Shown here piece after piece: positions 1 through 64,000 of a stretch of DNA of 64,000 bases. The notes beneath the pieces were generated by a model, which was not told the DNA's origin, did not search any database, and saw nothing but the letters and a program-made list of their open reading frames with translations. The translations under genes were made by a program, and so were the position numbers. The stretch is from Methanomicrobiaceae archaeon (GTDB taxonomy: Archaea > Halobacteriota > Methanomicrobia > Methanomicrobiales > Methanomicrobiaceae), in the NCBI GenBank assembly GCA_029762625.1, contig JARVGI010000002.1, positions 250,772 to 314,771 on the forward strand, written 5' to 3'. Numbering within the stretch: position 1 is the stretch's first letter; the number at the start of each line of letters is the position of its first letter.

Positions 1-465
1 GGGTTCTTTGAAAAAGGACGGTGGCCGCAGTACTACCGGATCGTGCAGGATCTGATGATCGCCCGCGCCATGCTCGGGGATCGCTATGGTGTTCCCGTGT
101 ACGCTGCAGGATCGAGTGACGGCGGGCGGTATGCGGCGATTGCTGCAGCCACCGATGAAGATTTCGCAGGATATTTCGGCGTCTCGACCTCGGGGTTCAG
201 TCGTGCGGGCGAGCAGTACACCGGAGCGCTTCGCACCTTCCTGCTCTCCATCGACCCCGAATGCACCATCGGTGCGATCTCCCCACGCCCCGTGCGCATC
301 TTCCACGCTCCCCTTGACCGGGTCATCGCCTACGATCAGGGGATGGCGCTCTTCAACCGCGCCCGTGAACCGAAGGATTTCATCGCCTTCAACGGCACCC
401 ACGGCATCTGCGATGAGGTCGATGACCGGGTGATTGCAGACGTCCTCACCTTTAAAGCACCCTGA
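1..465 (+). CDS. alpha/beta hydrolase, C-terminal part (5' truncated by window edge)
   Basis: The reading frame is open from the first base and ends at a stop at 463-465, so the N-terminus lies outside the window. The visible 154 residues carry a nucleophile elbow, GSSDGG, followed by an Asp in the context PLDRVIAY and a His in the context NGTHG. This is the Ser-Asp-His order of a serine hydrolase of the alpha/beta fold. No signal peptide or membrane segment is visible in this part. It is followed by a short A+T-rich gap holding a TATA-like ATATATG and then prf1, so it probably ends its own transcription unit. The substrate cannot be told from the sequence. Confidence 0.75.
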   Translation, partial: GFFEKGRWPQYYRIVQDLMIARAMLGDRYGVPVYAAGSSDGGRYAAIAAATDEDFAGYFGVSTSGFSRAGEQYTGALRTFLLSIDPECTIGAISPRPVRIFHAPLDRVIAYDQGMALFNRAREPKDFIAFNGTHGICDEVDDRVIADVLTFKAP

Positions 466-503
466 ACGTGAAGAATATATGATTCTTTACTGGAGAAGGG
501 AGA

Positions 504-1775
504 ATGGCTGAAGATACCGGACTGGATACCGCACGAAAACAATACGAGTTCAAAAAGACGCTTGAGAAACTGGCAGAAAAGGAGGGGAGCGGGACCGAGC
601 TGATCACCATCTACATCCCGCCCGACAAGCAGATCTCCGATGTCACCTCACAGCTGCGCGACGAATTCGGCCAGTGCTCCAACATCAAAAGCAAACAGAC
701 GCGCACCAACGTCCAGAGCGCCATCTCTTCCATCCTCTCCCGCCTGAAATACTATGGCCGCCCGCCCGAGCATGGCATGGCTGTCTTCTGCGGCACCATC
801 AAGCTCGGCGGGGACCGCACCACCCTTGACTGCACCATCATCGAGCCGCCCGAGCCTATCGGGCTCTACATGTACCGCTGCAGCTCCCACTTCGAGCTCG
901 AACCCCTCATGGCGATGCTCGAGGAGAAGGTGGTCTACGGGCTGATCGTGATCGACCGGCGGGAGGCGTATATCGGGTTTTTGCGCGGCAACCGCATCGA
1001 GCCCATGTCCGGGGTGACCTCCACCGTGCCGGGCAAGCAGCGCAAGGGCGGCCAGTCGGCGATGCGGTTCCAGCGCCTTCGCCTCATCGCCATCAACGAA
1101 TTCTACAAGAAAGTCGGCGACCGGGCGAGCGAGATATTCATGGCGGAAAAGGACTTCTTCGAACGGTTCAAGGGGGTACTGATCGGGGGGCCCACGCCGA
1201 CCAAGGAGGAGTTTGCGGACGGCGATTATCTTCACCACGAGCTGCAGAAACGCATCGTCGGCCTCTTCGACGTCTCCTACACCAACGAGAGTGGGCTTGC
1301 CGAGCTGGTGGACGCCGCGCAGGACGCCCTGCGCGGCGTGGAGGTCATGAAGGAGAAGCTGGTGATGGACCGCTTCTTCAAGGAGCTCGTCAAGGACGAC
1401 GGGGTTGCCGCCTACGGCGAGGAGAGCGTGCGCAAGAACCTCGAGCTGGGCGCGGTGGACACCCTGCTGCTCTCTTCGGTCCTGCGCAAGGCGCGGGTCA
1501 GGATCGAGTGCCAGAACTGCGACTATGCGGAGGAGCGAACGGTTCAGCTTGAGCCCGGAAAGAGCCTCCGGGACATGGAACTGGGCAACTGCGAGAAGTG
1601 CAGCGCTCCGCTGTTTATGGCGGATGAGGCCGACATCATCGACGAGCTGACCGACCTGGCGGATGCGAGCAGCACGGGGGTGAGGATCATCTCCGACGAT
1701 TTTGAGGAGGGCGCCATGCTCTACAACGCATTCGGAGGGATTGCGGCAATCCTTCGCTACAGGACGGGGTACTGA
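504..1775 (+). CDS. prf1: peptide chain release factor aRF1
   Basis: Archaeal/eukaryotic-type class I release factor. It reads all three stop codons in the ribosomal A site and triggers peptidyl-tRNA hydrolysis. The 423-residue length is normal for aRF1. The stop-codon recognition motif NIKS is at residues 60-63, and the GGQ motif that reaches the peptidyl-transferase centre is at 182-184. The C-terminal domain has CxxC pairs (CQNC and CEKC) of the kind expected for the zinc-ribbon in this family. The start is chosen because a strong purine-rich ribosome-binding site (GGAGAAGGGAGA) directly precedes the ATG. The gene overlaps argS as TGATG, so the two are translationally coupled. Confidence 0.97.
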   Translation: MAEDTGLDTARKQYEFKKTLEKLAEKEGSGTELITIYIPPDKQISDVTSQLRDEFGQCSNIKSKQTRTNVQSAISSILSRLKYYGRPPEHGMAVFCGTIKLGGDRTTLDCTIIEPPEPIGLYMYRCSSHFELEPLMAMLEEKVVYGLIVIDRREAYIGFLRGNRIEPMSGVTSTVPGKQRKGGQSAMRFQRLRLIAINEFYKKVGDRASEIFMAEKDFFERFKGVLIGGPTPTKEEFADGDYLHHELQKRIVGLFDVSYTNESGLAELVDAAQDALRGVEVMKEKLVMDRFFKELVKDDGVAAYGEESVRKNLELGAVDTLLLSSVLRKARVRIECQNCDYAEERTVQLEPGKSLRDMELGNCEKCSAPLFMADEADIIDELTDLADASSTGVRIISDDFEEGAMLYNAFGGIAAILRYRTGY

Positions 1776-3439
1776 TGTTTCTTGCGACCTACCATGCAAT
1801 CGAGGAAGCCCTCCGGGCGAGCGCAGGCGAAGAGGATGTGCAGCTCATCGACGGCGGCGAGCATGCCGACCTCGCCTCCACGGTGGCGTTCAGGCTTGCG
1901 AAAGTGCGGAAAAAAGCTCCTGCCGCGATCGCGCAGGAGATCGCGTCGGAGATTGCCGGCACGCTGGACGATCGTGACGTGCAGGTCGAGGTGATCGGCC
2001 CCTACATCAACTTCATCTTCGGGCGCCGCTATGCCAGCCGTGCGGCGGAAGCAGCACTTGCCGAAGGCTATGGGCAGCTTGCCCCCCGGCGGACGAGCGT
2101 CTGCATCGAGCACACCAGTGCGAACCCCAACGGCCCCCTGCACGTCGGGCATATCAGGAACTCCATCATCGGCGACACCCTCGCGCGGGCATTCCGCAAG
2201 GCCGGGCACCCGCTCGAGGTGCAGTACTACCTCAACGATATGGGACGCCAGATCGCCATCGTCTCATGGGGCTTCGATACCCTCGCCGTCGAGCCGCGCG
2301 AGGGGGAGAAGGGCGATCACTATATCGCCCGCGTCTATGTCGCTGCCAACCGGGCGATCGGTGACGACCCGGCAACCGCCGCCGAAATCGACCGGAGAAT
2401 GGCGCTCATCGAGCAGGGGGACCCCGATACCGTCCGGAAGTTCAGACATGTCGTCTCGATGTGTGCCGACGGCATCAAAGCGACGCTCCAGCGGCTCAAC
2501 GTGCACCACGACCGCTACATCTGGGAGAGCGATTTCGTCCGGAACGGGCAGATGGAGACCACCCTCGACCGGATCGCGAGCTTGCCTGAGTGCATCCGCG
2601 ATGACGTCCTCTCCCTCGATCTCACCGGGTGCGGCTTTGAAAAGCGCTATGTGCTCCGCCGAAGCGACGGCACTTCGGTGTACGCGGCCCGCGATCTCGC
2701 GTACCATATCTGGAAGGGCAGCAATTTCGACGATATCATCGACGTGCTCGGTGCCGACCATAAGCTGATCGGCGCCCAGCTGATTGCCACGCTCGGCCTG
2801 CTCGGGGAGAACGCGCCCGAAATCGTCCATTTCGAGTTCGTCTCCCTTCCCGAGGGCTCCATGAGCACGCGGCGGGGCACCTTCGTCTCCGCCGACGAGC
2901 TGATCGACGAGGTCACCGAACGGGCGCTCGAGGAGGTCACCGCCCGCCGCCCCGAGCTCGACCTGGATGAGCGGCGCGCCATCGCCCGGTCGGTGGCGGT
3001 GGGCGCCATCAGGTACGACATCGTCCGCGTCTCGCCCGACAAAAGCACCGTCTTCGACTGGAAGGAGGCGCTGAACTTCGAGCGGCAGAGCGCCCCCTAC
3101 ATCCAGTACGCCCATGCCCGCGCCTGCAGCATTCTCGCCAGAGCAGGGGAGTTCGAGGCGGCGTGCGATCTTGCGACCGAGAACGAGATCGCGCTTGCCA
3201 AGCATATCGCCCTCTTCCCCCGGATGGTTGCAAAGGTGGTGGAGGAGCGAAGACCGCACATGCTCGCCACCTATGCCCGCGAGCTCGCAGACCTCTTCAA
3301 CCAGTTCTACCGCTACGAACCGGTGCTGAAGAGCGAGGGTGTGGTGCGGGACTCACGGCTCACCCTCGTCAAGGCGGCGCAGAACACGTTGCATGAAACC
3401 CTGGAAACGCTTGGTATCGATGCACTCAGAAGCATGTAA
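1775..3439 (+). CDS. argS: arginyl-tRNA synthetase
   Basis: Class I synthetase that charges tRNA-Arg with arginine, using ATP. The class I signature is HVGH at residues 123-126, in the ArgRS-typical context of SANPNGPLHVGH. A KMSKS-like element, SMSTRRG, lies around residue 362. The protein has 554 residues, normal for archaeal ArgRS, with an N-terminal additional domain before the HIGH motif and an all-helical anticodon-binding domain at the end (DALRSM C-terminus). The ATG overlaps the prf1 stop by one base, and the 3' end overlaps the taw1 start by 20 bases. It is part of a four-gene translation operon. Confidence 0.97.
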   Translation: MFLATYHAIEEALRASAGEEDVQLIDGGEHADLASTVAFRLAKVRKKAPAAIAQEIASEIAGTLDDRDVQVEVIGPYINFIFGRRYASRAAEAALAEGYGQLAPRRTSVCIEHTSANPNGPLHVGHIRNSIIGDTLARAFRKAGHPLEVQYYLNDMGRQIAIVSWGFDTLAVEPREGEKGDHYIARVYVAANRAIGDDPATAAEIDRRMALIEQGDPDTVRKFRHVVSMCADGIKATLQRLNVHHDRYIWESDFVRNGQMETTLDRIASLPECIRDDVLSLDLTGCGFEKRYVLRRSDGTSVYAARDLAYHIWKGSNFDDIIDVLGADHKLIGAQLIATLGLLGENAPEIVHFEFVSLPEGSMSTRRGTFVSADELIDEVTERALEEVTARRPELDLDERRAIARSVAVGAIRYDIVRVSPDKSTVFDWKEALNFERQSAPYIQYAHARACSILARAGEFEAACDLATENEIALAKHIALFPRMVAKVVEERRPHMLATYARELADLFNQFYRYEPVLKSEGVVRDSRLTLVKAAQNTLHETLETLGIDALRSM

Positions 3440-4313
3440 GGCCCTGAAAAAACAGGGCTACCAGTTTTTCAACGACCGCTCCTCCGCGGCGCTCAAGCCC
3501 TGCATGTGGAACAAGCGGACGCTGCGGGGCGGGGCGATGTGCTACAAGCACACCTTCTACGGCATCGAGAGCCACCGCTGTGTCCAGATGACGCCGACCC
3601 TCCGCTGCAACCAGCGGTGCCTCTTCTGCTGGCGCTCCATGGAGCACGAGGTCCGTGAGGAGGAGGAGATCGATCCCGCCGAGATCGTGGCGAGGGTCCC
3701 GGCGCTCCAGAAAAAGGCACTCTCCGGGTTCAAGGTCTCGCAGTATGTCACCCCCGAACGGTTTGCGGAAGCGCTCGATCCCACCATGGTGGCCATATCC
3801 CTCTCCGGAGAGCCGACCTGCTACTCCCGCCTCCCCGAGCTGATCGACCAGTTCAACGAGGAGGGCTACACCACGTTCCTGGTCAGCAACGGCACGAGGC
3901 CCTGGGTGCTCGAGCGGTGCCGCCCCTTCCAGCTCTACATCTCGCTGGATGCGCCGGACAGGGAGACGTATATGCGGATCTGCCGGCCGAAGGGCGATTA
4001 CTGGGAATTTCTCCAGGAAAGCCTCTCCCTGCTCGGGCCCCGCCGGTCAGTGATACGCGTGACCGTGGTGCAGGGGCACAACGATTTCGGTGCGGAGGGC
4101 TATGCCCGGATGATCCAGGGCTCGGGGGCGGATTTCGTGGAGGTGAAGGGATACATGTATCTTGGATACAGTCGAAAAAGGCTTTCACGGGAGAACATGC
4201 CGGAACACGAGCATGTGCGGGAGTTTGCCGAGGCGATTGCACAACACTGCGACTATCGCCTGCTGGACGAACGCCCCATCTCACGCGTGGTCTGTCTGGA
4301 GCGTATCCAATGA
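3420..4313 (+). CDS. taw1: 4-demethylwyosine synthase (radical SAM, TYW1/Taw1)
   Basis: Radical-SAM enzyme that condenses N1-methylguanosine-37 of tRNA-Phe with pyruvate carbons to form the tricyclic wyosine base. The radical-SAM cluster motif is CNQRCLFC, with Cys at residues 63, 67 and 70, followed by Trp as usual for TYW1. A further set of Cys residues lies N-terminal (KPCMW, MCYKH), consistent with the second iron-sulfur cluster of the family. No flavodoxin domain is present, as expected for archaeal enzymes. The start at 3420 is preferred over upstream in-frame starts because these lie deep inside argS. The ATG of sepS overlaps the stop codon (ATGA), which indicates coupling. Confidence 0.95.
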
Positions 4314-5890
4314 GGTTCGATGCCGAAGCATTCAGGAAACTATCACGTGAAGATTTCGAAAAAGCGTGGTACAAAGGGCCCGAGGTCCTGACGCCCCCCG
4401 GCGTTGCGGGCACCTACCCGCGCAGGCGCTACCGCCGGGCGAGCCCCCACCCGATCAGCGAGACGATTCAGCGCCTGCGGCAGGTGTACCTGTCGATGGG
4501 GTTCGATGAAGCGTGCAACCCCCTGATGATCGAGGAGAAGGATGTCTACCGCCAGTTCGGGCCGGAGGCGAGCGCCGTGCTCGACCGGGTGTTCTACCTT
4601 GGCGGCCTGCCGCGGCCCAACGTGGGGATCGCGCAGGCGCAGATCGAGCGGATCGGTGCCATTACCGGCCAGCCCCTCAGCACCGAACACGCAAACAAAA
4701 TGCGGGAGACGCTCCATGCCTACAAGAAATCGGTCATCGACGGCGACGAGCTGACCCACGAGATCGCCTCGGTGCTCGAGGTCGACGATGCGGTCGCCCT
4801 GCGCATCCTCGATGAGGTGTTTCCCGAATTCAAGGATCTGGCCCCGGAATCGTCGCGGACGACCCTGCGCAGCCACATGACGAGCGGATGGTTCATAACC
4901 CTGGGTGCGCTCTGGGAGCATGCACCCCTCCCGATCCGCCTCTTTTCGGTGGACCGCTGTTTCCGGCGCGAGCAGGAGGAGAGCGCTACCCGCCTGATGA
5001 CCTACCACTCAGCATCCTGCGTGGTGGCGGGGGAGGATGTCACCAACGAGGAGGGAAAGGCGGTGAGCGAGGCGCTGCTCTCTGCGTTCGGGTTCACCGA
5101 TTTCAAATTCCTCCCGGACGAAAAACGCTCCAAGTACTACATGCCGGACACGCAGACCGAGGTCTACGCCCGCCACCCGGTGCATGACTGGGTGGAGGTG
5201 GCGACCTTCGGGATGTATAGCCCCTCGGCGTTGGGTGAGTACGGCATCGAGGTGCCGGTGATGAATCTCGGGCTCGGCGTGGAGCGGCTGGCAATGCTCG
5301 CCTATCAGGCCGACGACGTGCGCCGCCTCACCTTCCCCCAGTTCTTCCCGCAATCCCTCTCCGATCGCGCCATCGCCGCACTGGTGGGCCTGCGCGAGGG
5401 GCCGGCAACGGTTGCGGGCCGAGCCCTCGCCCTCGCCATTCGCGAGGGTGCCGAGGCGCATGCCGCCGAGCCCGGTCCCTGCTCGTTTGCGGTGTGGGAG
5501 GGCTCCCTCGGGCAGACCGCGATCAGGGTGTTCGTGGAAGAGCCGGAATCGAACACCAGACTGCTCGGGCCTGCCTGTTTCAATGAAATTTTCGTTCACC
5601 GGGGCTCGGTGCTCGGCGTCCCGGACACCGAAAAGTGGGCGGAGGTGCGAAAACTCGGCGCCTCCACCGGCATCACCTATCTTGATGCGGTCGCCAACCT
5701 TGCCGCCGCACGCATCGAGGAAGCGGCACGCTGCGGCGGTGAGACGATGGTGCAGGTGAAGATGGTGAAACTCCCCGGCGATATCAACGTGAAAATCGGG
5801 GAGTCCGCCATGCGGTTCATCACGGACAACAACAAAAAGGTGGACGTGCGGGGCCCGGTGTTCATGACCGTCCGGTCCGAGCTGACCTGA
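4310..5890 (+). CDS. sepS: O-phosphoseryl-tRNA(Cys) ligase (SepRS)
   Basis: Class II synthetase that attaches O-phosphoserine to tRNA-Cys. SepCysS then converts this to Cys-tRNA(Cys), the route methanogens use in place of or beside CysRS. The protein has 526 residues, close to the usual SepRS length, and opens with the family-typical [20 protein letters not shown]. Class II features include the FRREQ motif 2 strand-loop and the [10 protein letters not shown] motif 3. A C-terminal part ([14 protein letters not shown]) completes the protein. The start at 4310 overlaps the taw1 stop; a longer upstream extension of the frame is a shadow of taw1. The SepCysS gene is not in this window. Confidence 0.95.
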
Positions 5891-5927
5891 GCCGGACGGC
5901 CCTCAATTCCCCCTGCTGCGCGGCTCT

Positions 5928-5956
5928 GCGGGGCGCCCCGCGGTGGGGGCGTTTTT
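5928..5956 (+). terminator. GC-rich hairpin plus T-tract after sepS
   Basis: A perfect 14-base palindrome (GCGGGGCGCCCCGC, 5928-5941) is followed ten bases later by a run of five T (5952-5956). It sits 40 bases past the sepS stop and before the A+T-rich promoter region of the MFS gene, so it is the likely end of the prf1-argS-taw1-sepS transcript. Confidence 0.55.
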
Positions 5957-6065
5957 GATGCATCACAACCATTTTTTATTCCACAGAATCCAATGATTAT
6001 CCTTCTGGATAACCTGTAAAACATACCATTTTAAACTGTCTTGTACCACCCAGAGCTGCGTCGGG

Positions 6066-7583
6066 GTGATCGCCATCGAACAAGGATTCCGTAGAATATT
6101 TGATGTTTTTAGAAACGGGGCCACTGCCTTTCCTGTAAAGGATGCCCTCGGCGGAATCGAGCTGAAACGAGCCCTCGATTATGTGCTCTGGGACGGGCTG
6201 GCCACGCAGGTCATGGTCACCCTTACCGCGGGGATTTTTCTGGTGGCGTTCGCGCTCGAGCTGGGGGCATCCAATACGGTCATCGGACTGCTCGCCGCCA
6301 TTCCCCCGCTCGCGGAACTCTTCCAGATTCCGGCGATCTATATCGTTGAGAAGGTGAGAAACCGGCGTTTTCTCGTCGTTCTCAACTCGCTTCTGGCGCG
6401 GTGCTTCTGGATTCCCATCGCCGCCATTCCCTTCGTCTGTCCGCCGGATCTCGCCATCCCCGTACTGATTGCCTCGATGTGCCTGTACGCCACCTTCTCG
6501 GCAATCTCCCACTGCGGCTGGAACTCGTGGATGCGGGACCTCATACCGCAGGACCGGCTTGGCGAGTTCTTCTCCCGGCGGATGAAGCTCTCCACCATCT
6601 GTGCCATCATGCTCAGCCTCTGTGCGGCCGCCTTTCTCGATGCATGGGGGGTTCGCATGCCGGGTGACCTGGCATCCGGCTACTCGGTGGTATTCATGGC
6701 GGGGTTCGGCGCTGGGCTGGTGGGCGTGTACTACCTTTCGAGGACGCCCGAGCCGAAGATGCTCCCCGCAGAAAGCCACCATTTCACCAGACTTCTTGCG
6801 GCTCCCGTCAGGGATATCAATTTCAGGAACCTGCTGGTATTTCTCGGCTCGTGGAACTTCGCCGTCAACCTGGCCGCGCCCTTCTTCACGGTGTATATGC
6901 TCACCCTGCTCGGCCTTGAGATCACCTGGGTCATCGCGTTCTCGGTACTCAGCCAGGTGGTGAGCGTCGTGTCCTTCCGCATCTGGGGAAGTGCCGCCGA
7001 CCGGTTTTCCAACAAATCGGTATTGAAGGTGAGCGGGCCGCTCTTCATGGTCTGCATCCTCGCATGGACCTTCACCACCCTTCCCGATGTCCACAGCCTC
7101 ACCATTCCGCTGCTCATCGCCATTCACGTCCTGATCGGCATCTCCACCGCCGGCGTCAACCTCGCCAGCGGGAACATCAGCCTCAAACTCGCCCCGCAGG
7201 GGAAAGCCACCTCCTACCTTGCGAGCTCCACCGTGGTCAACTCCCTTGCAGCGGGAATCGCCCCCATCGCAGGCGGTCTGTGCGCCGATTTCTTCGCCAG
7301 TCGTGAGCTCTCCCTCATCGTTACCTGGAAGGACCCGGTCTCCATCGTGGCGTTCGAAACCCTGGATCTCCAGCACTGGGACTTTTTCTTCTTCTTTGCC
7401 TTCTTCATCGGGCTGTACTCGCTCTACCGCCTCTCCAGAGTCCACGAGAGCGGGTGTGTCACCGAGCACATCCTCCTGCAGGAAATGGCGGCGGAAGTGA
7501 AACGGGAGATGCGCAACCTCTCCACCGCCGGCGGCCTGCGGATGCTGCTGCGCTTTCCCATCACGCGGCTGCGGGACCGGTGA
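6066..7583 (+). CDS. MFS transporter
   Basis: Integral membrane protein of 505 residues with about twelve hydrophobic segments, in two groups separated by a cytoplasmic loop near the middle (RTPEPKMLPAESHHFTRLL). This is the major facilitator layout. Loop motifs such as YIVEKVRNRRF after TM2 and SAADRFSNKS in the second half match the repeated basic GX3D-(R/K) loops of the superfamily. The substrate is unknown. The start is a GTG at 6066; there is no ATG before the first membrane segment, so GTG is accepted although the Shine-Dalgarno is weak. It follows an A+T-rich stretch (5960-6050) that probably holds the promoter. It appears monocistronic. Confidence 0.8.
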   Translation: MIAIEQGFRRIFDVFRNGATAFPVKDALGGIELKRALDYVLWDGLATQVMVTLTAGIFLVAFALELGASNTVIGLLAAIPPLAELFQIPAIYIVEKVRNRRFLVVLNSLLARCFWIPIAAIPFVCPPDLAIPVLIASMCLYATFSAISHCGWNSWMRDLIPQDRLGEFFSRRMKLSTICAIMLSLCAAAFLDAWGVRMPGDLASGYSVVFMAGFGAGLVGVYYLSRTPEPKMLPAESHHFTRLLAAPVRDINFRNLLVFLGSWNFAVNLAAPFFTVYMLTLLGLEITWVIAFSVLSQVVSVVSFRIWGSAADRFSNKSVLKVSGPLFMVCILAWTFTTLPDVHSLTIPLLIAIHVLIGISTAGVNLASGNISLKLAPQGKATSYLASSTVVNSLAAGIAPIAGGLCADFFASRELSLIVTWKDPVSIVAFETLDLQHWDFFFFFAFFIGLYSLYRLSRVHESGCVTEHILLQEMAAEVKREMRNLSTAGGLRMLLRFPITRLRDR

Positions 7584-7667
7584 AGGGCCCTTCCGCCGTG
7601 GCTGCGTGCAGGTGCCGCCAGCAGGTTTATCCCCCCGTGCGCCCTCCCCCTTCCTGAGGTGAGGGGC

Positions 7668-8204
7668 ATGGCTTTGCACTATCGCTCCACTGTGCTGTTT
7701 GTCGCCGATATCGGCAGGGCGACGTCGCTGTACCGGGACGTGCTGGAGCAGGAGGTCGTGGTCGACGGCGGCACACGTGTGGTATTTTCTTCGGGCATCG
7801 TTCTGCGGCAGAACGCGAATGCACACTCTCTGCCGGAGCAGGAAGAGGCCAGCGGGGGTTCTGCGCCCTGCATGGAGATCTATTTTGAAACCGACGATAT
7901 CGACGACGTTGCCGACAGGATCTTTGAGGCCGAACTCAGGCCCCTGCACCCGGTTGCAGAGAACCCGTGGGGCCAGCGAATCCTGCGGTTCTTCGACCCC
8001 GATGCGCACCTTATCGAGGTGGGCGAGCGGGTTGAGTGCATCGTGCGCCGGGAAGCGGCGTTGGGAATCCCCGCAGATTTAATCGCCCTGAAAACCCGTC
8101 TTCCCGTGCCCCGCGTCCTCGCCATCCTTGCCGGTGACCCCGTGCCTGCATGCAGGGCAGCAGAAGCATCATATGGGACCTGCCACAATCACTCCCCAGA
8201 ATAA
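7668..8204 (+). CDS. VOC (glyoxalase/dioxygenase superfamily) protein
   Basis: Small soluble protein of 178 residues with the N-terminal pattern of the vicinal-oxygen-chelate fold. A strand (YRSTVLFVADI) leads into ATSLYRDVLEQEVVVD, and a second module ends in the family signature RFFDPDAHLIEVGE, whose Glu is a usual metal ligand. The tail after residue 130 is not explained by the domain. The start at 7668 is chosen because the sequence GGTGAGGGG lies just upstream; the GTG at 7659 is part of this ribosome-binding site. VOC proteins include glyoxalases, isomerases and resistance proteins, so no reaction is assigned. It precedes glgB by 21 bases and may share its transcript. Confidence 0.75.
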   Translation: MALHYRSTVLFVADIGRATSLYRDVLEQEVVVDGGTRVVFSSGIVLRQNANAHSLPEQEEASGGSAPCMEIYFETDDIDDVADRIFEAELRPLHPVAENPWGQRILRFFDPDAHLIEVGERVECIVRREAALGIPADLIALKTRLPVPRVLAILAGDPVPACRAAEASYGTCHNHSPE

Positions 8205-8225
8205 TTCCGTGCGGAGAGGAGATCG

Positions 8226-10163
8226 ATGCGAGATGCTCCGGGGAATGAAGGGTGCGATCTGACGCGTTTTTCAGCCAGGGATATCGACCGGTTCAGGCAT
8301 GGCACCCACACCCGCCTGTGCGATCATTTCGGCTCCCATATCTGCACCTGCGATGGGGAGCGGGGAACGTACTTCGCCGTATGGGCTCCTGCCGCGGCAT
8401 CTGTCTCGGTGATCGGCGACTTCAACGACTGGGACGTGGGCGCGCACCCCCTGCACCGGTGCACCGGCGATGCGGGGATCTGGGAGGGCTTTGTCCCGGG
8501 GGTTGCCCGGGGGGACCGGTACAAATATTACGTCGCGTCCACGCAGGACGCCTACGCCTCTGAAAGGGGGGACCCGTTTGCGCGGTACTGGGAAGGTCCG
8601 CCGGGCACGGCATCGGTCGTGTGGGATCCCGCCTACCGGTGGAAGGACGGGGCATGGATGCGCACGCGGGCACGGCGCCACGAACCGGGCGCCCCCCTCG
8701 CGATCTACGAGGCCCATCTCGGCTCATGGCGGAGGGTTCCCGGGGAGGGCGACCGTCCTCTCTCCTACCGGGAGATTGCCGCGCCCCTCGCGGAGCACAT
8801 CGTCGATGCGGGGTTTACCCACGTCGAGTTTCTCCCGGTGATGGAGCACCCGTTTTACGGGTCGTGGGGCTACCAGACGTGCGGGTATTTCGCCCCCACG
8901 AGCAGGTACGGCACGCCCGAAGATTTCATGCACCTCATCGACACCCTCCACCGGCACGGCATCGGGGTCATCCTCGACTGGGTCCCCTCCCATTTTCCGG
9001 ACAACAGCCACGCTCTTGTCTTCTTTGACGGGACCCACCTCTACGAGCATTCCGATCCCCGTCGGGGCTTCAACCCGGAATGGAACAGCTATGTCTTTGA
9101 CTACGGGAAACACGAGGTGCGCCAGTTTTTGATCAACAGCGCGCTGTTCTGGCTCGAGCAGTATCATGCCGACGGGCTGCGGGTCGATGCCGTGGCATCG
9201 ATGATCTACCTTGACTACGGACGCGACGACGGAGGGTGGCTTCCCAACGCACATGGGGGACGGGAGAACCTTGAAGCGGTGGCGTTCCTTCGCACCCTCA
9301 ACCGCCATATCGCCGATCGCTGCCCCGGAGCACTGCGTATCGCCGAAGAGTCCAGCGAGTGGCCCGGGGTTACCGGCAGGCTGTACTGCGGCGGTCTGGG
9401 CTTCGACCTGAAATGGAATATGGGCTGGATGCACGACACCCTCCACTACTTTGCGCAGGACCCTCTCTTTCGCAAACAGGCCCACCACCACCTCACGTTC
9501 AGCAGGGTATACGCCTTCAAGGAACAGTTCCTGCTCCCCCTCTCCCACGACGAGGTCGTCTACGGCAAGCGGTCGCTCCTCAACAAGATGCCCGGGGATA
9601 ACTGGCAGCAACGCGCCAACCTCCGCCTCCTGCTGGGCTACCAGTACACCCACCCCGGCAAAAAGCTGCTCTTCATGGGCGGGGAGTTCGGGCAGTGGCG
9701 GGAGTGGTACCACGAAGCGAGCCTCGACTGGCATCTCCTGGACACCCCTGCCCATGCAGGGATACTTGCATGGGTTGCCGCGCTCAACCGACTCTACCGG
9801 TGCGAACCTGCCCTGCACGAATGCGACTTCGAGCCGCAGGGATTCGAGTGGATCGACTGCGCCGATGCAGACCAGAGCATCCTCTCCTTTCTTCGCAGGG
9901 GGAGGTCGAGCCCCGAACCCCTGGTGGTCGTCTGCAACTTCACCCCGGAACCCCGGCCCGGCTACCGGGTCGGGGTTCCCCTGCCCGGACGGTGGAGCGA
10001 GGCGCTCAACAGCGATGCGGTGCGGTTCGGGGGCAGCGGCATGGTATCCGGGAGTGCGCGCACCACGGAACCGGTTGCCTGCCACGGGCGGGACCACTCC
10101 CTCGTCCTGACCCTCCCGCCGCTGGCGGTACTGGTGCTCAGGCGGACGGGGGCGGGCGTATGA
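8226..10163 (+). CDS. glgB: 1,4-alpha-glucan branching enzyme (GH13)
   Basis: Makes alpha-1,6 branches in glycogen-like glucans by transferring cut alpha-1,4 chains. An N-terminal CBM48-like beta-sandwich (FAVWAPAAASVSVIGDFNDW, about residues 45-130) precedes the GH13 barrel. Catalytic residues are visible: the nucleophile Asp321 in GLRVDAVASM, the acid/base Glu374 in RIAEESSEW and Asp442 in LSHDEVVYGK. The length of 645 residues is normal. A strong GGAGAGGAG ribosome-binding site precedes the ATG. It is followed 17 bases later by a GH57 protein and then malQ, so the three genes form a glucan-storage operon. Confidence 0.96.
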   Translation: MRDAPGNEGCDLTRFSARDIDRFRHGTHTRLCDHFGSHICTCDGERGTYFAVWAPAAASVSVIGDFNDWDVGAHPLHRCTGDAGIWEGFVPGVARGDRYKYYVASTQDAYASERGDPFARYWEGPPGTASVVWDPAYRWKDGAWMRTRARRHEPGAPLAIYEAHLGSWRRVPGEGDRPLSYREIAAPLAEHIVDAGFTHVEFLPVMEHPFYGSWGYQTCGYFAPTSRYGTPEDFMHLIDTLHRHGIGVILDWVPSHFPDNSHALVFFDGTHLYEHSDPRRGFNPEWNSYVFDYGKHEVRQFLINSALFWLEQYHADGLRVDAVASMIYLDYGRDDGGWLPNAHGGRENLEAVAFLRTLNRHIADRCPGALRIAEESSEWPGVTGRLYCGGLGFDLKWNMGWMHDTLHYFAQDPLFRKQAHHHLTFSRVYAFKEQFLLPLSHDEVVYGKRSLLNKMPGDNWQQRANLRLLLGYQYTHPGKKLLFMGGEFGQWREWYHEASLDWHLLDTPAHAGILAWVAALNRLYRCEPALHECDFEPQGFEWIDCADADQSILSFLRRGRSSPEPLVVVCNFTPEPRPGYRVGVPLPGRWSEALNSDAVRFGGSGMVSGSARTTEPVACHGRDHSLVLTLPPLAVLVLRRTGAGV

Positions 10164-10180
10164 TACGGGGGTGAGGGGAT

Positions 10181-12628
10181 ATGGCAGAAGAGCAGGACCC
10201 GGGTGATCAGCGGGCGGAGTCGCGGTACATCTGCATCCACGGCCATTTCTACCAGCCGCCGCGCGAAAACCCGTGGCTTGACGCGGTGGAAGTGCAGGAC
10301 GACGCGCATCCCTACCATGACTGGAACGAGCGGGTCTGTGCCGAGGCCTATGCACCAAACGATTCGGCGCGTATTCTCGACGCAAAGGGAAAAATTATCG
10401 ATATCGTCAGCAACTACGAAAAGATCAGCTTCGATTTCGGCCCAACGCTGCTTGCGTGGATGGAGGAGCATGCACCGGAGGTCTACGCCGCAGTGCTCCG
10501 TGCCGACCGGGACAGCAAGAGGAGGTTCTCGGGCCACGGCAGCGCTATCGCCCAGTGCTACAGCCACATGATCATGCCCCTCGCACCCGAATCCGACCGC
10601 CGCATGCAGGTGATCTGGGGGTGCCGGGATTTCCGGCACCGGTTCGGCCGGGCGCCGGAAGGGATGTGGCTCCCGGAAACGGCGGTGGACCTTACAACGC
10701 TCGATTTCATGGCCGAACAGGGGATCCGGTATACCATTCTCGCCCCGCACCAGGCGGCACGGGTGCGCCCCATGGACGAGGATGTCTGGTGCGAGGTGGC
10801 GCAGGGGAGTCTCGACACCTCGATCCCCTATCGCTGCATGCTCCCTTCGGGGCGCACCATCGATATCTTCTTTTTCAACCGCCGGATCGCCGACGCTATC
10901 GCCTTTGGCGACCTTCTAAAGAGCGGCAGGCGGCTGGCAGAGCGGTTGAGCCGATGCCTGTCATCCTGCACCGGTCCGGCGCCGCTGCTGCACGTTGCCA
11001 CCGACGGGGAGACCTTCGGCCACCACCACCGGTTCGGTGAAATGGCCCTCGCATACTGCCTCCGGGAGATCGACGATCAGGGCACGGGCACCCTCACCAT
11101 CTACGGTGAGTACCTCGACCGGCATCCTTCCTCCTGGGAGGCGGAGGTCCGGGAAGGGACGTCGTGGAGTTGCAGCCACGGTATCGAACGCTGGCGGTCC
11201 GACTGCGGGTGCCAGACGGGAGGCGATCCCCACTACCGGCAGGCGTGGCGGGCACCGCTCAGGGCGGCGATCGAGGGGCTGCGTGCCGAGGCCGGATCCT
11301 GCCTCGACGAGGCCCTCCCACGCCTCGTGAAGGATCCCCGGGGCGCGTGCGAGGACTATGTCGAAGTACTGCTCGACCGCACCCCGCAGACCGTGCAGCA
11401 GTTCCTTTCCTCCCATGCCTGGCATCCGCTCGCCCCCGACGAGGAGGTGGCGCTTCTCCGTCTGATGGAGATGCACCGGCATGCCATGCTCATGGGGACG
11501 AGCTGCGGGTGGTTCTTCTATGACATCTCCGGCATCGAGACCGTGCAGGTGCTCAAGAACGCGGCCCGGGTGATGCACCTGCTGCGCGAGGCGGGAGCGG
11601 AGGATCCCGAACCAGCGTTCCTCGCCACGCTGGCACGGGCGGAGAGCAATTTTCGCGAATGTGGAAACGGGGCGGCGGTCTACGAGCGTTTCGTGCGACC
11701 GGCGCTCGTGGACCTGCCTCGAGCCGCCCTCAATAGTGCGGTGCGCAGCCTCTTTCCCGCCCTTGCCGTTGACGGCGCCTGGTACCATTTTGCAGTCGGC
11801 TATGAAGCCCTCGAGCGCGTCTCTTCGGGGGTGGGAACGCTTGCCACGGGCAGGATCAGCCTCCGTTCCGGCCTCACGCACGCCGAAGGTACCTGCATGG
11901 TTGCCGCGTTTTTCGGCGCGGACCAGCGTATCGCTGCCGGCGCCGGACCCCCCTCGACGCCGCACCCCGGCGAGCTTTCTGAGGTGCTGCACCGCGGCGA
12001 TGCGGAAACGGTCGTGCGCCTGATCGAGGAGGCGTACCCGTTCCGCGTATCCCGCTGGGAGGATCTATGCAGGGACGAGCGCCGGCGTATCTTCCGGCAC
12101 CTCCTCGATCCCTCCCTGCAGGCGTTTCATCGCGCGAACGAGAGCACCGTCGACCGGCATGCCGTGCTGCTCCGTGAGCTCCTGAAGGGGCGGGTCCGGC
12201 TCTCCCCGTCCCATGAAGCCTGGCTTGCGACGGTCCTCGGCGACCGTCTGGCACAGATGCTCCTCGCCGATCATATCGACGTTGCCCGCCTGGCTCCCGT
12301 TGCCGCACATCTGCGGCGCCTTCCGGAAACGGCCGATCCCGCGCCACTGAACCGTGCATTTTCCACGGCACTCTCCCGCATGTGTGCGGCCTTCGCCCGC
12401 CATCCCGGCAACCGCGAGCTGATGGATGATATCCACCTGATCTTCACCGCGCTCGATGCGCTTGGCCTCTCCCCCGATCTCCGGGAATGCCAGAATATCA
12501 TCTTTGCACTCGGCAGATCCCACCTTGCGCCGAAACGCGAGCGGGCGGCGCAGGGGGATGCGGAGGCACAAGCCTGGATGGACGGGATGGGGCGGATCGC
12601 CAGTCGCCTGGGGATCCGCATCGGGTAG
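10181..12628 (+). CDS. glycoside hydrolase family 57 protein with DUF3536 region
   Basis: Large cytoplasmic protein of 815 residues. The N-terminal part has the GH57 hallmarks: HGHFYQPPRENPW at the first barrel strand, SNYEKISFDFGPTLLAWME, GHGSAIAQCYSHMIMPL, and GMWLPETAVD, which carries the likely nucleophile Glu region. A second acidic motif, HVATDGETFGHHHRFGE, supplies the Asp. The rest corresponds to the DUF3536 region often joined to GH57 domains. Such proteins commonly lie beside glgB and malQ and probably act on alpha-glucans as amylase, transferase or second branching enzyme; the exact reaction is not decided. The start ATG at 10181 has GGGGGTGAGGGG directly before it. Confidence 0.88.
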   Translation: MAEEQDPGDQRAESRYICIHGHFYQPPRENPWLDAVEVQDDAHPYHDWNERVCAEAYAPNDSARILDAKGKIIDIVSNYEKISFDFGPTLLAWMEEHAPEVYAAVLRADRDSKRRFSGHGSAIAQCYSHMIMPLAPESDRRMQVIWGCRDFRHRFGRAPEGMWLPETAVDLTTLDFMAEQGIRYTILAPHQAARVRPMDEDVWCEVAQGSLDTSIPYRCMLPSGRTIDIFFFNRRIADAIAFGDLLKSGRRLAERLSRCLSSCTGPAPLLHVATDGETFGHHHRFGEMALAYCLREIDDQGTGTLTIYGEYLDRHPSSWEAEVREGTSWSCSHGIERWRSDCGCQTGGDPHYRQAWRAPLRAAIEGLRAEAGSCLDEALPRLVKDPRGACEDYVEVLLDRTPQTVQQFLSSHAWHPLAPDEEVALLRLMEMHRHAMLMGTSCGWFFYDISGIETVQVLKNAARVMHLLREAGAEDPEPAFLATLARAESNFRECGNGAAVYERFVRPALVDLPRAALNSAVRSLFPALAVDGAWYHFAVGYEALERVSSGVGTLATGRISLRSGLTHAEGTCMVAAFFGADQRIAAGAGPPSTPHPGELSEVLHRGDAETVVRLIEEAYPFRVSRWEDLCRDERRRIFRHLLDPSLQAFHRANESTVDRHAVLLRELLKGRVRLSPSHEAWLATVLGDRLAQMLLADHIDVARLAPVAAHLRRLPETADPAPLNRAFSTALSRMCAAFARHPGNRELMDDIHLIFTALDALGLSPDLRECQNIIFALGRSHLAPKRERAAQGDAEAQAWMDGMGRIASRLGIRIG

Positions 12629-12680
12629 GAGAGGATTTATCACCGGTGTGGATCCTCTGCTTGGATCAGGAAGGTATGCA

Positions 12681-14180
12681 ATGGCATCGAGAGGATGCGG
12701 CATTCTGGCGCACATCACGTCCCTGCCCTCAGGTTTCGGCATCGGCGATCTGGGGCCGGGAGCCTGCCGTTTTGTGGACTGGCTCGCCCGCGGCGGGCAG
12801 CGGTACTGGCAGATCCTGCCCATCACCCCGGTCAACCCTGGCGGTTCGTGGTCGCCGTATCACGCAACCTCGGCGTTCGCATACAATCCCCTGCTCGTCA
12901 GCCCCGAACTCCTCTGCAACGAGGGCCTTCTCGAGCGCCCTGAGATCGAGGGCTGCCCCTCGTTTCCCGGGGACCGGGTCGATTTTCCGGCGGTCCTGGA
13001 CTGCAAGCGCAGGTTCCTCGACCTCGCCTGCCGGCGGTGCATCGAAGACGGGGTGCTCTTTCCCGAATACGAGCGATATGCCGCAGCGAACGCACGCTGG
13101 CTCGATGATTATGGGCTCTTTTCCGCCCTCAAATCACATTTCGGAGGGAAGAGCTGGGTCAACTGGCCCCATGCCCTGCGTACCCGTACCCCCGGCGCCT
13201 GTGCGGAGCTGGCAATCCGCCTGCAGGACGAGATCGCCCGGGAAAAATGTTCCCAGTTCCTTGCTATGCGGCAGTGGGCGGCGCTCAGGAGGCACTGCGA
13301 AATGCGCGGGGTACAGGTCATCGGCGACATGCCGGTCTACGTCGACCATGACAGCGTTGACGTGTGGGCCCACCAGGCGTTCTTCAACCTGGACGCAGAG
13401 GGGCACCCGATCACCGTTGCCGGCGTGCCGCCCGACTACTTCAGCGAGACCGGACAGCGCTGGGGCAATCCTGTCTTCCGGTGGGATGCGCTCCGGGCTG
13501 CGGGGTTCTCGTGGTGGATCGAACGGGTGGCGCGCAACCTTGCACTCTTCGATCTGGTGCGCATCGATCATTTCCGGGGTCTTGTCGCGTACTGGGAGAT
13601 TGATGCCGGAGAAGCAACAGCTATCCACGGCAGGTGGGTTTCCGCTCCGGTGGGTGCGTTCCTCCGGTCCCTGCAGAGGCATTTTGCCTGTCTTCCCATC
13701 ATCGCCGAGGACCTGGGTGACATCACCGCCGATGTGCGCGAGGTCATGCGCGAGTTCGGGCTTCCCGGGATGCGGGTGCTGCACTTTGCCTTTGGCGATA
13801 ATTCCCCCGAAAGCCCCCATATCCCGCATAATGTGGAGCGGAACAGCGTCTATTATACCGGCACCCACGATAACAACACCTCCCGCGGCTGGTACGAGGA
13901 GGATGCAGGCCCCGGCGAGAAGCAACGGCTCTCCCGGTACACAGGCCGGGAAGTAACATCGGAGAACGTGCACAGAGAATTGGCCCGCCTGGCCCTGATG
14001 TCGGTCGCCGACCTGGTGGTCATCCCCCTGCAGGACATCATAGGCCTCGGCGCGGAAGGACGGATGAACTGTCCCGGCACCGTTTCGGGCAACTGGGTAT
14101 GGCGGGTGCTCCCCTCGCAGCTGGACGGTGATGCGGCGGACCGCCTCGCCGGGCTCTGCGCCCTCTACGGAAGATCCTGA
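12681..14180 (+). CDS. malQ: 4-alpha-glucanotransferase (GH77, amylomaltase)
   Basis: Disproportionating enzyme that transfers alpha-1,4-glucan segments between malto-oligosaccharides, complementing glgB in glucan turnover. GH77 features include RGCGILAHITSLPS at the N-terminus, the active-site segment LVRIDHFRGLVAYWE (nucleophile Asp), IAEDLGDITADV (acid/base Glu) and YTGTHDNNTSRGWY. The length of 499 residues is typical. The start at 12681 is chosen over a longer upstream frame because AGGAAGG lies 9-13 bases upstream and the longer version overlaps the GH57 gene by more than 170 bases. It is third in the glgB-GH57-malQ cluster. Confidence 0.95.
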   Translation: MASRGCGILAHITSLPSGFGIGDLGPGACRFVDWLARGGQRYWQILPITPVNPGGSWSPYHATSAFAYNPLLVSPELLCNEGLLERPEIEGCPSFPGDRVDFPAVLDCKRRFLDLACRRCIEDGVLFPEYERYAAANARWLDDYGLFSALKSHFGGKSWVNWPHALRTRTPGACAELAIRLQDEIAREKCSQFLAMRQWAALRRHCEMRGVQVIGDMPVYVDHDSVDVWAHQAFFNLDAEGHPITVAGVPPDYFSETGQRWGNPVFRWDALRAAGFSWWIERVARNLALFDLVRIDHFRGLVAYWEIDAGEATAIHGRWVSAPVGAFLRSLQRHFACLPIIAEDLGDITADVREVMREFGLPGMRVLHFAFGDNSPESPHIPHNVERNSVYYTGTHDNNTSRGWYEEDAGPGEKQRLSRYTGREVTSENVHRELARLALMSVADLVVIPLQDIIGLGAEGRMNCPGTVSGNWVWRVLPSQLDGDAADRLAGLCALYGRS

Positions 14181-14193
14181 CGGTGGTTACGGT

Positions 14194-14505
14194 TCAGATG
14201 GGGGTCCTTCCAAGGCGGAGATCGCTGATCATGTCGGAGAATTCTTCCAGAGTGAAGGCTTTGAGCGTGCTGATGCTGACGAACCCCTGGATCGTGAGGC
14301 CGAGAATGAAGTCCATGGCATCGCGGTCTGTGGGAGCGTCTCCGAGAGCAACGAAATCGAATTCGCCCATAACAGGATACACACACAGGTTTCCCGCGCA
14401 GCAGATATCAAAATTATGGCATGCCCCTTCGATCCACTTGATGGTGTCTTTTAATTCGTTCTTTCCCTTATCCGTCAGATTCATCAGGAAAATGTATTTG
14501 GACAT
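14194..14505 (-). CDS. GYD-domain small protein
   Basis: A 103-residue soluble protein with the layout of the GYD family, a ferredoxin-like fold of unknown function widespread in methanogens. It runs MSKYIFLMNLTDKGKNELKD, then YPVMGEFDFVALGDAPTD, then LGLTIQGFVSISTLKAFTLEEF. The family's GYD/GEYD segment appears here as GEFD. A very strong Shine-Dalgarno (GGAGGGAGG) precedes the ATG. It carries four Cys, two adjacent in DICC, which is unusual for such a small domain. It lies convergent to malQ with only 13 bases between stops. No function is assigned. Confidence 0.7.
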   Translation of the reverse strand: MSKYIFLMNLTDKGKNELKDTIKWIEGACHNFDICCAGNLCVYPVMGEFDFVALGDAPTDRDAMDFILGLTIQGFVSISTLKAFTLEEFSDMISDLRLGRTPI

Positions 14506-14578
14506 TCCTCCCTCCTCGATGCGCTCCTTTAGCCCCCGAGCTATATGAAGAATTCGGGAGCCGTCACCGCATCCCCGA

Positions 14579-15862
14579 TCACCGCATGGCGTAGTTCAGG
14601 ATGTCGAGGTAGTCCATGATCAGGCGGGTGATCAGGAAGCGTTCCCGGACGGTCTTCCAGCCCCGCCGCCCCAGCTCCTCGCCAAGCCCGGGATCCTCGA
14701 GCACCTCGATGATGCGGTCGGCAAACCTGTCTTCGTCATGGGGATCGACCAGAAACCCGTTCTCGCCATCGGAAATCTGGGCCGGAATGCCTCCCACATT
14801 GGAGGCGACGACCGGCCGCCCTTTCCAGAGCGCTTCGGTCACCGTGAGCCCGAACCCCTCGCGCAGCGACTTCTGGATGATGACGTCCGAACACCTCTGC
14901 AGGGTATTGACCAGGATGTTGTTTTCGCTGGTGATCAGGATTATGTCTCCCGCATCTTCGCCGTGCACCCCGGCAATGACGCATTCGCCCCCCTCCTCGC
15001 TCTCGATATCCGGGAACTGGCCGCAGATGAGCGTCGGCGCTCCGCACTCCCGCTCGACCTCGTCAAAGATCTTCAGCCCCTCGGGGTCGTCTGCCGCCAT
15101 GCTCCCGCAGAGCACCAGCCGGCAGTCGACCTCCTCCTTGACTTTCCGGTACACCCTGACCACCCCGCCCGGGTCTTTCCACTTATCAAACCGCGAGATC
15201 TGCGTGATGATGGGTTTGTCAGTGGGGATCCCGAATTTTTCGAGGTTTCTGTCGATGAGATCCTGTGGAAGCTCCTTGTTCTTCGGCGAGAGGGGGTCGA
15301 TTGCCGGGAGAACCACGCGCTGCTCGACGGGGAGGTCCTCGCGGAGATATGCCTCGTTGGAGACGATCATCATGTCGTACCTGAGGATGAACCCTTTCAG
15401 GTAGTCCCACACGCGATTGTTGGGGTTGGTGAGGTCCACATGGCAGCGCCAGATCCAGGGCTGCCTCTTTGGTTTGTATTTGATGAGCGGAAGCGGCTGG
15501 GGATCGTGCACGATCACGCAGTCGTGGTCGATGTGCGTGTAGGTGGAAAAATCCATGCTCGCCTCTTCATAGAGCTGCTGCTTCATCGGCGTGAAATGGA
15601 TTGATTCGCCCTGCAACGCATTGTGGAATTTCTTGGTGATGCTGAAGAAATCAGGATTGCCATGGAAGATCCTCCACCCCATATCGATGCCGACATCGTT
15701 CATGAGAGGAATGACCGACGAGATCATCTCGGCCACGCCGCCGCCCTGGTAGGTGGAGTTGATTGCCATGACATGCTTGCCGTGAAGCCCTTTTGCATTG
15801 CGGTGGATGGCATGGAGCTCCTGGTCACTGATGATCCCCCGGTAATCGTCAAGGCTGTTCAG
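14579..15862 (-). CDS. treT: trehalose glycosyltransferring synthase TreT-type (GT4)
   Basis: Retaining GT4 glycosyltransferase related to archaeal TreT, which makes trehalose from nucleoside-diphosphate-glucose and glucose. Family features are HVMAINSTYQGGGVAEM at the N-terminal Rossmann domain, HDCVIVHDPQPLPLI, WRCHVDLTNPN, ISRFDKWKDPGGV, and the C-terminal EGFGLTVTEALWKGRPVVAS donor site. The conserved family sequence clearly extends upstream of the first ATG (15769). It runs as LDDYRGIISDQELHAIHRNA, but no in-frame ATG, GTG or TTG exists before the stop at 15917-15919. A CTG at 15862 with GGAGGAGG shortly upstream is the best start candidate; ATC just before it, or a frameshift from the ATG at 15891, are alternatives. 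It lies downstream of otsAB, with its own TATA box. Confidence 0.88.
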   Translation of the reverse strand: MNSLDDYRGIISDQELHAIHRNAKGLHGKHVMAINSTYQGGGVAEMISSVIPLMNDVGIDMGWRIFHGNPDFFSITKKFHNALQGESIHFTPMKQQLYEEASMDFSTYTHIDHDCVIVHDPQPLPLIKYKPKRQPWIWRCHVDLTNPNNRVWDYLKGFILRYDMMIVSNEAYLREDLPVEQRVVLPAIDPLSPKNKELPQDLIDRNLEKFGIPTDKPIITQISRFDKWKDPGGVVRVYRKVKEEVDCRLVLCGSMAADDPEGLKIFDEVERECGAPTLICGQFPDIESEEGGECVIAGVHGEDAGDIILITSENNILVNTLQRCSDVIIQKSLREGFGLTVTEALWKGRPVVASNVGGIPAQISDGENGFLVDPHDEDRFADRIIEVLEDPGLGEELGRRGWKTVRERFLITRLIMDYLDILNYAMR

Positions 15863-15923
15863 GATCGCCTCCTCCTGCCGGAATACGGCATCGCACGGAA
15901 AGCAGGAATGCCGCGTTCACTGT

Positions 15924-15931
15924 CTTTTAAA
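15924..15931 (-). promoter_or_regulatory. treT: TATA box for treT
   Basis: On the minus strand TTTAAAAG lies about 25-30 bases upstream of a plausible transcription start near 15903, in the 100-base gap between otsAB and treT. It suggests that treT has its own promoter in addition to any read-through. Confidence 0.5.
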
Positions 15932-15962
15932 CGATACACCCATAAGAATGTGTCGGAGAGCC

Positions 15963-18185
15963 CTACGTTGCGGGCAGAATCTTCCTGTGCTCGTCGCATG
16001 TGGCGCATTCGGACAGCAGGTGCCGCACCTGGTCCAGCGACACCATACTGAACCGCGCCTTCGAGGGTTCGAGCCCGACCTTGATGGAATACGCGCTCGC
16101 CGGGAGCGCCCCGAAGAGGTATTCGTCGGTCCAGTCGTCGCCGAGGGCGAGAATAAAGTCCCATTCGGCCCGCGAGATCCAGTGCTGTGCGGCGCGTCCC
16201 TTGTTGATGCTGGCGTTTTTCACCTCGATGACCTTGTTCCCTTCGAGAATGTCGATACCCCGGTTGGCGGTGAAATCAATCAGGGTGTCCTTGAGCTCGA
16301 TCGCGCGCGTGGCGCCGAGCTCGGGGTCCGCCTTGCGGTAATGCCAGACCAGTGAGTAGGGCTTTACCTCCACAAAGGTGCCCGGGGTGCGCTCCACAAA
16401 CCTCTCGAGCACGGGAAGGACCGCCTCTTTCCAGTCGTCATTGAGCGCCTCAATCATCTCCCATGCACCGCCCCGCTCCCGTATCCATATGCCATGTTCG
16501 GCGATGAACCCCACATCGAACCCGCCGAACCACCGCTCGAGTGTCTCTTTGTCCCTGCCGCTGATAATCACCACCTCGTTGCCGGGTATTGCGGTCAGGT
16601 TCTTCATAATTGTTGTTAATTCTCGATCAGGGGCTGCTTTTTCGGGCCGGGTCGCGAAAGGAACCAGTGTCCCGTCATAGTCGAGCAGGATCAGCCGCGA
16701 TCCGCTTGAGCGGTACTCCCCGAGGAGACGGAAGCGCAGGTTCTGCGAAAGGAGGCGTGCTTCCAGCTCCATCTGGTGTTTCCTGACTGATTTAAGGCGC
16801 TGAAGGAAATCCTCCGCCCAGCGCTTGACATGGTAGCGCTGGAGCCGGTTCTGCATCCCCCGGTTGCGTTCGATCTGCTCCTGTTCGGGCATGACAAGTG
16901 CGGTCTCGATGGCCTGCACGATCCCGTCCTCGTCAAAGGGGTTGACGATCATCGCTTCGCCCAGCTCCATCGCCGCTCCCGCCATTTCGCTGAGGATGAG
17001 CACGCCCCGTCCGTCCTCTTTCGTGGCGAGGTACTCCTTGGCCATCAGGTTCATGCCATCGCGAAGCGGCGTCACCACGGCGACGTCGGCAGTATGGTAG
17101 AGTGCGACGAGATTTGAGAACGGGAGCACGTCGTAGAAGTACTGGATCGGCGTCCAGTCAAGGGTCCCGTACTTGCCCACGATGTTGCCGATCAGCTCGT
17201 CGACCTCTTTTTTCAGAGACTTGTACTGGGTAACGGTGGTCCGCGAGGGGACGGCAACCACGATCATCACCACCCTGCCCCGCCATTCGGGATTCTTCTC
17301 TAAAAATACGTCGAACGCCTTGAGCCTCTGGGGGATGCCCTTGGTATAGTCGAGCCGGTCGAACGAGAGCAGGATTTTCTGGTTGGCGTATTTTTTTCGT
17401 ATCTGGCGGATCTCTTTGTGGACATCGCGCCGGTGCACCGATTTGGCAAACCGGGCATAATCGATGCCCATGGGAAAGGTATCTGCCCTGACAAGCCGGG
17501 TTCCTGCCTTGATCTCGCCATAGCTGTGCTCGTACCCGACCATCCTGCGGACACTGGTGAGGAAATGGCGGACATAGTCATAGGTATGGAACCCGACCAG
17601 ATCCGCTCCCAGCAGGCCGCGGAGCAGCTCCTCCCGCCATGGCAGCATGCGGAAGAGTTCATTGGAGGGAAACGGGATATGCAGGAAAAAGCCGATTGCG
17701 GCGTGCGGGATACGCTCCCTGATCATCGCGGGGAGGAGCATCAGGTGGTAGTCATGGATCCAGATGGTGTCGCCCTCCCGGTACTGCGCAACGACTGCAT
17801 CGCAGAATCTCCTGTTCACCGAGCGGTACGCTTCCCAGGTACATGGGTTCCATGAACACAGTGACCTGAAATAGTGGAATAACGGCCAGATGGTGGAATT
17901 GCAGAACCCACCGTAGTAGTGCTCGACCTCCTCTTCGGGGAGGTGAACGGCGCGGCAGGCAATCTCCTCCAGCGACGCGTCGATCGCTTTCTTCTGCTGG
18001 TCGTCGAGGTGTTCCGACGGAATGCCCGACCATCCGATCCATGTGCAATCGTACGTGCTGTAAAACGAGCCAAGACCTGTCGACAACCCCCCGACACTCG
18101 GCTCAATGGTAACGTTTCCGTCATCCAGGATGAGGTTCACCGGGAGACGGTTTGCAATAATAAGCATTCTCTGCATTGGCGGCAA
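15963..18185 (-). CDS. otsAB: fused trehalose-6-phosphate synthase / trehalose-6-phosphate phosphatase (OtsA-OtsB)
   Basis: Bifunctional cytoplasmic enzyme of 740 residues. The N-terminal GT20 domain (about residues 1-480) makes trehalose-6-phosphate from NDP-glucose and glucose-6-phosphate. It shows [47 protein letters not shown] and [12 protein letters not shown]. The C-terminal HAD phosphatase (from about residue 495) has the nucleophile motif [16 protein letters not shown] and [11 protein letters not shown]. It would therefore make free trehalose alone. Start codons at 18185, 18176 and 18167 are all possible. The 18186-18440 gap upstream is A+T-rich and holds divergent promoters with the thioredoxin/CcdA-like gene. 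Confidence 0.96.
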
Positions 18186-18440
18186 CTCAAAAACCGGAAA
18201 TTTCCGGCGATTATTGTATTTTTATGTTGCCATGATATTAATTGATTTTCCCGAATATAATTGCACATATTTTTATCGACCTGCAGGCCCCCATCCCGGT
18301 CGGAACCATTCTCGCCGGTCTCCCGTCTATTCTCAGGAATTTATATTCTATGAAGGCGAACATAGCGCCATATGCACACGCTCGGCGCGGTTCGGCAGCA
18401 GTTTCGCATCTGATTGTCCGCAGCACATACCTGGATACCC

Positions 18441-19850
18441 ATGAACAACATCTGGATTCTTGCGGTAATTGTTGGATTTGTATGCCTCGTGCCCTCCGGG
18501 GCGGCAGTACCCGGGAGTCCGGTCTGTACATGGTACTTCACCGGCGTGGGATGCAGCAACTGCGCCGATATCGATCCCCTTGTGCTCGGTGACTGGCTGG
18601 AGACATACCCGGACCTCGTGGTGATCGAGTATGAACTCTATGAACACGCAGCAAACGCTCCTGTGTATGACCGGTTTATCGGGAAGTATAACCTCGAATA
18701 CGGGATCCCGCTGTTGTTCATCTCCCCCGACCATGCGTTGCGGGGCGTCCGCCCGATCACCGGGGAGGGTCCGACCGTGCTCAACGGGACGATCGGCGGG
18801 ATCGACGGGGAAGAGGGCGTCCTGCACCTTGACTCCTTGCGCATATCAGTGCTTGAGGGCTCTCCGAAGCTCTGGTGCAGGGATCGCATCCTGATCCGCT
18901 CGGGTGCGGGAGGCGATGACGCCCTCCTGCGGCAGGTGCTCGTCGCCGATGATGTCGGTGCCGCGCTCGAAGGGCGCGTGGTTGCCCCCCGCGAGCCGAT
19001 TGTCGTGAAACGGTCGGGAAGCGAGGTTGCCTTTGACCATGCGGTGCGGGTGGAGGGATGGATCGTCCAGTGGCGAGGGGCGCCGCTGCGTGATCCCGGC
19101 TCGCTCGTACTGCCCACACCGTCCGGCGAATCCCGCATGATGAATGGGACCGCACCGCCGCATACCCTCCCGAAAATCGTTGCCCTCGCCTTTGTCGATG
19201 CCGTCAACCCCTGCGCACTGGCCGTGCTGGCACTCGTGCTGCTGAGCGTCATGGCGAGCAGCGCCGGATCGCCCACGAGGGTGCTGTGGGCGGGCATCGC
19301 ATTTTCGGTCGCCGTATTTCTCATGTATCTCGTCTACGGCATCGTCATCGTGAGCCTCTTTTCGCTTGCGGCGGAGGTGGCGGGGATGCGGCAGAAGGCA
19401 GGCCTCATCCTCGGCTCGTTCGCCATTCTACTCGGGGCGGCGCAGCTGTACGATGCACGGGCCGCCGGAACCGGGAAGTCCGTCACCGGGATGCCCGAAG
19501 GATTCCGGTCCATCGTCAGCCGGCTCGTCGCTTCCATCTCCTCGATCCCCGGTGCGTTCCTGATCGGGATGCTTGTCACGGTATTTCTCCTCCCCTGCAC
19601 CATCGGGCCGTATATCATCGCCGGCGGCGTGCTCTCCCCCGTGGGCCTCATTGCATCCCTTCCCTACCTGCTCCTTTACAACGCGATCTTTATCCTTCCC
19701 ATGCTCGCCATCACGGCGGCAGCAGGTCTGGGGCTGGGCAGGACGGAACTGTTTTCGGCGTGGAGGAAAAAGCACGTACGGGCCATCCACGCTCTCTCCG
19801 GCGTCATCATGCTCGTCTTCGGGTTCGGGCTCGTAACCGGGCTGTTCTGA
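18441..19850 (+). CDS. thioredoxin-like domain fused to CcdA/DsbD-type membrane domain
   Basis: Membrane protein of 469 residues. A signal-like segment (ILAVIVGFVCLVPSGAAV) leads into an extracytoplasmic redox domain with a CSNC motif at residues 38-41. The C-terminal half has about six hydrophobic segments with paired Pro-Cys motifs, VDAVNPCALAVLAL and FLLPCTIGPYIIAGG. These are the redox Cys of the CcdA/DsbD transmembrane domain that carries electrons across the membrane. It probably keeps an extracellular thiol reduced or oxidised. The start at 18441 is preferred because it gives a compact signal sequence (MNNIWIL). The 3' end overlaps the convergent THEP1-like gene by 44 bases. Confidence 0.8.
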   Translation: MNNIWILAVIVGFVCLVPSGAAVPGSPVCTWYFTGVGCSNCADIDPLVLGDWLETYPDLVVIEYELYEHAANAPVYDRFIGKYNLEYGIPLLFISPDHALRGVRPITGEGPTVLNGTIGGIDGEEGVLHLDSLRISVLEGSPKLWCRDRILIRSGAGGDDALLRQVLVADDVGAALEGRVVAPREPIVVKRSGSEVAFDHAVRVEGWIVQWRGAPLRDPGSLVLPTPSGESRMMNGTAPPHTLPKIVALAFVDAVNPCALAVLALVLLSVMASSAGSPTRVLWAGIAFSVAVFLMYLVYGIVIVSLFSLAAEVAGMRQKAGLILGSFAILLGAAQLYDARAAGTGKSVTGMPEGFRSIVSRLVASISSIPGAFLIGMLVTVFLLPCTIGPYIIAGGVLSPVGLIASLPYLLLYNAIFILPMLAITAAAGLGLGRTELFSAWRKKHVRAIHALSGVIMLVFGFGLVTGLF

Positions 19851-20400
19851 TCGGTGCGGGGACGCAGGTCTCCCCGAGCATCGCCTCCAGATCCCGGCAC
19901 ACGGTGGGCAGCATGCGGTCCCGGTTCTCCCTGCCGAGGGTGCGCAGCAGGACATCATCCCGTGCCTTGATCGCCTCGATCTCCGCAGGCCCCCGGAGGG
20001 CGATGGTGGCGAATAGCGGTCTCTCTGCATCGAGGAGGGTGCCGATGGTCGTGCGAAACCGCGGGGAATACCATTCCATCCTGCCGATTTCATCGATGAC
20101 GATGAATGCATGCTCCGGTGCATCAGGGCGGATCGCCCCGAGAAACGCCTCGAATCCTTCCACATCGACCCCGTACTTCCCGACCCTGCAGGGCCCCCCG
20201 ATGCGGGAGTGGGCGAGGAGGCCCCGGGTCCCCTCAAATCCCACGAGGGCGAATCCCACCCTCCTTCCCTCTTCTCTGATCTCTTCGGTGTAGAATCCGC
20301 CGAAGGGCCGCCCTGCATACGCTTCCGCAACGCGCGTGATGAGGGTCGTCTTCCCTGAGCCCGGCGGTCCCGTGACGAGCAGGTTTGTGCGGACGACCAT
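19807..20400 (-). CDS. nucleoside-triphosphatase, THEP1 type
   Basis: P-loop NTPase of 197 residues. The Walker A motif GPPGSGKTT lies within the first 20 residues and a Walker B-like FIVIDEIGRME in the middle. GGFYTEEIREEGRRVGF is typical of the THEP1 family, which hydrolyses several NTPs and some nucleotide derivatives. The biological role of the family is not settled. The start MVVRTN at 20400 places the P-loop correctly; further upstream the frame is a shadow of the helicase gene. The C-terminal Arg-rich tail overlaps the convergent membrane-protein gene. It lies 62 bases downstream of the helicase gene on the same strand and may be cotranscribed with it. Confidence 0.85.
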   Translation of the reverse strand: MVVRTNLLVTGPPGSGKTTLITRVAEAYAGRPFGGFYTEEIREEGRRVGFALVGFEGTRGLLAHSRIGGPCRVGKYGVDVEGFEAFLGAIRPDAPEHAFIVIDEIGRMEWYSPRFRTTIGTLLDAERPLFATIALRGPAEIEAIKARDDVLLRTLGRENRDRMLPTVCRDLEAMLGETCVPAPIRTARLRARTRRRA

Positions 20401-20462
20401 GGTCTTCCGGCACGGGGGTGCGGCGCACACACGTATAGCCTTTTTGTCCGGATGCACTCCCG

Positions 20463-22730
20463 TCAGCTGCCGCCGGTAAACAGTGCGACGATCTCCTCCA
20501 GTACCATTTCCGTCGCCTGTTTGTCCAGCGGCTGGTTGTCGTTGCCGCATTTCGGCGAATAGATGCACCCGGGGCACCCGTCGTCGCAGGGGCACTCCCG
20601 CACCACGGCGAGGGCGGAGGCGGCGATCGCCTCGAAGAGCGCATATCCCTTCTCCGCAAGCCCGGTCCCTCCTTCGACCCCGTCGTAGATCAGGATGGCG
20701 GGGGAGCCGGTGGAAGGGAACCACGACGATGAAAACCCCCCGATGTCACGCCGGTCGCAGAGTACGAGGGAAGGCATGATGCCGATGATTGCGTGCTCGG
20801 CGCCGTGGAGCCCGCCCGCGAGGTGAAGGCCGGCGCGGGCGAGACGGTCGCATACCGTTTCGGGGATGGTGCACCAGAGCCCTTTCGTGGCAAACCGGAG
20901 CGGGGGGAGATCGAGCGGTTCGGTTGCGATCACCCGGTCGTAGCGTTTGATGCGGTACGAAACCGTGTGCTCCACCACCTCCACGTCGCCGAACACGAGG
21001 TCGAGACCACCGACGTCCCTGCGAAACCGCCCGGCGATGGTCCTCGCCTCGATGGTGGTCAGGGGTTCGGTGGAGAGATCGGTCTCCTCCTTTCTCAGGC
21101 GTATGCGGTGGGCTTCGACATCGAGGTCGTCGACGAGGTACGTCTCACCCTGGTGCAGGAACACGGCGCCCGGGTGCGCCTCCCGAAACGCCTGCGACCG
21201 GTCCATGGTCTCGAGCACGGATCCGTTGCACAGAACGCGGTAGGTCTCCCCGGACCCCGACCCGAGACCGACCGCCTCGGTCGCTCTTCCCCGTCCTGCA
21301 TAGATCCACCGCCCCCTGCTCATCCTGAGCAGGTACTGCGCCTCGAGTGCGCCGGCGATCTCTGCCGATCCGCTCCCGAAATAGCGTGCACAGTCGGCAG
21401 CAGCGAGCGGCGCCTCGGCCGCGGCGCAGAGCAGGTGGCCGGCGACAATGTAGGGGTTTGCCAGATCGATGATGGCGTGCTCGCTCGGGCGCCCGAACAG
21501 CGCGTCCGGGTGGTGCATGAGGAACTGGTCGAGGGGGTTATGGGAGGCGACCAGCGCGGCGAAGGATCCGTCCTTCCGCCTGCCGGCGCGTCCTGCCTGC
21601 TGCCGGGTCGCCATGATCGATCCCGGATAGCCGGCGATGATCACCGCGTCGAGCGTGCCGACATCGATTCCCACCTCAAGGGCGTTCGTCGACACGAGCC
21701 CCCGTATATGCCCGCATTTCAGATTCTCCTCGAGTTCCCTTCTTGTCTCGGGAAGGTACCCGGCCCGGTAGGCGGCGACCGCCGCCCCTCGGTTCTCCGT
21801 CTTCCCGAGTATTTCGCGCGTGTGGAGGGCGAGCAGTTCCGCGTGTTTTCTCGAGGCGGTGAAGCAGAGTGCCTGCAGGCCGTGTTCGATGCACCGGGCG
21901 AGAAGGTCGCGGGCCGCCCGGTGGGTGGAGCCCACTCCCGCCCCCTCCGAATACGGGTTGCAGAGGAGAAACCGCGTCTCCCCGCGGGGCGACCCGTCAT
22001 CGGCGATCACCGTCACCGGCATCCCGCAGAGGCGGCAGGCGAATTCGCCCGGATTTGCCACCGTGGCCGTCGAAAGGACAAACTGCGGTGCCCCACCGTA
22101 GAGGTGGGCGATGCGCAGCAGCCTTCGCAGGAGGAACGCCGCGTGGGAACCGAACACACCCCGGTACCGGTGCGCCTCGTCGATGACCACGAACTGCAGG
22201 CGGGAAAAGAACCTCCTCCACCTGTCGTGCCACGGGAGTATCTGGTGGATCTCGTGGGGGTTGGAGAGCACGATCCTCGCCTGCTCCCGTAGTGCGGGCC
22301 GCTGCGAGCGCGGCGTGTCGCCGTCGTAGACCGCGCACCCCGTGGTGATGCCGGTGAACTGCTCGATCTCCCGGATCCCCTTCAGCTGGTCGTGGGCCAA
22401 AGCCTTGGTCGGGTAGAGGTAGAGTGCAGTTGCATCCGGGTGCTGTACGAGGCGTTCGAATATGGGGAGGTTGAAGGCGAGGCTCTTCCCCGAGGCGGTG
22501 GCGGTGGTCATAATGATTGATCTGCCCTCCCGGATCGCCTCGATGGCGGCGCACTGGTGGGAGTACAGGCGTACCCCGCGCTGGGCGAGATAGGCTTCGA
22601 GCGGTTCGGAGAGGGGCGGTGCGAGCGATCCGAAGACCGCATCCCGTGCGGGAATCACCTCGATATGCGCGATGCTCCGGCGCGTCTCCGGGTGCTGTTC
22701 AAGTGCGGCCAGGAGATCGGGGATCGCCAT
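20463..22730 (-). CDS. DEAH-type DNA helicase with C-terminal DUF1998 zinc region (MrfA/Hrq1-like)
   Basis: Superfamily 2 helicase of 755 residues. It shows HQCAAIEAI (Q-motif-like), the Walker A TATASGKS near residue 80, DEAH in VVIDEAHRYRG near residue 182, STATVANP (motif III), STNALEVGIDVG (motif V) and QQAGRAGRR (motif VI). The C-terminal part is DUF1998, with the four-Cys zinc pattern CPCDDGCPGCIYSPKCGN. This is the architecture of bacterial MrfA/YprA and fungal Hrq1, 3'-5' DNA helicases of crosslink repair. The start at 22730 is taken because the longer frame only shadows the next gene. It overlaps the exonuclease gene by 32 bases, which mirrors the bacterial mrfAB pair. Confidence 0.88.
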   Translation of the reverse strand: MAIPDLLAALEQHPETRRSIAHIEVIPARDAVFGSLAPPLSEPLEAYLAQRGVRLYSHQCAAIEAIREGRSIIMTTATASGKSLAFNLPIFERLVQHPDATALYLYPTKALAHDQLKGIREIEQFTGITTGCAVYDGDTPRSQRPALREQARIVLSNPHEIHQILPWHDRWRRFFSRLQFVVIDEAHRYRGVFGSHAAFLLRRLLRIAHLYGGAPQFVLSTATVANPGEFACRLCGMPVTVIADDGSPRGETRFLLCNPYSEGAGVGSTHRAARDLLARCIEHGLQALCFTASRKHAELLALHTREILGKTENRGAAVAAYRAGYLPETRRELEENLKCGHIRGLVSTNALEVGIDVGTLDAVIIAGYPGSIMATRQQAGRAGRRKDGSFAALVASHNPLDQFLMHHPDALFGRPSEHAIIDLANPYIVAGHLLCAAAEAPLAAADCARYFGSGSAEIAGALEAQYLLRMSRGRWIYAGRGRATEAVGLGSGSGETYRVLCNGSVLETMDRSQAFREAHPGAVFLHQGETYLVDDLDVEAHRIRLRKEETDLSTEPLTTIEARTIAGRFRRDVGGLDLVFGDVEVVEHTVSYRIKRYDRVIATEPLDLPPLRFATKGLWCTIPETVCDRLARAGLHLAGGLHGAEHAIIGIMPSLVLCDRRDIGGFSSSWFPSTGSPAILIYDGVEGGTGLAEKGYALFEAIAASALAVVRECPCDDGCPGCIYSPKCGNDNQPLDKQATEMVLEEIVALFTGGS

Positions 22731-23802
22731 ACCATTCCTCGTGAAGGCGCTGGAAAAGGCGGGCGAGGGTGACCACGTCCTGCCGGTTGTGTTCGACGAT
22801 GGGGATGAGGGACCCCGGGTTGCCGGTCTCCAGGTATGCCGCGTAGAATTCCGGGACCATGGCGGACGGGACGTCATCCGTTCGCCGCGCACCATGCATC
22901 AGATGCTCGAGTGTCTGCAGCCTGCAGTCCGGCAGCTCGTGTTTCCACCGCCGCCGTGCGAAATGGAGCAGATCGTAGTGTGGGATGCCGGCCACGCCCG
23001 GATGGCCGTAGTAGGCCCTGCGGTCGTTCAAATATGGCAGGTCGAAGGAACGCCCGTTGAAGGTGACGAGCGCGGTGCGGTCACGCTGGATGTGGGCGCA
23101 TGTTGCGAGGATGGCGGCCTCCTCCTCGTCGATATCACGCAGCAGGTACTGGGACACCTCGATCTCGCCACCTGCGATTCTTCCTGCACCGAACAGGATG
23201 ATCGGTCGGGAGAAGAGTCCAAGGGTCTCGATATCGAAAAAGAGAAAATCCTCGATGGCATGAAAGGCCGAGAGTCCGAGAAGACGCGGGTGCGAGGGGG
23301 GGTACCGGTGCATGACCATGCGCATCATCTCACCGGGATCCGACCGGTCAAGAAGCGCGACAATCCCCCGGGCGTGCGCGCGATACCGGGGATGGCTGCA
23401 GAGATCATGGAGGGTCGCATAGCCCCTCCCCCTCAGTCTGGCTTCGGTTTTCGGACCGATGCCGCGGACGAGGGTGAGGTCGGATGAGAGCCGGTCGCGG
23501 ATACGGTGCGGGTCCGGTACCTGCAGATCCACCTGCTCGCGGCTCGTGATTGTATAGCAGGCACCGCAGTGGGTTTCGATCTCGGCGCCGCAGAACACCT
23601 CCTCGAGCGTTCGGCCTGCATGGTGCTCGGAAAGGGTCTGTTTCAGCCGCATCGCGCGTGCATGCTCCGAGGAAAAGAGGCAGGAACCTGCAAAACCGGC
23701 TGCGAATATGTTTCCGTCCCGGACGACCTCGTATTCCTGCTGGCTGTCGATACGCTGCCGCCAGCTGTCGGCGACAGCGGTAACAAGGGGCCCCGTTCCC
23801 AT
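22699..23802 (-). CDS. RNase H-like DEDDy exonuclease with helix-hairpin-helix (MrfB/YprB-like)
   Basis: Protein of 367 residues with a 3'-5' exonuclease fold in its second half: FFDIETLG (Asp and Glu of Exo I, about residue 190), TFNGRSFDLPYL (Exo II) and HNRQDVVTLARL (Exo III, about residue 342). A helix-hairpin-helix precedes it (LTLVRGIGPKTEARLRGRGY). Upstream are Cys and His in FCGAEIETHCGACY, a possible metal site. This layout matches YprB/MrfB, partner of the MrfA helicase in Bacillus. The start at 23802 is the first Met fitting the family; upstream frame is non-coding. It is the promoter-proximal gene, coupled to the helicase by overlap. Confidence 0.85.
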   Translation of the reverse strand: MGTGPLVTAVADSWRQRIDSQQEYEVVRDGNIFAAGFAGSCLFSSEHARAMRLKQTLSEHHAGRTLEEVFCGAEIETHCGACYTITSREQVDLQVPDPHRIRDRLSSDLTLVRGIGPKTEARLRGRGYATLHDLCSHPRYRAHARGIVALLDRSDPGEMMRMVMHRYPPSHPRLLGLSAFHAIEDFLFFDIETLGLFSRPIILFGAGRIAGGEIEVSQYLLRDIDEEEAAILATCAHIQRDRTALVTFNGRSFDLPYLNDRRAYYGHPGVAGIPHYDLLHFARRRWKHELPDCRLQTLEHLMHGARRTDDVPSAMVPEFYAAYLETGNPGSLIPIVEHNRQDVVTLARLFQRLHEEWYGDPRSPGRT

Positions 23803-23944
23803 GGCTCTACAACGAGAGTTCTGCAGGAATATGCACAACAATCGTTGGCGTGTGGTGTGAAAGTGTCCCCCGTGTTCGGCGGAAATACGCGGGAATACCG
23901 GAAACACCATATCCGTCGAAAAAGACCTGAAAGGCACAGGAACA

Positions 23945-25060
23945 ATGGAAATGAAATTACCCATTTGCATCGCAGTATGCCTCCTTTTCCTTGCGCTGAC
24001 GCTCGGGGGAGGGTGCCTCGAGGCCGTGCTCGGCCCCGGCCCGCCGGCCGAGTACCCCCGCATCGTTCCTGCAGAGCAGGCTGGCCCGATGCAGCCTGCG
24101 ACCTTTTCGTATCGGTTTATGGACGATGCGGTAACCGTCACCGTCCCTCTCGATGCAGGTGTCTACGAGGGCGCCCGAAACGCGGATAAGCATGCGTATC
24201 TCTTCGAGGACCTGGATGAGGAGGAATGGCTTGCCGGGTATTACCGGGCGTTTGTATTTGATGAACATCTCGACGGCCTGTTTGCCGATCTGCACGACGC
24301 CTTCGCATCCGTCCGGACCACGGGGGGCCTTGACGATGACGAATATCTCGAAATCATGACGGTGTTCGTCCAGTCCCTCCCCTACGAGAGTGACGATGCA
24401 ACAGGAGAACCCCGGTTCCCCGTCGAGACGATCGCGGACGGGAGGGGCGACTGCGATGATAAAAGCATTCTCCTTGCCGGCCTGCTCGCCCGGGAAGGCT
24501 ACGACGTCGTGCTGCTATTTTTTAAGCCGGAAGAGCACATGGCCGTCGGCGTAAGGGCCGACGGGTGCTCGTACGGCACTACGGGCTATGCGTTTATCGA
24601 GACCACCAATGTCAGTTTTGTGGGCGTGGCTCCTGCCGCGCTGGAGGACGGGCAGGTACTCGCTCCGGACCCGGTCGTGATCCGGATCGGGGAGGGGATG
24701 AAGGGGTACGGGACGGGTGACCAGACGGCGTATATCGACGCAGCGCTGCATGACGCACTGGACCGGATTGCATCCGAGGAACCGGACCTCCGGCGTGCAC
24801 ACGATGACCTGGCGGCGGCGTATGCGTCCCTCGAGGAGCTGAGAACGAGAATGGACACGCTTGCGGCGTCGGGAAGGATCGGGGAGTATAACCGGCTCGT
24901 CCCTGATTACAACCGGCAGGTGCAGGAGTATAATGAACAGCTGGAGGAGGTTTCCGGGCGCCAGGATGAATACAACCAAACCATCGAGGTGTACAACTAC
25001 ATCATCACCCACCCGCACGACCGTAAGGGGACCTATGCGTGGCTGAGGGAACATGCCTGA
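23945..25060 (+). CDS. transglutaminase-like lipoprotein with C-terminal coiled coil
   Basis: Exported protein of 371 residues. The N-terminal signal sequence ends in a lipobox-like LTLGGGC, so it is probably lipid-anchored outside the cytoplasmic membrane. The central domain has the transglutaminase/protease core, with Cys in GRGDCDDKSILLAGLL and a following His in EEHMAVGV. The C-terminal 90 residues are a predicted coiled coil with repeated YN pairs (EYNRLVPDYNRQVQEYNEQ). Homologous architectures are common in methanogens; substrates are unknown. The gene is divergent from the exonuclease gene with a 140-base gap between them. Confidence 0.8.
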   Translation: MEMKLPICIAVCLLFLALTLGGGCLEAVLGPGPPAEYPRIVPAEQAGPMQPATFSYRFMDDAVTVTVPLDAGVYEGARNADKHAYLFEDLDEEEWLAGYYRAFVFDEHLDGLFADLHDAFASVRTTGGLDDDEYLEIMTVFVQSLPYESDDATGEPRFPVETIADGRGDCDDKSILLAGLLAREGYDVVLLFFKPEEHMAVGVRADGCSYGTTGYAFIETTNVSFVGVAPAALEDGQVLAPDPVVIRIGEGMKGYGTGDQTAYIDAALHDALDRIASEEPDLRRAHDDLAAAYASLEELRTRMDTLAASGRIGEYNRLVPDYNRQVQEYNEQLEEVSGRQDEYNQTIEVYNYIITHPHDRKGTYAWLREHA

Positions 25061-25379
25061 GGATGGGTGCCCACTGTTTGGCGAGCCGGTCTTGCGGCCC
25101 GCATACGCAGATCAGTTCCCATGCACGGGCGTTTTCCTGCCGGCCTGCTGCAGCGAACGGCAGCATTGCTTCGACATCTGGTTGTTTCTGATGATCTGCG
25201 GGTGGCGTGATGCCCTTTCTGCAATATGCGTGAACGTCTCGAACATATAATGAAACGGAGAAATCCGTATATATGGCACTGTTCCGTGCGAGGGGCGAAA
25301 GTAATCACCGCCCCCGGGTCGAGCAGGTGCCTGACCCCCCTCTCGAGCCACTGTTCGGACGCTTCCTCCCAAACGAACC
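25061..25379. other. intergenic stretch without recognised gene
   Basis: About 320 bases between the transglutaminase-like gene and the suf promoter. Short frames here (for example 25053-25250) lack ribosome-binding sites and family features. I see no RNA gene. Confidence 0.5.
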
Positions 25380-25380
25380 A

Positions 25381-25390
25381 TTATTATAAG
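25381..25390 (+). promoter_or_regulatory. TATA box of the sufCB operon
   Basis: TTATTATAAG in an A+T-rich pocket. The expected transcription start about 25 bases downstream is near 25408-25412, giving a leader of about 70 bases before sufC. Confidence 0.5.
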
Positions 25391-25428
25391 GTATTGCCAA
25401 AAGAATCATGGATTTTTTAGATGGATGC

Positions 25429-25452
25429 CCTGACGACACTCATCCTGTCAGG
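25429..25452 (+). promoter_or_regulatory. stem-loop in the sufCB leader
   Basis: CCTGAC (25429-25434) and GTCAGG (25447-25452) are perfect inverted repeats with a 12-base loop, located between the predicted transcription start and the sufC start. It overlaps a possible 18-codon leader frame (25408-25464). A regulatory role is inference. Confidence 0.3.
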
Positions 25453-25482
25453 ATTCATTTCTAAAAGATGGGAGCTGGTCTT

Positions 25483-26214
25483 ATGTTACGAATCGAGGAT
25501 CTTCACGTGGAGATTGGGGGCAGGGAGGTGCTCCACGACATCAACCTCCACATCAGCGAGGGAGAGACCCACGTGCTCATGGGGCCGAACGGTTCCGGAA
25601 AAACCACCCTTATCCGGACGATCATGGGGTTTGGCGATTACCATGTCACGGGGGGAGCCATTCTGTACAGGGGCAGGGACATCACCAACCTGCCTATTCA
25701 CGAACGGGCGCGCTACGGGATAGGGCTCATGTTCCAGCGACCCCCGACGATCGCCGGTCTCAAGCTCGGAAAAATGCTCGTCGCCACGTCCGGGAACCGG
25801 CCGGAAGAGGTTGCCGAATATGCCGCAGCCATGAACATGGCGGAGTTTCTCGACCGTGACATCAACGCTGGATTCTCGGGAGGCGAGATCAAGCGCAGCG
25901 AGGTACTCCAGCTCATGATCCAGCAGCCCGATTTTGTGATGCTGGATGAGCCCGAAAGCGGCGTCGATCTGGAAAACATCTCCCTCATCGGTTCGGCCAT
26001 CGCCAAACTCCTCGAAAAAGACCGCCATATTGTCAGCCGGCATAAAAGTGGCCTTATCATTACCCACACCGGCTACATCCTCGACTATATCGAGACCGAT
26101 GGCGGGCACATGATGTGCGACGGGGAGATTCGGTGTCACGGGAACGCGCGGGAGATGCTCCAGCTGATCAAGGCAAAGGGGTACCGGGAGTGCATTGAAT
26201 GCAAAAAAATATAG
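25483..26214 (+). CDS. sufC: Fe-S cluster assembly ATPase SufC
   Basis: ABC-type ATPase that drives the SufB scaffold in iron-sulfur cluster assembly. Walker A is MGPNGSGKTT, the Q-loop region is MFQRPPTIAGL, the signature is FSGGEIKRSEVLQL, and Walker B is FVMLDEPESGVD, which is typical SufC. Length 243. The start at 25483 is chosen because GGGAG lies 8-12 bases upstream; the ATG at 25468 would overlap this site. It overlaps sufB by 16 bases. With no sufD, sufS or sufE nearby, this is the minimal archaeal SufBC arrangement. Confidence 0.95.
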   Translation: MLRIEDLHVEIGGREVLHDINLHISEGETHVLMGPNGSGKTTLIRTIMGFGDYHVTGGAILYRGRDITNLPIHERARYGIGLMFQRPPTIAGLKLGKMLVATSGNRPEEVAEYAAAMNMAEFLDRDINAGFSGGEIKRSEVLQLMIQQPDFVMLDEPESGVDLENISLIGSAIAKLLEKDRHIVSRHKSGLIITHTGYILDYIETDGGHMMCDGEIRCHGNAREMLQLIKAKGYRECIECKKI

Positions 26215-27311
26215 AGGAACTGGAGTCACTGTCCGCCGAGGATAAAAAGCGCCTTGCGGTTACCGGTCTTGAAGTGGATTCCTTCAACAGGTGCGGCAGC
26301 TTCTTCCAGATCGACCAGGAAATCGTCTATTCGTCATGTGAATACGAGGGTATCGAGATACTCACGCTCGAAGGGGCGCTGGCGAAGTACGCATGGATGG
26401 AGCAGTACTACTGGAAGCTCGTGGAGAAGGACAGGGATGAATACACGCGCTACGTTGCCCAGCAGGCTCACCCCAAGGGATACGTGGTCATCGCAAAGAA
26501 GGGGAGTAAAAATGTCCTGCCCCTCCAGACCTGCCTGTTCCTCGCCCACGAATCGATCCAGCATGTCCACAACATCATCATCGCCGAAGAAGGTGCCGAA
26601 CTCCACCTGATCAGCGGGTGCGCGAGCAGTGCGAGCACGCAGCATGGCGCGCACTACGGGGTCACCGAATTTTACGTGGGGAAGAACGCCCAGATCAGCA
26701 CGACCATGATCCACACGTGGGGCAGGGAGATCGAGGTCTATCCGCGCAGCGCGGCGAGGGTCGAGGAGAACGGCACCTTCCTCTCCAATTATGTCGCCAT
26801 GAGCCCGGTGAAGAACGTGCAGATGTACCCCGTTGCCGAGCTCGTGGGAGAAGGGGCAGTTGCACGGTTCAACAGCGTTGTCGTTGCCATGCCGGGCTCC
26901 TGTCTCGACCTCGGGTCGCGGGCCATCCTCTCGGCGAAGGATACCAGCGCAGAACTGATCTCGCGCGCCATCACCCGGGGCGGGACGATGATCGCCCGCG
27001 CCCACATCCTCGGCGAGGTGGAGGATACAAAGGGCCATATCGAGTGCAAGGGCCTGATCCTCGAAGACGGGATCATCCACGCCGTCCCGGAGATCGAGGG
27101 GTGGGTGACCGGCACCGAGCTCTCCCATGAAGCCGCGGTGGGGAAGATCGCCCGCGAGGAGATCGAATACCTGATGTCGCGCGGGCTGGACGAGGACGAA
27201 GCCACCGCTACAATCATCAGGGGCTTTCTCGATGTGAAGATCGAGGGTCTTCCCGACATGCTCCAGAAGCAGATCGACGCCGCAATTGATGCCGCTGAAT
27301 CCGGGTTCTGA
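26199..27311 (+). CDS. sufB: Fe-S cluster assembly scaffold SufB (SufB/SufD family)
   Basis: Scaffold partner of SufC, 370 residues. The central and C-terminal parts form the right-handed beta-helix of the SufBD family (VLPLQTCLFLAHESIQHVHN, ARFNSVVVAMPGSCLDLGSRA, HIECKGLILEDG). The end has GLDEDEATATIIRGFL, a hallmark of SufB C-termini. It is shorter than bacterial SufB, as usual for methanogens, where one SufB/D protein serves with SufC. Translation is coupled to sufC by a 16-base overlap. The pcm gene follows six bases after the stop and may be transcribed with it. Confidence 0.93.
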   Translation: MQKNIEELESLSAEDKKRLAVTGLEVDSFNRCGSFFQIDQEIVYSSCEYEGIEILTLEGALAKYAWMEQYYWKLVEKDRDEYTRYVAQQAHPKGYVVIAKKGSKNVLPLQTCLFLAHESIQHVHNIIIAEEGAELHLISGCASSASTQHGAHYGVTEFYVGKNAQISTTMIHTWGREIEVYPRSAARVEENGTFLSNYVAMSPVKNVQMYPVAELVGEGAVARFNSVVVAMPGSCLDLGSRAILSAKDTSAELISRAITRGGTMIARAHILGEVEDTKGHIECKGLILEDGIIHAVPEIEGWVTGTELSHEAAVGKIAREEIEYLMSRGLDEDEATATIIRGFLDVKIEGLPDMLQKQIDAAIDAAESGF

Positions 27312-27317
27312 TGCGCA

Positions 27318-27968
27318 ATGGATGAGGAACAATACGCCCGGGCCCGCAGGAGGATGGTGGAGCGCCAGATCGAGGCGCGCGGAATCGGTGATCCGCGTAT
27401 CCTGAAGGCGATGGAAGAGATCCCCCGCCATCTCTTTGTGCCGGAAACCTACCGTTCCGCAGCCTACGATGACGGCCCCCTCCCCATCGGGCACGGGCAG
27501 ACCATCTCCCAGCCCTATATCGTCGCCCTGATGACCGATATGCTCGAGATCGGCCCGGATGACCGGGTACTGGAGATCGGGGCGGGGAGCGGCTACCAGG
27601 CGGCAATTCTCGGGCGGCTTGCCCGGGAGGTGGTCACCGTCGAGCGCCTCCCCGACATCGCCGCTCTTGCGCGCCGGAACCTCGAGACGATCGGGGTGTC
27701 GAATGTCACGGTCGTGGAGGGAAACGGAACGCTCGGGTATGCGGACCGTGCGCCGTACCAGGGGATTATCGTCACCGCGGCAGCGCCCGATCTGCCCCCG
27801 TCGCTCATCGACCAGCTGGCCGAGGGTGGGCGTCTCATCGCTCCCGTGGGCAGCAGAGGACTGCAGGTGCTGGAGAAAGTGGTCAAAAAAGACGGCCGGA
27901 TTGTCAGGACATCCCATGGCGGGGTGATGTTCGTCCCCCTCATCGGCGACCATGGGTGGGAGGAGTGA
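27318..27968 (+). CDS. pcm: protein-L-isoaspartate O-methyltransferase
   Basis: SAM-dependent repair enzyme for isoaspartyl residues in aged proteins, 216 residues. It shows ARRRMVERQIEARGIGDPRIL at the N-terminus, the substrate-loop motif PIGHGQTISQPYIVALM, and the SAM-binding VLEIGAGSGYQAAILG. The family's C-terminal GGRLIAPVG is present. Length and order are normal. The ATG sits six bases after sufB. Confidence 0.95.
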   Translation: MDEEQYARARRRMVERQIEARGIGDPRILKAMEEIPRHLFVPETYRSAAYDDGPLPIGHGQTISQPYIVALMTDMLEIGPDDRVLEIGAGSGYQAAILGRLAREVVTVERLPDIAALARRNLETIGVSNVTVVEGNGTLGYADRAPYQGIIVTAAAPDLPPSLIDQLAEGGRLIAPVGSRGLQVLEKVVKKDGRIVRTSHGGVMFVPLIGDHGWEE

Positions 27969-28105
27969 ACAGGGGTGCCGCGTGATGCCGCGCCGTTTCC
28001 TGATCGGGACGTGTCTGCCGGTAGTCCTCGCCGGTGCAGAGGCAAAGGGATATTTATCACGCCGATGAAATATTTTTTAGCGGATTTTTCGCTGGAGGGA
28101 CCACG

Positions 28106-28876
28106 ATTATTCATGTATTGATGGTTGACGATGAGGAGGTGCTGCTCGTCGTCGCCAAGGTGTTTCTGGAACGTTCCGGTGATATGAAAGTAGATACCGT
28201 CCAGTCTGCCGCCGAAGCGATGAGAAAACTCGACCATGCCTCGTACGATGTCATCGTCGCAGATTACGAGATGCCCCGGATGGACGGGATCACCTTCCTC
28301 AAAGCGGTGCGGGTCAGGTATCCCAGCATCCCCTTCGGGATTTTTACCGGGAAGGGACGCGAATGGGTGGTCATTGAAGCGCTGAACAGCGGAGCCGATT
28401 TCTACTTAAAAAAGGGCGGCGATCCCAAGGCCGAGTTTGCGGAACTGATGCATAAAATCCGCCGCGCCGTTGAGCGGAAAGACACGCTCGAGCAGCTGAA
28501 GGGCATCCAGGAACGAATGGAATTTGCCGAAACAATTGTAGAAACACTGCAGATCCCCCTGTTCGTCGTGAATGAGGCCATGCAGCTGGTCCGGGCGAAC
28601 CGTGCATTCTACCAGGCGCTTGAGATTGCCCCGGAAAAAGCGCAGGGAGAGCTGATTTTCGATATCGGGGATGGAGTGTGGAATATACCGGAACTTCGGG
28701 AGCTGCTTGAGGCGATACTGGAGGAGGAGGCCGAGTGCCAGACGTTGGATATCACCACGAGCATCGATGGGATGGACAGGAGCCTGCGCCTGACCGGTTG
28801 GGAGCTCGAGCAGGATCCCGGAAAAGATCGCTGTGTGCTGGTCGCCATTCAGGATATGCCCGTCTCTTCATCATGA
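28106..28876 (+). CDS. response regulator receiver protein with PAS-like C-terminal domain
   Basis: The receiver domain (about residues 1-120) has the acidic pair in MVDDEE, the phospho-acceptor Asp53 in VIVADYEMPRMDG, and the Lys in FYLKKGG. The C-terminal part (from about residue 140) resembles a PAS domain (VETLQIPLFVVNEAMQLVRANRAF). There is no histidine kinase or DNA-binding domain, so it is a signalling relay. The start is uncertain. The first ATG is 28121, inside the first beta strand, while GGAGGG at 28094-28099 points to an ATT at 28106 that would give MIHVLMVDDEE, the usual receiver N-terminus. A TTG at 28118 also exists. The A+T-rich sequence at 28040-28085 looks like the promoter. 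Confidence 0.8.
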   Translation: MIHVLMVDDEEVLLVVAKVFLERSGDMKVDTVQSAAEAMRKLDHASYDVIVADYEMPRMDGITFLKAVRVRYPSIPFGIFTGKGREWVVIEALNSGADFYLKKGGDPKAEFAELMHKIRRAVERKDTLEQLKGIQERMEFAETIVETLQIPLFVVNEAMQLVRANRAFYQALEIAPEKAQGELIFDIGDGVWNIPELRELLEAILEEEAECQTLDITTSIDGMDRSLRLTGWELEQDPGKDRCVLVAIQDMPVSSS

Positions 28877-28993
28877 TCGTAGCCTCGCCGGCCATTCTCC
28901 CGCCATCTGCCCGGGTATCCGTGCCGGACGGCACCGCAGGTGATCAATGTTATGTCTCCTGAGGGCGACAACGCACGAGGGTTGTGGAACGAA

Positions 28994-29605
28994 ATGACCT
29001 ATATCGATATTACCCGAGACCTCGGGGAGCACACGCCAATTTACCCGGGCGATACCCCGTTTTCCATGGATCGCATCGAAAAGGAGAACTACACCACGCA
29101 TGCGCTGTCCCTCGGCTCCCATACCGGGACCCATATCGATGCCCCCGCCCATTTCATCGCGGGAGGGCGGACCGTGGACGCACTTGACCTCTCCCTGCTC
29201 ATCGGGAATGCATGGGTGGCGGACCTCTCGGGCGAAGGGCCGGCGCTCCTGCCCCGCCATTTCGCCTCCTGCCCTGAGGGCACGCAGAGGGTGCTCGTGA
29301 AAACCTCGTTTTCCGGCCAGCAGACCTTTTCTGCCGACTATCCCTCTCTCTCGCATGATGCGGCGGAGTATCTCGCATCCCGCGGGATCCGGGTGATCGG
29401 TGTCGACACCCCGTCGGTGGAGGCATTCGCTGGCGACGGATCTCTCCATCGCTTCCTCCTCGGGCGCACCATCATCGTGATTGAAATGCTGGACCTCTCG
29501 GCCGTCCAGGAGGGTGAGTACTGTATGATCGCGCTTCCCCTCCGCCTTACCGGGCTCGACGGGGCCCCCGCACGGGTGGTGCTTCGCGCAGGGAGTGATG
29601 GGTAA
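28994..29605 (+). CDS. cyclase-family (kynurenine formamidase-like) metal hydrolase
   Basis: Soluble protein of 203 residues. The N-terminal YIDITRDLGEHTPIYPGDTP and the metal-binding motif HTGTHIDAPAHF (His43, His47, Asp49) define the cyclase/KynB superfamily. The later IRVIGVDTPSVEAF and LPLRLTGLDGAPARVVL match family C-termini. Members include kynurenine formamidase and polyketide cyclases; in methanogens the substrate is unknown. The start at 28994 fits the family N-terminus; in-frame starts at 28940 and 28952 are possible. The next gene begins on the base after the stop, so both are coupled. Confidence 0.82.
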   Translation: MTYIDITRDLGEHTPIYPGDTPFSMDRIEKENYTTHALSLGSHTGTHIDAPAHFIAGGRTVDALDLSLLIGNAWVADLSGEGPALLPRHFASCPEGTQRVLVKTSFSGQQTFSADYPSLSHDAAEYLASRGIRVIGVDTPSVEAFAGDGSLHRFLLGRTIIVIEMLDLSAVQEGEYCMIALPLRLTGLDGAPARVVLRAGSDG

Positions 29606-30214
29606 ATGACGGTGGTGGAAGAGGCCCGGGACGTGTTTCAACAGTCCGTATGCGGCACCGGGTGCGACGACGGGATGGTTGTCCTGCGACGCTGCCCGGA
29701 CGCCCCGACCTGCCAGTACCAGCAGGGGGCCTGTATCGAGGCGGTCTATGGCGGAAAGAACGCCCAAATAGCCTCAAATTTCCCTATTTCCGCCTCGACA
29801 AGGGTTTCGTTTCTCTTCGGGGCGAAGTTCGACAGCCCGCAGAAGAGAACGGCGGCAGCCGCCATCATGAACGTGGTGATGAATTTTCTCTGCCTTACGA
29901 GAATATCCCGGTCCTGCCTTCCTGCATCGTTCGATCCCTGCCGGTCGTACCTTGAGGACGAGCTTCGGGAGATGCGGGTATTCTGTTCGGGGTTTCGCGA
30001 CAGGCCAACCGACACCCTCGGCCTCGACGTGGTGGATGACCCCGAACACGCCGATGTCCTGTTAATCTCCGGCAACGGGGTGTTCTCCGGGCAGGGTCTT
30101 GACATTCTCGAGCGCTACCGGACAAACCGCAGGATCATCCTGGTCGGGCCGGAGACGGCCGCGGCTGCAGCGCTCCTCGAAATCGAGCACTGGTGCCCCT
30201 TTGGCCGCCAGTGA
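29606..30214 (+). CDS. hypothetical protein with Cys-rich N-terminal region
   Basis: I do not recognise this 202-residue protein. The N-terminal part has Cys in SVCGTGC, RRCPDAPTC and QGAC within about 30 residues, which suggests a metal or Fe-S site. The middle is a helical stretch (AAAAIMNVVMNFLCLTRI). The C-terminal half alternates strands and helices (ADVLLISGNGVFSGQ, RRIILVGPETAAAAALLEI) like a Rossmann-type fold and ends in HWCPFGRQ. It is coupled to the cyclase-family gene by abutting stop and start, so the two may act together. Resemblance to heavy-metal chelation (DUF364-like) proteins is only an impression. Confidence 0.6.
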   Translation: MTVVEEARDVFQQSVCGTGCDDGMVVLRRCPDAPTCQYQQGACIEAVYGGKNAQIASNFPISASTRVSFLFGAKFDSPQKRTAAAAIMNVVMNFLCLTRISRSCLPASFDPCRSYLEDELREMRVFCSGFRDRPTDTLGLDVVDDPEHADVLLISGNGVFSGQGLDILERYRTNRRIILVGPETAAAAALLEIEHWCPFGRQ

Positions 30215-30345
30215 AAGGGGCATTCCCCTCCCCCGTGTCCGTACCCTGCGGGTCTCCGGTAGCCGGAACAAAAAATCGTGCGCAACCGGGGATGGCGGGG
30301 TCTCGCGGGGATCATTTATTTCTGCATCCTGAGAGATGTTCATCT

Positions 30346-31590
30346 ATGCTCTTCGGCTCATCCGGAATACGCGCACTGTACGACCGGTCGCTTATGGATC
30401 TTGCGCTTGCGGTCGGATCAGCAGTCGGCATGCGGGCCGGACGGGTCGTCCTGGGCAGGGATACCCGCACGACGGGCCCAATCCTCGCGCATGCCTTTTC
30501 TGCAGGCGTCCTTTCCTCCGGGGGGGATGTGCTTGACGGTACTATCGCACCCACGCCCACGGTCGCCTTCGCGACCCGCAATGCCGGTGCCGGCTGCATG
30601 ATCACCGCATCGCATAATCCCGAACCCTATAACGGGATGAAGCTCGTCAACCCCGATGGTTCCGCATTCACCAGAGAGCAGCAGGGGAGTATCGAGCGGG
30701 AGATGGCAGAGCGGTACTGGCAGGACTGGGAATCGCAGGGACACTTCGCTGCAGCAGACATCATCTCCCCTCACCGGGAATCGATACTGCGCGCCGTCGC
30801 TCCTGAAGGAGAACTATCGGTGGTCCTCGACTGCGGCAATGGTGCGGGGAGCACGATAACTCCCGATCTGCTCGGTGCGGCCGGGATCCGGGTGTTCTGC
30901 CTGAATTGCAATATCAACGGAACATTTGCCCGCCCATCCGAGCCGCTGGAGACAAACCTCCCCTACATCGGCGAGATGATCCGGACATGCAAGGCAGCTG
31001 CGGGCATCGTCCATGATGGCGATGCAGACCGCATGATGGCGTTCGACGGGCGGGGACGGTTTATCAGCGGCGACCACCTGCTGATGCTGTTCGCACGCTA
31101 CCTGGGCGCAAAACGGGTGGTGACCACGGTCGATGCCTCGATGGCCATCGACGAGATTGCGGAGGTGCAGCGCACCCCGGTGGGTGACAGTTACGTCTCC
31201 GAGCATCTCCTTTCCTGGGGCGATTTCGGCGGCGAACCCTCGGGAAGCTGGATTTTCCCGGATCATACGCTGTGCCCGGACGGCATCTATGCCGCAGCCC
31301 TTTTCGCCCGGATCGCCTCCGAGTGGGATGTCGCCGCGGAGGTCGATGCCATGCCGCGATACCCGATCGTCCGTACCTCCTTTTCTGTCACGGACCCGCA
31401 CACCCTCCTTCGTCAGCTGGGGGCCGAGGTGCCGACCGACGGGATCCGCATCGAGGAGGAGGACGGATGGTGCCTGATCCGGGCGAGCGGCACCGAGCCC
31501 AAGGTCCGTATCACTGCAGAGGGGAAGACAAAGGAGATCGCCGAGACCATGGCGGATAGAGGCCATACAATGGTGAAACAAGTGCAATAA
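30346..31590 (+). CDS. glmM: phosphohexosamine mutase (phosphoglucosamine/phosphomannomutase family)
   Basis: Interconverts hexose(amine)-6- and 1-phosphates, here most likely glucosamine-phosphate for UDP-GlcNAc synthesis. The catalytic phosphoserine is Ser89 in TASHNPEPYNG. The Mg2+ loop is DGDADR with Asp224, 226 and 228. The sugar loop is GGEPSGSWIF and the phosphate loop RASGTEPKVRI. Length 414 is slightly short but complete. The start at 30346 follows GAGAG. It is first in a set with two nucleotidyltransferases and glmS, which supports the glucosamine assignment. ManB or PGM activity is the alternative. Confidence 0.88.
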   Translation: MLFGSSGIRALYDRSLMDLALAVGSAVGMRAGRVVLGRDTRTTGPILAHAFSAGVLSSGGDVLDGTIAPTPTVAFATRNAGAGCMITASHNPEPYNGMKLVNPDGSAFTREQQGSIEREMAERYWQDWESQGHFAAADIISPHRESILRAVAPEGELSVVLDCGNGAGSTITPDLLGAAGIRVFCLNCNINGTFARPSEPLETNLPYIGEMIRTCKAAAGIVHDGDADRMMAFDGRGRFISGDHLLMLFARYLGAKRVVTTVDASMAIDEIAEVQRTPVGDSYVSEHLLSWGDFGGEPSGSWIFPDHTLCPDGIYAAALFARIASEWDVAAEVDAMPRYPIVRTSFSVTDPHTLLRQLGAEVPTDGIRIEEEDGWCLIRASGTEPKVRITAEGKTKEIAETMADRGHTMVKQVQ

Positions 31591-31604
31591 TCCTGTGGAG
31601 CGCA

Positions 31605-32810
31605 ATGACGATGCAGTGTGTGATACTTGCAGCAGGCGAGGGCAAACGGATGCGGCCGCTGACCGCTTCACGGCCCAAGGTAATGCTTCCCGTGGCAAAC
31701 AGGCCGATGATCGAGCATCTCATCATCGCCGCGCGGGAATGCGGGATTGAGGATTTCATTCTCGTTGTGGGATACGGCGAGCAGGAGATCAGGACGTACT
31801 TCGGCGACGGTTCGTCAAGGGATGTGTCCATCCATTATGTCACCCAGCGCCAGCAGCTCGGCACCGCGGACGCACTCCGGGCTGCCGAGCCCCTCATCCG
31901 GGGACGGTTCCTGCTCATGAACGGGGACATGATCCTTAAAGCCGGGGATATCAAGGCAATCTGTGACCGGAATGCACCCAGCGTGGGCATATTCCCGGGC
32001 ACCCAGCCCGAGCGGTTCGGCGTGATCACGGTGGATGGAGACCGCGTGACAGGACTCGTGGAAAAATCATCGAAACCGCCGAGTAATCTCATCAACGCAG
32101 GCGTGTATCTCTTCGAAAAGGGCGTGTTCGACCTCCTCTCGGAGCTGAACCTCTCGGAGCGCGGTGAATACGAGCTCACCGACGCCCTCTTCCGGTATAT
32201 CGAGGACGGCAGACTGGCCGCGCACCGGTTGTCGTTCTGGCTGGATATCGGCGCCCCATGGAATCTCATCGATGCAAACGAGGTGATGATGAAGGACCTG
32301 CAAACCGATATTCTGGGCGAGATTGAAGAGGGCGTGTTTATTTCAGGTCCGGTTTCCCTCGGAAAAGGGAGCGTCATCAAATCGGGCACCTGTATCGAAG
32401 GGCCCTGCACGATCGGGGAAAATTGCAGGATCGGGCCCCATGCATATCTCAGGGGGTCAACGGCAATCGGGAGCGGCTGCCATATCGGCCACTCCACGGA
32501 GATTAAAAATTCCGTCATCCTCACGGGAACAAAGATCCCCCATTTCAACTATATCGGGGACTCCGTGATCGGAAGCGGGTGCAATTTCGGGGCGGGAACA
32601 AAAATCGCCAACCTGAGGCACGACCATACTATTATAAAATCCGGCGGATATATTACGGGGAGAAAAAAATTCGGTGCAGTAATTGGCGACAATGTACAGT
32701 TCGGCATCAACTGCTCAATTAACGTGGGCTGTGTGGTGGGGAGCGGGGTGAAGGTGGCCCCCCATCAGCATGTCCATGGAACCATCGCAGACAACACGAC
32801 AATCCGGTAA
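31605..32810 (+). CDS. bifunctional sugar-1-phosphate nucleotidylyltransferase/acyltransferase (GlmU-like), copy 1
   Basis: The N-terminal nucleotidyltransferase has AAGEGKRMRPLTASRPKVM and the metal motif LLMNGDMIL. The C-terminal left-handed beta-helix consists of hexapeptide repeats (IKSGTCIEGPCTIGENCRIG) and ends with FGAVIGDNVQFGINCSINVG. Length 401, as for archaeal enzymes with GlcN-1-P acetyltransferase and UDP-GlcNAc pyrophosphorylase activity. The Met at 31611 is an alternative start. It lies 14 bases after the mutase and four bases before its own paralogue. Together with the mutase and GlmS it completes the route from fructose-6-phosphate to UDP-GlcNAc. Confidence 0.88.
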   Translation: MTMQCVILAAGEGKRMRPLTASRPKVMLPVANRPMIEHLIIAARECGIEDFILVVGYGEQEIRTYFGDGSSRDVSIHYVTQRQQLGTADALRAAEPLIRGRFLLMNGDMILKAGDIKAICDRNAPSVGIFPGTQPERFGVITVDGDRVTGLVEKSSKPPSNLINAGVYLFEKGVFDLLSELNLSERGEYELTDALFRYIEDGRLAAHRLSFWLDIGAPWNLIDANEVMMKDLQTDILGEIEEGVFISGPVSLGKGSVIKSGTCIEGPCTIGENCRIGPHAYLRGSTAIGSGCHIGHSTEIKNSVILTGTKIPHFNYIGDSVIGSGCNFGAGTKIANLRHDHTIIKSGGYITGRKKFGAVIGDNVQFGINCSINVGCVVGSGVKVAPHQHVHGTIADNTTIR

Positions 32811-32813
32811 GGG

Positions 32814-33974
32814 ATGACAATGCAGGCAGTAATTCTGGCAGGAGGCGAGGGATCGCGGCTTCGACCGCTCACCCTGAGCAGACCGAAGGCAATGATTCCG
32901 CTGGCAAACCGGCCGATCATCGATTATGTCATTCAAGCGCTGATTGCAAACGGTATACGCGATATCATCGTGGTCGTCGGGTACCGCAAGGAGCATGTCA
33001 TCCGCCATCTTAACCGGTTTGATATTCCGATACGCATCGTCGTGCAGGAAAAGCAGCTCGGTCCGGCCCATGCCCTCAGGTGCGCCGAGGCGGCGATATC
33101 CGGTGACTTCATCCTGCTGCCCGGAGACAATTATATCGATGCGGCCTCGATCGGCAAAATTAAAAAAGAGCCCTCTTCACTGCTGATCAAGGAGCATCCA
33201 TATCCCTCGAACTTCGGGGTTGTCTCAATCCGGGAGGGTTTCGTGACCGGCATCGTGGAAAAACCAGTATATTCCCCCCGCGTTACCGTCAGCACAGGGA
33301 TCTATCACCTGAAACAAGACATTTTTTCGTATCTCCTCGAGGGAGATGAGATTCCGGACGCCATTGTGTCGATGATTGCGGACGGGTACAAATTCCGGGC
33401 CGTTCCCGCTGACCAGTGGCACGACGCGGTCTATCCGTGGGATCTCCTCGGCATCAATTCGCGGATCATGAAATCGGTCCCTCCCCTGAAAAGCGGAACT
33501 ATCGATGGGATGTCGACGATCCGGGGGACCGTCAGGATAGGAGAGGGAACGGAGATCGGGCCGAACTCGACGATTCTCGGCCCTGTGATCATCGGCGAGA
33601 GCTGTGATATCGGTCCCAACACCTGCATCATGCCCAACACCAGCATCGGGTCGCGGGTGCATATCGAACCGTTCACCTTCCTCGAAAATACGATTCTCAT
33701 GGACGACGTACGGATCGGCTCCCATTCCCGCTGCGTTGATGCGGTGGTGGGAGAGGGGGCGAGGCTTGCCAACCAGACCACCATCAGAACGGGCAATTAC
33801 CGTTTCGAAGTGGACGGGAAGTTGCTCGGTGGGAAATTCGGGGCGATTCTTGGCGAACGGGTATCGTCTGCACCCTTTACCGTGCTGCACCATTGCATCG
33901 TGGGCAACTATGTATCCATTGAAGAAGGAAGGACGCTCTCGGGCACCATTCAGGATCACGTCGTGGTGAAGTAA
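32814..33974 (+). CDS. sugar-1-phosphate nucleotidylyltransferase with hexapeptide domain (GlmU-like), copy 2
   Basis: A tandem paralogue of the preceding gene, 386 residues. The nucleotidyltransferase signature is AGGEGSRLRPLTLSRPKAM, with LLPGDNYI at the metal site in place of MNGDM. The beta-helix includes GTEIGPNSTILGPVIIGESC and ends with KLLGGKFGAILGERV. The different metal-site sequence and the loss of the His-rich end seen in copy 1 suggest another substrate, for example glucose- or acetamido-sugar-1-phosphate. An ATG at 32820 with better spacing to the AAGGG site is an alternative start. glmS follows after one base. Confidence 0.85.
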   Translation: MTMQAVILAGGEGSRLRPLTLSRPKAMIPLANRPIIDYVIQALIANGIRDIIVVVGYRKEHVIRHLNRFDIPIRIVVQEKQLGPAHALRCAEAAISGDFILLPGDNYIDAASIGKIKKEPSSLLIKEHPYPSNFGVVSIREGFVTGIVEKPVYSPRVTVSTGIYHLKQDIFSYLLEGDEIPDAIVSMIADGYKFRAVPADQWHDAVYPWDLLGINSRIMKSVPPLKSGTIDGMSTIRGTVRIGEGTEIGPNSTILGPVIIGESCDIGPNTCIMPNTSIGSRVHIEPFTFLENTILMDDVRIGSHSRCVDAVVGEGARLANQTTIRTGNYRFEVDGKLLGGKFGAILGERVSSAPFTVLHHCIVGNYVSIEEGRTLSGTIQDHVVVK

Positions 33975-33975
33975 C

Positions 33976-35715
33976 GTGTGCGGAATTGTCGGGTATATCG
34001 GGATCAGGGAGGCGGCGCCCATCATTGTCGAAGGCCTGAAACGCCTTGAGTACCGCGGCTACGATTCATTCGGCATCGCCACCCTCAACCGGACGCTGTC
34101 AACGATGAAGAAGTGCGGCCGGATCTCCGAAAACGCGCATTGCGTGGCCGATCTTTGCGGGAATATCGGGATCGGCCACACCCGCTGGGCGACACACGGG
34201 AAGCCCGATGATCTCAATGCACACCCGCACACCGATTGCACGGGGAGCATCGCGGTGGTGCACAACGGCATCATCGAGAATTACGCGGAGCTCAAACGCG
34301 CATTGCGAGAACGGGGGCATGTATTCGCTTCGGAGACGGATACCGAAGTCATCGTTCACCTGATCGAGGAGCACTACGCGGGTGACCTGTTCGATGCGGT
34401 CAGGGCGGCTATTGCGCATCTCGAGGGATCGTATGCTGTCCTTGCCGTGGCGAAGGATGACCCCCGCATCATCGCCGCCCGCAACGCAAGCCCCCTCGTT
34501 ATCGGGATCGGCGACGGCGAGCTGCTGGCCGCCTCTGATGTGACGCCCCTCCTCGACCATACCCGGCAGGTCATCTTCCTCGAGGACGGGGACACCGCCA
34601 CCATCACGCCCGGGCAGGTCACCATCTGGAACGGCAGTGGCCCTGTCGAGCGGCCCGTGAGCATGGTCGAATGGGACGTGGAGAGTGCGAAAAAGGGCGG
34701 GTTTGAGCATTTCATGATCAAGGAGATCTACGAGCAGCCGGACGTCTTCTTCCATACCGCCTCATCGATCAAGGAGGGCGAGATCATCGACGCCCTGCGG
34801 GAGTGCGGGAGCATGACCCTTGTCTCCTGCGGCACCTCGTACCACGCGGCATTGATCTTTCGCTATCTCGCTGAGAAGATCTGTTCCATTCCCGTGAGGG
34901 TCGAACTCGCGTCCGAGTTCAAGTACTACGCCCCGCCCCTCCGGGGAATGGTCGTCGGCGTCACCCAGTCGGGGGAGACCGCGGACACCATCGCCGCCCT
35001 CAAAAAAGCGCGCCAGTTCAACTGCACGACCCTGGGGATCACCAATGTCCTGGACAGTTCGGTCACCCGCATCGCCGACCACACGATGTACACGCGTGCG
35101 GGGCCCGAGATCAGCGTTGCCGCAACGAAATCGTTTATCGCCCAGCTGGCAGTGTTCCTGCAGATCATCAATCTCCTGCAGGAAAACCGGTACGAAGAGG
35201 AGATGGCCATGGTTCACCGGCAGATTGAGGACTGTCTCCTGCTCGATCTGGCCGAGGCGGTCGAGGTATGCGGCCGGGCCGACCACGTATTTTTCGTCGG
35301 CCGCGGGCCGTATTACCCCGTCGCCCTCGAGGGCGCACTCAAGATGAAGGAGATCTCCTATATCCACGCGGAGGGGTATGCTGCAGGAGAACTGAAACAC
35401 GGTCCCTTTGCACTGCTCTCCGAGGAGAGCCCGGTGATCGCGCTCTGCCTTCCCGGTGAGAGCTACGCGGTCATGCTCTCGAATATCAAGGAGATGAAGG
35501 CCCGGAGCGCCCCCATCATCGCCATCGGCGTCGAAGGCGACCGTGAGCTCGAAGAGATCGTCGATATCCTGATCGAACTGCCGAAATGCCTGCTCTTTGG
35601 TGGGATTTTGATGAGTTCGGTGGTGCTGCAGCTGCTCGCCTACCACACTGCGCGAATGCTGGGGCGGGATATCGACAAGCCGAGAAACCTCGCAAAGAGT
35701 GTGACGGTGGAATGA
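33976..35715 (+). CDS. glmS: glutamine--fructose-6-phosphate aminotransferase (isomerizing)
   Basis: Makes glucosamine-6-phosphate from fructose-6-phosphate and glutamine, the first step to UDP-GlcNAc. The N-terminal class II glutaminase begins MCGIVGYIG, with Cys exposed after Met removal, and has GIGHTRWATHG and NGIIENY. Two SIS domains follow (SCGTSYHAALIF; GRGPYYPVALEGALKMKEISYIHAE), and the protein ends with the canonical LAKSVTVE. Length 579. The start is GTG at 33976, fixed by the need for Cys at position 2. It is the last gene of the mutase-transferase-transferase-glmS run. Confidence 0.96.
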   Translation: MCGIVGYIGIREAAPIIVEGLKRLEYRGYDSFGIATLNRTLSTMKKCGRISENAHCVADLCGNIGIGHTRWATHGKPDDLNAHPHTDCTGSIAVVHNGIIENYAELKRALRERGHVFASETDTEVIVHLIEEHYAGDLFDAVRAAIAHLEGSYAVLAVAKDDPRIIAARNASPLVIGIGDGELLAASDVTPLLDHTRQVIFLEDGDTATITPGQVTIWNGSGPVERPVSMVEWDVESAKKGGFEHFMIKEIYEQPDVFFHTASSIKEGEIIDALRECGSMTLVSCGTSYHAALIFRYLAEKICSIPVRVELASEFKYYAPPLRGMVVGVTQSGETADTIAALKKARQFNCTTLGITNVLDSSVTRIADHTMYTRAGPEISVAATKSFIAQLAVFLQIINLLQENRYEEEMAMVHRQIEDCLLLDLAEAVEVCGRADHVFFVGRGPYYPVALEGALKMKEISYIHAEGYAAGELKHGPFALLSEESPVIALCLPGESYAVMLSNIKEMKARSAPIIAIGVEGDRELEEIVDILIELPKCLLFGGILMSSVVLQLLAYHTARMLGRDIDKPRNLAKSVTVE

Positions 35716-35817
35716 GGATTCTATTTATCGCCATACCCCCCACCTGTACCCGGGGACCGGTGAATCTGGCATAATCGGCATCCAATCCGCCGGTATCCGG
35801 TCAAACGAGGCAGCAGC

Positions 35818-36951
35818 ATGGTATCCGGGTATGCAGTCATGATCGCCGGTATTGTTTTCGCGGGGGTCGCGCTCATCCCGTATGCCGTCTACCTTGCGGG
35901 CATCATGGTCGGCAAAAAACCCAAAAAAACGGTCCTTCGCGCGAATTTGCCCCCGATCAGCATAATAATGGCAGCATATAACGAAGAGGGGGTGATCGGG
36001 GAACGTCTGCACAACATTCTCACCGCATCATATCCCCGGGATCGCTACGAGATTCTCGTGGTCGATGACTGCTCCTCCGACACCACCGCCGCAAGTGCAC
36101 GGGACGTGCTCGATCATTCGGGCGTGCAGTACACGATACTTGCAAACGAAGCCCGCTCGGGAACCAACCGCTCGTACAACCGCGCCATGCGATCGGCAGA
36201 TCATGAGATTATCGTCACGACCGATGCCAACAAATTTTTCGCACCCGACGCGCTCTCGCTCGTGGTATCCCGCCTGGTCTCGAATGACGAGATCGGTGCC
36301 GTCTGCGGCGACCAGAGGCCTCTGGGCGGGGGACAGGACACCCGGGTGCGGGGAATGGAGGCGGAATACCGGAACATATACGGCAGGATGTGTGACTGGG
36401 AGAGTGCGATCGACTCGACGTACAATTTCAACGGCCCGCTGGTGGCATTCAAACGATCCGCCATCCCGTATATCGAAGAGCGGTGCGGGGCTGATGATGC
36501 GAACACCGCGTTCGCTGCGATCCGGAACGGGTATCGCGCCGTCTATGAAACGGGTGCGGTCGTGTACGAACGCGTCCCGAAAACGTTGCAGTTCCAGTAT
36601 CGCCAGAAAATCCGGCGGGCAACCCGGCTTATCGAGTCGACGCTGGCAAACCTCGATCTTCTCCGTGAAAAGCGTCCGTTTTCACGCTATTTCTATCCCC
36701 TGCGGATATTCATGTATCTCGTCACGCCGGGGTTGTTCTTTACCGGGGCGTTTCTCCTCTTTGTCGGCCTCTTTCTGGAACACCCGATCGTCGGAGCGAT
36801 GGTGTGTGTGCTGGTAGCTGTCTCGCTGGCGCTGTTCAGGAATAACCTCATTTCGGCATTTATCCTCAACCAGGCATATCTCCTCGTCGGTCTGCTGCAT
36901 GTCGGCAGGGACATGAGGGTATGGGAAAGCACCTCGATTCTGGGGAACTAG
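35818..36951 (+). CDS. membrane-bound family 2 glycosyltransferase
   Basis: Protein of 377 residues with one N-terminal membrane segment (VMIAGIVFAGVALIPYAVYLAG), a GT2 domain and two or three C-terminal membrane segments (IFMYLVTPGLFFTGAFLLFV onward). The GT-A motifs are PPISIIMAAYNEE, ILVVDDCSSDTTA, VTTDANKFF (DxD-like) and RRATRLIES (QxxRW-like). Such enzymes polymerise or transfer sugars onto lipid carriers. The location between UDP-GlcNAc synthesis and AglB suggests a role in building the lipid-linked N-glycan or a surface polysaccharide, which is inference. Confidence 0.85.
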   Translation: MVSGYAVMIAGIVFAGVALIPYAVYLAGIMVGKKPKKTVLRANLPPISIIMAAYNEEGVIGERLHNILTASYPRDRYEILVVDDCSSDTTAASARDVLDHSGVQYTILANEARSGTNRSYNRAMRSADHEIIVTTDANKFFAPDALSLVVSRLVSNDEIGAVCGDQRPLGGGQDTRVRGMEAEYRNIYGRMCDWESAIDSTYNFNGPLVAFKRSAIPYIEERCGADDANTAFAAIRNGYRAVYETGAVVYERVPKTLQFQYRQKIRRATRLIESTLANLDLLREKRPFSRYFYPLRIFMYLVTPGLFFTGAFLLFVGLFLEHPIVGAMVCVLVAVSLALFRNNLISAFILNQAYLLVGLLHVGRDMRVWESTSILGN

Positions 36952-37002
36952 CACATTTTTCTTGAAATAGTATCATTTTCCGACTTTGTATAGAATTACA
37001 CA

Positions 37003-37010
37003 ATTTATAT
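37003..37010 (+). promoter_or_regulatory. aglB: TATA box of aglB
   Basis: ATTTATAT in an A+T-rich gap, 33 bases before the aglB ATG. A second T/A-rich element (TTGTATAGAA) lies just upstream. Together they support an independent promoter. Confidence 0.5.
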
Positions 37011-37042
37011 GGTTGCACTCCCATGTATTCTTGGGAGAACCA

Positions 37043-39493
37043 ATGCGTGCTATCAATGATCCGAAGGTGCGATATATTTTTATTGCAGCGTTAATCCTCA
37101 TCTTTTCCTGTATTGCTCTCTGGACCCGTCTCCTTCCTCAGAACGCCATTGTAATGGAGAACTGGGTCAATCTGCTCGGCAACGATCCCTGGTATACCCT
37201 CCGGCAGCTCGAAGCGAGCCTTGCCAATTTCCCCGCGTATCCGTGGTTCGACCCGATGACCGAATACCCGACAGGGAACACAATACACTGGGGGCCGCTG
37301 TTTACCACCATCATCGGGGCCATCTGCATTCTCTCCGGTGCCGTGGCGAGAGCGGATATCATGTATGTCGCCTCATGGGTCCCCCCCCTGATGGGCATGG
37401 CGATGGTTCCGCTGATGTATTTCGTCGGGAGCAGGGTCGCCGACTGGAAGACCGGGCTTCTCGCCGCCGCGTTTGTGGCAGTGGTCTCCGGGCAGTATTT
37501 CTATCGCTCGCTCTTCGGGTTTGTCGACCACCATATTGCAGAAACGCTGTTTAGCACGCTGTTTGCCTTCGCCTACATCATCGCCATTACCTCTGCGCGC
37601 TACAACCCCCTTGATTTCAAGAACCCCGAAACCCTGACAAAACCGGCATTCCTGTCGGTACTTGCCGGGATCGCCTATCTCCTCGGGTTGTTCGTGATGC
37701 CGACGATGATCCTGTTCGCCCTGATCGTTGCGGTATTCACCGTCATCCAGTTCACCGTGGATTTCTACCGTTCACGTTCCAGCATGGATCTCCTGTTCAT
37801 CAACGCAATCGTCTTTGTCGTGGCGATCATCGGCCTGCTGGTCTTCGGGCTCAAGCATGGGGGCCTCTCACTTTCACGCTACTCCATGGGGCATGTGTAT
37901 GCCTATCTCGCGGTGATCGGTGGAACCGGCGCACTCTATGCGGTTTCGCATGTGCTGAAGGAGAAACCGAAATATTTCTACCCGCTCGTCCTTGCGGGCG
38001 GCGCCATTGCAGGATCGCTCGTGCTCTACCTGGCATCAGGGGCGCTTTTCAATGTGCTGGTCGGCAATTTCTACTCGTTCTTCGGCGAGAAGGCGACCAC
38101 GCTCACCATCCAGGAAGCGCGCCCCTGGGACTTCGAATCGGCCTGGACGACCTTCCACTATGGCCTGCTCCTCATGGTCGGGGGCGCAGGAGTGCTCGTG
38201 TACCGCAACTGGCGGGAAGAGCATCCGCACCAGGTTTTCGTGCTCATCTGGTCGGCAATCATCCTCTTCTCGACCATGCGCCACGTGCGCTACGAGTATT
38301 ACCTGGCAGCCAATGTCGCCCTGCTGGCGGCAATTTTTGTCGGGTTTGCCCTTGATGCGGGCTCCCCGGCGCTGGTGCGACTGCTCGCCGGAAAGAAGCA
38401 GGAGGAGCCTGTGGTGGAAAAGAAGGGAAAAAAAGGAAAAACAAAGCGCAAACACGAGGAACCCGGGAGCGCCATCGCACCCCAATCCTCATCCGCACCC
38501 GCGATTCTCCTCATCGCAGGCATGCTTCTCTCCCTCCTCTTCGTGGGCTCGTCACTGTCTGCGGATCTTGAGCTCGGCAGCGGCATCGGGGGAGGTATGG
38601 AACGCGACTGGAGGGAGGCACTCGAGTGGATGGGTGAGAATACGCCGGATACCGGCGTGGACTACTATGCCATCTATGACCGGGAGACCTTCGAATGCCC
38701 CGAGGCGTCCTACGGTGTCATGTCGTGGTGGGACTACGGCCACTGGATCACCTTCGTGGCACAGCGCATTCCCAACGCCAACCCGTTCCAGCACGGCGTT
38801 GCCGGTCCGAACGGGGCCGCGGCATTCTTTGTCCAGCAGTCGGAAGAGGACTCCTCCGCCATCCTGGATACGCTAGGTACCCGCTACGTGATCACCGATA
38901 TCATGATGGATACCTCGAAGTTCTGGGCGATGGCCACCTGGTATGACGAGGAGACGGGTTCTTCCGGCTATGAGTTTCGGGTGGCAAACCAGCAGGGACA
39001 GACCATATCACTCTACACGAACGAGTATTTCCAGACGATGATCGCGCGGCTGCATAATTTCGACGGCTCGATGGTCGAGGGAGGCGCCGGCTTTCCGGAG
39101 GCACTCGGCGAGTACAGAGGCGTCAGGGTGAGCCAGCTGCCGGTCGTGCCGGTCGAGGACGTACCTGCGCTGCAGCACTACCGCCTGATCCACGAATCGC
39201 CGACCAATGTATTCAATACCGATCAGATCGATCTGAAGTACGTCAAGGTCTTCGAGTACGTGCCGGGGGCGGTCATCAACGGAGAGGGGACCATCGAGGT
39301 TACCATGGTGAGCAACACGGGACGTGAATTCGCCTACCGGCAGGAGAGCATTGACGGCCGTTTCATCGTTCCCTATTCCACGCAGGACAATACTTATGAT
39401 GTGCGGGCGGCGGGCCCCTACCGCGTCGTCGCGACCGGTGAGACGATCGAGGTTTCGGAAGATGCAGTGGTGAACGGACTGTCTGTTACCTGA
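37043..39493 (+). CDS. aglB: archaeal oligosaccharyltransferase, STT3 subunit
   Basis: Membrane enzyme that transfers the lipid-linked glycan to Asn in N-X-S/T sequons of secreted proteins such as the S-layer. The 816 residues have an N-terminal multi-span domain (about 13 segments) with the metal-binding DPWYTLRQLE loop and LFGFVDHHIAE. A Lys-rich loop (VVEKKGKKGKTKRK) and a last membrane segment precede the soluble domain with the WWDYG signature in MSWWDYGHWITF. DIMMDTSKFWAMATW is the likely DK-type motif of the sequon pocket. The start at 37043 is preceded by GGGAG. It follows the amino-sugar genes, which fits a glycosylation locus. Confidence 0.95.
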   Translation: MRAINDPKVRYIFIAALILIFSCIALWTRLLPQNAIVMENWVNLLGNDPWYTLRQLEASLANFPAYPWFDPMTEYPTGNTIHWGPLFTTIIGAICILSGAVARADIMYVASWVPPLMGMAMVPLMYFVGSRVADWKTGLLAAAFVAVVSGQYFYRSLFGFVDHHIAETLFSTLFAFAYIIAITSARYNPLDFKNPETLTKPAFLSVLAGIAYLLGLFVMPTMILFALIVAVFTVIQFTVDFYRSRSSMDLLFINAIVFVVAIIGLLVFGLKHGGLSLSRYSMGHVYAYLAVIGGTGALYAVSHVLKEKPKYFYPLVLAGGAIAGSLVLYLASGALFNVLVGNFYSFFGEKATTLTIQEARPWDFESAWTTFHYGLLLMVGGAGVLVYRNWREEHPHQVFVLIWSAIILFSTMRHVRYEYYLAANVALLAAIFVGFALDAGSPALVRLLAGKKQEEPVVEKKGKKGKTKRKHEEPGSAIAPQSSSAPAILLIAGMLLSLLFVGSSLSADLELGSGIGGGMERDWREALEWMGENTPDTGVDYYAIYDRETFECPEASYGVMSWWDYGHWITFVAQRIPNANPFQHGVAGPNGAAAFFVQQSEEDSSAILDTLGTRYVITDIMMDTSKFWAMATWYDEETGSSGYEFRVANQQGQTISLYTNEYFQTMIARLHNFDGSMVEGGAGFPEALGEYRGVRVSQLPVVPVEDVPALQHYRLIHESPTNVFNTDQIDLKYVKVFEYVPGAVINGEGTIEVTMVSNTGREFAYRQESIDGRFIVPYSTQDNTYDVRAAGPYRVVATGETIEVSEDAVVNGLSVT

Positions 39494-39498
39494 GTGCC

Positions 39499-40470
39499 AT
39501 GGCCTGTTCTGTGATCACCGGCGATGTGTTCGCCTCCCACGATCTGCCGTCGTCCGCGGAATGCGGTGAACGCCTGCGTTCGGCGCTCAGCGGGGTACCC
39601 GAGGGATTGAAGGTCCTGCCGCCGGTCAGGGCGACGACCGAGGACCTGGAGCGGGTGCACCACCCCCAGCATGTGCGCCTCCTGCGCGAGCTCTCCCGGG
39701 GCGTCCGGTTTATCGATCCCAGCACCTATGTCACCCCGGCGTCGTTTGATGTCGCGCTGTATGCGGCGGGATCCGCAATACGCGCCCTCGAACGCGCCCT
39801 TGACGGGGAGAGGTGCTTTGCCATGGTCCGCCCGCCGGGCCACCATGCGGAACCCGACCGTGCGATGGGGTTCTGTCTCTTCAATAACGTGGGAGTCGCG
39901 GTCGCCCGGGTCCTTGTCCAGAAGACCGTCGACCGCGTCGCCATCATCGACTGGGATCTCCACCACGGAAACGGCACCCAGAAGATATTCTACCGTGACG
40001 ACCGGGTGTTGTTCTGTTCGATTCATGAGCGCGGGGCATTTCCGCGCACCGGGTGGATCGATGAGGTGGGGGGCGGGTCGGGAAAAGGGTATACCCTCAA
40101 TGCCCCCCTGAGGGCAGGGGCGGGGATCGACGACTACGCCCTTATCTTCGAGGATATTTTTTCCCCTGCAATCGAACGCTTCGCCCCCGATATCATCGTG
40201 GTTTCGGCGGGGCAGGACTCTCTCTCGGACGATCTGCGGGGAAATATGGATCTCAAGCCAGAGGATTACGGGGTTCTCACCGGTATCGTCAAGGAGATTA
40301 CCGGAGGCCCGCTCGCCCTCGTCCTCGAGGGAGGGTACGGCCCATCCCACGGAGATGCCATCCGCCACATCTTCGAAGCGCTCCGGAACCGATCCTACGA
40401 GTACACCTGCGAGAACGCGCGCCCGAGCAGCCACCACCTCGCGGGCACGCTCAAAAAACTTCTCCTGTGA
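39499..40470 (+). CDS. histone deacetylase family protein
   Basis: Zinc amidohydrolase of the HDAC/acetoin-utilisation family, 323 residues. Catalytic elements are present: the His-His pair in RPPGHHAEPD, the zinc Asp and His in DWDLHHGNGTQ, the second Asp in VVSAGQDSL and the Tyr in LEGGYGPSH. SAGQD is a variant of the common SAGFD. The archaeal substrate could be acetylated protein, polyamine or another amide; it is not known. It starts six bases after aglB and may be cotranscribed. Confidence 0.88.
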   Translation: MACSVITGDVFASHDLPSSAECGERLRSALSGVPEGLKVLPPVRATTEDLERVHHPQHVRLLRELSRGVRFIDPSTYVTPASFDVALYAAGSAIRALERALDGERCFAMVRPPGHHAEPDRAMGFCLFNNVGVAVARVLVQKTVDRVAIIDWDLHHGNGTQKIFYRDDRVLFCSIHERGAFPRTGWIDEVGGGSGKGYTLNAPLRAGAGIDDYALIFEDIFSPAIERFAPDIIVVSAGQDSLSDDLRGNMDLKPEDYGVLTGIVKEITGGPLALVLEGGYGPSHGDAIRHIFEALRNRSYEYTCENARPSSHHLAGTLKKLLL

Positions 40471-40482
40471 CCCTCGAGCGCC

Positions 40483-41667
40483 CTATGCCTCTTTGCGGCG
40501 CGTGCGCGTACTGTCCATATAGGATACCTCGAAGCCCGGGATGATGACCCTGACCACCGGTACCACCGTCCGGGTGAGATCGCAGACGAGCACCCGTTCG
40601 CTGTACGGTTCGATCTCCTGCAGGCAGACGGCGATATCCTCATCGATGTACGCCGTGCTCAGGTCGGGCACCTCTCCGATGCCGATCTCTTCGGCATCTG
40701 CAAACCACATCCTGTTCAGGCGTTTCAGCCGCTCGTATCCTGCTTTCTGCAGAAAATGTTCCCTGCCCGGCTCGTTTCGCCCTCCCTGAAGGTAACTGCC
40801 CCTGCTCTGCGCCACCTCCGTGAGGGCGCGGAGCGCCGCGATCTCCGGGCTTGTATGGGTTCCCGAGCCGATGACCAGCATCGCCGGATCCCGTGTCACC
40901 GTGTCGTCCGCAGCGGCTGCAACGGTGGGAAGGCGCGTTTTCCCGTTCAGGATCCAGAGGTGGATGTCGATCCCGTGGTCCTCGAACATCTGCATCATCT
41001 CCCGTGCCGGGCCGTCCTTTTCCAGAAGAAGCCTGCAGCCGAGGCTGCGGTCCCGCTCTGCCGTGGAGAGCGCGTCCCGCTCGACCACTTCGAGCATGGC
41101 GTGCAGGATTGCCTCCTCGATCACATTGCCGCTTGCCAGACCGTTAGTGTCGCTGCGGAACAGCGGCTGGACTATCCCCATGGAATCGTAGGGATGAAAC
41201 ACCGCATTGCTGGGGACATGGATCGCTTCCTCGTTTACAATATCCCATGACGGTGTCCAGTGCAGTTTCTCGCCGACTTCCAGCGACCTCGGCAGGATAA
41301 GGTCATGGGGATCGAGCGCCCGCCTGATGCCCAGTTCCTCATAGCTGGTGACTTCCATGTGGTCTCGCCGGTATTCCGCACTGAACCGTTCAACCGCCTC
41401 CATCATGGCCGATATTTCTGCCAGAATCGGTTCTTTCCCCTTTCCCGCATGGAATGCGGTGGCGCCCTGGGCGGCCCGTGGGCGGATGGCGCAGAACACC
41501 GGCAGGCCCAGCCGGTCCAGGTGGGTGACATCGATGACCTCGTGCACCCCGATCTGCTCCATGAGCGGTTTTACCGTTGCATAGGTCTCTTCCGGGGACT
41601 GCACGCGGTGAGTGCCGTCGAAAAACCGCTTCCTGATATGGCGTAAGGCGATCGGATCCATTTTCAT
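40483..41667 (-). CDS. YcaO-domain protein, probable McrA-glycine thioamidation protein (methanogenesis marker 1)
   Basis: ATP-dependent YcaO enzyme of 394 residues. ATP-binding acidic motifs of the family are visible in KGKEPILAEISAMMEAVERFSAEY and in HAMLEVVERDAL, with EIAALRALTEVAQSRGSYLQG in the C-terminal half. In methanogens this family (marker protein 1) forms the thioglycine of methyl-coenzyme M reductase together with TfuA. The length and the lack of fused domains fit that subgroup. TfuA is not adjacent here. Met at 41661 is an alternative start. It lies upstream of nothing else on this strand and convergent to the HDAC gene by 12 bases. Confidence 0.85.
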   Translation of the reverse strand: MKMDPIALRHIRKRFFDGTHRVQSPEETYATVKPLMEQIGVHEVIDVTHLDRLGLPVFCAIRPRAAQGATAFHAGKGKEPILAEISAMMEAVERFSAEYRRDHMEVTSYEELGIRRALDPHDLILPRSLEVGEKLHWTPSWDIVNEEAIHVPSNAVFHPYDSMGIVQPLFRSDTNGLASGNVIEEAILHAMLEVVERDALSTAERDRSLGCRLLLEKDGPAREMMQMFEDHGIDIHLWILNGKTRLPTVAAAADDTVTRDPAMLVIGSGTHTSPEIAALRALTEVAQSRGSYLQGGRNEPGREHFLQKAGYERLKRLNRMWFADAEEIGIGEVPDLSTAYIDEDIAVCLQEIEPYSERVLVCDLTRTVVPVVRVIIPGFEVSYMDSTRTRRKEA

Positions 41668-41826
41668 GATCTTAGAACCCCATGGTTTTCAATATTTCCT
41701 CGCAAACCGCACCACCTGCATCTCCGCCATCGATGAATATCGCGCCCTGTCCTGCCGGGGGCGGAGACGAAAAAGAGATAACGGCTGGCTGACCGCTCCG
41801 GCTCCCCCCTTCCGACCGGGGCGACC

Positions 41827-42249
41827 TTACTCGCCGACGGGAATCGTCGTCAGTTTCACCGACTCGACACCCTTCTGCGACATCAGCCGTTCTGCGATAT
41901 TCTTGAGTTCTTTACCGTCTCCCCTGAGGAGGATGACTTCCAGGCATTTCTCATGGGTGACGTGGGAATGCAGGGAGGCCTGGATGGTATCCATGTATTC
42001 ATGCTGCACTTCGGTCAGTGACTGGAGGAGGCCACGCTGCTCATGGTCGTATACCATGGTGATCACTCCCTGCCGCTCCCCTCTCACATCCGACATCCAC
42101 TGGTAGTAGGTAATGTAGTTCCTGATGGCATCGCGGATCCCCTCTGATCGTGAGGAGTAGCCGCGGTATTTGAGAATCTCATCAAATTTATCCAGCAAAT
42201 TCTTGGGGAGGGAAATTCCAATCCTCGAGAGGTCTGTTTCCGTATTCAT
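41827..42249 (-). CDS. nikR: nickel-responsive transcriptional regulator NikR
   Basis: Ribbon-helix-helix repressor with an ACT-like nickel-binding domain, 140 residues. The RHH is LSRIGISLPKNLLDKFDEIL with GYSSRSEGIRDAIRNY. The nickel ligands match E. coli NikR with a constant offset of seven: His83, His94, His96 and Cys102. The start at 42249 follows GGTGATCC, a perfect Shine-Dalgarno. It probably controls nickel uptake, important for F430, hydrogenases and CODH/ACS in methanogens. No nickel transporter is in the window. Confidence 0.95.
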   Translation of the reverse strand: MNTETDLSRIGISLPKNLLDKFDEILKYRGYSSRSEGIRDAIRNYITYYQWMSDVRGERQGVITMVYDHEQRGLLQSLTEVQHEYMDTIQASLHSHVTHEKCLEVILLRGDGKELKNIAERLMSQKGVESVKLTTIPVGE

Positions 42250-42294
42250 GGGATCACCGCACACACCGTAGGAGAAACTGGTCTACGAATTCAA

Positions 42295-42306
42295 TATAAT
42301 ATTATA
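42295..42306. promoter_or_regulatory. palindromic TATA-like element upstream of nikR
   Basis: TATAATATTATA is a perfect 12-base palindrome about 46-57 bases upstream of the nikR start, in the A+T-rich divergent region between nikR and aif2g. It can serve as a TATA box for nikR and, being symmetric, could also be part of an operator. Confidence 0.4.
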
Positions 42307-42430
42307 AACCTTACTTAAAATATATGCTTTTAGTTGCAAAATTCGGCATAGTTTTTCATAAGCCGCGGCTGATCGGCCGTCTCGTCCGGGCACGGAAATG
42401 GGGCGATCCGGCATCCCGTTTCACCGCGCA

Positions 42431-42438
42431 TGTATAAG
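42431..42438 (+). promoter_or_regulatory. TATA box of the aif2g cluster
   Basis: TGTATAAG, about 25 bases before a predicted transcription start at 42456, just ahead of the AAGGAGGT ribosome-binding site at 42459-42466. Confidence 0.55.
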
Positions 42439-42476
42439 TAGTGCGATCATATAATGATAAGGAGGTTCGGTCAACA

Positions 42477-43709
42477 GTGCGAGATGTGGATATACCCAGT
42501 GTCAATATTGGATTGGTCGGGCATGTCGATCACGGGAAAACAACCCTCGTGAGCGGCCTTACCGGGGTCTGGACCGATCGGCACAGCGAGGAAGTAAAGC
42601 GGGGGATCTCGATCCGGCTCGGGTATGCCGATGCGACGTTCTACCGGTGTCAGGGGTGTGGAGGATCCGATGCATACTCGACCTCCCCCACATGTCCGCA
42701 ATGCGAGGGCAGGGGGGAGCCTTTCAGGACGGTATCATTTGTCGATGCACCGGGGCATGAAACACTCATGGCGACCATGCTCAGCGGATCGGCGATCATG
42801 GACGGCGCAATGCTCGTCATTGCGGCCAATGAACCCTGCCCCCAGCCCCAGACCAAAGAGCACCTGATGGCGCTGGAACTCGTCGGGATAGAGAGGATCG
42901 TGATCGTCCAGAATAAGATCGATGTGGTCTCCCAGGCGGACGCGATCGACCACTATCACCAGATTAAAAAGTTCGTCAGGGGAACCATTGCGGAAAATGC
43001 CCCCATAATTCCCGTTTCGGCACAGAAAGGCATCAATATCGGGGCGCTCATCGAGGCCCTCGACGAGTATATTCCCGAACCGGACCACGACCCCGAGGCG
43101 CCGCCCCACATGCTCATCGCACGTTCGTTCGACATCAATAAGCCCGGGATCAGCTGGCGCGAGGTGATGGGCGGCGTGATTGGCGGCTCGCTGACCCAGG
43201 GAGTGGTGAGAGAAGGAGACGATATAGAGATCCGTCCGGGCAGGCAGACACAGGTGGAAAACCGGGTAATCTGGGAGCCGATAACCACGAAGGTCACCTC
43301 CGTCAATACCGGTGCGAAGAAGGTGGCTGAAGCAACGCCCGGCGGCCTGATCGCACTGGGGACCAAGCTCGACCCCGCCCTCACCAAGAGCGATGCGCTT
43401 GCAGGCCAGGTGGCGGGGCATGTCGAGAAGCTCCCCCCGGTCTGGGACAGGCTGTCATTCAAAGTCACGCTGATGGAGCGGGTCGTGGGCTCCGATGACG
43501 AACTCAATATCGAGCCCCTCCGCCACAAGGAGCCGCTCATGCTCTCGGTTGGCACGGCGGTCACGGTGGGCGTGGTGGTCAATGCCAAGAAAGATGTGGT
43601 CGATGTCGTGCTCAAACGGCCTGTCTGTGCGGCGGTCGGGACCCGGATTGCCATCAGCCGTCAGGTGGGCGGACGATGGCGCCTGATCGGTATGGGAACC
43701 CTGATGTGA
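42477..43709 (+). CDS. eif2g: translation initiation factor aIF2 subunit gamma
   Basis: GTPase subunit of aIF2 that delivers Met-tRNAi. Motifs in order: [10 protein letters not shown] (P-loop), [11 protein letters not shown] (switch 1), the zinc knuckle with CQGC and [14 protein letters not shown] (G3) and QNKIDVV (NKxD). Length 410, complete. The start is GTG at 42477, about ten bases after AAGGAGGT. The PIN-domain gene overlaps the stop codon (GTGA). First gene of the classical aIF2g-PIN-rpoE1-spt4 cluster. Confidence 0.96.
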
Positions 43710-44089
43710 CCCTCGTCCTGCTGGACGCAAACGCGTTGATGATGCCGGGACAGTTCGGCATCGATATCTTCGGGCAGATCGGTGAACTCGTGGGGTCCTT
43801 CGAGCCCCTCGTCCTTGAAGAGGTGAAGGGAGAGCTCATGGGCTTATCCCGGGGATGCGGGCGGCATGCGGCCGCAGCCCGCATGGGGCTGATCTTTGCG
43901 GAGAAGTGCACGACCATTCCCGCATCGCCCGGCGGCGGTCCGGTGGATGTGAAAATAGCCCGCTTCGCGGAAGCGCACCGGTCCACGGTGGCCACCAACG
44001 ACCGGGAGCTGCGGAACCATCTCCTCAGCCGCGGAACAGATGTAATATTCATAAGAAAGCAGAAAACATTAGAACTGATTCGGAGTTAG
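43706..44089 (+). CDS. PIN-domain protein (Fcf1/Utp24-like, aIF2g-linked)
   Basis: Small nuclease-like protein of 127 residues. The PIN acidic residues are at [11 protein letters not shown] (Asp7), [17 protein letters not shown] and ATNDRELR. This single-gene PIN protein between aif2g and rpoE1 is conserved in euryarchaea and lacks an antitoxin partner, so it is probably an RNA-processing factor rather than a VapC toxin. The start GTG at 43706 overlaps the aif2g stop by four bases. Confidence 0.85.
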
Positions 44090-44096
44090 CGATCGT

Positions 44097-44669
44097 ATGT
44101 ATTACCGGGTAACACTCGAGGACAAGGTGAGGGTTCCGCCCCACAGGCTTGGCGAAGACCTCTATAAGGTCGTTCTCAACGTGCTTCAGGAACAGCTGGA
44201 AGGCAGCATTGACAAGGAGATCGGTATTTTCATCGCCGTGACAAAGGTGCTTGATGTCGGGGAGGGTGACCTGATCCCCGGCGACGGTGCGGTCTATTAT
44301 GACGTAACGTTCGATGCGCTGGTGCTCCGGCTCTCCCTCCAGGAGATCATCGAGGGCGCGGTGGTGGAGACCACCAGTTTCGGTGCGTTTATCAGCCTCG
44401 GCCCCATCGATGCGATGCTGCACGTGAGCCAGATCTCCGACGATTTCATCAACTACGACGAGAAGAACGGACGTCTCGTGTGCCAGGAGTCCAAACGCCA
44501 GATCGGGGTGGGCGACGGGGTGCGTGCCCGTGTCGTGGCCCTCAGCCTCAACGAGCGTGAGCCCCGGGAGAGCAAGATCGGGCTGACCATGCGGCAGGCG
44601 GGGCTGGGCACGGAGGCATGGCTCAAGGAAGATTTCGAGAAGGAGCAGGCGGAACATGGTAGTGCGTAA
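44097..44669 (+). CDS. rpo7: DNA-directed RNA polymerase subunit E' (Rpo7)
   Basis: Stalk subunit of archaeal RNA polymerase, 190 residues. N-terminal RNP-like domain (YYRVTLEDKVRVPPHRLGEDL) and C-terminal S1 RNA-binding domain (IIEGAVVETTSFGAFISLGP; DAMLHVSQISDDFI). It is longer at the C-terminus (KEDFEKEQAEHGSA) as in related methanogens. Overlaps spt4 by 14 bases. Confidence 0.95.
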   Translation: MYYRVTLEDKVRVPPHRLGEDLYKVVLNVLQEQLEGSIDKEIGIFIAVTKVLDVGEGDLIPGDGAVYYDVTFDALVLRLSLQEIIEGAVVETTSFGAFISLGPIDAMLHVSQISDDFINYDEKNGRLVCQESKRQIGVGDGVRARVVALSLNEREPRESKIGLTMRQAGLGTEAWLKEDFEKEQAEHGSA

Positions 44670-44856
44670 AAAGCAGCACAAGGTCTGCCGGCAGTGCCAC
44701 CGGGTTGTCGACGGGGAGGCCTGCGTGATCTGCGGCAGCACCAACCTTTCCGACGATTGGGCAGGATACCTGGTTATTATCGACCCGGAACGTTCGGATA
44801 TTGCCAAAAAAATGAATATCACCCTCCCTGGCCGGTACGCATTGAAGGTTCGCTGA
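44656..44856 (+). CDS. spt4: transcription elongation factor Spt4 (RpoE'')
   Basis: Zinc-ribbon protein of 66 residues that binds Spt5 and raises polymerase processivity. The zinc ligands are CRQC and CVIC, and SDDWAGYLVIIDPERSDIAKKM is the conserved Spt5-contact segment. The ATG lies inside rpo7; the stop overlaps the next ATG (TGATG). Confidence 0.95.
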   Translation: MVVRKKQHKVCRQCHRVVDGEACVICGSTNLSDDWAGYLVIIDPERSDIAKKMNITLPGRYALKVR

Positions 44857-45347
44857 TGTACCGGCTTCCCGACAGGCACAGGGACGCATTGCGGGAACCG
44901 TTCGGGCTCCTTTTCCCCGATCTCGGTGATGCATCCGGGGTGCTCGAAGGAAGGCATGTTTATTCGGTGGGAGACGTGGTCACCCACAACCTCCTGCAGC
45001 GCGGTGTTGCGCCGGATGTTGCTATCATTGACGGGTACACGCAGCGCGTCCCCTGCACACGGACCCCGATCTTTCTCGCACCCCGTCTTGTGGTCAAGAA
45101 CCCGCCGGGCACGATTACCGAAGCGCTCATCGAGGCCATCCGCTACGCGGTGGCCCACCCGCCGGTACTGATCTTCGTCGAGGGCGAGGAGGATCTCGCC
45201 GTGATCCCGCTGGTGATCGAGGCGCCCTCTGGTTCTGCGATCGTCTACGGCCAGCCGGGCGAGGGCGTGGTGGTCCGGATCGTCGATGAGGCGGCAAAAG
45301 GACAGGCGCACGAGTATTTTGCGCTCTTTCAACGCGAAGGGAATTGA
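44856..45347 (+). CDS. GTP-dependent dephospho-CoA kinase (DUF359)
   Basis: Archaeal enzyme of the last step of CoA synthesis, using GTP, 163 residues. Family motifs: VYSVGDVVTHNLL, PDVAIIDGYTQR, VKNPPGTITEALIEAI, and VFVEGEEDLAVIPLVI near the C-terminus (visible here as IFVEGEEDLAVIPLV). The position between spt4 and S24e is conserved in methanogens. The start overlaps the spt4 stop by one base. Confidence 0.93.
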   Translation: MYRLPDRHRDALREPFGLLFPDLGDASGVLEGRHVYSVGDVVTHNLLQRGVAPDVAIIDGYTQRVPCTRTPIFLAPRLVVKNPPGTITEALIEAIRYAVAHPPVLIFVEGEEDLAVIPLVIEAPSGSAIVYGQPGEGVVVRIVDEAAKGQAHEYFALFQREGN

Positions 45348-45374
45348 AGGGCTGCGGTCCGGATGGATCGCCAA

Positions 45375-45384
45375 TTTTTAAATA
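45375..45384 (+). promoter_or_regulatory. TATA box of rps24e
   Basis: TTTTTAAATAC, close to the archaeal consensus, 30-38 bases before the rps24e ATG. It gives a very short leader and indicates an internal promoter for the ribosomal part of the cluster. Confidence 0.65.
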
Positions 45385-45413
45385 CGTTCCTCGACAATAT
45401 TTTAGGGATATCG

Positions 45414-45710
45414 ATGGAATTTGAATTTATCAGGGATGAGAGAAATGAGCTCCTCGCGAGGAGAGAACTTGAGTTTGTCCTCACCTTCGAGGGGCCGACC
45501 CCGTCACGGCAGGAGATCCTGGGTAAACTCTGTGCCCTGAAGAATATTGGCGAGCAGGTGATCGTGCTCGACTCCTTGAAGACCACCTTTGGAAAACAGG
45601 AGATACTTGGCACTGCACGCGTATACGACGATGCGGAGACCTTGAATAAGACCGAACGCGAGTACCTTGCAAAGCGCGGCCGGGCCAAAGCGGAGGAAGA
45701 GGGGGCGTAA
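45414..45710 (+). CDS. rps24e: 30S ribosomal protein S24e
   Basis: 98 residues. The family pattern is [37 protein letters not shown] and [16 protein letters not shown], with the basic C-terminus YLAKRGRAK. The start at 45414 fits the family N-terminus and the promoter position; an upstream GTG/ATG would add an unrelated extension. Four bases separate it from rps27ae. Confidence 0.95.
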
Positions 45711-45714
45711 GCGA

Positions 45715-45870
45715 ATGGCAGTAAAACGTAGCAGCTATTACACGGTCGAAGGCGACTCCGTCACCATCAACAAGCGCCACTGCCCGCGCTGTGGGCCGGG
45801 CATTCTCCTTGCTGACCACAAGGACCGCCTTGCGTGTGGAAAATGCGGGTATACCGAATTTAAGAAATAA
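45715..45870 (+). CDS. rps27ae: 30S ribosomal protein S27ae
   Basis: 51-residue zinc-ribbon ribosomal protein: [30 protein letters not shown], with the CPRC and CGKC ligands. The ATG follows rps24e by four bases, and the Kae1-Bud32 gene starts five bases after the stop. Confidence 0.95.
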
Positions 45871-45875
45871 TTCCG

Positions 45876-47456
45876 ATGCCTGATCAGGGGCACGTCGTGC
45901 TGGGCATTGAGGGTACGGCATGGAACCTCAGTGCCGCTCTTTTTGGTGACCGGCTCTTTTCACTCTATTCTTCGCCATATGCTCCTGTGCAGGGAGGGAT
46001 CCACCCGCGGGAGGCGGCCCAGCACCACGCATCGGCGATGAAGGAGGTGATCGGGCGGGTACTGGAGAGCGGACCGCATCCCACTGCCGTCGCCTTCTCG
46101 CAGGGCCCGGGGCTCGGCCCCTGCCTTCGCACGGTCGCCACCGCCGCGAGGACACTCGCACTGACCCTTGGCGTGCCGCTGGTGGGGGTGAACCACTGCA
46201 TCGCGCACGTGGAGATCGGGCGCTGGGCGACCGGCTGCGACGATCCGATCGTGCTCTACGCAAGCGGCGCGAACACGCAGGTCCTTGGCTATCTCAATAA
46301 ATGCTACCGCATCTTTGGTGAAACGCTCGATATCGGCCTCGGCAACGCCCTCGACAAGTACGCCCGGAGCAGGGGGCTCGCTCACCCCGGCGGCCCCGCC
46401 ATCGAGGCGCTTGCCCGGAGGGGAACGCCGGTCGACCTCCCCTACACGGTCAAGGGCATGGACCTTGCGTTTTCCGGCCTGGTGAGCGCAGCCAAAGAAA
46501 GCCCGGCGCCGGTCGAGGATGTCTGTGCCGGTTTGCAGGAGACGGCGTTTGCAATGTGCGTCGAGGTCACCGAGCGGGCGCTCGCCCACGCGGGCAAGAA
46601 CGAGGTGATGCTCGTCGGCGGGGTCGGCGCCAACGCCCGCCTGCAGGAGATGCTCGACCGGATGTGCCGGGAGCGGAGGGCCTCCTTTTTCGTGCCCGAG
46701 AAGCAGTATCTCGGCGACAATGGTGCCATGATCGCCTATACGGGCAAGATCATGCTCGAAGCCGATCAGGTCCTCTCGCTCGAGGCCTCCCGTGTCATTC
46801 CGGGCTTTCGCTCCGACGAGGTGGAGGTGGCATGGCGCCGTGATACGGGGGAATTCGCGTACCATCGCGCCGATGTGATCGAGCAGGGCAGCGCCCGCGG
46901 CGCGGAGGCGGTGGTCAGCCGTTCGGGCTCCGATGTCGCCAAACGGCGCCTCGGCAAGGGCTACCGCGTGCCGTCGCTCGACCAGCGGCTGATCACCGAA
47001 CGCACGCGGGCGGAGGCGCGTACCATCGCCATGGCCCGCCGTGCGGGTGTGCCCACTCCGGTCATCAGGGATATCACCCGGGATACGATCATCATGGAGT
47101 GCATCGAGGGCAGTCTGCTCAAGCATGTGCTCGACGAGCGCACCGCCCGCGAAGCCGGACGCATGGTGGGCAGGCTGCACGGCGCCGGCATCGTGCACGG
47201 CGACCTGACAACGAGCAACATCATCGTCCGCGACTCAAAGTGCGTGCTGATCGATTTCGGGCTGGCGCAGGTGACCTCGGAGATCGAGGCGAGGGGCGTG
47301 GATGTCCACGTCTTTTTCCAGACACTGAAGAGCACGTCCGCCGATGCGCCCGCGCTCCGGGATGCGTTCATCGGGGGGTACGAAGTCTCGTTTCCGGCGG
47401 CGGCTGAGGTCATCGAGCGGGAGCGCGCAATCGAGGCGCGGGGGAGATACCTGTGA
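45876..47456 (+). CDS. Kae1-Bud32 fusion (tRNA t6A biosynthesis, KEOPS)
   Basis: Bifunctional protein of 526 residues. The N-terminal Kae1/TsaD domain (about 1-325) transfers threonylcarbamoyl to A37 of ANN-decoding tRNAs. It has metal ligands in GVNHCIAHVEIG, then GETLDIGLGNALDKYAR and YLGDNGAMIAYTG. The C-terminal Bud32/PRPK kinase (about 335-526) has RTRAEARTIAMARRAG, the catalytic loop HGDLTTSNIIV and the metal loop IDFGLAQ. The fusion is common in methanogens. The ham1 start (GTG) overlaps its stop by four bases. Confidence 0.96.
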   Translation: MPDQGHVVLGIEGTAWNLSAALFGDRLFSLYSSPYAPVQGGIHPREAAQHHASAMKEVIGRVLESGPHPTAVAFSQGPGLGPCLRTVATAARTLALTLGVPLVGVNHCIAHVEIGRWATGCDDPIVLYASGANTQVLGYLNKCYRIFGETLDIGLGNALDKYARSRGLAHPGGPAIEALARRGTPVDLPYTVKGMDLAFSGLVSAAKESPAPVEDVCAGLQETAFAMCVEVTERALAHAGKNEVMLVGGVGANARLQEMLDRMCRERRASFFVPEKQYLGDNGAMIAYTGKIMLEADQVLSLEASRVIPGFRSDEVEVAWRRDTGEFAYHRADVIEQGSARGAEAVVSRSGSDVAKRRLGKGYRVPSLDQRLITERTRAEARTIAMARRAGVPTPVIRDITRDTIIMECIEGSLLKHVLDERTAREAGRMVGRLHGAGIVHGDLTTSNIIVRDSKCVLIDFGLAQVTSEIEARGVDVHVFFQTLKSTSADAPALRDAFIGGYEVSFPAAAEVIERERAIEARGRYL

Positions 47457-47998
47457 AGATCGTGGTGGTCACCAGCAATCCGCACAAAGCCCGTGAGGTG
47501 GCGGCGTTTTTCGAGGGGGTCTGCGAGGTCGAGCATGTTCCACTGGAGTGCCCCGAGTTCCGGCACGATGATGTGGGGGAGATCGCCCGGGAAAAGGCAC
47601 GGTTTGCCTTCGAGCAGCTGCAGGCCCCCTTGATTGCGGACGATACGGGGTTTTCCATTCCCGCGCTCGGTGGATTCCCCGGGCCCTATGCGGCCTACGT
47701 GCTGGACAGGATAGGCCTCGAGGGTATTCTGCGGTTGATGGAAGGTCAAGAAGACCGATCCGCGTATTTTGAAACCGCGATCGCGCTGGCGGACGGGAGC
47801 GGCGTGCGCGTGTTTCGGGGAAGGATTGACGGCCGGGTCGTCGACCCGCGGGGCGAGGGCGGATTCGGCTACGACCCCATCTTCGAGGTCGCGGGCAGGA
47901 CGCTGGCCGAACTGCCCCTTGCGGAAAAGTCGAGAATTTCTCATCGGGGCCGTGCGCTCGATGCGTTGAAGGCGTGGCTCGCAGCGGGGCAGGGGTGA
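47453..47998 (+). CDS. XTP/dITP diphosphatase (Ham1/RdgB)
   Basis: House-cleaning pyrophosphatase for non-canonical purine nucleotides, 181 residues. Motifs are VVTSNPHKAREV at the N-terminus, IADDTGFSIPALGGFPGPY, and the C-terminal GEGGFGYDPIFEV and EKSRISHRGRALDAL. The start is GTG, overlapping the kae1-bud32 stop. Length normal. Confidence 0.95.
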   Translation: MKIVVVTSNPHKAREVAAFFEGVCEVEHVPLECPEFRHDDVGEIAREKARFAFEQLQAPLIADDTGFSIPALGGFPGPYAAYVLDRIGLEGILRLMEGQEDRSAYFETAIALADGSGVRVFRGRIDGRVVDPRGEGGFGYDPIFEVAGRTLAELPLAEKSRISHRGRALDALKAWLAAGQG

Positions 47999-48044
47999 TC
48001 CCGGCCCCGTCCGCTATCCAAACTCTTATGAGCGTGCGGTTCCT

Positions 48045-48053
48045 TCTTATAAG
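48045..48053 (+). promoter_or_regulatory. TATA box of rpl40e
   Basis: TTCTTATAAGAG contains the palindromic CTTATAAG, about 26-34 bases before the rpl40e ATG; AGGGGTAAG before the ATG is the likely ribosome-binding site. Confidence 0.5.
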
Positions 48054-48078
48054 AGCAGAAATGAGGGGTAAGTGAACT

Positions 48079-48225
48079 ATGGCAAGATTTCCCGAAGCAG
48101 AGGCACGGTTGCTCAATGTGAAGATCTGCATGAAATGCAACGCACGCAATGCGCCCCGTGCAACCCGCTGCAGAAAATGCGGATACGAGAACCTCAGGCA
48201 GAAATCAAAAGAGCGGAAAGGATAA
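48079..48225 (+). CDS. rpl40e: 50S ribosomal protein L40e
   Basis: 48-residue zinc-finger ribosomal protein: [20 protein letters not shown], then [20 protein letters not shown] and a basic tail. The CMKC and CRKC pairs are the zinc ligands. Small but unmistakable. It stands alone with its own promoter, followed by T-tracts and a convergent gene. Confidence 0.93.
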
Positions 48226-48230
48226 TCGAA

Positions 48231-48244
48231 TTTTTCCTTTTTTT
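48231..48244 (+). terminator. T-rich terminator after rpl40e
   Basis: Two T-runs (TTTTT and TTTTTTT) a few bases past the stop of rpl40e, in the gap to the convergent gene; typical of archaeal intrinsic termination. Confidence 0.5.
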
Positions 48245-48250
48245 GCGCAG

Positions 48251-48901
48251 TTACGCACTGTAAAAGGTCACTTTTTTTCCTTTCTCGCTGTATTCGCCAA
48301 GATAGGTCTCGATATTGCGCTTGTAGCCGATGCGCTGCTCGACGCCGAGATCGGCGAGCTGCCGCCGGACGCGCATCACGTCCTCTTCGTCTTCCCAGTT
48401 CTCCGTATACACGTAGATCACTTTCCGCGTGTCCCGTGAATCGGGGTTCGGTTTGGCGGTGCTCACCTTTGCGGAAATTCCCAGCGTTCCTCTGCAGGTC
48501 GCGTCCCGGATGCGCTGCCACATGGCGTCCACCTCGTCCTCGTCGAGGAAGATGAGCCATTTCCCACCCTTTTCATTATCGACTTCCTCGGGACGATATC
48601 CGGGTGCGTCCTGGATGATCCAGTACATCTGGGTGGTCCGGGTGGGGATAACGCCTTCTCCCCGGCGCAATTGCGCGTAGATTCCCTCTGGGCGCGTGAA
48701 CCGCACAAGAAGCGCCTCGGCAAGCTGCGGGTATTCCTCCTGGAATAATGAGAAAATTTCTGTGAAATCCTGCAGGAAATCGATCTCCTTTTCCACCAGT
48801 TCGAAAAGAACGTGGCCCTGGGCCTGCAGTTCCTTGTTCAGAAGAATTTCGAAGAGGCCGTATGCCACATCTCCGAGTGCATGCTCTTCGGCGTTTTCCA
48901 T
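48251..48901 (-). CDS. DUF1917 / putative phosphothreonine lyase-domain protein
   Basis: Soluble acidic protein of 216 residues. The C-terminal half (KGGKWLIFLDEDEVDAMWQR, LGISAKVSTAKPNPDSRD, KVIYVYTENWEDEEDVMRV) corresponds to the archaeal DUF1917-type family related to eukaryotic Bles03 and often labelled putative phosphothreonine lyase. The reaction has not been shown for archaeal members as far as I know. The N-terminal half is helical and acidic (DVAYGLFEILLNKELQAQ). The start at 48901 is chosen because the A+T-rich run between the two candidate starts (48910-48943) looks like the promoter. Confidence 0.65.
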   Translation of the reverse strand: MENAEEHALGDVAYGLFEILLNKELQAQGHVLFELVEKEIDFLQDFTEIFSLFQEEYPQLAEALLVRFTRPEGIYAQLRRGEGVIPTRTTQMYWIIQDAPGYRPEEVDNEKGGKWLIFLDEDEVDAMWQRIRDATCRGTLGISAKVSTAKPNPDSRDTRKVIYVYTENWEDEEDVMRVRRQLADLGVEQRIGYKRNIETYLGEYSEKGKKVTFYSA

Positions 48902-49009
48902 AGTAGTTTGTTGAAAAAAGCGACAAAAAAATATTTTCATTCTCATGGAGGGGCAGCGGACGCGAGAAAAATGCTTCCTGCGGCCGTTCCCGCGTGCGAA
49001 AATCCCGTT

Positions 49010-49771
49010 TCAGCGCATCGTTTCCAGGATTAGTGTGGCCGCCCGTTCGCCGGATAGGAGCATTCCCCCGAAAATCGGGCCCATGCGGTGTTCGCCCGCG
49101 ACGGCGTTGGCCGCCATGCCGGTGACGACGAGCCCCGGGAAAATCTCTCTGGTGTGGCCGACAATCATGGCTTCGGCGCGCTCCGCCCACATCGGCCCCT
49201 CCCCGGCCACAGTCACCATGCCCCCCTTGGACGCCACCATGTGCGCCACCACGGCGTCATGGCCCGTGGCGTCCACGGTATAACGGCAGGCGATGGTGAG
49301 CGGGTCGACATGCAGCCCCGCCATCTCCACCGGCGTCCAGTTGATGACCAGCCCGCTCACCCTCCGGTCGTCCTTGATGACGACGTCTTCGACGAAGGTG
49401 AGGTTGAAAAATTCCGCGCCCGCGTCGCACGCGGCGGCAGTCAGTTTCGCCACGGCCTCGACGGACTTTGCCACGTAGTATCCTTCTTCAAAGGCTTTGC
49501 AGGCAATGGAGAAGTGGTCGAGCAGCCGTTTTGCCTCCTTTTGGACGACGATGCGGGGAAACATCATCCCTCCTCCCCACATCCCCCCGCCGATGGAGAG
49601 CTTCTTTTCGATCACGCCCACCTTCACCCCCTGTTCGGCAAGGAGGGCGGCGCAGGCGAGGCCTGACGGACCCGCACCCACCACGGCAACATCGAGATCC
49701 GCGTAGTCCAGCATGACCCTGCTCTGCTCGGAGAGAATCGCCCGGGTTATCGTTACCTCATTGAGTTTCAT
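49010..49771 (-). CDS. thi4: sulfide-dependent thiazole synthase Thi4
   Basis: Makes the ADP-thiazole precursor of thiamin from NAD and glycine, 253 residues. The dinucleotide-binding motif VAVVGAGPSGLACA is at residues 28-41, with GGGMWGGGMMFPRIVV and a C-terminal GPIFGGMLLSGERAA. At the position of the sacrificial Cys of yeast THI4 this protein has His154 (AGLHVDP). By family knowledge this means that it uses free sulfide catalytically, as the M. jannaschii enzyme does. The start at 49771 follows GTGACGAAG. No thiamin riboswitch is visible in the upstream 200 bases. Confidence 0.94.
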   Translation of the reverse strand: MKLNEVTITRAILSEQSRVMLDYADLDVAVVGAGPSGLACAALLAEQGVKVGVIEKKLSIGGGMWGGGMMFPRIVVQKEAKRLLDHFSIACKAFEEGYYVAKSVEAVAKLTAAACDAGAEFFNLTFVEDVVIKDDRRVSGLVINWTPVEMAGLHVDPLTIACRYTVDATGHDAVVAHMVASKGGMVTVAGEGPMWAERAEAMIVGHTREIFPGLVVTGMAANAVAGEHRMGPIFGGMLLSGERAATLILETMR

Positions 49772-49992
49772 CTTCGTCACGCAACAATTAGGTGGGCGCG
49801 GAAACTAATAGTGTTTTATCCTGCATTCGATGTTCTGGCGCAGTTGTGGACATGTCCAAACGCTCTTTTCTGGATATGGGAGGGTGTCAAGCAGGTCTGC
49901 GGCCGGCGCGACGGCGGTGAGCGGAGAGGCGTGCCCTCGAATCCTGCCTGCAGGCGAATATATTTACCCGCAGAATAGAATATTTGAGTAGG

Positions 49993-50874
49993 ATGAAATG
50001 GAAGCGTGACTTCGGACTGACCCTGCGATCCCTGCTCACAGGGTTTCTGCTCCTTATCGTATACCTGATATTCCTCTCGGTGCTATTCGTGCTTTTCCCG
50101 GGAATGAGCATCCAGGGGTATGTGCTGATTATCGCATTGTTTGCGTTCGTCCAGTACTACTTCTCCGACAGGATGGTGCTCTGGAGCACGGGCGCCCGCA
50201 TTGTGGAGGAGGATGAATATCCCGAGCTCCATGCCATGGTGGCGCGCCTGAGCGCAGAAGCCGACCTTCCTATGCCGCGAGTGGCGGTCATGCCTTCGCC
50301 GGTGCCGAACGCGTTCGCCACCGGCAGGAGCCCGAAGGCCGCGGTGGTGGCGGTGACCGACTCCATCATGCGGCTGCTCGACCGCGACGAGCTCGAGGCG
50401 GTGCTGGCCCACGAGCTGAGCCACGTGAAAAACCGCGATGTGCTCACCATGACCATCGCCAGTTTCCTCAGCATGCTGGCGTTTCTCGTCATGCGCTATG
50501 CGCTCTTCTTCTCGATGGGCAACAGGCGGGAGAGCGGCGGGATCCTCCTTGCATGGATCGTCTCGATCGTCGTGTGGGTCGTGAGCACGCTGCTCATCAG
50601 GACGCTCTCCCGGTACCGGGAGTTTGCCGCCGACCGCGGGTCGGCCTACATCACCGGCAACCCGCGGGCCCTGGTCAGCGCGCTCTACAAGATCAGCGGG
50701 CGCATGGACCGCGTGCCTGCGGAGAAGAAGAAGGAGGTGGAGGGTGCGAACGCCTTCTTCATCATCCCCGCGCTCTCGGGCCAGAGCCTGATGGAGCTCT
50801 TCTCCACCCACCCCCCGCTGGAAAAAAGGGTGGCGGCGCTGGAGGCCCTGGAATCCGAAATCCGCGGGTACTGA
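49993..50874 (+). CDS. htpX: HtpX-type membrane zinc metalloprotease
   Basis: M48 peptidase of the cytoplasmic membrane, 293 residues. Two N-terminal membrane segments (LLTGFLLLIVYLIFLSVLFV; YVLIIALFAFVQYYFS) precede the catalytic AHELSHVKNRD with zinc His140 and His144 and catalytic Glu141. Two further segments follow, then the third ligand Glu210 in REFAADRGSA. It degrades misfolded membrane proteins. A TTG at 49984 is an alternative start. Upstream ATATTTAC and GAATATTTG are promoter-like. Confidence 0.93.
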   Translation: MKWKRDFGLTLRSLLTGFLLLIVYLIFLSVLFVLFPGMSIQGYVLIIALFAFVQYYFSDRMVLWSTGARIVEEDEYPELHAMVARLSAEADLPMPRVAVMPSPVPNAFATGRSPKAAVVAVTDSIMRLLDRDELEAVLAHELSHVKNRDVLTMTIASFLSMLAFLVMRYALFFSMGNRRESGGILLAWIVSIVVWVVSTLLIRTLSRYREFAADRGSAYITGNPRALVSALYKISGRMDRVPAEKKKEVEGANAFFIIPALSGQSLMELFSTHPPLEKRVAALEALESEIRGY

Positions 50875-50902
50875 TGGAGGGTGCGTCCCTCCCCCGCACG
50901 GA

Positions 50903-50912
50903 TATTTTAATA
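50903..50912 (+). promoter_or_regulatory. TATA box of the tRNA-Gly/tRNA-Val unit
   Basis: TATTTTAATA about 35-43 bases upstream of the tRNA-Gly 5' end, in a short A+T pocket between htpX and the tRNAs. Confidence 0.55.
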
Positions 50913-50945
50913 CTTTATCATGCACAAGTATGTAGGCAATACTTT

Positions 50946-51016
50946 GCATCGATGGTCTAGTGGCATGACTTTGGCCTTCCAAGCCAATAGCCCGGGTTCA
51001 ATTCCCGGTCGATGCA
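50946..51016 (+). tRNA. tRNA-Gly (anticodon TCC)
   Basis: Complete cloverleaf of 71 bases. The acceptor GCATCGA pairs with TCGATGC, discriminator A. The anticodon stem TTGGC/GCCAA carries the loop CTTCCAA, with TCC at 50978-50980. The T-arm is CCGGG-TTCAATT-CCCGG. No intron and no encoded CCA. It lies 13 bases before tRNA-Val and is probably cotranscribed. Confidence 0.95.
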
Positions 51017-51029
51017 TTGTACCACAGGC

Positions 51030-51103
51030 GGGCTCGTGGTCTAGCTGGTTATGACATCGCCTTCACACGGCGGGGATCCTGAGTTCGAATCTCAGCGAGC
51101 CCA
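51030..51103 (+). tRNA. tRNA-Val (anticodon CAC)
   Basis: Complete cloverleaf of 74 bases. The acceptor GGGCTCG pairs with CGAGCCC, discriminator A. The anticodon stem TCGCC/GGCGG carries the loop TTCACAC, with CAC at 51064-51066. The T-arm is CTGAG-TTCGAAT-CTCAG. Its 3' end is the left border of an accessory region; a degraded relative of this tRNA is found at about 54030-54094. Confidence 0.95.
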
Positions 51104-51376
51104 TCCCCATTCCCCAAATAAGAATCGTATCGGTCTCCTGATTCGGCTATATTGCTTTTCTTTTTTTATTCGCTTCATGTTCCTGATGCAATGTAACTAC
51201 AGTCGCAGCCAACGCATCGCATCCGCATTCCATGCCAACATACGTCTATTTACAAGGGTTTTCAGGCCTTTGTGTCACGAAACGTGTGATTCTATATTTT
51301 CTCGTGCTGACGTTTTCCGTTTCAGTATCCGGCTGTATTGCGGGATTGAGGATTATCAAGACGCCATACTGAAAAA
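51104..51376. other. A+T-rich intergenic stretch after tRNA-Val
   Basis: No supported gene. A reading frame crosses it but begins inside the tRNA and has no ribosome-binding site or family features. The composition is much richer in A+T than the core genes to the left. Confidence 0.5.
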
Positions 51377-51386
51377 TGTATAAATA
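51377..51386 (+). promoter_or_regulatory. TATA box of the rhodopsin gene
   Basis: TGTATAAATAC, close to the archaeal consensus, 25-33 bases before the ATG. The transcript would be leaderless or nearly so; no Shine-Dalgarno is seen before this ATG. Confidence 0.65.
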
Positions 51387-51409
51387 CTACCGGTAAGCAT
51401 CCCTCGGCC

Positions 51410-52018
51410 ATGGCAACCGAGATCATCGTCTTTCAAATCGGCGCAATGATTTTTGCAGCGTCTTCCGTTGTGTTCCTGTTTGGCGGCACGAAAAAGCTAA
51501 TGTTCGATACGGAATTTTTTATCAGTTTCATCACCAGCACGAGTTATGTGGTGATGAGCCTGGCCATAGCGACGACCGTTGCTCTGGGCGGAGGGACAAT
51601 TTACTGGTCGCGGTGGTTGTTCTATATGGCGGCCTGTCCTTTACTGATGTATGACGTCGTGAGAATTTCAACGACATCACACCAGGAATATCCCAAATTT
51701 GTTCTTCTCACCTGCCTGACCATGTTCAATGGATTTCTTGCCAGCTTCATCGTCACCTCATCCCGGTGGATTTTCTTTCTCTTTGGTTCTGCAGCATTCA
51801 TAGGCCTTCTTTATATGGTATCCCGGGGCCAGGAAAACCGTGCCTCAAAAACGCTAAAACCATTCGTTTATATTGGGTGGTCCCTTTTTCCGGTAGTATT
51901 TCTCCTTGCTCCGACGGGTTTTGGAATCTTCGACGCCCCCGTTACGGCATTCCTGTATCTTCTGCTTGATATTGTGACGAAACTATGGTTTGGCATCATT
52001 ACGATCAGGATGAAGTAG
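51410..52018 (+). CDS. microbial (type I) rhodopsin, counterion-variant
   Basis: Seven hydrophobic segments in 202 residues, alignable without gaps to bacteriorhodopsin (BR) in helices C, E, F and G. Helix G DIVTKLWFG carries Lys191 (BR Lys216, retinal Schiff base) and Asp187 (BR Asp212). Helix F has WSLFPVV (BR WSAYPVV; Trp157 = Trp182). Helix C YWSRWLFYMAACPLLMYD keeps Arg68 (Arg82), Pro77 (Pro91) and Asp82 (Asp96), but Asp85 is Phe71 and Thr89 is Ala75. Glu194 and Glu204 of the proton-release group are Thr169 and Thr179. A classic proton pump is therefore unlikely; a sensory or other role is inference. Loops are short (BR has 248 residues). No retinal-synthesis gene or transducer is nearby. 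Base composition differs from the neighbours, so transfer is likely. Confidence 0.9.
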   Translation: MATEIIVFQIGAMIFAASSVVFLFGGTKKLMFDTEFFISFITSTSYVVMSLAIATTVALGGGTIYWSRWLFYMAACPLLMYDVVRISTTSHQEYPKFVLLTCLTMFNGFLASFIVTSSRWIFFLFGSAAFIGLLYMVSRGQENRASKTLKPFVYIGWSLFPVVFLLAPTGFGIFDAPVTAFLYLLLDIVTKLWFGIITIRMK

Positions 52019-52166
52019 CCTGCACGTGGCAGAGCGCTCCGCATACGAAGCACGAGGAGTGATTGCACCATATATTCCATCGCCTGAAACGGGATCGTGT
52101 GGTTCTCCTCCGAACCAGGTCCCCTGAACAGTATACATTTAATAAGCAAAGAGCAGATTTCCCGAA

Positions 52167-52403
52167 ATGTCAAAGACAACCAGCAATGTATCCATCGTCC
52201 GGGCTGCAATCAGGGATGTTCCCCGGCAAGGTGGATCGTCCGTATCGGGGCATCGTATCCTGAATGCGTATCGCAAGGACACTGGATCCGGCCCCGGGGC
52301 CGGCGGCCAGCAGGGCGCAATGGTGCCAACATTTTTATATGCTCTCGGGGATTCTCGAACCGGTCTTTGGGGGATCGTGAAGGAGATTGAACGGGTTGGA
52401 TAG
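52167..52403 (+). CDS. small hypothetical protein (doubtful)
   Basis: A 78-residue frame beginning MSKTTSNVSIVRAAIRDV and ending in GLWGIVKEIERVG. An A+T-rich element (ACATTTAATAAG, about 52136-52147) sits 20-30 bases upstream of its ATG, as expected for a leaderless archaeal gene. It has no family I recognise, and Gly-rich middle parts make the call uncertain. The rest of the 52019-52464 gap shows nothing else. Confidence 0.3.
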   Translation: MSKTTSNVSIVRAAIRDVPRQGGSSVSGHRILNAYRKDTGSGPGAGGQQGAMVPTFLYALGDSRTGLWGIVKEIERVG

Positions 52404-52464
52404 GACTAAAAACAATTCACCCGACACGTGCGATAAGCAGAAGGCCGAATGGAGAAGAGAGATC

Positions 52465-54003
52465 ATGAGAGACCGGACAAACCCTGCGTATACATTGCCG
52501 GGAAAGGCAGTGTCGTACTGGCTCGAGACGATACCGGAAACCCGCCACCCTCCTCTTTCCGAGGACATACGCGTGGATGTGGCGATCCTCGGGGGAGGAA
52601 TGGTAGGCATCACCTCCGCCCTTCTCCTGAAAGAGGCCGGACTGTCCGTGGCGGTGATTGAGGCCGACCGAATCTTTCGCGGTGTCAGCGGGCATACGAC
52701 GGCGAAGGTCACCTCCCAGCACCACCTGATCTATGACTGGCTCCTGGATCAATTCGGGCGGGACCGGGCACAGATGTACGCAGACTCGAACCAGGCGGCG
52801 ATAGAGCGGATCGATACCCTCTCCCGACAGCACGGGATAGGCTGCGATCTGCTCTATCGCCCTGCGTACGTGTATGCCGGCACCGAGCAGTCCGAAGAGC
52901 GAATACGGGATGAGGTCCGGGCAGCCCGGAGTCTGCGACTGCCGGCGACCTTCGATACGGACGTGCCGCTGCCCGTTGCAACGTACGGTGCAATCCGTTT
53001 CGACAACCAGGCGCAGTTCCATCCCGGGAAATATCTCAACGGTCTGGCCCGGGAGATCCCCGGCGACGGGAGCGCCATCTACGAGGAGACACGGGCCCTG
53101 GAAATCCAGGAGGGAGAGCCGATGGTGGTGAAGACCGGGCGGGGATGCGTGCGGGCGACGGATGTGATCCAGGCGACCCATGTGCCATTCCACGACAAGC
53201 CAGGGCTGTACTTCGCCCGGCTGCACCAATCCCGATCCTACGCCCTCGCGATGCGGATGAACGAGACCTTCCCCGACGGAATGTTCATCAATGCGGAGAG
53301 TCCGGCGCGATCGCTCCGCTCCCAGCCGGCAGAGGGCGGGGAACTTGTCCTGGTTGCGGGGGACGAACATCGTACGGGAGAGGGGAACCCTACCTTCGAT
53401 CACTACCGCCACCTGGAGGAGTGGGCCCGCTCTCTCTACTCCGTACAGTCCATCGACTACCGCTGGTCCACCCAGGACACCATGCCCCTGGACCGGGTTC
53501 CCTATATCGGAAGGCAGACACCGGACCAGGATCATCTCTACGTAGCGACAGGATTCCGAAAATGGGGGATGACTGCCGGCACCGTGGCGGCGATCGTCCT
53601 GTCGGATATGATCCAGGATCGATCCAACCCCTGGGCGGAGGTGTACGATCCCTCACGCTTCAAGCCGCTCAGTTCCGCCCGCTCCGCCTTCGAGCAGGTG
53701 GCTGCGACGGCGAAAGGCCTCGCAGGTGCACGGCTCACGGGAGCCCCCGGGGAGGCGTCACAGCTTGCGCCCGGCACCGGTGCGGTGGTCGAGGTAGAGG
53801 GGGAGAAGGTGGGAGCCTACCGGGATTCGGATGGGGTTCTCCATACCTTCGATCTCGCCTGCCCGCACATGGGGTGCCTTGTTGCGTGGAATGCCGCAGA
53901 GAAGAGCTGGGACTGCCCCTGCCATGGTTCTCGGTATACGGCCCTGGGCGACGTTCTCCACGGCCCCGCGGTGGTGGGTCTCAACAGGAAGCGCCAGCAG
54001 TAA
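52465..54003 (+). CDS. FAD-dependent oxidoreductase with C-terminal Rieske domain
   Basis: 512 residues. The N-terminal DadA-like FAD domain starts with VDVAILGGGMVGITSALLL (GGGMVG 43-48) and continues to TGFRKWGMTAGTVAAIVLSD. A Rieske domain at the end has CPHMGC (Cys466, His468) and CPCHGS (Cys484, His487), the four ligands of a [2Fe-2S] Rieske cluster. This fused family is known from bacteria and archaea, with uncertain substrates (amines, amino acids or sugar acids are suggested). The start at 52465 follows GAGAAGAGAG. It lies in the accessory region between the rhodopsin gene and the degraded tRNA. Confidence 0.88.
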   Translation: MRDRTNPAYTLPGKAVSYWLETIPETRHPPLSEDIRVDVAILGGGMVGITSALLLKEAGLSVAVIEADRIFRGVSGHTTAKVTSQHHLIYDWLLDQFGRDRAQMYADSNQAAIERIDTLSRQHGIGCDLLYRPAYVYAGTEQSEERIRDEVRAARSLRLPATFDTDVPLPVATYGAIRFDNQAQFHPGKYLNGLAREIPGDGSAIYEETRALEIQEGEPMVVKTGRGCVRATDVIQATHVPFHDKPGLYFARLHQSRSYALAMRMNETFPDGMFINAESPARSLRSQPAEGGELVLVAGDEHRTGEGNPTFDHYRHLEEWARSLYSVQSIDYRWSTQDTMPLDRVPYIGRQTPDQDHLYVATGFRKWGMTAGTVAAIVLSDMIQDRSNPWAEVYDPSRFKPLSSARSAFEQVAATAKGLAGARLTGAPGEASQLAPGTGAVVEVEGEKVGAYRDSDGVLHTFDLACPHMGCLVAWNAAEKSWDCPCHGSRYTALGDVLHGPAVVGLNRKRQQ

Positions 54004-54029
54004 CCCCCCGACCTCTCCTGCACGCGAAG

Positions 54030-54094
54030 CGAGTATCCTGGTACCGGTCGGTCTTCACACGTCGAACGTTCGAGTTCGAATTCCGGCGAACCCG
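54030..54094 (+). pseudogene. degenerate tRNA-Val-like sequence
   Basis: The block repeats key parts of the tRNA-Val at 51030-51103. The anticodon loop TTCACAC is at 54054-54060. TTCGAAT of the T-loop is at 54075-54081, 21 bases after the anticodon loop against 22 in the intact gene. CGAACCC is at the acceptor 3' side (54087-54093). The anticodon and T stems have mismatches, so it is not a functional tRNA. It may be a decayed attachment-site copy. A D-arm-like CCTGGTACC lies before it. Confidence 0.5.
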
Positions 54095-54448
54095 TCAATT
54101 TTAGTGATTCATTCCATGAAAGGGAGGGTTTGGGCATTTAAATGCCCGTGAGCGCCGGGATCGGCTCACCTATCCAGCCCCCGTTACCCCCCGCCCTCGG
54201 CCATCATGTGTCATCCACCGGAGCGGCACAGCGCAACCTGGGTTCAATGTGCATGATGTGCGCCGGGAGAACCATGTCATCAAGTCAGGGCGGGATTGAA
54301 CATGGGGGCAGGAACTGGACAGGAGTCAGACGGAGGTGGTTTCCCGTCTATTCATCAAGATCTGCCGTAATATTTTTATCCCCCTCTGTCAGTGTAAGAT
54401 TATGCTGGGATGCATCCCATCCCGCACATCGTAATGAGGGATACCAGT
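54095..54448. other. intergenic stretch before the cupin gene
   Basis: No supported gene. A frame from 54142 overlaps the cupin gene in another phase and lacks features. TAATATTTTTATCC near 54369 is the likely TATA region of the cupin gene. Confidence 0.5.
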
Positions 54449-54853
54449 ATGACTTACAACGTCTCCCCCAATCTCACCCGGGTGACGTATCACAGAATAT
54501 ATGCGGACTCGCAGGGTGATTCTCACTTTGATGTCGTGACGGTCGAACAGAGTCTCGCGCAAGCAGCGCCACCCGCTGCGCCGTTCTACGTCTCCGAGGA
54601 TAAACCTGCGTCGAGATATCGCTTCTATACATTCGAGCCCGGCTGGATCGGCGAACTGCACCCGGCCCCCACACGGCAGTTCCTGGCCCTCCTGTCCGGC
54701 GAGGTGGAGGTGGAGACGACAGACGGGACGGTCAGGCGGTTCGGTCCCGGGGATCTGGTCCTGCTGGAAGATACCTCTGGCAGGGGTCACGTGACGAGGA
54801 ACGTTGGAGACGGGTACGCCATGTTCCTCGTGGTCCCCGCCCCTGCACCCTGA
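54449..54853 (+). CDS. cupin-domain protein
   Basis: 134 residues with one small beta-barrel. FEPGWIGELHPAPTRQFLALLSGEVEVET is the first cupin motif, and RFGPGDLVLLEDTSGRGHVTRNVG the second. The usual GX5HXH has lost one His (GELHPAP), while the second motif keeps a His (GHVT). It may still bind a metal; the function is unknown. The start at 54449 is chosen for the GAGGG 8-12 bases upstream; ATG 54434 is an alternative. Confidence 0.75.
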   Translation: MTYNVSPNLTRVTYHRIYADSQGDSHFDVVTVEQSLAQAAPPAAPFYVSEDKPASRYRFYTFEPGWIGELHPAPTRQFLALLSGEVEVETTDGTVRRFGPGDLVLLEDTSGRGHVTRNVGDGYAMFLVVPAPAP

Positions 54854-55099
54854 GATCGTAACGGGTACTGTCTCCTCATCAGACGCTTTGTAGTCACGTA
54901 GCGTAGCGGGAGCGATTTTTTCCAGGGAATTACATCCTGCAAGCACTATCGGCTCGCGATAATATTATTAGATCTCAATCTTAATCGACATTTGCTCTGA
55001 TAGGATACCATGAATTTTTCGGGAGAAATACTTCCCCCTTCTTTTTTTACCCGCACCAGGGATCATCAGAGCAGATGGTAGGAGCGGAGGTCGAGTAGA

Positions 55100-55408
55100 A
55101 TGACGAAGTTCTACATGAGGTGGCATATGAATCCAATGACAATCCCTACGAATCCGGAGGAGCGAGGGAAACTGTGGATTTCGATGCTTGAAATGGTAAG
55201 GGAAGAGTTAAACTCCGGTGGATTCACTGACTGGGGAATCTGTAGTGACTTGAGTGCCGGGTATGCTTTTGCTGAAACTGATGAGAAATCCCTGCACGCT
55301 TCGATACTGAAATGGATTCCCTATATCGTGTTCGATATCAAGCCGGTGCTTACCGTCGACCAGAGTATCGAAAATGTTAAAAAGGCAGAAGAGGCGGTAA
55401 AAAAATAG
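55100..55408 (+). CDS. conserved small protein of methanogens
   Basis: 102 residues beginning MTKFYMRWHMNPMTIPTNPE, with the segment NSGGFTDWGICSDLSAGYAFAE and the end LKWIPYIVFDIKPVLTVDQS. I know this pattern only as a conserved hypothetical of methanogens; the compact alpha/beta layout recalls dimeric alpha-beta-barrel proteins. A ribosome-binding site (GGAGCGGAGG) precedes the ATG. Base composition is lower in G+C than the core genes. Confidence 0.7.
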   Translation: MTKFYMRWHMNPMTIPTNPEERGKLWISMLEMVREELNSGGFTDWGICSDLSAGYAFAETDEKSLHASILKWIPYIVFDIKPVLTVDQSIENVKKAEEAVKK

Positions 55409-55426
55409 CCACACGAATTTATTCCA

Positions 55427-55452
55427 TTTTTTGCGGGAATAAAAAATCCCGC
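55427..55452 (+). terminator. hairpin with T-run after the 55100-55408 gene
   Basis: GCGGGA (55433-55438) and TCCCGC (55447-55452) form a perfect six-base stem with an A-rich loop, preceded by T6. Nineteen bases past the stop codon; read from the other strand the A-run gives a T-run, so it could act for both directions. Confidence 0.5.
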
Positions 55453-55645
55453 GAGAGAAATGTCATTCTCCGCTATGATATCCCCGGCACCCCTGAGAGT
55501 GGTATTGCCACCATGATCAACCCTGGACGAGGCAAGGCCCGGTTCGTCCCCCGATGAAAGGAGAGATCGTTCCGATACCATTTCCCGTCACCGATCTCAC
55601 TGCGGCATACCTGCGCGAATCCCTTGATACGCGGAAATAATTTGT

Positions 55646-56137
55646 TCAAAAGTCCTCGCCTTTTCGTAGTTTGATAAAAAAACCGTCCCCACGCTTCTGA
55701 ATGATTATTCTGCTCATTATCTCCCCCCTCAGATCTTCCGGAAGACGTTGCGACTGCCAATCGCGTTCCCTGGAAACAGTACCCGCGGCATTGGCAGGGT
55801 TGGCTGCCGCGATGGCTTTAAGTGCATAGTACGCCGCCCCGAAGGCGTGCTGGGGGACATGCGCAGTCGCCACCGCCTGGCCTGCGGCATGGGCAGCGGA
55901 ACAGGCCGCGTCGTTCTCTTTCGCGTCGCGGGCGGCGGCATGAGCGGCAAGGGAGGCTGCGCGTATCCCGGCCATCGTACATGCGCCCGTACGGACCCAT
56001 GCCCGGCATGCTTCTATAGCGTTGCGTGGCCGTTCGTCCTGCGGATATGCCTTCTCAAAGAACGGAAGGACTCGTTCGGCACAGTCCGCAGCCCAGGCAG
56101 CCATCGATACCTGGTCCTGCTTGCTGTATTTTTTCAT
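55646..56137 (-). CDS. Imm5-like putative immunity protein
   Basis: 163-residue soluble helical protein rich in Ala. It shows WAADCAERVLPFFEKAYPQDERPRNAIEACRAWVRTG, repeats of AAHAAARDA/AAHAAGQAVATAHV, and YYALKAI. This pattern is the putative immunity-protein family (Imm5-like) predicted from bacterial polymorphic-toxin loci. No toxin gene is beside it, so it is an orphan. The start is MKKYSKQ at 56137; upstream frame crosses a promoter-like A+T segment. The family assignment is from the Ala/His helical repeat pattern and is moderately sure. Confidence 0.6.
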   Translation of the reverse strand: MKKYSKQDQVSMAAWAADCAERVLPFFEKAYPQDERPRNAIEACRAWVRTGACTMAGIRAASLAAHAAARDAKENDAACSAAHAAGQAVATAHVPQHAFGAAYYALKAIAAANPANAAGTVSRERDWQSQRLPEDLRGEIMSRIIIQKRGDGFFIKLRKGEDF

Positions 56138-56346
56138 GCAGTAGTGACTCCCGGATGTAATTTCTCGAGGTTCTCCACGTAAAAATACCGGTACCCGGAG
56201 TATAACTGCCGGTCGAATGAATGCCCGTCTTCGTACGAAGCTTAAAGAGACCCGCCTCACGTATGAGCATCGTAATTTCAGGATGTGCAGGTCCTGGGGT
56301 CGTTGTTCACTCGTGCGAGTAACGGAACGGTGAGAGGAATCGGGTG

Positions 56347-57016
56347 ATGGCACACGAAGATTTCAACGGGCACCATCGCATGCTGGGAAGGGCAGCAGCC
56401 TTCTGCGTCTTTTTTCTCCTGATAGCATACGAGGTGACGCTGGTCCTCGGACTCCTCTCGCTTCCGTCGCCACAGGACCCGATCGGTGATCCGTACTTCT
56501 CCGTATTGGAACTGCTCATCATCGTGATTGCGCCGTTGATGGTCGTTGTCATGATTGCGGTCCACGCTTACGCGTCTCCCGGGACCAGAGCCTACAGTCT
56601 GACGGCGCTTGCATGGATGATCCTTCTGGCGGGTATCACCTGTAGCGTCCACTTCGTTATCCTCACCGTTCGCCGCCAGATCGCAGATGCGGGATTCCCG
56701 TGGGCAACGCTCTTCTTCTCCTTCGAGTGGCCGTCTGTCGTATATGCGCTGGACATTCTTGCATGGGACGTTTTTTGCCCTCTCCATGCTCTTTGCCGCA
56801 CCGGTCTTTCATATCGGCCGACTGGAGAAGGCCGTTCGGATCCTCATGATCGTGAGTGGCGTATTGAGTCTCGCGGGGTTGATCGGGGTGCCGTTCGCCG
56901 ATGTGAGCATCCGGAATATCGGCATCCTGGGCTACGTCGGGGTCTCTATCGTCGTGTTCCCCTTGCTGGCGCTTGTCTTCGGACGTGCCCGAGAGGTGCC
57001 AGAAAGTAAACCTTGA
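56347..57016 (+). pseudogene. membrane protein gene interrupted by a frameshift
   Basis: The first frame (from ATG 56347) has four hydrophobic segments down to YALDILAWD; then it turns Arg-rich and non-membranous. The plus-one frame resumes at a T6 run (56771-56776) with FALSMLFAAPVFHIG and two or three more hydrophobic segments, ending ...VFGRAREVPESKP at 57016. Removing one T joins the two into one protein of about 222 residues with six or seven segments. It may be a true frameshift, slippage-dependent expression or a sequencing error. No family is recognised. Confidence 0.7.
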
Positions 57017-57047
57017 ACCGCCGGCACACCCCACCTTACCATCGAAC

Positions 57048-57893
57048 ATGCCGGACTCCCCCGACCTCGAACCGACCGCAGCGCTGGTGATGCTCTGGGC
57101 GCGTGACCTCTACCGGACCGGCAGCGCCGCACGGTTCTACTCCTGCCTCGACCTTGCCGCGGGCGAGCAGATGCGGCGGGAGTGCGAAGCGGTCTGCCCG
57201 TGGTATGCGGAGGTTATCCTGAACCGGAAATGGTTCATCCGGGAGATCGCGGTCAGATTCGTCGCCGATGTGTGCGCTCCCTGCCAGGTCGTCGTCCCGG
57301 CCGCGGGGAAGTCTCCTCTCGCCCTCGAACTCCTGGACGCCTGCGGAGATGGGATCGCATCGGTGATCGAGGTTGATATCGAGGGGATGGAAGAGAAGCA
57401 GCACCTCTACGAACGGGCAGCCCCGGCCCATGCCGCGAAGATCCGGTGCGTTCCTGCCGACCTTGCCGACCTTCCGGGCACGGCTGCGGCGATCGCCGGC
57501 GCCGGTTACGACCCGGACCTCCCGACGGTCGTCATCCTCGAAGGGGTCTCCTACTACATCCCTCCTGCCGTCCTCTCCGGGATATTTTCGCTCTTTGCCT
57601 CCCCCGACCGGAAGAACCGGGCAATCGTCGAGTATCTGCTCCCGCGCCGGCTCATCGCGGAGAAGCGGCGCAACATCCCCCGCAAGATCTGGCGGGTCAT
57701 CAACCGCGACTGCAATCAGGGCGGGACGGTCACCTACAGCCCCGAAGAGATGGAGACGGCGCTCGCCCATGCAGGCTGCGACAGTGTCGTCCAGCACTCC
57801 ATGCACGAGATCGAGCCCGCCCGGACCGGCGCGAACCGGTACTTCCGCGCCGTTGCCGACGGTTGGATCGCGATCGCCAGCGGCTGGCTGTGA
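57048..57893 (+). CDS. SAM-dependent methyltransferase of the leucine-carboxyl-methyltransferase (LCMT/PPM) type
   Basis: 281 residues. The Rossmann motif region is VVVPAAGKSPLALELLDACG with acidic ribose contact in VIEVDIEGM, then PTVVILEGVSYYIP and the C-terminal helical part. This matches the LCMT-like O-methyltransferase fold. The usual GCGLDTR of the family is replaced by PAAGKSPL. Substrate unknown. The start ATG at 57048 has no strong Shine-Dalgarno. The gene is more G+C-rich than its left neighbours. Confidence 0.7.
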   Translation: MPDSPDLEPTAALVMLWARDLYRTGSAARFYSCLDLAAGEQMRRECEAVCPWYAEVILNRKWFIREIAVRFVADVCAPCQVVVPAAGKSPLALELLDACGDGIASVIEVDIEGMEEKQHLYERAAPAHAAKIRCVPADLADLPGTAAAIAGAGYDPDLPTVVILEGVSYYIPPAVLSGIFSLFASPDRKNRAIVEYLLPRRLIAEKRRNIPRKIWRVINRDCNQGGTVTYSPEEMETALAHAGCDSVVQHSMHEIEPARTGANRYFRAVADGWIAIASGWL

Positions 57894-58342
57894 GGGCCGG
57901 GTCCGCACGATCCGCCGAAGGTCACACAGGGACCGGTCGGTGTGCAGCTTCGCGGGGGTGATCGAGGACGATCGCTCGGAGATTGCAGGCCTTCCTGAAT
58001 CCCTACGACTCAAAATTCTATCCCATGGCCCTTACCAGGACCACCTTAGAGCCACGAGGACACCCAGAAGGGATCGCAATCCAGGAAATATCTCTGCGTT
58101 CATATCGGAGGTCAGAGAGGGCCATATCGTCCGTTAGGCGCCTGCGCAGAACTTCTCGATGTAGTCAGCGAGGGCGATATCCCGGCCGATGATGACCAGA
58201 ATGCCGGCATACGATACGAAGGTTCCCGGGATATGGGAGGTACAGAGCGGCGAGCACGTATTTTGGAGCAATCGTACTCAACAACCGCAACTCAAGCGGT
58301 TTCGTTGAGAAAAGTCAGGGCATCCCATCCGCCGTCATACGC
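57894..58342. other. intergenic region with a possible gene remnant
   Basis: No complete gene. On the minus strand 58277-58134 is open and ends in a stop. Its C-terminal part reads SYAGILVIIGRDIALADYIE then KFCAGA, which looks like the true end of a protein, but the upstream part is closed by a stop and has no start. It may be a relic of a deleted gene. Confidence 0.35.
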
Positions 58343-59110
58343 TCAAGGCGAATTCCCGGTTCGGTTCCGGCCGGTCTCCCCTCTCCCGATCATGCTCTTG
58401 TACCAGACAAACCAGGGGGTATCCAGGAGACCGATAATGTTCTTCGCAACGATCTGGCCGAGGATCAGCGGGAGCACCGGAGCCGCCCCAAAGAAGGCCA
58501 GTGTCACGAAGAGAACCGAGTCGAGCGTGAGGTTCACCGCATCGCTCGCACCGGAGCGGAGCCAGATGTAGGGGTTTGCGAGTGTGCTGCCAGAGAAAGC
58601 CTCCTCCCGCTGCTTGAACCTCTCCTTCAGGCCGGCAAAGATGTAGACGTCCAGATTGGCGGTGATCAGGAACGTCACCCAGCTCGCCGCCGTGATCCGC
58701 AGGGAGAGGGCGAAGATGCTCTGCCAGGCCTCTTCGTAGCCGAAGAAGGGGGCGGGGGCGAGGGTGTTTCCCATGGCGAGGAAGAGCATCAGGAGCACCT
58801 GGGTAGAAAAGGCGATCAGGACTGCCACATGCGCCCTCCGCCTGCCGTAGACCTCGTTGATCATATCGATCACCTGTGCGGTGAAGGGGAAGACGAAGAC
58901 GGAGGCGGGGGCAAAGAAAGTGTACGTCATGAGATCGAAGACGATCACCCGGGTGGCGAGGATCTGCGAGGCTGCGAGGTAAATGATATAGAAGCCGGTG
59001 AGGGCGGCAAAGGCGTATTCCCGGTGTCGTCGCACGATATATACCGAGAGGTAGGTGACAAGAGAGAGGCCGATCAACCAGTACACCCAGACCAGGATCC
59101 CATCCGGCAT
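58343..59110 (-). CDS. VUT-family queuosine/7-deazapurine precursor transporter (YhhQ-like)
   Basis: Membrane protein of 255 residues with about six or seven segments. The family motifs are LAASQILATRVIVF, FPFTAQVIDMINEVYGRRRA (the conserved D-NEVYG region), ITANLDVYIFAGLKER, and SGASDAVNLTLDSVLFVTLAFFG. YhhQ homologues import queuosine precursors in bacteria; in archaea the product would serve archaeosine or be salvaged otherwise, which is inference. The start at 59110 follows a short A+T-rich region. Confidence 0.85.
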   Translation of the reverse strand: MPDGILVWVYWLIGLSLVTYLSVYIVRRHREYAFAALTGFYIIYLAASQILATRVIVFDLMTYTFFAPASVFVFPFTAQVIDMINEVYGRRRAHVAVLIAFSTQVLLMLFLAMGNTLAPAPFFGYEEAWQSIFALSLRITAASWVTFLITANLDVYIFAGLKERFKQREEAFSGSTLANPYIWLRSGASDAVNLTLDSVLFVTLAFFGAAPVLPLILGQIVAKNIIGLLDTPWFVWYKSMIGRGETGRNRTGNSP

Positions 59111-59618
59111 AGGATAGGTAATGCTACAGTGATGGGGGGATAATCTTTTTCATAATCCCAGGATTCATCCGGCTTTCGACACACGGGTCTGTTCTCGGAA
59201 ATGGATAAGGAGATTCGTAGAAAGTGATGCTACGTTCCTGAAGGCCGAACAGTTGGTGCGAGTCAAACCACCGTGAGGGTGCAATTTCCTGTTGCCCTGC
59301 ACAACGGAAGATCCACAGGAGGGATCTGCCGATTGCGAAGGTATGATGGAGCGTGAGAGTGACCACTCCGCCCATCATTCTTTTATCCGGTCGAAATTCC
59401 CGGTTCCCATTCAGGAATACGCTGCAGATTCACCATTGCCACAGAAGTGGGATGGAGGAAGAGTTCCAGCATCGGCCCCTCTGCCGGGGCTTCATACCCA
59501 GTATGCTGTGCCCTTCCATGGAGATTTCGGGCACCATCGCCTCTCCCGGGAGTGATGATACAGTGGTCCGGCAGTAATCATTAAGAGCACCGGACGCTAC
59601 GATCACCCGGTGGAATCG
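59111..59618. other. intergenic region of about 500 bases
   Basis: No supported gene. Short frames at 59292-59577 lack ribosome-binding sites and family features. ATCATTAAGAGC near 59577 may be the promoter of the next gene. Confidence 0.5.
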
Positions 59619-59954
59619 ATGGTTGATGAGGGGGCGTTCTTCACGGTCGGCCTGTGGACCGTGAAATCCGGAAAGGAGGAAGAATTCGTGAAAAAATGGC
59701 AGGAATTTGCCCGGTGGTCACTGGATGCCATGGAGGGCGGCAGCTGGGCGTACCTGGTGCAGGATAGGGAACAGAAAAACCGGTTCGTCTCGTTCGGCCC
59801 CTGGGATTCCCTTGAGACCATTGCCGCGTGGCGGCAAACAACCGAGTTCAAATCCGCCATCGCCGAATTCAGGGGACTCTGTGAGGAGGTAACGCCGGGG
59901 ACGATGCAAGAGGTGGCTCATTTCACGAAACCATCGACACCAGCTCCGGGGTGA
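59619..59954 (+). CDS. antibiotic-biosynthesis-monooxygenase (ABM) domain protein
   Basis: 111 residues with the dimeric alpha/beta-barrel pattern: FFTVGLWTVKSGKEEEFVKKWQEFARWSLD, then GGSWAYLVQDREQKNRFVSF, then WDSLETIAAWRQTTEF. Members act as small monooxygenases or have no known function. The start at 59619 is preferred since GGTGG lies just upstream; a GTG at 59610 is the alternative. The hydrolase gene begins right after its stop. Confidence 0.75.
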   Translation: MVDEGAFFTVGLWTVKSGKEEEFVKKWQEFARWSLDAMEGGSWAYLVQDREQKNRFVSFGPWDSLETIAAWRQTTEFKSAIAEFRGLCEEVTPGTMQEVAHFTKPSTPAPG

Positions 59955-59964
59955 GGAGATGTCG

Positions 59965-60750
59965 ATGGAGACAGTCAGGTCGACCGACGGGACGCGTATC
60001 GCCTACGAGCGAAGCGGGGCGGGGACCGCGCTGGTGCTGGTGCACGGCACCGCGTCAGCCCGCGAACGCTGGGCGCCTGTGCTTCCCATGCTGGAACCCA
60101 ACTTCACCGTGTATGCCGTCGACCGGCGGGGCCGCGGGCAGAGCGGGGATTCGGCAGACTACTCCCTCGAGCGCGAATATGAGGATATCGCCGCGGTGGT
60201 CGGCTCTCTCCGGGGGCCGGCAAATCTCCTGGGCCACTCGTACGGCGCATTGATCTCCATGGAGGCAGCGCTCCGTGTCACGAACCTCGACAAACTCATT
60301 CTCTACGAACCGGCGATACCGACAGGAGTGCCCCTCTATCCGCCCGGGGCACGGGCCAAAATCCAGGCGCTCCTCGATGCGGAGGACCGGGAGGGTGTAC
60401 TGCTCGCGTTTTATCGCGACGTTGTTGAGATCCCGGAACCCCACATCGCGGTGATGCGAAAGGAGCCTGCCTGGGCGGCCCGGGTGGCAGCGGCGCAGAC
60501 CATTCCGCGGGAATTCGCGGATGAAGACTATATATTCGAGCCTTCGCGCTTTGCGAACCTGGATGTTCCCACCCTGCTCCTGCAGGGCGAGAACAGTCCC
60601 CACCATCTCAAAGCGGCAACGGAGGCGGTACATGCGGCGCTTCCCGACAGCAGGATTGTCGTCATGCCCGGGCAGCAGCACGTCGCGATGAGCACTGCAC
60701 CGGAACTCTTTGTGCGCATAATCACCGAATTTTTGTTTGAATCTGGCTGA
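59965..60750 (+). CDS. alpha/beta hydrolase (first of two)
   Basis: 261 residues, soluble. The oxyanion HGT appears in LVLVHGTASARERW. The nucleophile elbow is LLGHSYGALIS, the acid is probably in LLLQGENSPHH, and the His is in PGQQHVAM. It resembles esterases or C-C hydrolases. The start ATG at 59965 is chosen because GAGGAG lies six bases upstream and would clash with the ATG at 59959. It follows the ABM gene with only a few bases between, so the two are probably cotranscribed. Confidence 0.85.
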   Translation: METVRSTDGTRIAYERSGAGTALVLVHGTASARERWAPVLPMLEPNFTVYAVDRRGRGQSGDSADYSLEREYEDIAAVVGSLRGPANLLGHSYGALISMEAALRVTNLDKLILYEPAIPTGVPLYPPGARAKIQALLDAEDREGVLLAFYRDVVEIPEPHIAVMRKEPAWAARVAAAQTIPREFADEDYIFEPSRFANLDVPTLLLQGENSPHHLKAATEAVHAALPDSRIVVMPGQQHVAMSTAPELFVRIITEFLFESG

Positions 60751-60829
60751 GGCACTATGGGTGGAGAACGATGTCCGATACCGAGGGGAGTCCCAGGAAT
60801 ATGTGGCGATGCGCGGGGCACGGGGAGAA

Positions 60830-60846
60830 TACGTATATGATACGTA
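60830..60846. repeat. perfect inverted repeat upstream of the second hydrolase gene
   Basis: TACGTAT-ATG-ATACGTA: seven-base arms with a three-base spacer, 64-80 bases upstream of the second hydrolase start and in the only A+T pocket of the gap. It could be an operator near the promoter. Confidence 0.45.
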
Positions 60847-60909
60847 GCAATGCTGTCCAATGCCTTCCCCGTAGTTCGGGTGAAGGAACGATCAGAGAGG
60901 GGAGGATGA

Positions 60910-61737
60910 ATGAATAGCGTGGTGGTAGATGGTGTCAGGCTTGCGTACGAGATATCGGGTACCGGTGAGCCTGCGATCTTTATTCACGGTGCTCTTATAG
61001 CGGATTCGTTCCGACCGCTTATGTCCGAGCCGGTTCTCACCCCCCACTACTCACTCGTCCTCTACCATCGCCGGGGCTATGCGGGCAGCAGCCGCCCCGG
61101 TGGTCCCACCAGTATCGCCCAACAGGCCGCCGATTGTCGGGCATTGCTGCATCATCTCGGCGTGGAACGTGCGCACATCGTTGGGCACTCCTCGGGTGCC
61201 TGCATCGCCATCCAGCTCGCATTGGACGCACCCGATATCATCCAGTCGCTTGCCCTGCTGGAACCGGCGCTGATCGTCGGGTCCACCGGCCCGGCCTACC
61301 GGGAAGCACTGTTGCGAGGCCGGCAACGGTTCGGGAAGGAGCCCCCGGAGCAGCTCGTAGACGAATTCCTGCAGGCACGGTTCGGGGAAGGGTATCGTGC
61401 CCCGCTCGACCGGATGGTGCCCGGAGCATTCGAGCAGGCGGTTGCCGATGCCGCGACATCATTCGATCGGGAAGTACCGGCATTGCTGGAATGGCACTTT
61501 GGCGAGGTCGAGGCGAAGTGTATCACACAGCCGGTCCTCGCCGTCGTTGGCAGCGAAAGCAAAGCCCTCTGGGAACGCTTTGATGAAACCTACCGATTCC
61601 TCCTCGAGTGGGTGCCGGATGCCCGGGGTTTCGTCCTCCCGGACGCTGCGCACGGGATGCAGATGCAAAACCCCCGCGGCATGGCAGGGGCACTCGCCGA
61701 CTTCTGGGCACGCCACCCGATCCGGCCCGGAGCGTGA
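60910..61737 (+). CDS. alpha/beta hydrolase (second of two)
   Basis: 275 residues, soluble. IFIHGALIADSFRP has the oxyanion turn, VGHSSGACIAIQ the nucleophile elbow, VVGSESKALWERF the acid region and LPDAAHGMQMQNP the catalytic His. It differs clearly from the first hydrolase, so it is not a recent duplicate. Strong GAGAGGGGAGG immediately before the ATG at 60910; an ATG at 60906 stops after three codons. Substrate unknown. Confidence 0.85.
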   Translation: MNSVVVDGVRLAYEISGTGEPAIFIHGALIADSFRPLMSEPVLTPHYSLVLYHRRGYAGSSRPGGPTSIAQQAADCRALLHHLGVERAHIVGHSSGACIAIQLALDAPDIIQSLALLEPALIVGSTGPAYREALLRGRQRFGKEPPEQLVDEFLQARFGEGYRAPLDRMVPGAFEQAVADAATSFDREVPALLEWHFGEVEAKCITQPVLAVVGSESKALWERFDETYRFLLEWVPDARGFVLPDAAHGMQMQNPRGMAGALADFWARHPIRPGA

Positions 61738-61994
61738 GCATACCATCCCTCGATCAGTTCTCGCTCAGATTTCGATTGTACCCCGTAGTTCCCCGGTCCT
61801 GCCGCGGATGCATGCGCATTCCCCCTACACAGACTTCCGAGGCAGATCGCCCAAAATATATATCTCCTTCTATGCGACACACCTCCCTTGCCTTCCGGGA
61901 ACTCGACAAAAACCCTGTTCGATCATCCTGAAATTGCAGGGCTGTTTCGGAGGCGGAGATCTCCGGTCGAGGCCATCGTGTGAGGAGGACCATC

Positions 61995-63470
61995 ATGAGC
62001 AGAGAGATCGAATTGCTCGCCGAAGAAACGCTGGACCCGAAAGAATGGGAGGCCATGCGTGCCCTGGGCCACCGGATGCTTGATGACGCAATGGATTATT
62101 TGGAGGCAGTGCGGGACCGCCCTGTCTGGCAGCATGCGCCACCGCAGGTGAAAGCGCACTTCGAGGGACCACCCCCGCCCGACCCAGAACCTGCCGGAGA
62201 TGTATACCGCGAGTACCTCCAGTACATACACCCTCACCAGATGGGTAATGACCATCCGAGGTTCTGGGGCTGGGTCGCGGGAACCGGAACGGTGATGGGA
62301 ATGTTTGCAGAGCTGCTGGCGGCCTCCACGAATGCCATCAGCGGATCGTTTTCCTACCTCAGCAACAACTATGTCGAGCTGCAGGTTCTCGACTGGTGCA
62401 AGCATCTTCTCGGATATCCTCCCACTGCCAGCGGTCTTATCACCAGTGGCTGCTCGGCTTCAAACCTGATCGGCCTGTCCGTGGCGCGGGATGCCATGGC
62501 CGGGTTCGATGTGCGGGGCAGGGGAATGCAAAAGACCCCCCGGCAGATGACCCTCTACTGCTCCGAAGAAGCGCATTCCTCGATCCAGAAAGCTATTGAA
62601 ATGCTCGGCTTCGGGAACGATGCGTTGCGCCGGATCCCCGTGAATGATTCCCTCCAGATCGATCTCGAGACTCTGAAAACGACGATCGAGAACGACCGTA
62701 CGAACGGACTCCTCCCCATCTGCATTGTCGGATGCGCCGGGACCACCAATACGGCCGCTATCGATGATCTCAATGCGCTCGCCGATATCTGCGCGAAAGA
62801 GCAGTGCTGGTTCCATGTCGACGGTGCGTGCGGTGCCTGGACAGCCATCGCTCCCCGGTATCGCCATCTCGTCGCGGGAATGGAGCGAGCAGATTCTCTG
62901 GCATTTGACCTGCACAAGTGGATGTATTTGCAGTATCCTATCGGCTGTGTCCTCGTCAGGAACGCAGAAGCGCACCGCCGCACGTTCTCGTTGACCACGA
63001 CATATCTCGCCCACGGCGAGGGGGACCGGGGGTTGACCGGCGTCGACGTGCCCTGGATCTCTGATTACGGATTTGAGCTCTCGCGCGGATTTCATGCACT
63101 CAAAGCCTGGATGACGATCAAAGAGCACGGCACCGCCAGGTACGGGCGACTTATCCAGCAGAATATCGACCAGGCGCATTACCTGGCCCGGTTGATAGAA
63201 GCCGCTCCCGAACTTGAGCTGGCGTTGCCGGTCTCGCTGAATATTGTCAACTTCCGCTATACCCGTCCTGATCTGGACGATGCCATGCTCGACGACCTGA
63301 ACAAGCAGATCGAGACCGAACTCCAGGAGCGCGGGATCGCGGTCGCCTCGACCGTCACCATCAGGGACCGGCACTACCTGCATGTCGGCATTGCCAATCA
63401 CCGCAGCCGGTGGGAGGACTTTGATCTCCTCGTGCAGGAAGTGATCCGGATCGGCAATGAGCTGGGCTGA
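61995..63470 (+). CDS. PLP-dependent decarboxylase (group II, aromatic/acidic amino acid type)
   Basis: 491 residues. The pyridoxal-phosphate Lys308 is in SLAFDLHKWMYLQYP. Other family parts are HPRFWGWVAGTGTVMGMFAE, TSGCSASNLIGLSVARD, FHVDGACGAWTAI, and FHALKAWMTIKEHG. The closest known groups are aromatic-L-amino-acid, glutamate and related decarboxylases; the substrate is not decided. The start at 61995 has GAGGAGGA upstream. It is not adjacent to the MfnA-type or methanofuran genes. It follows the hydrolase by 257 bases that hold no visible gene. Confidence 0.87.
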   Translation: MSREIELLAEETLDPKEWEAMRALGHRMLDDAMDYLEAVRDRPVWQHAPPQVKAHFEGPPPPDPEPAGDVYREYLQYIHPHQMGNDHPRFWGWVAGTGTVMGMFAELLAASTNAISGSFSYLSNNYVELQVLDWCKHLLGYPPTASGLITSGCSASNLIGLSVARDAMAGFDVRGRGMQKTPRQMTLYCSEEAHSSIQKAIEMLGFGNDALRRIPVNDSLQIDLETLKTTIENDRTNGLLPICIVGCAGTTNTAAIDDLNALADICAKEQCWFHVDGACGAWTAIAPRYRHLVAGMERADSLAFDLHKWMYLQYPIGCVLVRNAEAHRRTFSLTTTYLAHGEGDRGLTGVDVPWISDYGFELSRGFHALKAWMTIKEHGTARYGRLIQQNIDQAHYLARLIEAAPELELALPVSLNIVNFRYTRPDLDDAMLDDLNKQIETELQERGIAVASTVTIRDRHYLHVGIANHRSRWEDFDLLVQEVIRIGNELG

Positions 63471-63686
63471 TCACGGGCATACGGCCCGGGCCCGGTGTGG
63501 ATCTGTTATGATCGGTGGCCTTTTCGTCGCCTTTGGACGACGGTCGAAGGACCCCGTTTCTCTCAGCGGGCCGCGATCTGGATTAACCGATGCCAACTGT
63601 ACGACAGGAGGGCGGACGTCCTCCGGGTTTTTTCTGCCGAAACCTTCGATCGATGAAAAATGGGTAGTATACGGGATCGGCCGCGA

Positions 63687-64000
63687 TCACTCCCCGCATT
63701 CCTTGAAATTGCCGCTGCATACGATGTAGGAGTTCCCCTCGCTTCCCTCGGTCAGGCGGTAGTAGGTGGTCGTAGAGTAGAGGGTTGGCTCTGCCGGGCT
63801 GCTGTCGACATATTCCACCCAGCCCGTGCCGTTCTCCAGCGCTCCGGCAACAATTTCATCGCGGAACGGTTTGCCCGTCACATCGGTCTTTCCCGTGAAA
63901 TTGTCCCCGATCAGCAGGATGTTTTCCGCGTGGGCGACCATCGTCGTATTCGTGTCATACGCGAATACATAGAGGGCCGGATCCTCCGGATCCCGGTACG
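63687..64000 (-). CDS. Cache-domain sensor protein, C-terminal part (truncated by window edge)
   Basis: The frame is open to the window end and the stop is at 63687-63689, so only about 104 C-terminal residues are visible. YVFAYDTNTTMVAHAENILLIG, then GKPFRDEIVAGALENGTGWVEY, and the end SYIVCSGNFKECGE match a single Cache (sCache_2) domain, an extracytoplasmic ligand-binding module of methanogen sensors and chemoreceptors. The two late Cys (VCSGNFKEC) could form a disulfide. The upstream part, which would show signal sequence and any kinase domain, lies outside. Confidence 0.7.
   Translation of the reverse strand, partial: YRDPEDPALYVFAYDTNTTMVAHAENILLIGDNFTGKTDVTGKPFRDEIVAGALENGTGWVEYVDSSPAEPTLYSTTTYYRLTEGSEGNSYIVCSGNFKECGE

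Follow-up and report, generated by a model that had tools for sequence, protein, structure and literature searches.

A schizorhodopsin gene with a Phe-Ala-Asp helix-C motif in a Methanomicrobiaceae methanogen

An intact seven-helix rhodopsin gene in a methanogen genome

The window, a 64,000-nucleotide stretch of the genome of a Methanomicrobiaceae archaeon, carries at positions 51410-52018 (+) an intact open reading frame, ATG to TAG, whose 202-residue product we identify from its PF01036 match, its PDB matches, its clade and its structural model as a seven-helix schizorhodopsin (SzR). The PF01036 profile search, which the first-pass annotation of this DNA had proposed, was significant (E 3.6e-24, 85.9 bits against a curated cut-off of 24.6), and a domain profile search found no extra signalling domain within the 202 residues. 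An AlphaFold2 model built with 30 homologues folds into seven helices with a mean pLDDT of 87.6 and a pTM of 0.85. When this model was submitted to Foldseek, solved microbial rhodopsins matched it with TM scores of 0.85-0.91, and both AntR and SzR4 fell within the top five (TM 0.86-0.90) with the lowest rmsd listed (1.9-2.0). We also found mcrA in the window genome, identifying the host as a methanogen, and in the four other genomes that encode a related rhodopsin. The earlier suggestion of a genuine type-1 rhodopsin in a methanogenic host is borne out.

Reading of the upstream sequence revealed a candidate archaeal TATA box, TATAAATA, at 51379-51386 (+), 31 bases 5' of the ATG; as the putative promoter of the rhodopsin gene, it would give a leaderless mRNA or one with a very short leader. 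Elsewhere in the window, positions 48254-48946 (-) encode a Bles03 domain protein (PF08939, E 3.5e-23) with a weak IF4E-like match, a member of a eukaryote-named family that is unusual in a methanogen.

A single carboxylate near the Schiff base

Bacteriorhodopsin (BR) numbering was transferred from an alignment of 30 rhodopsins that included SzR4, AntR and haloarchaeal rhodopsins, two of them BR-like. The helix C motif RWLFYMAACPLLMYD (51611-51655, +) aligns to BR residues 82-96 and places Arg68 at BR82, Phe71 at BR85 followed by Tyr72, Ala75 at BR89, Cys76 at BR90 followed by Pro77, and Asp82 at BR96, in agreement with the Phe/Ala/Asp reading of sites 85, 89 and 96 in the first-pass annotation. 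The helix G motif DIVTK (51968-51982, +) sets Asp187 (codon 51968-51970) on the counterion BR Asp212 and Lys191 (codon 51980-51982) on the Schiff-base lysine BR Lys216, as had been proposed, and both residues are invariant in the alignment. Loss of the lysine in close homologues, which had been named as grounds for abandoning a rhodopsin assignment, is not seen (Lys kept in 30/30 sequences). With Phe71 occupying the Asp85 site, Asp187 is the sole candidate counterion.

The helix F pocket W157-S-L-F160-P161-V-V-F164 (51878-51901, +) aligns with BR W182, Y185, P186 and W189, and the combination of Phe at the BR Tyr185 site with Cys at BR90 is present in all seven SzR sequences aligned. In xanthorhodopsin types, Gly at the BR Trp138 site opens a window for a carotenoid antenna. 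Alignment and codon place Phe123 (51776-51778, +) rather than Gly at this site, so that the window is closed and we reject an antenna of the xanthorhodopsin type. Asp175 (51932-51934, +) lies 12 residues before the counterion, like LaSzR2 Asp172, an extracellular-side proton donor that is proposed, not proven (PMC7704677); the equivalent residue is Asn in SzR4 and Asp in LaSzR2.

The window protein is a schizorhodopsin

Sequence searches of the PDB returned SzR4 (E 1.1e-29) and AntR (E 1.2e-29) well ahead of the rest, followed by cyanobacterial chloride pumps at about 1e-16, with bacteriorhodopsin at about 1e-9. A profile built from four methanogen proteins placed the first three matches in the same order, with SzR4 at 145.8, AntR at 128.9 and the next at 100.8 bits. 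Schizorhodopsins are light-driven inward proton pumps that were first found in Asgard archaea and are best known from these and from candidate-phylum bacteria. In a tree of 33 rhodopsins, an analysis that the first-pass annotation had also suggested, the window protein falls inside a single clade of seven rows made up of the methanogen proteins, SzR4 and AntR, with support of 100/99 and recovery in 200/200 bootstrap trees. SzR4 and AntR, the latter presumably of non-methanogen origin, were the only non-methanogen SzR references, and their branches are long, leaving the branching order within the clade unsure.

The window protein shares 33% identity with SzR4 (PDB 7e4g) and 38% with AntR (Antarctic rhodopsin; PDB 9or2, 9ork, 9ot0), an inward-pump relative that also has Phe at position 85. 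It bears the marks held in common by SzR4 and Asgard schizorhodopsins such as LaSzR2, namely an aromatic residue (Phe) at BR85, Tyr86, Cys90, Phe185, Lys216, a lone Asp212 counterion as the single carboxylate near the Schiff base, and a length of about 200 residues, together with short loops. The helix-3 counterion position in schizorhodopsins is Phe or Tyr (PMC13093656), and in LaSzR2 the Asp212-equivalent Asp184 is the sole remaining carboxylate and was tentatively assigned as counterion (PMC7704677). The defining pair of the family, Phe or Tyr at BR85 and an Asp212 equivalent that is the only counterion, is thus present here as Phe71 and Asp187. The full helix-C motif differs, as AntR carries FSE and the window protein reads F-A-D; relative to SzR4, Ala replaces Ser at position 89, Asp replaces Glu at 96, and Pro occupies 91. 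A carboxylate at the 96 site is kept in every SzR aligned, and the LaSzR2 authors describe Glu81 as "not conserved in SzRs" (PMC7704677). Collectively, these findings indicate that the FSE motif is not a strict requirement for membership and that the window protein is a schizorhodopsin whose position-85 residue is ordinary for the family. Phe at the Asp85 site had been presented as unprecedented, but alignment with SzR4 and AntR and the published family description (PMC13093656) make Phe or Tyr there the norm.

Xenorhodopsins (NsXeR, RmXeR) likewise pump protons inward by means of a single counterion; however, they keep the helix-3 Asp and have Pro in place of Asp212 (PMC7704677, PMC13093656), the reverse of Phe71 and Asp187, and we rejected this assignment.

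Distribution, neighbourhood and origin of the gene

A PF01036 search recovered an intact SzR in four of the 232 Methanomicrobiales genomes. A further intact copy came from G257, which carries mcrA and lies outside the order, in a set of 394 genomes taken from the phylum. The fifth match in the order, a weak one in G159, resembles a CPBP-type membrane protease on inspection by eye and was discarded as false. The helix-C motif reads FAD in the window, YSD in G081 and G082, and FSE in G257, indicating that it drifts within the group. Scanning viral contigs with the G082 SzR gave no match. At another locus, L007 2416-7086 of G081, a CheA-like kinase and a Cache-domain chemoreceptor are encoded some 1.2 kb away from the SzR gene; they are not adjacent to it in G082.

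The nearest relative found is an orthologue with 94% identity in the metagenome-assembled genome Methanoculleus sp. SpSt-1212 (G098). Comparison of the two genes by NG86 gave a dN of 0.039 against a dS of 0.18 (dN/dS about 0.2-0.3), demonstrating that the rhodopsin gene is kept by purifying selection. Kawasaki, Konno and Inoue reportedly characterised the schizorhodopsins of Methanoculleus taiwanensis (MtSzR) and Methanoculleus sp. (MsSzR) in 2021, and, given the identity of its nearest relative, the window protein may be one of the two, and would probably be so if its host were Methanoculleus taiwanensis.

Locus comparison showed that the segment with the rhodopsin (approximately 51123-52160) is replaced in the congener G099 by about 1.8 kb of unrelated DNA between the same flanking genes, an M48 peptidase and a FAD-Rieske oxidoreductase. 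The site between these genes therefore holds an SzR in two congeners and different cargo in a third. By eye, the G099 insert (L082, about 3760-5530) contains a hydrolase-like and a SnoaL-like ORF. The rhodopsin gene has a GC content of 47% (56% at third positions) compared to 60% for the window, and third-position GC in three nearby genes is 76-86%. The AT-rich composition and the different genes at this site in a congener suggest that the rhodopsin gene was probably acquired horizontally, at a variable site, although loss of the rhodopsin in G099 may instead account for the difference.

Carotenoid genes and the supply of retinal

The window genome contains carotenoid genes in a row (L015 7167-11183, G000:C25 at about 34.2-38.2 kb, minus strand) that encode a CrtID-type CrtI (687 bits against a cut-off of 640), a phytoene synthase (CrtB), a LyeJ-like UbiA prenyltransferase whose PRK12875 match exceeds the cut-off, and a CruF-like PF04240 protein. 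Haloarchaea use this set for bacterioruberin synthesis, and we refer to it as a bacterioruberin-type cluster. As judged by position and similarity, the crtI, crtB and UbiA genes are likewise grouped in G081 and G082 (confirmed for G082). Phytoene synthase (PF00494) is encoded in 35 of 232 Methanomicrobiales genomes from 11 genera, far more than carry rhodopsin, and by this count carotenoids may be common in the order. A 2022 review named methanogens as a group whose carotenoids are unstudied (PMC9410494). The enzyme is encoded in three of the four SzR genomes; the association is weak (hypergeometric 0.02, 135 good genomes), and two of the three are congeners and so not independent.

The branch to retinal instead needs a lycopene cyclase and Brp (PMC9410494). 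Searches that covered the four SzR-bearing genomes of the order found neither a CarR-type lycopene cyclase (TIGR03462) nor an RPE65-type oxygenase (PF03055). Blh/Brp (PF15461, TIGR03753) was not found in the same four genomes, and as no control genome rose over cut-off either, the sensitivity of both Blh/Brp searches is not established. The matches to the lycopene cyclase profile PF05834 were weak, and the best in the window genome was by eye a geranylgeranyl-reductase-type flavoprotein and was rejected; a match of 0.596 in the retinal-gene searches belongs to G159 and not to an SzR-bearing genome. The earlier remark that the vicinity lacks a blh/brp gene is correct, and at this search sensitivity it extends to the whole genome; of the crtB/crtI/crtY and blh/brp genes that the first-pass annotation proposed to look for, crtI and crtB are present, and no recognised lycopene cyclase or blh/brp was detected. 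The usual last step to retinal uses oxygen. In this host, retinal may come from other organisms or be made via an unrecognised route. A supply from other organisms has been proposed for Saccharibacteria, whose rhodopsins, in hosts that lack blh, take up added retinal (PMC9296517).

Proposed function and alternative readings

We favour, with a probability of about 0.78, a reading of the window protein as a schizorhodopsin that carries all-trans retinal on Lys191 and acts as a light-driven inward proton pump with Asp187 as its sole counterion. By analogy with characterised relatives, all-trans retinal would bind Lys191, and Asp187 would serve as the only counterion since Phe71 leaves the Asp85 site without an acceptor carboxylate. 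Upon photoisomerisation, the Schiff-base proton, lacking an acceptor at the 85 site, would pass Asp82 (the SzR Glu81 site) on its way to the cytoplasm, and reprotonation would come from outside, perhaps through Asp175. Inward proton pumping has been demonstrated by experiment for LaSzR2 (PMC7704677) and AntR (PMC9442786). In LaSzR2, formation of M accompanies proton release into the cytoplasm, and its decay accompanies uptake from the extracellular side (PMC7704677); re-isomerisation of retinal precedes reprotonation in schizorhodopsins (PMC13093656). The non-pumping photoreceptor considered in the first-pass annotation is not the best inference, since the characterised proteins that share this arrangement are inward pumps. 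Against our reading stand the F-A-D motif, the strictly anaerobic host and a genome in which no retinal pathway was found.

The loss of the FSE Ser and the replacement of Glu by an Asp one carbon shorter could alter the efficiency or the direction of pumping, and these two changes are also what would favour a retinal-binding protein of schizorhodopsin fold that acts as a photosensor or as a weak, slow pump. In G081, which belongs to another family of the order, the chemoreceptor and CheA-like kinase near the SzR gene fit a sensory role, whereas no chemoreceptor adjoins the close SzR of G082. In the window, no transducer or signalling gene lies directly beside the rhodopsin, its neighbours being the M48 peptidase and the FAD-Rieske oxidoreductase, which led us to reject a sensory rhodopsin. 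The 202 residues without an extra signalling domain and the carboxylate kept at the 96 site in the aligned SzRs argue against such a protein, which we consider improbable.

An opsin that works without retinal, or that is non-functional in a cell unable to make it, is in our view improbable, though it would be consistent with the lack of a detected CarR-type cyclase, Blh/Brp or RPE65-type oxygenase in the four SzR-bearing Methanomicrobiales genomes. However, the gene evolves under purifying selection with Lys191 and the pocket intact, and the uptake of added retinal by Saccharibacteria rhodopsins provides a precedent for hosts without blh. A protein using no retinal, as the first-pass annotation had also entertained, is therefore unlikely given the conserved lysine and pocket. 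An outward proton pump or an anion pump shares the general fold, and chloride pumps are the next PDB matches after the schizorhodopsins, but the absence of an Asp/Glu acceptor at 85 (Phe71 instead, which also led us to reject a bacteriorhodopsin-type DTD or similar pump), the absence of a TSA/NTQ-type motif and a position outside such clades in the tree make this reading scarcely tenable.

Implications

Taken as a whole, the first-pass annotation is partly supported, as a sound observation with an overstated reading: the host is uncommon, the SzR family is known, and the counterion itself is no surprise. We think it unlikely that some methanogens run a light-driven inward pump with retinal obtained by an unrecognised route, either imported from neighbouring organisms or made by an unknown cyclase and cleavage enzyme that draw on lycopene from the cell's bacterioruberin-type pathway; if true, light would affect the proton balance of a strict anaerobe. 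Intact SzRs in several mcrA-bearing genomes pose testable questions, namely where an anaerobe would obtain its retinal and why a cell living on a proton/sodium gradient would admit protons in the light. The F-A-D, Y-S-D and F-S-E motifs among methanogen schizorhodopsins form a natural test series for the roles of the FSE Ser and Glu.
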